Notes under the pieces: model-generated | What the model was told of the DNA's origin: nothing | The model's database searches: none | What the model saw: only the letters and a program-made list of their open reading frames with translations | Position numbers and translations under genes: made by a program | In this document: positions 1 through 22,926 of the stretch, in pieces | Position numbering within the stretch: the first letter of the stretch is position 1 | Layout: each line of letters begins with the position of its first letter | Source of the DNA: a virus | Virus record (IMG/VR): IMGVR_UViG_3300046008_001259 | Coordinates: 1-22,926 of that record | Reading direction: 5' to 3' (one strand) | Length of the DNA stretch: 22,926 nucleotides

Positions 1-913
1 AATCTTTTACTTGCTCTAATATATATTCTTTTTCTTGATCATCCAACATCGGATTACTCAAATTCATAATCTTATGAGCTTTTCTTAAATTGTCAAAATT
101 TTCTAATGCTCTACAGTATATAACATGTTCCTGGAATTTAGCAGCACATATTTCATATATTTCGTCTAGAGTAATTCTACCTTCACCCATCACTTCAGGG
201 AAGTATTTTTCAAATTTATTTTGTCCTAATCCTTTTACACCACCTACTTTATCAGATTTATCTCCCATTAACGTTTTGTAGATGAGGAAGTTGTGTGGGT
301 GAACACCATATTTTATTTTAACATCTTTAGATGTAATAAATTCTTTCTCTACAGATCGATACATTAAAATATTATCATCTACTAACTGAAGGAAATCGTT
401 GTCTGCAGATACTAAATATACTTTATTTTTCTTATTTTTAGTAAGATCTTTACTTAAATAAGCTATAATATCATCTGCTTCAACTCCATCAATAGATAAA
501 AGTTTAATTGGTAAACATTGCAGATAATGAATTAAGTGAATAATTTGATCTGTTTTAGATTCATTTTCTTTTTCAACACTATCAAATGAATTTTTGTTAA
601 CTCGATTAACATTTCTTCCTGATTTGTATTCGGGAAGTAAATTCTTCCTGTTTATAGAAGAACCTACTCCATCAAATACAATATAAATTGATGTTGGTTT
701 TAATTGTTTAACTAAAGATCCTAATGAACGTAAAAATCCACCTAAACCTCCTATGTGGGTACCCTCCGCATTTATATAATTTAATACTGCAAAGTTTCTT
801 AAAAATAGATTTAAACCATCTACTATTAGAATTCTTTCTCCAGTTTCTTCGGGGATTGGTACTATATCTTCTTTGATTTCATCAAGAAGTTTAAGTAAAT
901 CTTTATTGTTCAT
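1..913 (-). CDS. FEN/RNase H-type 5'-3' exonuclease, C-terminus cut by window edge
   Basis: Translating the minus strand from the ATG at 913 gives about 304 residues open to the left edge. It has the motifs of the phage RNase H/FEN-1/PolI-5'-nuclease family in order: ILIVDGLNLF near residue 28 (first metal-binding Asp), IVFDG followed by LLPEYKSGR, VEADDIIAYL, VSADNDFLQL, and the helix-three-turn-helix element GDKSDKVGGVKGLG. Family knowledge: such enzymes remove RNA primers and flaps from lagging-strand DNA using two metal ions. T4 RNase H is 305 aa, so only a few residues may be missing. The start lies 3 bases after the recombinase stop, so the two genes are probably co-transcribed and translationally coupled. 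It follows gp32-like and UvsX-like genes, matching a lagging-strand/recombination role. The family call is firm; whether it is called RNase H or 5'-3' exonuclease is a matter of naming. Confidence 0.9.
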   Translation of the reverse strand, partial: MNNKDLLKLLDEIKEDIVPIPEETGERILIVDGLNLFLRNFAVLNYINAEGTHIGGLGGFLRSLGSLVKQLKPTSIYIVFDGVGSSINRKNLLPEYKSGRNVNRVNKNSFDSVEKENESKTDQIIHLIHYLQCLPIKLLSIDGVEADDIIAYLSKDLTKNKKNKVYLVSADNDFLQLVDDNILMYRSVEKEFITSKDVKIKYGVHPHNFLIYKTLMGDKSDKVGGVKGLGQNKFEKYFPEVMGEGRITLDEIYEICAAKFQEHVIYCRALENFDNLRKAHKIMNLSNPMLDDQEKEYILEQVKD

Positions 914-916
914 ATT

Positions 917-2005
917 TTAATCTTCTGATTCTACAATATCAGTAATGTCTGCTTTTTCGTTCCATTCACTGTTATCTTCTACAGTTTTGTAATTACCTTC
1001 TCCTAATATACTAGCCCATTCATGTGAATGTTCTTTTTTATATTTAGCAACTTCTTTAGGATCATCAGGTATAAAACCATGTACTGTACTGATAACTGTG
1101 TTTTTTGTAGTGATTCCATTTACGTGATTTTTATCACAAGCAACTTTAGTTCTTAAAGCAAATTCTACATCTTTACCTTCTTTTTGTGCTTTAATTTTTG
1201 ATGTACCACTGTTAGTGACATTACCAAAAGTTAAACATAATGAAGCATCATAATAGAATGTATTACCACCTTTATTAGTCATTCTCGGTTGTGAGAATAC
1301 GTTTTCAGCTGGTGCTACTCCAGTTTTATTGATAATTAAGAATGTATTTGTATATTTACTTTCTTCTTTTCTAGATAAAATGATTCGTTGATTGATAAAA
1401 TTACCAAATTGAGTTGCAATTGCTCCTGCATTCCACATTGGATTATTTTTACCTTGATCAATACTCATTCTACATGCAATTGAACCTACTGAGTCCCATA
1501 AGAATAATAAGTCATATGGTAAGTTTCCTTTTGCTTGTTCATCTAAAATATCAATAATAAAGTCAGCTACATCTTCAATTGAATTTAATTTTCCTCTATC
1601 TTTATAAATAAAGAATCCATCATAATCAACTAAATTACCATCTTTGTCTTTTATTTCATTCATTTCAAAACCCATTGTTTGCCAATGCTCCCAACTGTGT
1701 TTCATTTCAGTAATAATAAGAACAGGTAATACACCCATTTTCTGAGCTGATACTGCTGCTTCTATAGATGTGGTAGTTTTTCCAGTATTACTACCACCAC
1801 GTACTATATTAATATGGCCCATAGCTATTCCTGGAATCGACAATGCTTCTTGCATTGCAGGTGAAAAAGGAATCCATTTTTGTTCTTTGAACTTTACATT
1901 TCCGCCTAATGATTTCTTCTCTTTGAATTTATTTAAATCAAATTTTGATTTTAATTCTTTAGAGACTGCTTCCATTAACGAATCTTTGTCGTTTGATTTA
2001 GCCAT
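917..2005 (-). CDS. uvsX: UvsX/RecA-like recombinase
   Basis: This 362-aa protein is a RecA-fold strand-exchange ATPase. A Walker A loop GGSNTGKT is at residues 70-77 and a Walker B-like strand LLFLWDS at 167-172. A sequence around residues 95-110 (LIITEMKHSWEHW) precedes the catalytic region, and a Gly/Asn-rich stretch near 240-250 is in the usual place of the DNA-binding L2 loop. Family knowledge: T4 UvsX (about 390 aa) polymerises on single-stranded DNA, displaces gp32 with mediator help, and drives recombination-dependent replication. It lies between a gp32-like gene (15-base gap) and a 5'-3' exonuclease (3-base gap), which supports UvsX over a host-type RecA. The C-terminus is acidic (ITDIVESED). 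The leader before the ATG is A-rich with no clear Shine-Dalgarno. No mediator (UvsY) gene is visible in the window. Confidence 0.9.
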   Translation of the reverse strand: MAKSNDKDSLMEAVSKELKSKFDLNKFKEKKSLGGNVKFKEQKWIPFSPAMQEALSIPGIAMGHINIVRGGSNTGKTTTSIEAAVSAQKMGVLPVLIITEMKHSWEHWQTMGFEMNEIKDKDGNLVDYDGFFIYKDRGKLNSIEDVADFIIDILDEQAKGNLPYDLLFLWDSVGSIACRMSIDQGKNNPMWNAGAIATQFGNFINQRIILSRKEESKYTNTFLIINKTGVAPAENVFSQPRMTNKGGNTFYYDASLCLTFGNVTNSGTSKIKAQKEGKDVEFALRTKVACDKNHVNGITTKNTVISTVHGFIPDDPKEVAKYKKEHSHEWASILGEGNYKTVEDNSEWNEKADITDIVESED

Positions 2006-2020
2006 TTTAGTTTTGGATTT

Positions 2021-2875
2021 TTAGTCTTCGTTTTCAAATAAAGCATCAAATTTATCTGCTTTAGATGTTTTGGCTGGGACTTTTAGTTCGTAATTTGATT
2101 TTTTAGGTGAAGTAGATTTTTCATCTTCCCAAGGTAAGTCATTTTTAACTGCTGTTTTGGTTAATGTTTCTTCCTCCTCAACTTCTTCAACTTCTTCAGT
2201 TGCATCTTCTGGGTTTAACCAATTTTGGAGTAATTCCTTCATTTTGTCAAATTCAATTTTACGTTGTAATTCTAAGATATCAGGTTGTTCTTCTAACCAT
2301 AATTCAATATCATTTTTACTTGCGCTTAATGGAGATGTTTTTGGTTTAATACGAATTGATGATTTTAATCCTTGGCGTCCACCAATATCACCTATTACTG
2401 TTTCAACAGTAAAATCACGACCTTCATTTATATCAGTATAATCACCATAATCTTCATCATCCGCGATTCCTAATAATTGCATATAAATTTCTTTACCAAA
2501 TTCCCAAAGACGAACACCTTTGTCTTCTTCACCTCTTACAATTACTGGGGCAAATACTCTCATTTTTGGTTCTAATTTCTTAGATAGCTTCCAATTTTCT
2601 TTGTCGTTTGTTTTTTGTAATTGTTTTGCGAATTCAACAATTGGATCTTTTTCACCCCAATTTGTAAGTGCATACATAGGGAATTTTGACATACCATAAT
2701 GTACGAATACTTCTTTGAACGGATTAGTTTTGTCTAATTTTGATGGAACAATTCGGATTTGAAATTTACCCTCTTGTTTTGGTTTCCATAAAGACTTTGT
2801 ATAGTCTATTTTTTCTTTTGATTTGCCCTGCGACTGTAAGGCACCCAGTTTGTTTTTGATTGATTTTAAATCCAT
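2021..2875 (-). CDS. gp32-like single-stranded DNA-binding protein
   Basis: This 284-aa protein matches the layout of phage gp32. It has a basic N-terminus (residues 1-33, rich in Lys) that in the family mediates cooperative binding. The OB-fold core spans about 35-215 (KFQIRIVPS, FVHYGMSKFPMYAL, MRVFAPVIVRG, VRLWEFGKEIYMQLLGI). A Glu-rich linker at 221-237 and an acidic end (FDALFENED) follow; in T4 this part docks partner replication proteins. T4 gp32 is 301 aa. The protein contains no cysteine, so the zinc-binding subdomain of T4 gp32 cannot exist in the same form. It would coat single-stranded DNA for the polymerase, UvsX-like protein and exonuclease encoded beside it. The 127-base gap upstream may hold its promoter. 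Confidence 0.88.
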   Translation of the reverse strand: MDLKSIKNKLGALQSQGKSKEKIDYTKSLWKPKQEGKFQIRIVPSKLDKTNPFKEVFVHYGMSKFPMYALTNWGEKDPIVEFAKQLQKTNDKENWKLSKKLEPKMRVFAPVIVRGEEDKGVRLWEFGKEIYMQLLGIADDEDYGDYTDINEGRDFTVETVIGDIGGRQGLKSSIRIKPKTSPLSASKNDIELWLEEQPDILELQRKIEFDKMKELLQNWLNPEDATEEVEEVEEEETLTKTAVKNDLPWEDEKSTSPKKSNYELKVPAKTSKADKFDALFENED

Positions 2876-2931
2876 CTTCTATTTGTTTTTATTGGTTACT
2901 ATTTAAATATACTACTTGTTTTTTTGTAGGC

Positions 2932-2939
2932 CAAATTTA
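2932..2939 (-). promoter_or_regulatory. possible Bacteroidota-type -7 box upstream of gp32-like gene
   Basis: In the 127-base gap between the 152-aa gene and the gp32-like gene, the coding strand reads TAAATTTG, fitting the published Bacteroidota -7 consensus TAnnTTTG. No convincing -33 TTTG box sits about 19 bases upstream, so this is only a candidate. The gap also holds AT-rich sequence and short self-complementary pieces (AGCT repeats) without a terminator-like stem. Confidence 0.25.
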
Positions 2940-2992
2940 GCTATCAAAGCTCTCGAATGCCTTTTTGTTTATAGTGTTGTACTAGTTATATG

Positions 2993-3002
2993 TTATAAAT
3001 AT
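2993..3002 (-). promoter_or_regulatory. copy of the ATATTTATAA element after the 152-aa gene
   Basis: The coding strand reads ATATTTATAAC immediately after the stop codon of the 152-aa gene, 117 bases before the gp32-like ATG. It matches the element found upstream of the late genes, but the spacing to the next start is much longer. It could give the gp32-like gene a late promoter, or it may be a chance match in AT-rich DNA. Confidence 0.3.
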
Positions 3003-3461
3003 TTAGAGATCTACGATCTTATAGATTTTGGTATTCAATTGTTTAACGTCTCCGTGTTGAGTTAGCAATACACAATTTTTATAATGTTGCCAGTCTATAC
3101 GATAAGATGGATCAACAACACCATTGTTTAATTTTTTAATTAAATCATTAAGTGCGTTTATTGTATATAAAGTATTTGATTCTTTTTTACGATGAACTAA
3201 TATTGTGTTTGAAGGAATATTGTCTACATTACCTTGTTCTATGTTGTAGGTGATAACGTATTCATTTGTACTCTTAACAAAAAGTACAAACATTTTCTTA
3301 TACATAATTGTATAAGTAGTTGATAAATGAATAATTAGTTCATCTAATGAGTTCTGCTGTGTAAACGTAGCATATAGTCTGTTATTCATAAAGTCACCAT
3401 CAGTTGTAAAGTCGTACTGATTATAAATATCGACTGGTGATTCAAACGCGATTTGTTCCAT
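3003..3461 (-). CDS. hypothetical protein, 152 aa, downstream of DNA polymerase
   Basis: I do not recognise a family. The predicted product is a small soluble mixed alpha/beta protein without signal peptide, membrane segment or obvious catalytic motif. The middle contains a hydrophobic beta stretch (MFVLFVKSTNEYVITYNI, about residues 57-74). The C-terminal half has a helix followed by beta strands ending in a basic/hydrophobic tail. The start codon lies 3 bases after the polymerase stop, so the two are almost surely one transcript and probably translationally coupled. The placement between polymerase and gp32-like gene suggests a replication accessory role; that is inference from position only. 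Confidence 0.75.
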   Translation of the reverse strand: MEQIAFESPVDIYNQYDFTTDGDFMNNRLYATFTQQNSLDELIIHLSTTYTIMYKKMFVLFVKSTNEYVITYNIEQGNVDNIPSNTILVHRKKESNTLYTINALNDLIKKLNNGVVDPSYRIDWQHYKNCVLLTQHGDVKQLNTKIYKIVDL

Positions 3462-3464
3462 ATA

Positions 3465-4739
3465 TTATTTCATATTACCATAATTATGGCCCTTAGTAGT
3501 TTTTGTTTTTAAATTATATTTTGTAAATATTTGTTGTATTTCTTCTAATATACTATCATTTTCTGCGTAGTCAAGCAATATTGAATCATAAGTGTAAAGT
3601 ACTATATTTGTTGTTTTACCTTTTAACAATTTAATTATATCCCACAATATCAGTACATTTGTTGATGTTTCTAGATTTTGTAATGTATAGTTAAATAATT
3701 TTTGGGGATTCATGTCTTTTATTTTATTTGTAAGTTTATGTCCTGAAATTGGGCATTCTATAAATCCATTTGTTTTAAATTCATTCCATAATTTATCTAT
3801 GTGTTTTTGTATTAGTTGAAAGTATTCTATATGTTGATACTCTTTATATACACCCCCATACAACTGTTTAAACATTAATATTTTTGCTTCACTTACTTCA
3901 ATATTCGCTTCTTTAGCAAAGTATTGATATGGTGTTTCTCCATTAAAGTCATAATTTACTAAGTGACTAGCAAGTACTGGATGGTATGCACTTATATCTA
4001 TTTCAACAAAGCAATCGTTTTCTGGTATAAATGCTTCTCTACATCCATCATCCTTTTTTAATGCTGCAAAATTGATGCCGTTAAAGCTATTGGAAGGCCT
4101 TCCGGTTGCAGTATATAAATTATATTGTGTGTATATTGTATTACCTTGTATAGAAAATAATTCATTGTTTGGTTTAAAAAATTGATTAAATACATCTTTA
4201 TTTATTTTAATTCCATTTCTCTCAATTGCAGAGAATATGTTTGTTAATTTAGTACAAAACTTTACATTGCCAACCTCAACACAATATTTTTTTACATTAT
4301 TATACACTATTTCACACTTTTCATAATGCTTAACTAAAGGTATAATTGTATTTATATCATCTCTGTCACCATGTCTTTGATAAAAAAAGTCATAAGCAGG
4401 AGTGTTTGGCTCAGTAAACTCAGGTGTATTAAATGATATGTCTATTACATTCTTTACAGGAAAAGCATATATAAATGTTTTTCTATCTCGCACATATATT
4501 TCATTATATGATGCTAGTAAACGGTTAATAAACGTTTTCTTCAACGTTAAGGCTTCAGTATGGTAAAGACATATTATATAGCCTTTATCGTTGTTTAACG
4601 GTTTAATATACAGTAAAGACACATAATTAAATGATGGATGAACGTTGTCATTAAAATATATTGGTTCTACAAATACTTTATCATATCCTTTATTGAATAA
4701 TTCTTCTAATTGTTCATTAGTTTCGACAATGTAAAACAT
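3465..4739 (-). CDS. compact family A DNA polymerase
   Basis: This 424-aa protein carries the palm and fingers of family A (Pol I-like) DNA polymerases. TATGRPSNSFNGINFAAL (about 210-227) corresponds to the TxTGRxSS...NLQNIP region. Motif A is EIDISAYHPVLASHL with catalytic Asp248. The O-helix is AKILMFKQLYGG, with Lys286-x3-Phe290-x3-Tyr294-Gly. Motif C is YTYDSILLD with Asp385. The Arg that normally lies four residues before the O-helix Lys is Val282 here. The N-terminal 170 residues show no clear 3'-5' exonuclease ExoI motif, and the protein is much shorter than Pol I or T7 polymerase. It begins just after a strong terminator and heads the replication block. A weak AAAGG precedes the ATG. 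It likely replicates the phage genome or fills gaps; which of these is not decided by the sequence. Confidence 0.85.
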   Translation of the reverse strand: MFYIVETNEQLEELFNKGYDKVFVEPIYFNDNVHPSFNYVSLLYIKPLNNDKGYIICLYHTEALTLKKTFINRLLASYNEIYVRDRKTFIYAFPVKNVIDISFNTPEFTEPNTPAYDFFYQRHGDRDDINTIIPLVKHYEKCEIVYNNVKKYCVEVGNVKFCTKLTNIFSAIERNGIKINKDVFNQFFKPNNELFSIQGNTIYTQYNLYTATGRPSNSFNGINFAALKKDDGCREAFIPENDCFVEIDISAYHPVLASHLVNYDFNGETPYQYFAKEANIEVSEAKILMFKQLYGGVYKEYQHIEYFQLIQKHIDKLWNEFKTNGFIECPISGHKLTNKIKDMNPQKLFNYTLQNLETSTNVLILWDIIKLLKGKTTNIVLYTYDSILLDYAENDSILEEIQQIFTKYNLKTKTTKGHNYGNMK

Positions 4740-4753
4740 AACCTTTATTTTTG

Positions 4754-4771
4754 ATTAAATATATTAAATAT
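4754..4771. repeat. tandem 9-mer ATTAAATAT x2 in polymerase leader
   Basis: Two perfect adjacent copies of ATTAAATAT lie 15 to 32 bases upstream of the polymerase ATG, in the only spacer between the late block terminator and the polymerase gene. The position is right for a promoter of the replication block, but no defined -10/-35 pair can be named. Confidence 0.4.
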
Positions 4772-4784
4772 ATTTTTGGTATCC

Positions 4785-4832
4785 TAACTTAAAAAGTAAA
4801 AGCACCCTAGATAGCGAGTCGTCGGGTGCTTT
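4785..4832 (-). terminator. factor-independent terminator ending the late block
   Basis: On the minus strand a 9-bp perfect stem AAAGCACCC/GGGTGCTTT (4824-4832 and 4799-4807) encloses a 16-base loop and is followed by TTTTACTTTTTAAG. It lies between the 211-aa gene and the polymerase gene and separates the late virion block from the replication block. On the plus strand the stem is not followed by a T run, so it works in the direction of the genes. Confidence 0.85.
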
Positions 4833-4849
4833 CATAGCCGAAGCTATAA
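4832..4849 (-). other. UUCG-capped RNA hairpin just before the terminator
   Basis: The minus-strand transcript reads TTATAGC-TTCG-GCTATGA: a stem of up to 7 bp (one G-T wobble) closed by C(UUCG)G, the extra-stable tetraloop class. It touches the terminator stem at one base. Such hairpins often protect phage mRNA 3' ends or help termination; the role here is inferred. Confidence 0.7.
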
Positions 4850-4869
4850 CGGTCCTAATCCGTATGTCT

Positions 4870-5505
4870 TTATTCTACTCCAGCACCTATAATATTTCCT
4901 ATTTTACTATATGCCTGGGTTAGATTTATTAAATTTTCATTTTCCCCTTTATCTAATTTTTTTAATTTAACTAAATCATTTAAAATTAAAAAGAATAAAT
5001 CCTCAAATTCATCACTGTATAATACGTCTTTAGGATTTTGTTTAGCTATATCCCACATTTTTTGCCCTAATTCTGTGCAAAATTGAACTATATCTTCTAA
5101 TTTCCACTTTTCAGTATAAAATTCCTCAGGATTATTCATTAATAAATTTTTAATATTAAATTTTTTATATTGTAAATATTCTTTATTTAATTTTTCTAAC
5201 TTATTTAATACTGATACAGGTAATTCTTTATTTAATGAAGTTGCTTGGACCATTCCAAATGGCACTTCAATTTCTTTTTTACTATCTAATAATTTTATTT
5301 TATATGTTTTATTATTGTCGTTAATATCAATAATGGTCCCAGCACCATATTTAATTACGGCTACATTAGATCCAATATCTATACCTTTTGAAGTATCATT
5401 TGGATCAAAATTTTCTATAGAATTTAATAAATTATCTAAATAATCTTCTGATATTATTTTACGAATTTCTTCTTTGATGATTTGTTTTAATTCTGATTTT
5501 TTCAT
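4870..5505 (-). CDS. 211-aa protein with N-terminal amphipathic helix and SH3/KOW-like segment
   Basis: The function is not recognised. The N-terminus (MKKSELKQIIKEEIRKIISE) is a highly charged amphipathic helix of a kind I recall at the ends of many otherwise unrelated proteins of marine and freshwater T4-like phages. About residues 45-85 (GSNVAVIKYGAGTIIDI followed by KTYKIKLLDSKKEIEVPF) look like a five-strand SH3/KOW-type barrel that binds nucleic acid or protein. The rest is helical (LNKLEKLNKEYLQYKK, then LEDIVQFCTELGQKMWDIAKQ). It is the last gene of the late block, starting 6 bases after the 214-aa gene stop and followed directly by the hairpins and terminator. Position suggests a virion or assembly protein. 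Confidence 0.7.
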   Translation of the reverse strand: MKKSELKQIIKEEIRKIISEDYLDNLLNSIENFDPNDTSKGIDIGSNVAVIKYGAGTIIDINDNNKTYKIKLLDSKKEIEVPFGMVQATSLNKELPVSVLNKLEKLNKEYLQYKKFNIKNLLMNNPEEFYTEKWKLEDIVQFCTELGQKMWDIAKQNPKDVLYSDEFEDLFFLILNDLVKLKKLDKGENENLINLTQAYSKIGNIIGAGVE

Positions 5506-5511
5506 GTTATT

Positions 5512-6156
5512 TTATTTATAGTATTTAGTAAAATCCATTTTTAAATATTCTGCTAACATTGGTAATTTTTGTCTTACTGATGTTAATTCTGTTATGTTTT
5601 TATTTGTTTTATATACTTGCTCTCTTTCACCTGTTAGTTGCCAAGGTAAGTAAAAAGGAATATATAATGAATATTCTATTTGAGAATCTTGTGATACTAA
5701 TTTATCATATGTTTCTTTACTTATTTCTAAGTATATTATTTCATTTGCTTTTTTACAAAAATATCTTCTAAATTCTGTGTTTTGATAGTCTTGTTGTGTT
5801 GGTAAGGTAGCTGAGAATGGAGGAAGAAAAATTGTTTGTAAAGGATCTATACCTTTTAATTTTAAATATTCTGAAATATTTACTAATCCACTATAATCTA
5901 CTCCAACTGGATCAGGATCTTTAGTAAATAAAGCTATAGCTGATGTTTTTCTTTCAGATAAAGTATTATCTTCATTATAAATTATTTTTACTAGTTTTTG
6001 GGTAGGAGTGTCTTGTGGGGTTTTTCCTGTAAAGTATTCCTCTTTGGAATTTTTCCAGTAATTTCCCTTATACTCTTCTTTAGTATCAGCATACATGAAT
6101 TCTCCCCCATTAGTATTTAAATTTGATGTTATTTGAGATAAAGGATAATATGACAT
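5512..6156 (-). CDS. hypothetical baseplate/tail-region structural protein, 214 aa
   Basis: No function is recognised with certainty. The N-terminal part (TNGGEFMYADTKEEYKGNYW, then YFTGKTPQDTPTQKLVKI) resembles a GGEF-x-Y...Y-x-G-x-Y...TGKTP pattern that I recall from tail-region structural proteins of T4-like environmental phages. No signal peptide or transmembrane segment is visible. The C-terminal half contains aromatic strands (YSLYIPFYLPWQLTG) and a short helical end. It starts 2 bases after the hub-amidase stop, so it belongs to the baseplate operon and is probably a virion component. Confidence 0.7.
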   Translation of the reverse strand: MSYYPLSQITSNLNTNGGEFMYADTKEEYKGNYWKNSKEEYFTGKTPQDTPTQKLVKIIYNEDNTLSERKTSAIALFTKDPDPVGVDYSGLVNISEYLKLKGIDPLQTIFLPPFSATLPTQQDYQNTEFRRYFCKKANEIIYLEISKETYDKLVSQDSQIEYSLYIPFYLPWQLTGEREQVYKTNKNITELTSVRQKLPMLAEYLKMDFTKYYK

Positions 6157-6158
6157 TT

Positions 6159-9100
6159 TTATAACGTTTTAAGCATTTCAATTAATTCTTTTTGAGGAAA
6201 TACATCACTTTTATCTTTTCTAACTGAGTTGTGAGAGTATAAACCTGGTACACCTGTTAATGCGTCCTGACTTAATCCTTTGTTTGGTGGAAATAAAGCA
6301 TCGTAAGATTTTTGACCTAACCATTTAACAGGAATTTTGTGTTTTGCAGACCAGCTTAATATTAAATTTTTAACTGACGCTATTTGTGCAGGGGTATATT
6401 TATGATAATATAAATGATCTTTATATGCTTTAGGTTTTCCATTTATGTCTACAGCAGTTGCTACTTGATCTCTAGGGATTTCTGTTCCTCCAGAATAAAA
6501 TTTACCATTTCTTTCTGTTAAAAAACCATAAGCTGTTATTTCAACTGATAAGCCTATATCTTGAACTAATCGTCCTGCTCCAGCATGATACGAAACGTAT
6601 TTATCATCAAATAAATATTCAATATGACCTCCCTTATCAATTACAGTATGAGTAGAAGCGGGATCATTTAATGCTGTTCTTAAATTAAATACATCTACTG
6701 TTCCTTTTCCTTTATCAAAAAGTTGAGCACCAGCTGTATGATGGAGGTAAATTTGAGTTTTAACAGTTGTCCGGTTACTACCAAAAGCACTAGTACTAAA
6801 ATCAAATCCACTTGGAAATGTTTTTACAGTTGGTACTGCAGTTTGAGTAGTTGAAGTATTGGTAGAAGTAGCAACTTCTGCAAATTTACCTTTTGAAATA
6901 ACTAATGATTCTATTTTAGTGAACCATTTATTGTCTGCTATATCATGAGTAACTCCTTTAATTAAAAACTCAACATTTTCAGGGTAATTTGAAGGTAAAA
7001 AATCAGTATCAACAGTAAATTTACTATATATTTTCATTCCTGATAATCCATCCATTGTTAATGACATATTGAATGGTATAAATCCTGTGCCTGTGGCTAA
7101 TGATTTTTGTTGGGCTACATCATTTGGATCTATTCCTTTTTCAAGAAGACTAACAGTATATTTTTTAGAAGCAATTTGGTCTTCCATTTGTTTAATATTA
7201 AGAATAGTACCTTTATAAGCGTCTACATCTGAAATATTCATTGTGGGTTCAGATGGAAGATCACTTAATTCTTCTAACCAATCGAAATAATCTGATAAAG
7301 TTTTGTCGTATCTTGTTTTAAGAGCATCTAATTCTAATGATTGAGTAGTTAAAGTATTTACAATATTTTGTTGTTGTTCTTTTGCTTTTTGTTTTAATGC
7401 GTATGTATCTAAAATTTCTTTCTTATATCTATCACTTAATCCAACATTTAATTTAGATAATGCTGTTGATTCAGATCCTACTACTGATCCATTTGCTGCT
7501 GCTCCAACTGTTATCATTGTAGCTAATTCTGGGGTAAGTTCTGTTGTAAAACTAAAATCTTTAATAAATGAAGCATGACTAGCTCCATTATATGTTGACA
7601 TTGAACTAGCAGGATCTGATGTATTGTATCCATATAAATCAAATGAGGCTAATTTAGTAGATAAATTAACTTGATTTGGGTAAAATCCATTGATTTTAGA
7701 CATTACTTCATCATTATTGGGTAATGGGTTTGCATCTATAATTTTAATTGTATTAGTAGATTCATCTATTATTGGTTCTAAAGCATTTAAACTACCTAAT
7801 CCCTCATTTACACCATCTAGTATTCCTTTTAATAAGTCAAATAATGATGTTTTGTTTTTATTATCTTTTAATTCATCAATTTTATTTAATATAAATGCCA
7901 TATTAACATATATATTCATTATATTACCATATTCTAACCCTTGAGATGTATCACTATAATCTGGGTCAATAAATGGAGAACAATTTCCTGAGAATGGTAC
8001 ATCTTCAAATGTTTTCCAAAATAATCCCTGTATTATATTTATTGTTCTTCCAACAATGCAAAGTCTTGGATCTACTCCTACTTGCCATTTATACGCATAC
8101 ATTAAATTTGTATTCTGGTCGTAATCAATATTTAATAATGGAGAATAGTCTTTTAAACTAGAATCAGCTGGGACACATTTAGGTATTAAATAATTCTGAA
8201 TATATGATAAAAATGTACCTAATCTAATATAATAAGTTTCATCAGCACCATCTTTATCGTCCCACGGAATAGAAATAGCATCTACAACTTTTATAATATT
8301 GCCTTTCTTATCATAAACTTTAAACATATCCGAAGATATATTTTCTGATATAAGAGGTGCAAGGTATTCATCTATATAATGGGTATCAAATACTGCGTCC
8401 CATCCCCATTTTGCAAATCCGCCTATTTTTGTTAATGTATTATCGAATTTAATACTTTCGTTTTGCTCTTTAATAGTATTAGCTCCTATATCTGAAAATG
8501 AAAAGGTTATTGATTTATCGGTTTTATCACCTTTTACTCCTACTCCCGATACTAATTGATATTTGCAAAAGTAAAAGAATTGTCCTATTGAACTTTTCTT
8601 AGCATACCAATCAATTAAATCTCCATCATCCTCAGGTTTTTCTTCTGGTTTTTTAGTAGCAGGATCGGTATTTAAAGTATCTTCTATAATAGCATTAATC
8701 TTTAAAGACTCAATTATATCTCCACTACTTATTAAATCTAAAGTAATATCATAACTTCCATCTTTTAAAAATGACCAACTAAAGTTTTTTACTTTAGCAA
8801 ACATTGCATCATAATTTCCTACTGATTTTGCTCTATTTTTATCTATTTTTTTAAGAAAACTATTATATGATTCACTACCATTTAAAAAATCATAAGCTAA
8901 ACTATTATTAGTATTAGTTTGTAAAACCCCTTTATTATCAAAATACATTGAATTTCCCCATTCTAAAAGAACTGAGTATCCTAAGCGTAAATATAAAACA
9001 TCAATGATTTCCATTTGTGCTTTATTAAATGCTTTCATTTTAACAGTTGCCTGTCTTAAAGACCCTCTATTTTCATGAGTAACAGATACGGTTTGAATAC

Positions 9101-9473
9101 CCATCATAGGACTAATACCAAATTCGTTTCCTCCTATTCCATAGGCGTTATTACCTCCTAAAGGATCATTTTGAAAATTTATTCCTCCTCTTTGTTCGTT
9201 TGTAGTTGAATCTACAGTACCATTAAATAGGACATATTTTCTAGCTAACTCAGACCCAGTAAGACCTAGTTTTTTTATAGTTGGGTTATTAATAGCTTCA
9301 ATTTTATCTATATTTGTAGATGAAATTAATTTACACCAAGCTGTATTAGCATTTAAATATATTATTTCCTCAGATGATCTTGTAGTATTTGAATATCCTG
9401 ATCCATAAACTTTTTGACGTTGTTCAATTTGTTTTATAATCCCATCTGGAAAGCCTTCTCCTAATAAATTCAT
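6159..9473 (-). CDS. baseplate hub protein fused to a C-terminal peptidoglycan amidase
   Basis: This 1104-aa protein joins a hub part and an enzyme. Residues about 120-220 (GIQTVSVTHENRGSLRQATV, FNKAQMEIIDVLYLRLGYSV, LLEWGNSMYFD) have the look of gp27-like hub proteins of T4-related tails. A coiled-coil stretch lies at about 690-790. After a Thr/Ser-rich linker, residues about 905-1104 form an Amidase_2 (N-acetylmuramoyl-L-alanine amidase) domain. YLHHTAGAQ has His911/912, YVSYHAGAG has His963, and YSHNSVRKDKSDVFP has His1081, Lys1088 and Asp1090, matching the family's Zn-ligand and catalytic pattern. It would cut the stem peptide from muramic acid as the tail crosses the cell wall, the job done in T4 by gp5 lysozyme. 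There is no signal peptide, consistent with a virion enzyme. It lies between the LysM wedge gene and the 214-aa gene. Confidence 0.85.
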   Translation of the reverse strand: MNLLGEGFPDGIIKQIEQRQKVYGSGYSNTTRSSEEIIYLNANTAWCKLISSTNIDKIEAINNPTIKKLGLTGSELARKYVLFNGTVDSTTNEQRGGINFQNDPLGGNNAYGIGGNEFGISPMMGIQTVSVTHENRGSLRQATVKMKAFNKAQMEIIDVLYLRLGYSVLLEWGNSMYFDNKGVLQTNTNNSLAYDFLNGSESYNSFLKKIDKNRAKSVGNYDAMFAKVKNFSWSFLKDGSYDITLDLISSGDIIESLKINAIIEDTLNTDPATKKPEEKPEDDGDLIDWYAKKSSIGQFFYFCKYQLVSGVGVKGDKTDKSITFSFSDIGANTIKEQNESIKFDNTLTKIGGFAKWGWDAVFDTHYIDEYLAPLISENISSDMFKVYDKKGNIIKVVDAISIPWDDKDGADETYYIRLGTFLSYIQNYLIPKCVPADSSLKDYSPLLNIDYDQNTNLMYAYKWQVGVDPRLCIVGRTINIIQGLFWKTFEDVPFSGNCSPFIDPDYSDTSQGLEYGNIMNIYVNMAFILNKIDELKDNKNKTSLFDLLKGILDGVNEGLGSLNALEPIIDESTNTIKIIDANPLPNNDEVMSKINGFYPNQVNLSTKLASFDLYGYNTSDPASSMSTYNGASHASFIKDFSFTTELTPELATMITVGAAANGSVVGSESTALSKLNVGLSDRYKKEILDTYALKQKAKEQQQNIVNTLTTQSLELDALKTRYDKTLSDYFDWLEELSDLPSEPTMNISDVDAYKGTILNIKQMEDQIASKKYTVSLLEKGIDPNDVAQQKSLATGTGFIPFNMSLTMDGLSGMKIYSKFTVDTDFLPSNYPENVEFLIKGVTHDIADNKWFTKIESLVISKGKFAEVATSTNTSTTQTAVPTVKTFPSGFDFSTSAFGSNRTTVKTQIYLHHTAGAQLFDKGKGTVDVFNLRTALNDPASTHTVIDKGGHIEYLFDDKYVSYHAGAGRLVQDIGLSVEITAYGFLTERNGKFYSGGTEIPRDQVATAVDINGKPKAYKDHLYYHKYTPAQIASVKNLILSWSAKHKIPVKWLGQKSYDALFPPNKGLSQDALTGVPGLYSHNSVRKDKSDVFPQKELIEMLKTL

Positions 9474-9475
9474 TT

Positions 9476-9802
9476 TTAATAACTATTCAATTGTTTAAAA
9501 CTATTTAAAACATCAGCATAATTAGCTGGGATTCGTATTTGTATTCCTTCAGGTATAATTAATGAATCTTGAGGTAAATCTGAAGGTAAAGACGTTCCTG
9601 CTACTGCTGTATTAGCAATAGATATAATCCACCATAATGATTGATTACCATAATATTGATTTGCTAAAATATCAAATCTATCTCCTTGCGACGTATAAAC
9701 ATATGTATCATCATCTGACAACGGTATTTCAGGGTATCGAGTCGTTTGATAATTTGGTTTTTTATCCGTTTTTATAATTTTTATGGGCTGATATCTATTC
9801 AT
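9476..9802 (-). CDS. gp53-like baseplate wedge protein with LysM-type domain
   Basis: This 108-aa protein has a LysM-like module at residues about 33-92: YVYTSQGDRFDILANQYYG, then LWWIISIAN and a closing strand IQIRIP. T4 gp53 is a baseplate wedge protein that carries a LysM-like domain, and small LysM proteins are standard in myovirus baseplates (gpX/gp53 types), where the fold serves protein-protein contact and not cell-wall binding. The ATG follows the previous stop codon without a gap, and the stop is 2 bases before the hub gene, so it is part of a tight baseplate operon. It has no catalytic motif. Confidence 0.8.
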   Translation of the reverse strand: MNRYQPIKIIKTDKKPNYQTTRYPEIPLSDDDTYVYTSQGDRFDILANQYYGNQSLWWIISIANTAVAGTSLPSDLPQDSLIIPEGIQIRIPANYADVLNSFKQLNSY

Positions 9803-11995
9803 TTATTTTTGTGTTATAAATTTCTTAGTTAAAGGATCATATGTTAAATTATTATTATTAGTTTGACCAGCAGTAATACTTTTATTTAATGGTGTAGTTG
9901 AAGCCGGTACAGCAATAGTTAAAGCGGTAGCAGCGGCTAGTGGAGGAAGTTGTGGTATTGGGTTTAATATAGGTGTTGGGTTTGGTGAAGGAGCGGGGTT
10001 TGGATTAGGTGCAGGTACAGGATCCGGTTTAGGATATTTAGCTATAGGACCATAATTGTTATTTGTTCCTTGATTCAGTGCTATATATCTTTCTTTACCA
10101 TATGTATTTTTATCTGTTAATATATCTCCTTCTGGGTTGTAATTTACAATTTGTTTTCTTGGTACAAATGTATGAATAGGAGTAAAACTAAATCCACTAA
10201 CTTTAATAGTATGTGGTAGCTCTTTAACTGTATTATCTGATCCACCAGTATCATTTATACCTATTTCCCAAGTAGCATTGTCGTCATTCATATCATAACT
10301 AAATCCATTTATTATACCTGGTTGTTCATAAAAATATCCTCCAACAGTTAAAGTTACTATGTTACCTCTCATGTATCCATTATTACTATAATCGGGTGTA
10401 CATATTGAAGCTAAATAGTTTAATTTTTTATACATTGGAATAAGTTCTGCTTTTGATTGAGCAGCTACTGTCCAAGATAATGAAACTTTTCTGTCAAACC
10501 CACCGTAAGTGTAGAAGTTTTCACCTCTTCCTATATATTTTGTACCATTCCAATCAGCAGAATATGCATCTGATATTTGATTTAAAAATGCTCTAAAATG
10601 GATATATGTTTTTAAACTAGGGTTATCATTATCTATGACTCCAATTCTAAATTTAACTAAATCATTTCCATTTTTCTCATCTGGTGTGCTATCTGAATAT
10701 ATAGGTAAAGCATTAATTTTATCATATGATGTAATAGATGCATTTCCTCCAGATTTTCCCACTACTTCTCCACCACCTACTCCATTTGTATAACTTAATA
10801 AGTTTTTGTTAGATCTATTTCCTGGGTCTCCTAAATTAACTCTTTTTTCTATATTTTTAGCATCTGGTCCTGAGTAATCAGGTGATTGTATTAATGCATT
10901 ATTGTTATTTATGTTTGAATCTTTAAATTCTTTTCTTAATTGTTTTCTAAAATCACCTGGGGTAGTAATACCTTTTCTTCCTATATAATTTGAAATACCA
11001 TCTTGAGAATTATCCTTTGGAATTTGAATTAAATCTTGTAAAGTATATGTAATAGTACCATTATTGTTTTGATCTAAAAGATTTTCAGTATTATTATCTA
11101 CATTTGAAGATATAATACTTGGTAAATTATCATTAAATGGAATAAATGGAATATTATATTTTTCTGATATTATACCCCATATATTTGATAAATATAAAAA
11201 TCGATCTGCGTTTTCTTGAGTAGAAATAGGGACACTCTTGAATTCTCCTGCTCTAGTTAAATATTCATTTAAAGGTATTCTACGATTATAACCAAAGAAT
11301 TTATATGGATTATCTTTTAGTAGTGGGTTATTTACACCTGTTCTTTCACTAGCACTTGAACCTGCAAAACGAATATTTGTATTACCAATACCTAAAATAG
11401 ATCCCGGACCCCCTTTATATGTTAATATATTATTATTTGAAGAAGAAATATCATTACCAGCATATTTATTAATGTTATTTAATATTTTAACATCATATAA
11501 TTGATATAATCTATTAAGACGATATGCATTATTAGTATCGACTTGAGTAGAAAGTACTCTTTCAGAATATGTACTAATCCCACCTACTCCACCAAATGGA
11601 TTTAATCCTTGCTTATTAACATGTAATCCAAATGCTACTCCTCCTGCTTCAATTAATGTAGATAAAGGTGTATAAATGCCTTCATTTAAAAGTCCTGTAC
11701 TTGATTGAGTACGAACAGCCATCCTAGAAAGTAAATTTTGTTTAATAGTAAATAATAAACCACTTGGATTTCTTATATCTGTAAAATATTTACCTAATCT
11801 AACTACATCTAAAGCTGAGTTAGTCAAAGCTTTACTTCCACCTCTTAAGATGAAATCTTGGTTTAAATAACCAAATTCTCCTATTTTTTCAGGGATAGGA
11901 GTTTTAATGTATGGTTGATTACTACTTCCACCACCAATCCTATCATGTCCGAATTTATTATCTTTTAAATTAGATGTAAGATTTATTAATGGCAT
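9803..11995 (-). CDS. baseplate protein, 730 aa, with C-terminal Pro-rich tail
   Basis: This is a large virion protein of the baseplate block. Its central/C-terminal region (about residues 443-610: TYIHFRAFLNQISDAYSADW, GRGENFYTYGGFDRKVSLSW, KLNYLASICTPDYS, then WEIGI and TPIHTFVPRKQ) resembles domains I recall from baseplate and tube-initiator proteins of T4-like environmental phages. The N-terminal 400 residues are Asn/Gly-rich without a known motif. A Pro-Asn repeat stretch (PAPNPNPAPSPNPTP) at about 655-685 forms a flexible linker before a hydrophobic Ala/Thr-rich end. It begins 2 bases after the 142-aa gene and its stop abuts the LysM gene. A gp48/gp54-like cap role is possible but unproven. 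Confidence 0.7.
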   Translation of the reverse strand: MPLINLTSNLKDNKFGHDRIGGGSSNQPYIKTPIPEKIGEFGYLNQDFILRGGSKALTNSALDVVRLGKYFTDIRNPSGLLFTIKQNLLSRMAVRTQSSTGLLNEGIYTPLSTLIEAGGVAFGLHVNKQGLNPFGGVGGISTYSERVLSTQVDTNNAYRLNRLYQLYDVKILNNINKYAGNDISSSNNNILTYKGGPGSILGIGNTNIRFAGSSASERTGVNNPLLKDNPYKFFGYNRRIPLNEYLTRAGEFKSVPISTQENADRFLYLSNIWGIISEKYNIPFIPFNDNLPSIISSNVDNNTENLLDQNNNGTITYTLQDLIQIPKDNSQDGISNYIGRKGITTPGDFRKQLRKEFKDSNINNNNALIQSPDYSGPDAKNIEKRVNLGDPGNRSNKNLLSYTNGVGGGEVVGKSGGNASITSYDKINALPIYSDSTPDEKNGNDLVKFRIGVIDNDNPSLKTYIHFRAFLNQISDAYSADWNGTKYIGRGENFYTYGGFDRKVSLSWTVAAQSKAELIPMYKKLNYLASICTPDYSNNGYMRGNIVTLTVGGYFYEQPGIINGFSYDMNDDNATWEIGINDTGGSDNTVKELPHTIKVSGFSFTPIHTFVPRKQIVNYNPEGDILTDKNTYGKERYIALNQGTNNNYGPIAKYPKPDPVPAPNPNPAPSPNPTPILNPIPQLPPLAAATALTIAVPASTTPLNKSITAGQTNNNNLTYDPLTKKFITQK

Positions 11996-11997
11996 AT

Positions 11998-12426
11998 TTA
12001 AAGAATATATGAGTTTATATAATCAGAATAAGTTTTTTTAGGGTTAAATGATTGCTCAAATTTAACTGAAGCTGACGAAGGTGATGCAAAATATCCTCTA
12101 ACAGCTGATGTATGGTTTGTTGTTGGAGGATAAATTGTAGGGTCAGTTAATGATTTATACGGTATTCCTCCATTTACTCCTGGTTCTTCAACATCTAAAT
12201 TAGTAATATTAAGAGTATTATTTAATCCAGTAACTGGAAGTGTAGGTACAATATTTAAATAAGTATTAGTAGCGCTATATACTTGGCTAAAATTAACTAT
12301 TTCCCCACCTGGATTAGCAGTTGTAGTGGGTGTACCTGTAACCGTAGAAGGGTATTTAGTTACCAAATCCGTATCAAGAACATGTAATTGTACTTGACTA
12401 GAATTATATAGATCTAATAAGCCCAT
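11998..12426 (-). CDS. small structural protein, 142 aa, baseplate block
   Basis: The product is unknown. It starts MGLLDLYNSS, similar to the MGILDKLTT start of the preceding 90-aa protein, and is rich in Thr, Asn, Pro and Ser with few charges, as expected for an extended beta-type virion component. The C-terminus (SASVKFEQSFNPKKTYSDYI) is more ordered. Its ATG overlaps the stop codon of the 90-aa gene by one base (TAATG), so the pair is translationally coupled, and its stop is 2 bases before the 730-aa baseplate gene. It is probably a minor baseplate or tail-tip protein. Confidence 0.65.
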   Translation of the reverse strand: MGLLDLYNSSQVQLHVLDTDLVTKYPSTVTGTPTTTANPGGEIVNFSQVYSATNTYLNIVPTLPVTGLNNTLNITNLDVEEPGVNGGIPYKSLTDPTIYPPTTNHTSAVRGYFASPSSASVKFEQSFNPKKTYSDYINSYIL

Positions 12427-12698
12427 TATCCTGGTAGACTGTCAGTATACTTTGGTGGTGTTGCTCCATTTAAATCTAAAAGTGAAGGTAATGGTAATGT
12501 ATTAGTTACACCGTCATTATATGCTTGAAATGCTGTATTAACAGCTGAAAAATCATTTCCATTTAATGAATAACCTGGTTGGTTACCATTTACATGAAGT
12601 TTTGATAATTGTGTTGCTCCAGGGTTAATTACTGGGGTTGTGCCGCTACCATATGATAATGGTGAGCCTACTGTTGTTAATTTATCTAAAATTCCCAT
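12426..12698 (-). CDS. small structural protein, 90 aa, first gene of baseplate operon
   Basis: The product is unknown and short, with low-complexity Gly/Asn/Pro/Leu composition (SKLHVNGNQPGYSLNG, then LPSLLDLNGATPPKY). It shares the MG(I/L)LD start with the next gene. It is preceded by the ATATTTATAATAAA element 19 bases upstream of the ATG, so it probably heads a transcript running through the baseplate genes to the terminator at about 4.8 kb. There are no membrane segments or signal peptide. Confidence 0.65.
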   Translation of the reverse strand: MGILDKLTTVGSPLSYGSGTTPVINPGATQLSKLHVNGNQPGYSLNGNDFSAVNTAFQAYNDGVTNTLPLPSLLDLNGATPPKYTDSLPG

Positions 12699-12717
12699 TT
12701 TATATTATTTTAATTTA

Positions 12718-12727
12718 TTATAAATAT
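12718..12727 (-). promoter_or_regulatory. late-promoter-like element before the 90-aa baseplate gene
   Basis: The coding strand reads ATATTTATAATAAATT, 19 bases before the ATG. It is a close match to the element upstream of the tape measure, tube and sheath genes. The palindrome ATTTAT-A-ATAAAT is complete here. Confidence 0.55.
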
Positions 12728-12732
12728 TATGA

Positions 12733-15531
12733 TTATTGAAGTTTATATGTATTCATAGCAACAGATGTTCCAAATTTAGTACCATTCATACTATTTTCTA
12801 CTACTACTGGTTTATTGTTTGATTTTGATGATTCTTGTCGTAATGCTCGTAATTCTTCTAAAAGTGGAGATAGATCTTGTTGTGGTTGTGCTTGTGGTTG
12901 AGAAGAATTGCCTCTATTATTACCTACTTTTATTCCACCATCAGCTCCATACATTGTTTTATCTTTACCCATTAAATCAGTACCTACTTTTATTCCACCA
13001 TCAGCTCCATACATTGTTTTATCTTTACCCATTAAATCAGTACCTACTTTTATAGTACCATCAGCTCCATACATTGCTTTATCTTTAGGATTTAATTTAA
13101 CTGCACCAAATTCACCAAACATAATCGGACCTCCACTTGGATCTATTTCACCATCTTTCATAGATTTTAAAGCAGCATATCCTGCTACTGCGGCCGCAAC
13201 TGCCACTGCTGTTCCTATTCCTAATGTCATAGCAGATACACCCATTAATTCGGCAGCTGCTGTTGCCATAGCTTGGACTAATCTAATTGCCCCCATAGCT
13301 ATATTTTTTACTATTCCAGCTCCTTGAGCTAAAATAGAACCCACTATAGTATTTTCCATAACCATTCTAAATCCAGTTTGTACAGTAGTAGCAACATATT
13401 TAATTAAATTTTTTCCTAAATTCCATCCCTGCATAACCAATTTACCAAGTATGGTTTCTTCCATAGCTGCTCTAATTGATGTAAGAATATTGTTTCCAAA
13501 TAATCTGTTATATTGGTATGTTTGAGCAGCATTTTGTAAACCTAAAGTAGCTAAAATGCTTTGCCCTAAACCTAATTTAGTTGTTTCAAGAGTAGCTTGG
13601 GTTTGGTTTTGAGCTATTTTTGTAGCGTTTTGAGCAATTAAAAATGTATTTATAGCAGTCATTCCTTTAGAAACAACACTCATTCCTTTCATTATACCAT
13701 AAGGAATAAGTAAATATTTCCCCCACTGTATTGTGTATTTAAGTAAAGTACCTATAACTCCTACTATTGGACCCACAATTCCCATGATGTCAGCAAATAC
13801 ATCAAATACAGGCATTAATGGTTCAATTAATGAAACAAATATTTCTTTTAATTTTTCAATTGTTTGTGTAAATCGTTCTTGTACTGATTGTTGTTGAAAT
13901 TGGTTAGCTAATGCTTCGTTTCCTAAACGTTTCTTAGCTTCTTCTACTCCAACTTGTTTTACTAAGTTATCATATTTTTCTTTAGCATTTTCACCTTCAA
14001 CTCCCGATAATGCAACTAATGCTTCTCTATCCATTAAAGATTTTGCTAAATCATCTCTAGTTAATCCAGTTGCTTTAGCAATTGCTTCTTGTTGAATACG
14101 ATTCATTTTAGAAAATTCAGCTGTGCCTCCTACTTGTTGAAGGATTTCTGCTGAAGCACCTGCTATATCACCATTTATGGCTAATAATCTTGCTTTTTCT
14201 AAATTTAAATCTTTACCAGTAATTAATTCGGCTGATAATTCATTAGATATTGATGATTCAAAATCTAGTAAACCTTGAGATATGTGATCGGCTTGTTGTA
14301 AATTAATACCAAATTGTTTTGCTTTAAATGCTGCTTCAGCTAATTTTTCTGTTGTTCCTCCAATAGATAATTTAATAGAATCAGAAGTGTTAGCTACCTC
14401 TTTTAAAAGTTGTTTAGCATTTATTGTTAATTTATTTTGACCATTTAATGCTGCTACACTACCTAAAAATGATGCGGTATTGTCTTCTAAGTTTCCTCCA
14501 GTAGCTAAAGTTAATTTTTGAATACCAGCTAATTCATCATTAGTATAACCTGCTTGTTCTCTTAATTTAGTAAATGTTATTAAGTCTTCTTTATTTAATC
14601 TAGCATTAGAACCTAATGTTTGACCAACAGCCATCATTGATTCTTGTAAACCTTTAGTTGTAACAGCAACATCTCCTGACAGATTGGCTATGTCTGTTAA
14701 TTCCATTCTTAAATTAGCAGCACCATTGTAAGTTAAATCAAAACCTTTAGCTAGATCACCAATAGCACTATCAACAGATTTAAGTGTAGCTATTATTTCT
14801 GTAAATACAAATAAAGCTATATTTGCTGGGTTTGTTAAACTTTTAAATACTTGACCTGAAAGATTACTTATTCCTGCTGATAGTCCTTTTATACTACTTC
14901 CAGTTCCTTGTGCTGCTTTTTGAGCAGCTTCTAAAGCACTGCTAGTGTCAATTATATCACCTAATATAGGGATCTTTTTTATACCTTTTAAAACACCACT
15001 AAATACTCCTAATTTTTTATTAGTTTCTTCTAATGCTTGTTCTATTCCTTCAACTTCTTGTTTTTGCTTTTGAAGTGGTTCAATAGCAGCAAATGATAAT
15101 TCCTTAAAGTCGTTTTGAAGTTTATTAATTAAATTTTGTTTTTCAATCCTTTCATTTTCACTTATACTAGCATCTTCAGATAATTGTTTTTGGAGACTTC
15201 CTATTCGAGTAGTTAAAACTTGTTGTTCAGCTATTTTCTTATTTATCTGGTTTTGGATTTCTTTAGAAGATATTGATTTTTCATTTATTTTTACTTGATT
15301 TTTTATTAAATCTTCAGTAATTTTACTTAATGATTTTACAGATCGATTTATATCTTTATAAGTTAAATCAAAAGATCTTGCCTCAGAAGAACCTTCTTTA
15401 ATTTCATCAACTATATCAGATAATCTACTAGTAAGAGCCCTAAAGCCTTCTTCTAAAGCACCAGTGATTTCACCAATTTCTTCTAATGATTTTTTTGCAT
15501 CATCTGCTTTTTTCTTTGAATCGTCAGCCAT
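12733..15531 (-). CDS. tail tape measure protein
   Basis: This 932-aa protein has the tape-measure layout. A long charged coiled coil occupies about residues 1-180. Central helical segments include IQKLTLATGG, LLDFESSISNELSAELITG and IDTSSALEAAQKAAQG. Hydrophobic segments lie near 580-640 (MPVFDVFADIMGIVGPIVGV) and near 770-800 (GIGTAVAVAAAVAGYAAL). It is the longest tail gene before the baseplate block and directly follows the tail chaperone pair, the conserved gene order. Using the usual 0.15 nm per residue, it predicts a tail near 140 nm. Residues about 814-870 hold a repeat DKxMYGADGxIKVGTDLMGK in nearly three copies, encoded by a 60-base DNA repeat. Inside the virion it sets tail length and is ejected before DNA. 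Confidence 0.88.
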   Translation of the reverse strand: MADDSKKKADDAKKSLEEIGEITGALEEGFRALTSRLSDIVDEIKEGSSEARSFDLTYKDINRSVKSLSKITEDLIKNQVKINEKSISSKEIQNQINKKIAEQQVLTTRIGSLQKQLSEDASISENERIEKQNLINKLQNDFKELSFAAIEPLQKQKQEVEGIEQALEETNKKLGVFSGVLKGIKKIPILGDIIDTSSALEAAQKAAQGTGSSIKGLSAGISNLSGQVFKSLTNPANIALFVFTEIIATLKSVDSAIGDLAKGFDLTYNGAANLRMELTDIANLSGDVAVTTKGLQESMMAVGQTLGSNARLNKEDLITFTKLREQAGYTNDELAGIQKLTLATGGNLEDNTASFLGSVAALNGQNKLTINAKQLLKEVANTSDSIKLSIGGTTEKLAEAAFKAKQFGINLQQADHISQGLLDFESSISNELSAELITGKDLNLEKARLLAINGDIAGASAEILQQVGGTAEFSKMNRIQQEAIAKATGLTRDDLAKSLMDREALVALSGVEGENAKEKYDNLVKQVGVEEAKKRLGNEALANQFQQQSVQERFTQTIEKLKEIFVSLIEPLMPVFDVFADIMGIVGPIVGVIGTLLKYTIQWGKYLLIPYGIMKGMSVVSKGMTAINTFLIAQNATKIAQNQTQATLETTKLGLGQSILATLGLQNAAQTYQYNRLFGNNILTSIRAAMEETILGKLVMQGWNLGKNLIKYVATTVQTGFRMVMENTIVGSILAQGAGIVKNIAMGAIRLVQAMATAAAELMGVSAMTLGIGTAVAVAAAVAGYAALKSMKDGEIDPSGGPIMFGEFGAVKLNPKDKAMYGADGTIKVGTDLMGKDKTMYGADGGIKVGTDLMGKDKTMYGADGGIKVGNNRGNSSQPQAQPQQDLSPLLEELRALRQESSKSNNKPVVVENSMNGTKFGTSVAMNTYKLQ
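12921..13090. repeat. 60-bp tandem repeat inside the tape measure gene
   Basis: 12921-12980 and 12981-13040 are identical 60-mers, and 13041-13090 is a third, partial copy with a few changes. The period is a multiple of three, so copies encode 20-residue units and change in copy number would keep the frame. The identity of two copies suggests recent duplication or ongoing slippage or recombination. Confidence 0.95.
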
Positions 15532-15546
15532 TATATAAGGTATTTA

Positions 15547-15556
15547 TTATAAATAT
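15547..15556 (-). promoter_or_regulatory. late-promoter-like element before the tape measure gene
   Basis: The coding strand reads ATATTTATAATAAATAC, 15 bases before the ATG, with the complete ATTTAT-A-ATAAAT palindrome. It lies between the end of the chaperone gene and the tape measure start. Confidence 0.55.
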
Positions 15557-15559
15557 TGG

Positions 15560-15931
15560 CTATTTGTAAGAAGTTTTAGGTTTGGGGCCGGGTGTTACTG
15601 GTTTAGAAACACCATTCCATGCACTACGATTAACATTACCTGAAGAATCTACTAATGTGGAAGTATTATTTCCGCCTTTTGAGGCGTTTTCTGTTTCTTC
15701 ATTTTCTTTATCATAAAATTCTTTAATCTTATTATAAGTAAATAAACGAAGCCAACGTGGCATTTCATAAATTGTATTCCAATCATATCCACCCCTACCA
15801 TGAAAACATATTTCATGGATTTGGGTAAATAAATTAGATCTTACTATGGGTGCTGTACTAGAGGTCAGGCCAAAAAAACTTAACCCCAATTGGGATATCG
15901 ACTCTATTTGAATCACTGGTGGGAAAAAAAG
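15560..15931 (-). CDS. second frame of tail assembly chaperone (T part of G/GT), probably frameshift-expressed
   Basis: This frame is open from just after a TAA at 15932-15934 to 15560 and overlaps the 3' end of the 239-aa gene. The only plausible start of its own is a GTG at 15916, with neither an A-rich leader nor a Shine-Dalgarno, so independent initiation is unlikely. The residues after the overlap (LFTQIHEICFHGRGGYDW, IYEMPRWLRLFTYNKIKEFY) resemble the T portion of tail chaperones just upstream of tape measure genes in many phages. The end is low-complexity (Gly, Asn, Ser, Pro, Lys). Two runs of seven T on the coding strand (15924-15930 and 15872-15878) lie in the overlap; a +1 or -2 slip would join the frames. 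Shift at the second run gives about 235 + 103 residues. The GT product would bind the tape measure protein during tube assembly. Confidence 0.7.
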   Translation of the reverse strand, partial: LFFPPVIQIESISQLGLSFFGLTSSTAPIVRSNLFTQIHEICFHGRGGYDWNTIYEMPRWLRLFTYNKIKEFYDKENEETENASKGGNNTSTLVDSSGNVNRSAWNGVSKPVTPGPKPKTSYK

Positions 15932-16577
15932 TTAAATCAACATCTGGTTGGCTTTCTTTGATGTGTTTTCTTAATTCTCGAGAATCTCGAGCTAGTAAGT
16001 GGTTATCAACAAACTCTCGAATAGTTTTTGTTTCTCGATCTTCATTAACTGAAGTAATGAGATATTTTAAACGTGTAGAAAGTTCTGGGGATGAATTAGT
16101 ATTAATTTTTTTAAGGCCGTCTAATTCAGCTTGTATCTTTTGTTCATCACCATGAGTTAAGATTTTATAAGTAATGTTTGTGTTGGTAGACGGTAAAGTA
16201 TAATTGAATTCATTTACACCTTTATTAGAATGTTCAAATGGTTTATTATCAATTTTAGATAAATCAACTGTGTGTTCAACTCCATTATAATCAAATGTAT
16301 AATCTTTACCATAACCTAATACGCGAGCTGCTACCATGATAGCGTTTTTATCACCTGTAACTAAATCACTATAATTTATTTTAGATACTATTAATGCTTG
16401 TAATAATTTATCTAATACATTACCTTTTTGGATATAAGATTGATTAGTTAAAATATCTTCATGTTTAGCAGTCATATAACACATTTCGATTTTTCCACTT
16501 GATAATGGATTTTCAGATGTGTATAATAAACCTTTTGAAGGTAATTCAATAATTTCTGTTGGGACGTTTTTTTCCAT
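15858..16577 (-). CDS. tail assembly chaperone / T4 gp26-like baseplate family protein (G part)
   Basis: This 239-aa protein begins VPTEIIELPSKGLLYTSENP, followed by LSSGKIEMCYMTAKHEDIL and NVLDKLLQALIVSK, then DKNAIMVAARVLGYGKDY. This is the signature I associate with the T4 gp26-like (T4_baseplate) family, which in many T4-like phages sits directly before the tape measure gene. In such positions the protein acts as a tail assembly chaperone with a frameshifted longer form. The cysteine pairs seen in some relatives are missing. It is transcribed alone between a terminator upstream and the tape measure gene downstream. An element TGATAAATAT (complement) lies 27 bases before the ATG. The last residues overlap the second frame by 59 bases. 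Confidence 0.8.
   Translation of the reverse strand: MEKNVPTEIIELPSKGLLYTSENPLSSGKIEMCYMTAKHEDILTNQSYIQKGNVLDKLLQALIVSKINYSDLVTGDKNAIMVAARVLGYGKDYTFDYNGVEHTVDLSKIDNKPFEHSNKGVNEFNYTLPSTNTNITYKILTHGDEQKIQAELDGLKKINTNSSPELSTRLKYLITSVNEDRETKTIREFVDNHLLARDSRELRKHIKESQPDVDLTFFPTSDSNRVDIPIGVKFFWPDL
15872..15878 (-). other. candidate slippery T7 run (site B) of tail chaperone
   Basis: In the G frame the coding strand reads AAG TTT TTT TGG and in the second frame AGT TTT TTT GGC. A Phe tRNA on the second TTT can re-pair perfectly after a +1 or a -2 slip. G-frame translation ends four codons after this run, so this is the last possible shift site. Confidence 0.5.
15924..15930 (-). other. candidate slippery T7-CCC run (site A) of tail chaperone
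   Basis: In the G frame the coding strand reads ACT TTT TTT CCC ACC. A +1 slip moves the Phe tRNA from TTT to its better match TTC, with CCA next. The second frame opens only just upstream (TAA at 15932-15934), so this is the first possible shift site. Which of the two runs is used cannot be told by eye. Confidence 0.4.
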
Positions 16578-16604
16578 AGCTTTTATTTAATATAACTTGT
16601 TTTG

Positions 16605-16614
16605 TGATAAATAT
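16605..16614 (-). promoter_or_regulatory. late-promoter-like element before the tail chaperone gene
   Basis: The coding strand reads ATATTTATCACAAAA, 27 bases before the ATG and directly downstream of the tube-gene terminator. It is a weaker match (ATCA in place of ATAA) but in the same setting. Confidence 0.45.
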
Positions 16615-16623
16615 ACGAAAAAT

Positions 16624-16658
16624 AAAGGAGCTCACCAAGTTTAAGGTGAGCTCTTTTT
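16624..16658. terminator. bidirectional-looking terminator after the tail tube gene
   Basis: A perfect 9-bp stem GAGCTCACC/GGTGAGCTC (16628-16636 and 16645-16653) has an 8-base loop. On the minus strand it is followed by CTTTATTTTT, on the plus strand by TTTTT. It lies 11 bases past the tail tube stop and before the chaperone gene, so it ends the tube transcript. Confidence 0.85.
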
Positions 16659-16669
16659 AATTTGTTTTC

Positions 16670-17158
16670 TTAGAAGTTTAAGATACAATAATCCATTGCA
16701 AGCGTTACTGATAATTCTTGAGCTGCTGATTCATCATCCCAGCTGTAATCACCAAAATTTGCTTTAGTAATAAATGCACCTTTAATAATCCATTCAGATA
16801 CTATATCACCTACAGGTCCTAATACGTTAATAGTTACATCTTTCTTATAAAAATCAGAATAACCATCACGACCAGTAACTGATTCATGATGTAAACGTAC
16901 CCATTCCATTACTGATTGAGCACCAGATGGAGTGATAGGATCAAACAATGTCATATCAATACTTCCCCATTTAGCTTTACCTTTAATTTTACGGTAAACG
17001 TTAATATGATTTAAAGTAATTTCATCCATTGTTACTTCTACAGCACCAATTTTTTTAATAGTATATGAAGGAATTCCATCTACATACATAATAAATCGAT
17101 TTTTTACTTTCGGTTCAAAAGCTGTAAAGAAAATTTCATTTGGAGATAATATTGCCAT
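16670..17158 (-). CDS. tail tube protein (gp19-like)
   Basis: This 162-aa protein has almost the same length as T4 gp19 (163 aa). It has the tube-protein pattern: an early KNRFIMYVDGIPSYTIKKI, a central strand pair (EITLNHINVYRKIKGKAKW), SIDMTLFDPITPSGAQSVMEW, and a late ANFGDYSWDDESAAQELSVT that closes the beta barrel. Tube proteins stack as hexamers around the tape measure protein and form the DNA channel inside the sheath. It lies directly after the sheath gene, the canonical order, with its own upstream element 20 bases before the ATG and its own terminator, which fits the need for high copy number. Confidence 0.92.
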   Translation of the reverse strand: MAILSPNEIFFTAFEPKVKNRFIMYVDGIPSYTIKKIGAVEVTMDEITLNHINVYRKIKGKAKWGSIDMTLFDPITPSGAQSVMEWVRLHHESVTGRDGYSDFYKKDVTINVLGPVGDIVSEWIIKGAFITKANFGDYSWDDESAAQELSVTLAMDYCILNF

Positions 17159-17178
17159 TTTATTTTTGTTTTATTTTA

Positions 17179-17188
17179 TTATAAATAT
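17179..17188 (-). promoter_or_regulatory. late-promoter-like element before the tail tube gene
   Basis: The coding strand reads ATATTTATAATAAAATAAAAC, 20 bases before the ATG and just downstream of the sheath terminator. The sequence between the element and the ATG is almost only A and T. Confidence 0.6.
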
Positions 17189-17193
17189 ATAAG

Positions 17194-17227
17194 TTTTTAA
17201 AAAATCTTCCCCTTTTTAGAGGGGAAG
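17194..17227 (-). terminator. factor-independent terminator after the tail sheath gene
   Basis: An 8-bp stem CTTCCCCT/AGGGGAAG (17206-17213 and 17220-17227; extendable by one A-T pair) with a 6-base loop is followed on the minus strand by ATTTTTTAAAAA. It lies 13 bases after the sheath stop. Confidence 0.88.
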
Positions 17228-17239
17228 AAATCTATTTCT

Positions 17240-18952
17240 TTATGCTGGGAAACTTGCTCCAGTTGGTGTAACATTAAAGTCTAAGTAAATGAATTCAGCT
17301 GTTTTAGTTGGTTGTAAGTAAATTTGACCTACTAATTCATTTCTATCAATTACATCAGGTGTATTATTAGAATCATCCATAATCACTTTAAATGCATATA
17401 AACCTTGTCTTTGTTGAACACTAGTTAAATATGGGTTTACTTGTGATAAGAAGTTATTTCTTGTTGCAATTGTATTTTGTTCAAATACTAAATTATTTGC
17501 TACTTGAGAAATATATGATTTTAATGATATTAATAAACGTCTAACATTTACACGATCAAGAGCTGATGCTGCTGTTTGTAATGTTTTTTGTCCGTATACT
17601 ACAACACCTTGACCTGGGAATGTAGCGATTGGATTTACTTTTCCAGTATATAATGTATCTCTATTTGTTTGAGATAATTTTATTTCTGCTCTAACTACTT
17701 GAGATAAACCACCACGATTAATACCTGCTGGAGCGAACCAAGGTTCAGCTACTGTGTCATTATAAGCGTAAACACCTGCAATTACTGTTGATGCTGGGCA
17801 CCAAACAATATTTCCTGTGCTTGGATCAATAACTTGACACCATGGCCAGTATTCAGCTGCATATGAAGTATTTCTAGCTGATGCTTGAGCTACTACTGCA
17901 GATACTGTTTTGTTGTAAGCTACTGGATCTAATACAAATATATTATCTCCTCTATTTTGTGTATTTGTAACGATTGTGCTAATTTGACCTGCATAATCTG
18001 CATCATATAAACCTGGTGTAAATAATACATTAAATTTATAATCATCAGTGTTGGCTAATAAATTAATCATGTTATCATAACACCCACCTGTTAACCCTTG
18101 AGTATCAGTTGAGTTGATGTTTTCATAAAAATTAGCACCACCTTTAATAGTACCTGTAGCACCACCAAATGATCCACTTCCATTTATTGGAATAGAAGAT
18201 GTGTATTGAGGTTTAGCAATTCCATTATTATCGTAATAATTTGGAGTTGTATTATTTATTGATTTTATAGTTATATAATTTGATCTGTTAGCATAAGAAC
18301 CAGAATATTCAATTTGGTTTCTTACTGAATTGTAGTTTTCGATTGAATCACCTATTACACGTGAAATGTAATTTGATGCATTTGGATCTAAACTTAATCC
18401 TGTCCAAGTTTCTAAAACTGCTGGTTGTAATGTATTATCATTTCCTCTTCTAATTAATAAATCAAATGTTCCTGATCCAGTATTAGCGTTAGTAATTTGC
18501 CATCTTAAATTATCAGCTGATCCACTTGCTAATGCACCACTAACTTCAGCACTTGTACTGTTCATTACTACACCTTGTGAAAAAGTTTGTAATGTAAATG
18601 AAGATGAATTAATATTAATTGAATTACCCGTTGCTGAACTTGTAGCTGGGGTGTAAGATCCTGTTACTACTCTTGCTATTAGTAATGATTGACCACCATT
18701 AACAAAATAATTGTAAGCTGCAATTGATGTAAAATAAGTGTAAGTTTTACTATCATTAGTACTTCCACTTGTGAAAGTAGTACCAAATTTGTTAACAAAT
18801 TCGTTGTACGTAGTTACGATTGTTGGAACTTCAACTGGGCCTTTAACGGTTGGTCCAATTAATGCTGCTCCTACTGTAACCGGTCTTTTAGATACAAAAG
18901 AAGAATCATTTTCTCTTGCTAAAACACCAGGGGATATTAAAGTTTCTGCCAT
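17240..18952 (-). CDS. contractile tail sheath protein (gp18-like)
   Basis: This 570-aa protein has the conserved sheath N-terminus: ETLISPGVLARENDSSFV, then AALIGPTVKGPVEVPTIV and a motif (FVNKFGTTF). The C-terminal sheath domain follows the usual pattern (YAAEYWPWCQVIDPSTG, WCPASTVIAGVYAYND, WFAPAGINRG, then NVRRLLISLKSYISQVAN and FNVTPTGASF). T4 gp18 is 659 aa. The middle 200 residues are Ser/Thr/Gly/Asn-rich and form the variable surface domain. Sheath subunits stack outside the tube and contract to push it through the envelope. It is followed by the tube gene and bounded by its own upstream element and terminator. Its first four codons take part in a 12-base inverted repeat with the leader. 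Confidence 0.95.
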   Translation of the reverse strand: MAETLISPGVLARENDSSFVSKRPVTVGAALIGPTVKGPVEVPTIVTTYNEFVNKFGTTFTSGSTNDSKTYTYFTSIAAYNYFVNGGQSLLIARVVTGSYTPATSSATGNSININSSSFTLQTFSQGVVMNSTSAEVSGALASGSADNLRWQITNANTGSGTFDLLIRRGNDNTLQPAVLETWTGLSLDPNASNYISRVIGDSIENYNSVRNQIEYSGSYANRSNYITIKSINNTTPNYYDNNGIAKPQYTSSIPINGSGSFGGATGTIKGGANFYENINSTDTQGLTGGCYDNMINLLANTDDYKFNVLFTPGLYDADYAGQISTIVTNTQNRGDNIFVLDPVAYNKTVSAVVAQASARNTSYAAEYWPWCQVIDPSTGNIVWCPASTVIAGVYAYNDTVAEPWFAPAGINRGGLSQVVRAEIKLSQTNRDTLYTGKVNPIATFPGQGVVVYGQKTLQTAASALDRVNVRRLLISLKSYISQVANNLVFEQNTIATRNNFLSQVNPYLTSVQQRQGLYAFKVIMDDSNNTPDVIDRNELVGQIYLQPTKTAEFIYLDFNVTPTGASFPA

Positions 18953-18993
18953 TGTTATTTATGTTTTATTTTGTTATAAATATGGCAGAAACT
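18941..18993. repeat. 12-bp inverted repeat overlapping the tail sheath start codon
   Basis: 18941-18952 (AGTTTCTGCCAT) is the exact reverse complement of 18982-18993 (ATGGCAGAAACT), with 29 bases between. The first arm is the sheath ATG plus codons 2-4. A transcript starting upstream would fold the start codon into a 12-bp stem. The second arm also repeats the sheath start on the opposite strand, as ATG GCA GAA ACT followed by three codons and a stop. The late-promoter-like element overlaps the spacer and the upstream arm by two bases. Confidence 0.8.
18974..18983 (-). promoter_or_regulatory. late-promoter-like element before the tail sheath gene
   Basis: The coding strand reads ATATTTATAACAAAATAAAAC, 21 bases before the ATG. 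It lies inside the inverted repeat region, so a transcript starting from it would not include the upstream arm. Confidence 0.6.
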
Positions 18994-19001
18994 ATTAAAA
19001 A

Positions 19002-19250
19002 CTAGTTACTTATAAATTCTCCTTTTTCAAGGTTGATAGTTCCGTCACCATATGTTTTTTGTAACGATTTACCTATTGTTATTTCTTCTTGTTGAAGTTT
19101 TTTTAACTCTTCTGTAAGAAATTCTTTTTGTAATTTAATTTCTTGAATTCTTATTTCAGTTAAACCAAATTGTTCAGTTAATTGAATTCGTCTTTCTTGA
19201 ATCGTTTTTAATGATTGTAACTCTTCTTGTGTTAAAACTTTTGTTTCCAT
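19002..19250 (-). CDS. small coiled-coil protein, 82 aa
   Basis: No named family is recognised. Residues about 5-70 form a strongly charged, Gln/Glu/Lys-rich helical stretch (QEELQSLKTIQERRIQLTEQ and QKEFLTEELKKLQQEE) with a break near GLTEIR, so the product is a helical hairpin similar in shape to a prefoldin subunit. The tail (GDGTINLEKGEFI) is a short beta-type element. It sits between a small virion gene and the sheath gene. The shape and position fit an assembly factor or a coiled-coil virion part. The leader is A-rich (AAAAAACAAAAAAAAATGG); only a degenerate form of the late element is present. Confidence 0.75.
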   Translation of the reverse strand: METKVLTQEELQSLKTIQERRIQLTEQFGLTEIRIQEIKLQKEFLTEELKKLQQEEITIGKSLQKTYGDGTINLEKGEFISN

Positions 19251-19274
19251 TTTTTTTTGTTTTTTATTTATTTT

Positions 19275-19550
19275 TTAAAATATTGATGAACTTACCCATG
19301 ATGTACCATTATATAAAAAAAGACATGGTGATGATGTTGATACAGAAAAATCAACATACATACTACCTGTATTAGGATTATTAGGTTGGATTATTGGGAT
19401 TATTAATTCACCTGTTACTTCTAAACTTCCAGATATAATAGCACTTCCGGTATATGGAAAGGGGCCATTATTTACTTCATCTATTACTTGGTTAATTATT
19501 GTTCTTGCTACTAAACCAGAATCTCCATTTTGTACGTATGATATACTCAT
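19275..19550 (-). CDS. small beta-rich virion protein, 91 aa
   Basis: The product is unknown but has the look of a phage fibre or decoration module. A helical start (VARTIINQVIDEVNNGPFP) is followed by beta strands IISGSLEVTGELIIPIIQP, then TGSMYVDFSVSTSSPCLFLY and NGTSWVSSS. The phrase (I/T)xGSLxVxGxxI also occurs in the 307-aa protein two genes upstream (TITGSLIVNGNIIYTP). The ending LFLYNGTSWVSS is a typical last strand pair of tail-fibre-like proteins. It follows the carbonic-anhydrase-like gene and precedes the coiled-coil gene. Confidence 0.7.
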   Translation of the reverse strand: MSISYVQNGDSGLVARTIINQVIDEVNNGPFPYTGSAIISGSLEVTGELIIPIIQPNNPNTGSMYVDFSVSTSSPCLFLYNGTSWVSSSIF

Positions 19551-19573
19551 TATTTTATATTATTTGTTATTTA

Positions 19574-20500
19574 TTATCCTTGAGCAAATAAACCATCTTT
19601 ATAATCTTGTGTAAGATCTGTCCAAGTATTTGTTAATGAATTATATGACCAAAATTGAACTACATCAATATATGCTTGAAATTGATAATCTGTATTGATA
19701 AAAATACCACTCATTGCGTACATTGTTCTATTTGCAAGTGCACTAGCGAATGATCCTGAGTTATTATATGTATAATCCCATCCTGCTTCTCTTATTATGT
19801 CTGTAGCCACCATTACATTTTCACTAATTGAACCACTAAGTGAAGCGGAATATGGATAAATTATATCTGCTAATTTCCACAATTCATAATTTTCATTATC
19901 ATATGGAGCATTTGATTGTGATGGTGGATTTGGATCAGTTGTAACTAATCCTACTGCTCCATGAACTGCTCCACAGTTTGTAGATATAGCTGCTTGACCT
20001 TTACGGAATTGATATCCTGCAGATCCAGTAAAAGTAACTCCTATGTGTGGTGTACAAGATACAAATAACGTTCCTGTATCGGTGATATGTGAAGCATAAG
20101 CTCCAAATCCAACTGATCCTACAAATGGATATCCTGCTAATCCACCTGCCATAAATGGTCCTAGAAAAGACTGCATAGATAATGGATATTGTCCTAAATT
20201 TCCTGTAGCTGTAAATGCATCTACATCATCAGAGCAAATTGCTACAGCATGTAATACATCATTTGATGGGTAACCACTTTTTTGTTTAATATAATTTACA
20301 GTATATGTACCCCACACCTCTGTTAAAGAAGCACTTGGATAAAGTCCTCTTACAGTTGTTGTATATAATGATTGTGATGGATTTATTCCATTATTATCTG
20401 TAAGTGTAAGTTGACCTTGATTTACTGATAAAATTACAGTTCCTACTGGTGATGAAGTAGGAATTGGTCCGTTTTGTTGAAGTTCAATATAAGTTGGCAT
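19574..20500 (-). CDS. virion-cluster protein with LCIB/LCIC-type beta-carbonic anhydrase-like domain
   Basis: This 308-aa protein seems to have two parts. Residues 1-50 (GTVILSVNQGQLTLTDNNG) look like a short beta module common at the start of phage structural proteins. Residues about 80-240 resemble the LCIB/LCIC carbonic anhydrase family: HAVAICSDDVDAF with Cys89 and Asp91, FMAGGLAGYPFVGSVGFGAY (117-135), SHITDTG (His138), PHIGVTFTGSAGYQFRKGQ (His152) and STNCGAVHGAV (Cys176). Cys89, His152 and Cys176 are the likely zinc ligands, and Cys-x-Asp is the beta-CA pattern. In that family the enzyme hydrates CO2 to bicarbonate; some members are inactive. The C-terminal part (250-308) has aromatic strands like fibre modules. 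Neighbours are virion genes, with a late-promoter-like element 21 bases upstream, so expression late and presence in the virion are likely but inferred. The assignment rests on remembered family motifs, not a search. Confidence 0.7.
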   Translation of the reverse strand: MPTYIELQQNGPIPTSSPVGTVILSVNQGQLTLTDNNGINPSQSLYTTTVRGLYPSASLTEVWGTYTVNYIKQKSGYPSNDVLHAVAICSDDVDAFTATGNLGQYPLSMQSFLGPFMAGGLAGYPFVGSVGFGAYASHITDTGTLFVSCTPHIGVTFTGSAGYQFRKGQAAISTNCGAVHGAVGLVTTDPNPPSQSNAPYDNENYELWKLADIIYPYSASLSGSISENVMVATDIIREAGWDYTYNNSGSFASALANRTMYAMSGIFINTDYQFQAYIDVVQFWSYNSLTNTWTDLTQDYKDGLFAQG

Positions 20501-20521
20501 TTTGTTTTTAGTTTTTGTTTA

Positions 20522-20531
20522 TTATAAATAT
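20522..20531 (-). promoter_or_regulatory. late-promoter-like element before the carbonic-anhydrase-like gene
   Basis: The coding strand reads ATATTTATAATAAACAAAAAC, 21 bases before the ATG. Confidence 0.55.
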
Positions 20532-20549
20532 TAGTTATTTTTGTTTTAA

Positions 20550-21473
20550 TTAATCCCAGTAAAAGTCATTGTCAATTGTCCATGCATTATTCATCCAAAT
20601 TGCTCTTGGAACATCTTTTCTCCAATTACCAAGTACATTAGGATCTGAAAATGCTTGCCATCCTCCTGGTCCTCCTGATAATTGTCCATAGTATTCTGGT
20701 TTGCGAATACTATCTATCCATATTTGTATTCTAGCTGCATTTCCACCACCTAAATTAACTCCATTACCTGTCACTATTAATTCTACTGATTGTCCTTCGT
20801 ATTGTCCTTCTGGTAAGTAGTAATGTAAATATTGTGTATTAGCATCCCATCCTGTTGTATCTATTGAATAAACGGATTGTTGACCATCTAAGCGAGTTGC
20901 TACTGTTGAATAGTTTGAAAGTAAATTTGCAGTATTATTTTTAAATCCTAAATTACTGTATCCTGTATTATTTAATTGAGGAAATCCATAAGCTTGATTT
21001 GCTTTATCAAATGTTATTATTGTGTTATTATTTGAAACAATTCCAGGACCTACTACCGAACCTGGTCCTGTTATTCCTTGATTAGCTATTAAACTTCCAC
21101 TAACTATAACAGTTCCATTGTTAATTAATTCACCTAATATAAGATATTGAGCATCTTCTTCTACAATAAAAGTACAATTTAATGGTATTAATAAATCTCC
21201 ATGATTAATAATATTTTCATAACTTTTAATAGTACTAATATTGTCTGTTTGGTTTTGTAAAAACGGTGTATATATAATATTTCCATTTACAATTAATGAA
21301 CCCGTTATTGTTTGATCACCTACAAATGAATTTGATCCTGATAGTATTCCTAAACTATCAATAGTACTTTGAATAACTTCTCTTACTTTTGATGCTGTAT
21401 TCTGTTTGTTTAAAGCGTCAGTAATATTAGTATTTAAAAGTACAGTTAGCTGGTTTTTTGTTTGTTGTGACAT
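20550..21473 (-). CDS. beta-rich virion structural protein, 307 aa
   Basis: No specific function is recognised. A short helical start (residues 1-45, QLTVLLNTNITDALNKQN) leads into strand-rich repeats: DQTITGSLIVNGNIIYTPF, INHGDLLIPLNCTFIVEEDA, LGELINNGTVIVSGSLI. These look like a small beta-helix or fibre shaft. The C-terminal half (about 170-307) may be a globular beta domain (YLHYYLPEGQYEGQSVELIV, then ARIQIWIDSIRKPEYYG and GGPGGWQAF) resembling receptor or sugar-binding tips in appearance only. It sits between the gp15-like gene and the carbonic-anhydrase-like gene, so it may be a neck, whisker or decoration protein. A late-promoter-like element lies 16 bases upstream. Confidence 0.7.
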   Translation of the reverse strand: MSQQTKNQLTVLLNTNITDALNKQNTASKVREVIQSTIDSLGILSGSNSFVGDQTITGSLIVNGNIIYTPFLQNQTDNISTIKSYENIINHGDLLIPLNCTFIVEEDAQYLILGELINNGTVIVSGSLIANQGITGPGSVVGPGIVSNNNTIITFDKANQAYGFPQLNNTGYSNLGFKNNTANLLSNYSTVATRLDGQQSVYSIDTTGWDANTQYLHYYLPEGQYEGQSVELIVTGNGVNLGGGNAARIQIWIDSIRKPEYYGQLSGGPGGWQAFSDPNVLGNWRKDVPRAIWMNNAWTIDNDFYWD

Positions 21474-21489
21474 TTTTTTTTATTATCTA

Positions 21490-21499
21490 GTATAAATAT
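21490..21499 (-). promoter_or_regulatory. late-promoter-like element before the 307-aa virion gene
   Basis: The coding strand reads ATATTTATACTAGATAATAA, 16 bases before the ATG; the last part of the element is less well kept. Confidence 0.5.
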
Positions 21500-21510
21500 G
21501 TTGTTATTTG

Positions 21511-22422
21511 TTATCCAAATGAATCATCAAATGAATCATCAAATGATCTATATATTTGAGGATAACTTCCTCCTCCTTTATTTTCTCCCATTATTTGTTC
21601 TGTTACTGTTATCTTAACTACATCTGGTATTTTCTTTAATGCGTTCATATCTTTTTGTAGTACGTCTGGAATTATATATCCATTCATTTTAATACTAAAT
21701 GTACTGCTTACTGTTCTTTCCTCTTTATCCGCTAATTCATTTTTAATAGCAAACGAATTAATCATCGCTCTAAACTGAAATCTTGAAGGATCGCCCCAAT
21801 ATGAATCAGATGCATATTCAATTGCTTCTACGATTTTATTGAGCTGATCCATGTAATAAGTATTGATGGCACAACTATAAGTTACTGTGATATAATCTGG
21901 GATTACTACTGCGTAATTTACTTTTTGTGGTATAACATTATTTAATACATTAAAATTGTCGTATGCGTTTTTACTACTATATTTTTTTCTAGCTATTGAA
22001 ATATTGTTTGGATTATTTGCATCTAATTTATTTGCTACTGATCTTACTTTTTCAATGTTATCCCTTTTAAACATAAGGATAGGCATCATAATTCTACCTT
22101 GAGAATCTCTAAAATACCCAAATTTTTGAAATGAAGCCCATTTTTCAGGTGAACCATAAATAATAGGAACTTCTATTCTTTCTCCATTTTGTAATACAAA
22201 TGGTTTAATTACATTTTGAAAATAGTAAAAAACAGCCTCATCAATATCTTGAATACCAATTGAAAATGGTTTTACAGAATCATCTGTAAATGAAAGTTGA
22301 TTTCCTCTATTTACACCATTAGCATAGTTAGGATTTCCTACCTCAGTATCGAATGCTTTATGTTGTTCCACACTGATTTCTCTTTGTGGTTTTGGAACTG
22401 GTGTTCTACTATTTTTAGCCAT
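21511..22422 (-). CDS. tail sheath stabiliser/tail completion protein (gp15-like)
   Basis: This 303-aa protein resembles T4 gp15 (272 aa), which caps the tail and joins it to the neck. Shared features are the early FQNVIKPFVLQNGERIEVPI, then YGSPEKWASFQ, the PILMFKRDNIEK region, YAVVIPDYITVTYSCAINTYYMDQLNKIVEAI (a strand followed by a long helix, about residues 170-200), and the closing SSTFSIKMNGYIIPDV. An N-terminal extension of about 50 residues precedes the family core. The C-terminus ends in a short repeated SFDDSFDDSFG. Its start overlaps the stop of the neck gene by one base, so the two are translationally coupled. Confidence 0.82.
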   Translation of the reverse strand: MAKNSRTPVPKPQREISVEQHKAFDTEVGNPNYANGVNRGNQLSFTDDSVKPFSIGIQDIDEAVFYYFQNVIKPFVLQNGERIEVPIIYGSPEKWASFQKFGYFRDSQGRIMMPILMFKRDNIEKVRSVANKLDANNPNNISIARKKYSSKNAYDNFNVLNNVIPQKVNYAVVIPDYITVTYSCAINTYYMDQLNKIVEAIEYASDSYWGDPSRFQFRAMINSFAIKNELADKEERTVSSTFSIKMNGYIIPDVLQKDMNALKKIPDVVKITVTEQIMGENKGGGSYPQIYRSFDDSFDDSFG

Positions 22423-22926
22423 TACAATAATCTCGTTCTAATAATGTTAACTCTATCACTAGGACAATAATGACACTCTGCAGTAACTGAAACATTATAA
22501 CCAAATTCAGCTAATCCTGGGTTAGTAGGATTTACATTATATGGATAATCAGGATCTTTACCACCCCAAAACTGTGTAATATTTGTGTTATCTACTTCCC
22601 AATAACTTTCTTGATATAATATAATATCTCCTACTTCGGGATGCACGTTTGCATCAACTAAATCGTCTCTTAAGAATGCAAATGACATTGGCCAATCAAA
22701 ATTAACTCCTAATTCACTTGTAGGACTTACATTATCACCAATAGTTATTAAAGCATATAATAATACTGGTTGTTCAAAAAATTTACCTCCAGACGATTCA
22801 CCATACATATTAATTTTTGTTTCAGCTAATTTGTATTTGTAAATAGCACACTGTTGAGAAATAACGTTTCCCATTACTTCTCTATTCATATATCTTAGAA
22901 ACGAAGCGTCTCTACTGGATGCAAAT
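22422..22926 (-). CDS. neck protein (gp14-like), N-terminus cut by window edge
   Basis: The frame is open to the right edge. The first in-frame Met is at 22889, but the codons before it (FASSRDASFLRY) are plausible protein, so the real start is probably beyond the window. About 167 residues are visible. The stretch VHPEVGDIILYQESYWEVDN followed by FWGGKDPDYPYN resembles the part of T4 gp14 with GDLIYF...LFEI...YDPFYQLG. gp14 forms the neck with gp13 and closes the head after DNA packaging. The gene order neck, then gp15-like, then sheath and tube supports this. An NMYGESSGGKFF segment near the N-terminus is common in these neck proteins. Confidence 0.75.
   Translation of the reverse strand, partial: FASSRDASFLRYMNREVMGNVISQQCAIYKYKLAETKINMYGESSGGKFFEQPVLLYALITIGDNVSPTSELGVNFDWPMSFAFLRDDLVDANVHPEVGDIILYQESYWEVDNTNITQFWGGKDPDYPYNVNPTNPGLAEFGYNVSVTAECHYCPSDRVNIIRTRLL

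Follow-up and report, generated by a model that had tools for sequence, protein, structure and literature searches.

A thumb-truncated family A DNA polymerase, divPolA1, with an invariant active site and a small conserved neighbour in a phage replication cassette

Besides a regular DNA polymerase, some phages encode a divergent family A DNA polymerase (PolA) that was named divPolA1 by Yutin et al. (2024, Virol J 21:200; PMC11348598). There the group is reported from 14 phages, including Flavobacterium phage immuto, and is described as having a truncated thumb, an inactivated exonuclease domain and conserved palm residues. The article places divPolA1, and not the regular polymerase, in the conserved replication gene cluster, and describes the neighbourhood of the regular enzyme as functionally mixed; this placement could point to a role for divPolA1 that is more central than an accessory one. 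From the Rheinheimera barbaviruses it describes divPolA2, a further PolA that lacks both the exonuclease and a normal thumb and is found beside a family B polymerase (PolB) (PMC11348598). In a literature search the name divPolA1 was used only in Yutin et al. 2024 and its preprint, and a search for thumb-less DNA polymerases found nothing.

Here we analysed a 22,926-bp viral fragment from IMG/VR (the window), which carries T4-like tail and baseplate genes (tail genes being called from sequence reading and synteny with immuto) and a divPolA1 gene followed by replication genes (Table 1). The open reading frame has exactly the limits and the length given in a preliminary description of this DNA, and lies on the minus strand, which was absent from that description. 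The family A membership proposed there is borne out by the Pol I fold of an AlphaFold2 model, compared using VIA-align and Foldseek, by the alignment to Pol I with hhalign and by the catalytic residues. At the Pfam-A gathering score the window protein has no match to PF00476 and is not recognised by Pfam-A, whereas its homologue immuto gp001 passes (42.7 bits vs a gathering score of 34.3). Residues 199-422 match the PHROG family phrog_17, DNA polymerase (E=6.7e-9), the profile of the divPolA1 family matched Klenow among PDB sequences (E=0.0018), and hhalign aligned the family with E. coli Pol I, immuto gp199 and T7 polymerase at E=3e-9 (96%).

Table 1. Features of the divPolA1 locus in the window.
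Feature	Position	Strand	Basis and remarks
divPolA1 gene, family A DNA polymerase, thumb-truncated with degenerate exonuclease domain	3465..4739	minus	424 aa, ATG start
Degenerate 3'-5' exonuclease-fold domain, residues 1 to ~126 (boundary approximate)	4361..4739	minus	Structure alignment; no DEDD site
Interval holding the thumb in Pol I, residues 172-214, cut to ~40 residues	4098..4226	minus	Motif spacing
Motif A, residues 248-253, DISAYH; D248 catalytic, H253 replaces Glu710	3981..3998	minus	Asp and His in 84/84; hhalign
O-helix region, residues 282-296 (V282, K286, F290, Y294, G295)	3852..3896	minus	Conservation, hhalign
Motif C, residues 384-386, YDS	3582..3590	minus	Y384 and D385 invariant; 386 is Ser/Ala
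Conserved partner protein of 152 aa, encoded directly downstream; putative ferredoxin-like core	3003..3461	minus	Conserved adjacency, structure model
gp32-like single-strand DNA binding protein (SSB)	2021..2875	minus	PF08804 E=4.2e-11; phrog_1192 E=9e-17
UvsX/RecA-like recombinase	917..2005	minus	phrog_97 E=8.6e-20
FEN-like 5'-3' exonuclease, cut by contig end	2..913	minus	Open frame; operon position and sequence reading

Directly upstream of divPolA1 lies a 211-aa gene (4870-5505), which occupies the same place in only one related locus and is therefore read as a variable insertion within the conserved gene order. Between the two genes, an inverted repeat at 4799-4832, AAAGCACCC...GGGTGCTTT with a 16-base loop, has T-rich sequence 3' of it on the minus strand (read by eye), and is possibly the terminator of the 211-aa gene. 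Sigma-70 promoter matches were at chance level, and an Rfam search of the window gave no match. Farther along, positions 6159-9473 encode a protein of 1104 aa from the baseplate region, which has an Amidase_2 domain at its C-terminal end (PF01510, E=2.5e-7), and positions 12733-15531 a tape-measure-like protein of 932 aa in which almost identical tandem repeats (KDKTMYGADGGIKVGTDLMG) lie close to the C-terminus.

The window protein is a divPolA1 with hundreds of relatives, and not a lone oddity. By tblastn it shares 39.8% identity over 97% with immuto gp001 (E=6e-88), and matches were found in 6 of 50,697 phage records, namely four of Flavobacterium phage immuto (160 kb), Microcystis phage Mel-JY01 (190 kb) and an uncultured 484-kb phage. 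The match is to divPolA1, a published yet uncharacterised group (PMC11348598). A profile scan of IMG/VR gave at least 575 matching coding stretches, and scans from other members added loci. By best match, the fetched loci were window-like (101), immuto-like (81) or Mel-JY01-like (81), plus the 484-kb phage, in counts to which several scans could contribute the same contig; the 81 immuto-like loci and the window clade align as one family. Homologues were absent from plasmid sequences, and the matches to divPolA1 in genome_contigs are confined to six contigs of MAGs, several of them flavobacterial; cellular homologues were rejected, these contigs being interpreted as phage DNA that had been binned with a MAG. 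The protein is ~400-450 aa long in 256 of the 267 fetched locus proteins, a set that includes contigs fetched twice and in which most of the shorter proteins are cut by contig ends. A truncation or assembly artefact is ruled out by the conservation of both length and sequence across the family.

The AlphaFold2 model, computed from an 82-sequence alignment of the window and IMG/VR proteins, has a pLDDT of 94.5 and a pTM of 0.91. Over its full length it aligns by VIA-align with Pol I large fragments at Z 24-27 (347-400 residues), best with M. smegmatis Pol1 and the Bst large fragment (Z ~27, 389-395 residues, 3.5-3.9 Å). Foldseek returned DNA polymerases (E ~1e-17 to 1e-16), and larger PolAs were the best rows of the match list from the BFVD viral library. 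Model residues 1-424 align with Bst residues 300-876, and this end-to-end correspondence with the large fragments indicates that the N-terminal region is a degenerate exonuclease domain, not a missing one. The earlier statement that residues 1-170 hold no recognisable proofreading motif is thus right as regards the DEDD site, but an exonuclease fold persists there in degenerate form, over residues 1 to ~130. Pfam-A found no match to PF01612 in the window protein. For the conservation analysis the fetched locus proteins were reduced to 84 representatives, in which the only positions of residues 1-170 that are acidic in at least 90% are E62 (Glu or Asp in 84/84), D100 (76/84) and E140 (80/84, and Asp in two more). 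No conserved DxE was found in this stretch, and with so few conserved acidic positions the DEDD site is taken to be absent.

The protein is indeed far shorter than Pol I or T7 polymerase, as had been remarked, but the cause lies in the lost thumb, which had been missed, and in trimmed fingers, whereas the exonuclease fold is kept. The interval between the conserved IERNG and TGR motifs, which in Pol I holds the thumb, as in the Klenow structure, spans 40 residues in the window protein; the corresponding lengths are 126 (E. coli), 200 (T7) and 216 (immuto gp199). Among the 84 representatives its median is 41 (range 23-41), in Mel-JY01 it is 22, and the AlphaFold2 model is confident through the shortened stretch. 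The interval from the O-helix to the Gln is also reduced, with 67 vs 90 residues. Lacking a thumb, divPolA1 might bind DNA poorly or fail to polymerise alone.

Asp248, Asp385, Lys286, Phe290, Tyr294, Val282 and the YDS of residues 384-386 were all found where the preliminary description had put them, and hhalign gives, with E. coli Pol I, the pairs D248-D705, V282-R754, K286-K758, F290-F762, Y294-Y766, Y384-H881 and S386-E883. The residues D248, H253, K286, G295, Q354, E357, N361, Y382, Y384 and D385 are present in all 84 representatives, and Y294 (83/84) and F290 (82/84) are near-invariant, in keeping with the catalytic set that had been listed as retained. Motif C is YDS in place of HDE, also as described, and the residue after its Asp is Ser in 43 representatives and Ala in 41. 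The loss of the O-helix Arg to Val282 is correct for the window protein but does not hold as a family trait, as the Arg754 position is mostly Tyr (61/84) and Val is a minority variant (8/84). The most consistent substitution in divPolA1 had been overlooked: the motif A Glu (E. coli E710) is His in every representative. Since the catalytic Asps and the O-helix Lys are invariant, divPolA1 is probably active, and an unusual nucleotide selection or fidelity, as first proposed, is plausible. The handling of dNTPs could suffer from the substitutions at E710 (His), R754 (Tyr/Val) and E883 (Ser/Ala). In a side observation, two loci, L005 (10001-11272) and L007 (10001-11266), encode divPolA1 proteins that are identical up to motif C and strongly divergent beyond it, which suggests a recombinational swap of the C-terminus.

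The loss of thumb and exonuclease, together with several altered active-site positions, could also describe a non-catalytic remnant that acts as a scaffold or as a DNA-binding replication factor. We regard this as very unlikely, because none of the representatives deviates at either catalytic Asp, at the O-helix Lys, at the Gln849 equivalent or at the TGR Arg, the Asn845 equivalent is kept in 80/84 representatives, and the gene is under strong purifying selection (dN/dS ~0.1-0.3 among near relatives). In family A polymerases Glu710 belongs to the ribonucleotide gate, and this position is Glu in E. coli Pol I, in T7 polymerase and in immuto gp199. Its invariant replacement by His could relax sugar selection at the steric gate and make divPolA1 a primer- or RNA-making enzyme, and an RNA polymerase option was raised for divPolA2 by Yutin et al. 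(PMC11348598). Such a function is, in our view, highly improbable for divPolA1, considering that F290, which makes up the gate's other half, is retained in 82/84 representatives, that the best structural matches are DNA polymerases, and that a DnaG-like primase is present in 6/6 near-complete records tested, for which reason a primase substitute was rejected.

Downstream of divPolA1, on the same strand, the genes for the partner protein, SSB, RecA/UvsX, FEN and DnaB follow in this order, which is the same in the window up to FEN; in the immuto cassette the FEN slot is gp006 (PF02739, E=1.2e-34). Counted by tblastn within set distances, in loci with enough flanking sequence, the partner (130-155 aa) was found in 215/227, SSB in 165/193, RecA in 128/128, FEN in 107/128 and DnaB in 81/128, the lower figures being lower bounds. 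The partner and divPolA1 occur in the identical set of 6 of the 50,697 phage records, and divPolA1 lies upstream of the partner in all 63 IMG/VR partner loci with enough upstream sequence (within 300 nt in 60). The model of the partner has an overall pLDDT of 81.5, with a good core and the first 25 residues disordered. No PHROG family matched it consistently and Foldseek gave no significant match; the VIA matches (Z <7) are mostly ferredoxin-like folds, too weak to name the protein, and a few of them, covering more of the model, are polyomavirus T-antigen origin-binding domains.

A PolB or a full-size PolA is co-resident with divPolA1 in 17 of the 18 relatives that reach at least 100 kb, the exception being a 114-kb fragment, and the idea of a sole polymerase of a small phage was rejected for the relatives, since the long ones carry a second polymerase. 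In immuto this is gp199, a 777-aa PolA with a PF00476 match (E=8e-57), which is probably the replicative enzyme; further immuto-like records also have a full-size PolA, and the other long records have a PolB instead. The main polymerase thus varies by clade, whereas divPolA1 is constant. The window itself is a 22.9-kb fragment, and its nearest long relatives, G003 (75% identity), G012 (70%) and G013 (68%), carry PolB; judged from these relatives, divPolA1 is very likely not the sole or main polymerase of the window phage. The opposite assignment, in which divPolA1 is either the main replicative polymerase or a replisome subunit that is essential, with another task for the full-size enzyme, would fit the place of divPolA1 in a conserved cassette with SSB, recombinase, FEN and DnaB, and the functionally mixed neighbourhood described for the regular polymerase (PMC11348598). 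We nevertheless find it quite unlikely for a protein of 424 aa that has neither proofreading site nor thumb, when the other polymerase is present in 17 of the 18 long records and, in those inspected, has exonuclease and polymerase motifs.

The PolB of G013, G014 and G003 is a single frame of ~862-866 aa with exonuclease and polymerase motifs, and that of Mel-JY01 has no exo II match to a simple pattern. In 4 of 17 records (G012, G015, G029 and the 484-kb phage) PolB is in two frames or has an in-frame stop. The split frames encode 610 and 306 aa in G029, and 596 and 301 aa in G012 (L297, G012 92000-96500), where the break falls between motif B and motif C, with ~0.7 kb between; Rfam found no intron in L297. 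A separate proofreading subunit, as in a split polymerase, was rejected, as PF01612 is absent from 18 of 19 records and its single match is immuto gp199; immuto gp090, annotated 'exonuclease', resembles a PD-(D/E)XK nuclease (below the Pfam cut-off). An RM378-like split polymerase was likewise set aside: the first 50 kb of RM378 were inspected, and RM378 is not among the tblastn relatives. In immuto (NC_055915, 18607-37015; L024), annotated queuosine/7-deazaguanine pathway genes with DpdA suggest a modified phage DNA that both polymerases would have to copy.

Alongside the computed fold, thumb deletion, invariant active site, gene cassette and second polymerase of the long relatives, we favour, with moderate confidence, a reading of divPolA1 as an accessory DNA polymerase that is active but of low processivity and free of proofreading, and that would serve recombination-dependent replication or the repair of gaps. 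The enzyme has kept the palm, reduced fingers and the catalytic residues while losing the thumb and all proofreading residues; on SSB-coated DNA it would elongate short 3' ends or fill in short gaps. The gene context points to a role in repair and recombination, in which divPolA1 would act during UvsX-driven recombination-dependent replication and repair, and would cooperate with the FEN nuclease of the cassette as the polymerase and FEN domains of Pol I do. The 152-aa neighbour may be a dedicated partner, perhaps holding primer-template DNA in the thumb's stead. A stricter version, an obligate two-subunit split polymerase in which a small non-homologous DNA-holding subunit replaces the thumb, possibly with an altered sugar gate (E710 to His), appears unlikely, if conceivable.

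Many environmental phages thus carry a second, proofreading-free and thumb-truncated polymerase, whose active site is under strong selection and which persists as the main polymerase changes between clades, with one small protein travelling along. divPolA1 and its partner are a concrete gene pair for probing a new mode of primer-template holding, and also bear on the contribution of an accessory polymerase to recombination-dependent phage replication.

The immuto exemplar of divPolA1 and the window protein are alike in the truncated thumb, the inactivated exonuclease domain, the palm residues, the downstream replication genes and the regular polymerase of the relatives, and we found no structural difference between the published group and the window protein. 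Relative to the text of Yutin et al. (PMC11348598), which mentions neither the pairing with the 152-aa protein nor the invariant H253, the present analysis adds a much wider distribution, conservation at residue level including H253, counts of the polymerases and primases encoded alongside divPolA1, and its strict association with the small protein. By its description in that article, divPolA2 is set apart by an unrelated N-terminal domain and a variable neighbourhood, in contrast to the degenerate exonuclease domain and fixed neighbourhood of the window divPolA1. Immuto gp199 is a family A polymerase like divPolA1, but has a PF01612 exonuclease domain and a full thumb interval. The Pol I large fragments (Klenow, Bst, Taq, M. 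smegmatis), of which Bst and Taq have a dead exonuclease domain too, share with divPolA1 the fold of the full model (Z ~27) and the catalytic Asp, Lys, Tyr and Gln. divPolA1 differs from them in having no thumb and a fingers interval that is ~20 residues shorter, in the substitutions E710H, H881Y and E883S/A, and in the loss of R754.

Follow-up and report, generated by a model that had tools for sequence, protein, structure and literature searches.

An LCIB-type beta-carbonic anhydrase domain encoded in a phage virion gene block and combined with different partner modules in related viruses

Enzymes of phage particles are usually depolymerases or peptidoglycan hydrolases. The fold and the family of the LCIB-type beta-carbonic anhydrases are already known, the latter from algal CO2 concentration, and we here extend this family to phages. 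For viruses, carbonic anhydrases have been reported among the auxiliary genes of giant viruses (PMC13037468) and of viral metagenome reads (PMC3474794), as far as the accessible parts of these sources go; in the accessible part of a further article (PMC13232217), carbonic anhydrase serves as a size standard only. No virion LCIB domain is described in the literature found, which was available in part and mostly without subscription journals, and the same holds for the accessible passages of PMC7215798, PMC9614477 and PMC11494819. That is, the place of such a domain in phage particles is without description in the literature found.

We analysed a stretch of 22,926 nucleotides (hereafter the window), i.e., positions 1 to 22,926 of the IMG/VR virus record IMGVR_UViG_3300046008_001259, whose main genes lie on the minus strand. 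One of them encodes a 308-aa product, which a preliminary description had assigned to the LCIB/LCIC family from the letters alone. Residues 68-283 match PF18599 (LCIB_C_CA) with E=5.2e-28 and 98.3 bits, so that the membership criterion, i.e., the curated cut-off of 25 bits, is met. A profile search without an LCIB-family hit, which had been named as an outcome that would refute the assignment, did therefore not occur. The gene and its parts are as follows.

19574..20500, minus strand: gene of the 308-aa LCIB-type protein (ORF; PF18599, E=5.2e-28)
19595..20371, minus strand: LCIB beta-carbonic anhydrase fold, residues 44-302 (range aligned to PtLCIB4, 5b5y)
20372..20500, minus strand: N-terminal segment, residues 1-43, of low model confidence (outside the Pfam match)

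The best PDB sequence matches of the protein (phmmer) are solved LCIB proteins, namely 6kfs (3.4e-16) and PtLCIB4 (5.9e-14), and a 71-row profile compared with the PDB yields 6kfs (2.3e-56) as well as Chlamydomonas LCIB (2.1e-19) and LCIC (3e-17). The AlphaFold model, computed from a 71-row alignment, has a pLDDT of 84 and a pTM of 0.83. It superposes on 6kfs with Z 27.8 (240 residues, 2.2 A) and on the solved LCIB enzymes in general at 2.2-2.4 A over about 240 residues. With Z values of 27.8 (6kfs), 27.5 (PtLCIB4, 5b5y) and 21.7 (5k5w), the predicted model meets the criterion of a solved-LCIB fold, and Foldseek gives TMt values of 0.84-0.86 for 5b5y_A and 6kfs. A chance motif match is ruled out, since profile, sequence and predicted fold all assign the 308-aa product to the LCIB-type beta-carbonic anhydrases. 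Among the viral models of BFVD, none matched the fold (0 of 168 matches at E<=0.001). PADLOC shows no match for the window protein (the match of the relative L019 reaches only 0.054), and PDB entry 9c2d, named 'Tail protein', matches weakly (E=0.019, residues 145-189). The first 40 residues have pLDDT values of 30-58. No anchor is recognisable in the window form itself, for which residues 1-43 are modelled with low confidence; by inference, they are a possible attachment segment.

The motifs listed beforehand, i.e., CSDDVDAF (Cys89, Asp91), FMAGGLAGYPFVGSVGFGAY, PHIGV (His152) and STNCGA (Cys176), are all present, and the Cys/His/Cys spacings given with them (63 and 24 residues) were confirmed. 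The codons of interest are the following.

20234..20236, minus strand: Cys89, putative zinc ligand (invariant in phage and other rows)
20228..20230, minus strand: Asp91, putative catalytic residue (invariant)
20087..20089, minus strand: His138, aligned with PtLCIB4 His88 (invariant; numbering by hand)
20045..20047, minus strand: His152, putative zinc ligand (invariant)
20003..20005, minus strand: Arg166, candidate partner of Asp91 by inference (invariant)
19973..19975, minus strand: Cys176, putative zinc ligand (invariant)

Among the phage rows covered, Cys89 and Asp91 are unchanged in 47/47 and His138, His152, Arg166 and Cys176 in 49/49. The Cys-His-Cys criterion is thus met at the sequence level, and so is invariance of the other candidate catalytic residues (Asp91, His138, Arg166) in both phage and other rows. 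Counting only positions covered in at least 80% of the rows, 14/251 positions are invariant in both row sets (49 phage and 58 other rows). Seven of these are polar (C89, D91, H138, H152, R166, C176, N269), six of which are the putative zinc or reaction-site residues. Cys89, His152 and Cys176, which we take to be the zinc ligands, align with CSDEV, PHVGV/SHVGV and the second Cys of CCGS in the solved LCIB proteins. Mapped by hand, His138 corresponds to PtLCIB4 His88 (mutated in entry 5b5z), consistent with the structure-alignment ranges, and Ser90 to PtLCIB4 Ser47 (mutated in entry 5b60). The Arg of CSDEVxR, found in PtLCIB4 and 6kfs, is replaced by Ala or Gly in the phages. Since this position varies in the non-phage rows, too (mostly His, Arg, Asn or a gap), the Arg is not family-defining. 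The six residues have been retained over a long stem and within a phage group that shows 42-100% identity to the window protein. Judged from these alignments alone, this argues for a working metal site in the phage LCIB domain; zinc content and activity are not shown.

The genes around the LCIB gene are listed next, together with a short upstream element.

16670..17158, minus strand: tail tube (phrog_4542, 1.3e-24)
17240..18952, minus strand: tail sheath (phrog_23, 1.7e-73; PF04984, 1.3e-13)
19002..19250, minus strand: conserved protein of 82 aa, coil-like, encoded ahead of the sheath (immuto gene 229, 40%, E=1.7e-19)
19275..19550, minus strand: 91-aa decoration-like protein (in the relative L005, a 432-aa YadA-head protein stands there)
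20523..20530, minus strand: TATTTATA, promoter-like element (common to LCIB, sheath, tube and other genes)
20550..21473, minus strand: appendage-like protein of 307 aa for which no family was found (in L006/L007, LCIB is fused to the N-terminal ~60 aa of this protein)
21511..22422, minus strand: 303-aa neck-region gene (28% to a Mel-JY01 gene, E=6.7e-36)
22422..22889, minus strand: 155-aa neck-region gene, longer in relatives (28% to a Mel-JY01 gene, E=1.1e-22)

Downstream of the LCIB gene follow the 91-aa gene, the 82-aa gene, sheath and tube, while the 307-aa gene and then the two neck-region genes are located upstream. The earlier placement between neck/completion and sheath genes hence stands, i.e., we find sheath and tube on one side and neck genes resembling those of Microcystis phage Mel-JY01 on the other. 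In Mel-JY01, the homologues of the neck genes have a head-tail-adaptor-like gene on one side and the sheath on the other. As these homologues directly precede the 82-aa counterpart and the sheath, Mel-JY01 has nothing in the LCIB slot. A head-tail adaptor homologue is the next gene out, just past the window, in the relative L003 (phrog_211, E=2.1e-10).

The sheath of the Flavobacterium phage immuto is 52% identical to the window sheath. Ahead of its 82-aa homologue and sheath, immuto carries genes annotated as structural or tail fiber, one lysozyme and several hypothetical genes; two genes ahead of the sheath contain Laminin_G_3. Homologues of the two neck genes are absent among the immuto genes compared. 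In L005, a YadA-head repeat protein of 432 aa (L005:3130-4428) replaces the 91-aa gene of the window and is thus encoded beside LCIB. Given the structural and fibre genes of immuto and the YadA-head protein, the LCIB slot between neck genes and sheath seems to be a site of decoration-type genes. For the 307-aa neighbour, GenBank phages show no match at E<=0.01.

We also observed TATTTATA at window positions 12719, 15548, 17180, 18975, 20523 and 21491, each time beginning 24-30 bases ahead of a start codon. The six genes concerned encode LCIB, the 307-aa protein, sheath and tube, together with two further genes that start at 15531 and 12698. Within a set 20-base stretch, it precedes 6/21 tested starts, while random places (2,000 draws, not A+T-matched) gave 0.11 on average and 3 at most. 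Of the relatives L003-L007, some of which are nearly identical to the window, all five carry the element ahead of both LCIB and sheath, and four carry it ahead of the tube. We take TATAAATA to be the T4 late element, with TATTTATA as its reverse complement. The whole-window count of TATAAATA is not above chance (12 vs. 9.66 expected). The late-promoter-like element of the preliminary description is thus real, but it is TATTTATA that the coding strand reads, with TATAAATA on the other strand (20523-20530). That TATTTATA acts as a promoter is an inference; it may be a late promoter that mirrors the T4 element. The LCIB gene therefore meets the criterion of lying within a virion gene block and sharing its late-type element, with the reservation that the random-place control was not A+T-matched. 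Fusions and an insertion seen in relatives lend this placement further weight, provided that their partners are virion proteins, as we infer.

Two side observations concern tail genes. A 1104-aa baseplate-region protein (window 6159-9473, minus strand) has an amidase-like C-terminus (phrog_1794, 0.00024, residues 899-1043), which raises the possibility of a tail protein fused to a peptidoglycan-cutting domain. Furthermore, L007 shows extra ORFs between tail genes (L007:9556-10353 and 11229-11855) that are absent there in the window and, by a motif, presumably resemble homing endonucleases.

With segments of solved LCIB proteins added to the query alignment, we found LCIB ORFs in 64 IMG/VR loci on contigs of up to 272 kb; a further partial locus (L008) stems from a separate search. 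The GenBank phages (50,697 records) gave no match at E<=0.01 for three different phage LCIB queries. The larger records of the set (43) were searched as a whole, and each holds a single PF18599 match above the cut-off (43/43). A sheath match is present in 28/43 records, many of which are fragments; since none of the 43 is rated at least 90% complete, all of them may be.

The 64 loci show different architectures. The window form of 308 aa (type a) is found in 5/64. In two loci (type b, L006/L007), a ~60-aa N-terminal segment precedes the LCIB domain (374 aa). This segment shares 77-82% identity with the N-terminus of the 306/307-aa protein that the window, L003 and L005 encode, and the 306/307-aa gene itself is missing from both type-b loci. 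The fibre motif in the N-terminus of L007 has no GenBank phage match at E<=10. A single locus (type c, L015) encodes 399 aa with a C-terminal extension, and in three loci (type d) LCIB is inserted in a larger protein; one of these, L069, is cut at a contig end and is 98.8% identical to L016 over 580 residues. Type e, i.e., 355-363 aa with an N-domain of ~70 aa, comprises 50/64 loci by profile (one cut at the start, one at the end), and L043, L055 and L067 are cut too early for classification. The fusions and the insertion occur in relatives and not in the window gene, and the virion nature of the partners is inferred.

The N-domain is found in 89 ORFs, 33 with LCIB and 56 (40 different) without it, when 80 of 100 loci are kept and LCIB is counted with an LCIB-domain-only profile. 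N-domain ORFs without LCIB carry long Thr/Pro-type linkers, Laminin_G_3 (L201), DUF285 (L174) or unidentified modules. We infer that the N-domain is a virion anchor because it is shared among such proteins and L201 matches a virion-structural PHROG (phrog_8510, 2.9e-19). The type-e LCIB loci mapped adjoin DNA polymerase B, HtrL_YibB and fibre-like genes; other neighbours of N-domain LCIB genes look to us like glycosyltransferases.

Some further observations were made on these loci. L174:4989-9305 encodes 1438 aa with the same N-domain and six DUF285 stretches (E=5.8e-178), DUF285 being named from Mycoplasma. A 930-aa gene beside an N-domain LCIB gene (L064) was initially read as a terminase; this was dropped, as it is a DNA polymerase B. 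In L015 (2969-7900), two NodU-like carbamoyltransferase genes lie just before LCIB, one of them fused to HtrL_YibB. A link of carbamoylation to LCIB was dropped, as only 1/43 records (L015) shows a carbamoyltransferase match.

Since lectin-type modules occur on the N-domain and an adhesin can occupy the slot, the main rival explanation is a binding module: the LCIB fold would be reused as a receptor-binding or adhesion knob of the virion, with zinc and pocket serving stability or small-ligand recognition without turnover. Beside Laminin_G_3 and long repeat modules on the N-domain elsewhere, the YadA-head protein next to LCIB and the LamG proteins before the immuto sheath fit this explanation, and so does the long phage stem (2.5 changes per site), as it would be seen after a change of function. 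On the other hand, Asp91, His138 and Arg166 are not needed for a metal and are nevertheless as unchanged as the zinc ligands in the phage rows covered. Binding modules would generally be expected to diversify more. With regard to enzyme versus structural or binding fold, the conservation of the putative catalytic residues leans towards an enzyme, and we consider a mere binding module rather unlikely, albeit worth keeping in mind.

The insertion is best seen in L016 and L017, whose LCIB-containing proteins have 776 aa. Conservation of the N-terminal 118 residues of the L016 protein extends to 197 IMG/VR loci, the best 80 of which were kept for comparison. Of these 80 carrier homologues, 78 lack the LCIB domain (77 are complete with 499-515 aa, one is cut at a contig end), and the 78 match both flanks of L016 with 66-96% identity per piece. 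The junction is clean, i.e., RRRATSFDLILFRIP is followed by 10 residues (L240) or by 286 residues with LCIB (L016) and then by YWDEGVGYDYNDFN. An uninterrupted ~500-aa carrier together with LCIB elsewhere is found in 15/43 LCIB records (one of these carriers is truncated by a contig end, and another has an identity of only 39%). Together with the single copy in 43/43 records, this implies one LCIB copy per record, mounted variously.

The carrier itself shows no Pfam or NCBIfam match and none among GenBank phages at E<=10; PHROGs matches are weak (0.046 for L240, 0.23 for its relative L300), and the PDB profile search gave only WD-40 matches (0.014 and 0.05). Within 58 aligned rows, identity to the L240 carrier (L240:4001-5503) is 76-95%. 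The AlphaFold model of the latter is poor (pLDDT 42.7), and the Foldseek rows listed for it are mostly immunoglobulin-type with query-normalised TM-scores of at most 0.16, so that we set them aside. Given that no search identified the carrier and its model is poor, a virion role is inferred from conservation and neighbours only. The L016 carrier is located ~5 kb from a gp23-type major capsid gene (PF07068, 7.3e-71). The gene ahead of the carrier in L016/L017 resembles, by a motif, what we presume to be a gp5-type baseplate hub; none of the searches gave confirmation of this identity.

These architectures bear on another explanation, in which the LCIB protein is an intracellular auxiliary enzyme, i.e., a carbonic anhydrase gene that merely stands among late genes and aids host metabolism or pH during infection. 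The window form without a recognised anchor would fit, as would the DNA polymerase and HtrL_YibB genes beside the N-domain forms and the auxiliary genes reported for giant viruses (PMC13037468) and viral metagenome reads (PMC3474794), to the extent these sources were accessible. In contrast, the 55 LCIB ORFs of genome contigs are all at most 266 aa long, while most phage ones carry further modules; insertion in a conserved phage protein and fusion to the N-terminus of a neighbour have no obvious use for a free enzyme; and the upstream element is common to sheath and tube. A free intracellular enzyme thus fits poorly with the insertion, the fusions and the short genome-contig homologues, and we regard it as quite improbable.

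To place the phage proteins within the family, we used a tree of 100 rows (44 phage, 53 genome contigs, 3 PDB), leaving out L008, L043, L055, L057, L067, L069 and rows of at most 120 residues. All 44 phage rows are found on one side of a branch with a support of 100/100, i.e., they form a clade unless the root falls among them, and the stem of the phage group is the long one noted above. The bootstrap came close to settling without fully doing so, and the program issued a warning about long branches in the bacterial rows. Hosts of the LCIB-carrying phages are inferred and are probably Bacteroidota.

The long stem and the conserved pocket residues would also be in accordance with a changed substrate, that is, a virion-mounted zinc hydrolase of beta-carbonic anhydrase fold that acts on another small molecule or modifies the host surface. 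Carbonyl sulfide and CS2 hydrolases belong to the beta-carbonic anhydrase group. Since there is no positive evidence for any substrate, we give this explanation the least weight and consider it very unlikely.

We therefore narrowly favor a zinc carbonic-anhydrase domain that was acquired once by a T4-like phage lineage and is mounted on the virion, where virion location, zinc and catalysis are each inferred. The domain would have been shuffled among virion appendage proteins and is probably still catalytic, which is inferred without activity data. If the LCIB carriers are virion proteins, as we infer, the domain would stand on the outside of neck, tail or baseplate; display on one of these is most likely, based on fusions, insertion, slot and shared element. 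Zinc would be bound via Cys89, His152 and Cys176, with Asp91, Arg166 and His138 in the reaction site. The reaction would then be CO2/bicarbonate interconversion or a closely related hydration, catalysed at the host surface while the phage adsorbs, in a CO2 and pH gradient that respiring cells would make. Such zinc hydratase action at the cell surface is the most likely one, although residue conservation is its only basis.

Going one step further, a working carbonic anhydrase on the particle's outside, moved among carriers as a one-per-virus cassette, may be used at the host surface, e.g., to read or shift CO2, bicarbonate and pH such that irreversible adsorption or tail contraction takes place only beside a respiring cell. 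This is a tentative proposal that we find conceivable but would not yet expect to hold. Several findings count against the favored virion-mounted enzyme. The most frequent form, i.e., the N-domain type (50/64), is located, in the loci mapped, near DNA polymerase B, HtrL_YibB and glycosyltransferase-like genes, which speaks against virion display. The window form has no recognisable anchor, the carrier has no clear family or GenBank phage relative, and sheath matches are present in 28/43 records only. Concerning the enzyme reading, a binding role would account equally well for the lectin-type modules that share the N-domain, and the Arg of CSDEVxR is changed. If activity is shown, the domain would come close to a new class of virion enzyme: a carbon-chemistry metalloenzyme that retains its catalytic residues and occurs as a single movable cassette in many uncultured phages would represent a new virion-borne enzyme class. 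It also raises the testable idea that phages sense or alter CO2 and pH around the cell during attachment.

Finally, we compared the locus with known systems. With regard to position, the YadA-head protein of L005 (the immediate neighbour of LCIB in the stretch from the neck genes to the sheath) and the immuto LamG 'structural protein' genes (ahead of the 82-aa homologue and sheath) are alike, but they encode adhesin or lectin domains and not PF18599. Classical beta-carbonic anhydrases (3ucj, 1i6o) share the core fold with Z of about 11-13, while identity is only 9-18% in the rows listed. Chlamydomonas LCIB (5k5w) and LCIC (5b5x) are alike in fold (Z 21.7 and 21.3) and more distant in sequence (profile 2.1e-19 and 3e-17). 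LCIB homologues of bacterial genomes (Bacteroidota, Balneolota, Planctomycetota and others; one record among the genome contigs is titled archaeon) show 25-37% identity and the same invariant residues. They differ in that 55/55 genome-contig ORFs have at most 266 aa (49 of them at least 200 aa, some cut by contig ends) and in that the 53 genome-contig rows of the tree fall outside the phage group. The solved chains of PtLCIB4 of Phaeodactylum (5b5y) and of the 'CCM related protein' 6kfs differ by their length of 267-284 aa without the extra phage modules and by the Arg of CSDEVxR, which is Ala/Gly in the phages. They are alike in fold (Z 27.5 and 27.8), in the PF18599 motifs, in the aligned putative zinc ligands and in the equivalent of His88.
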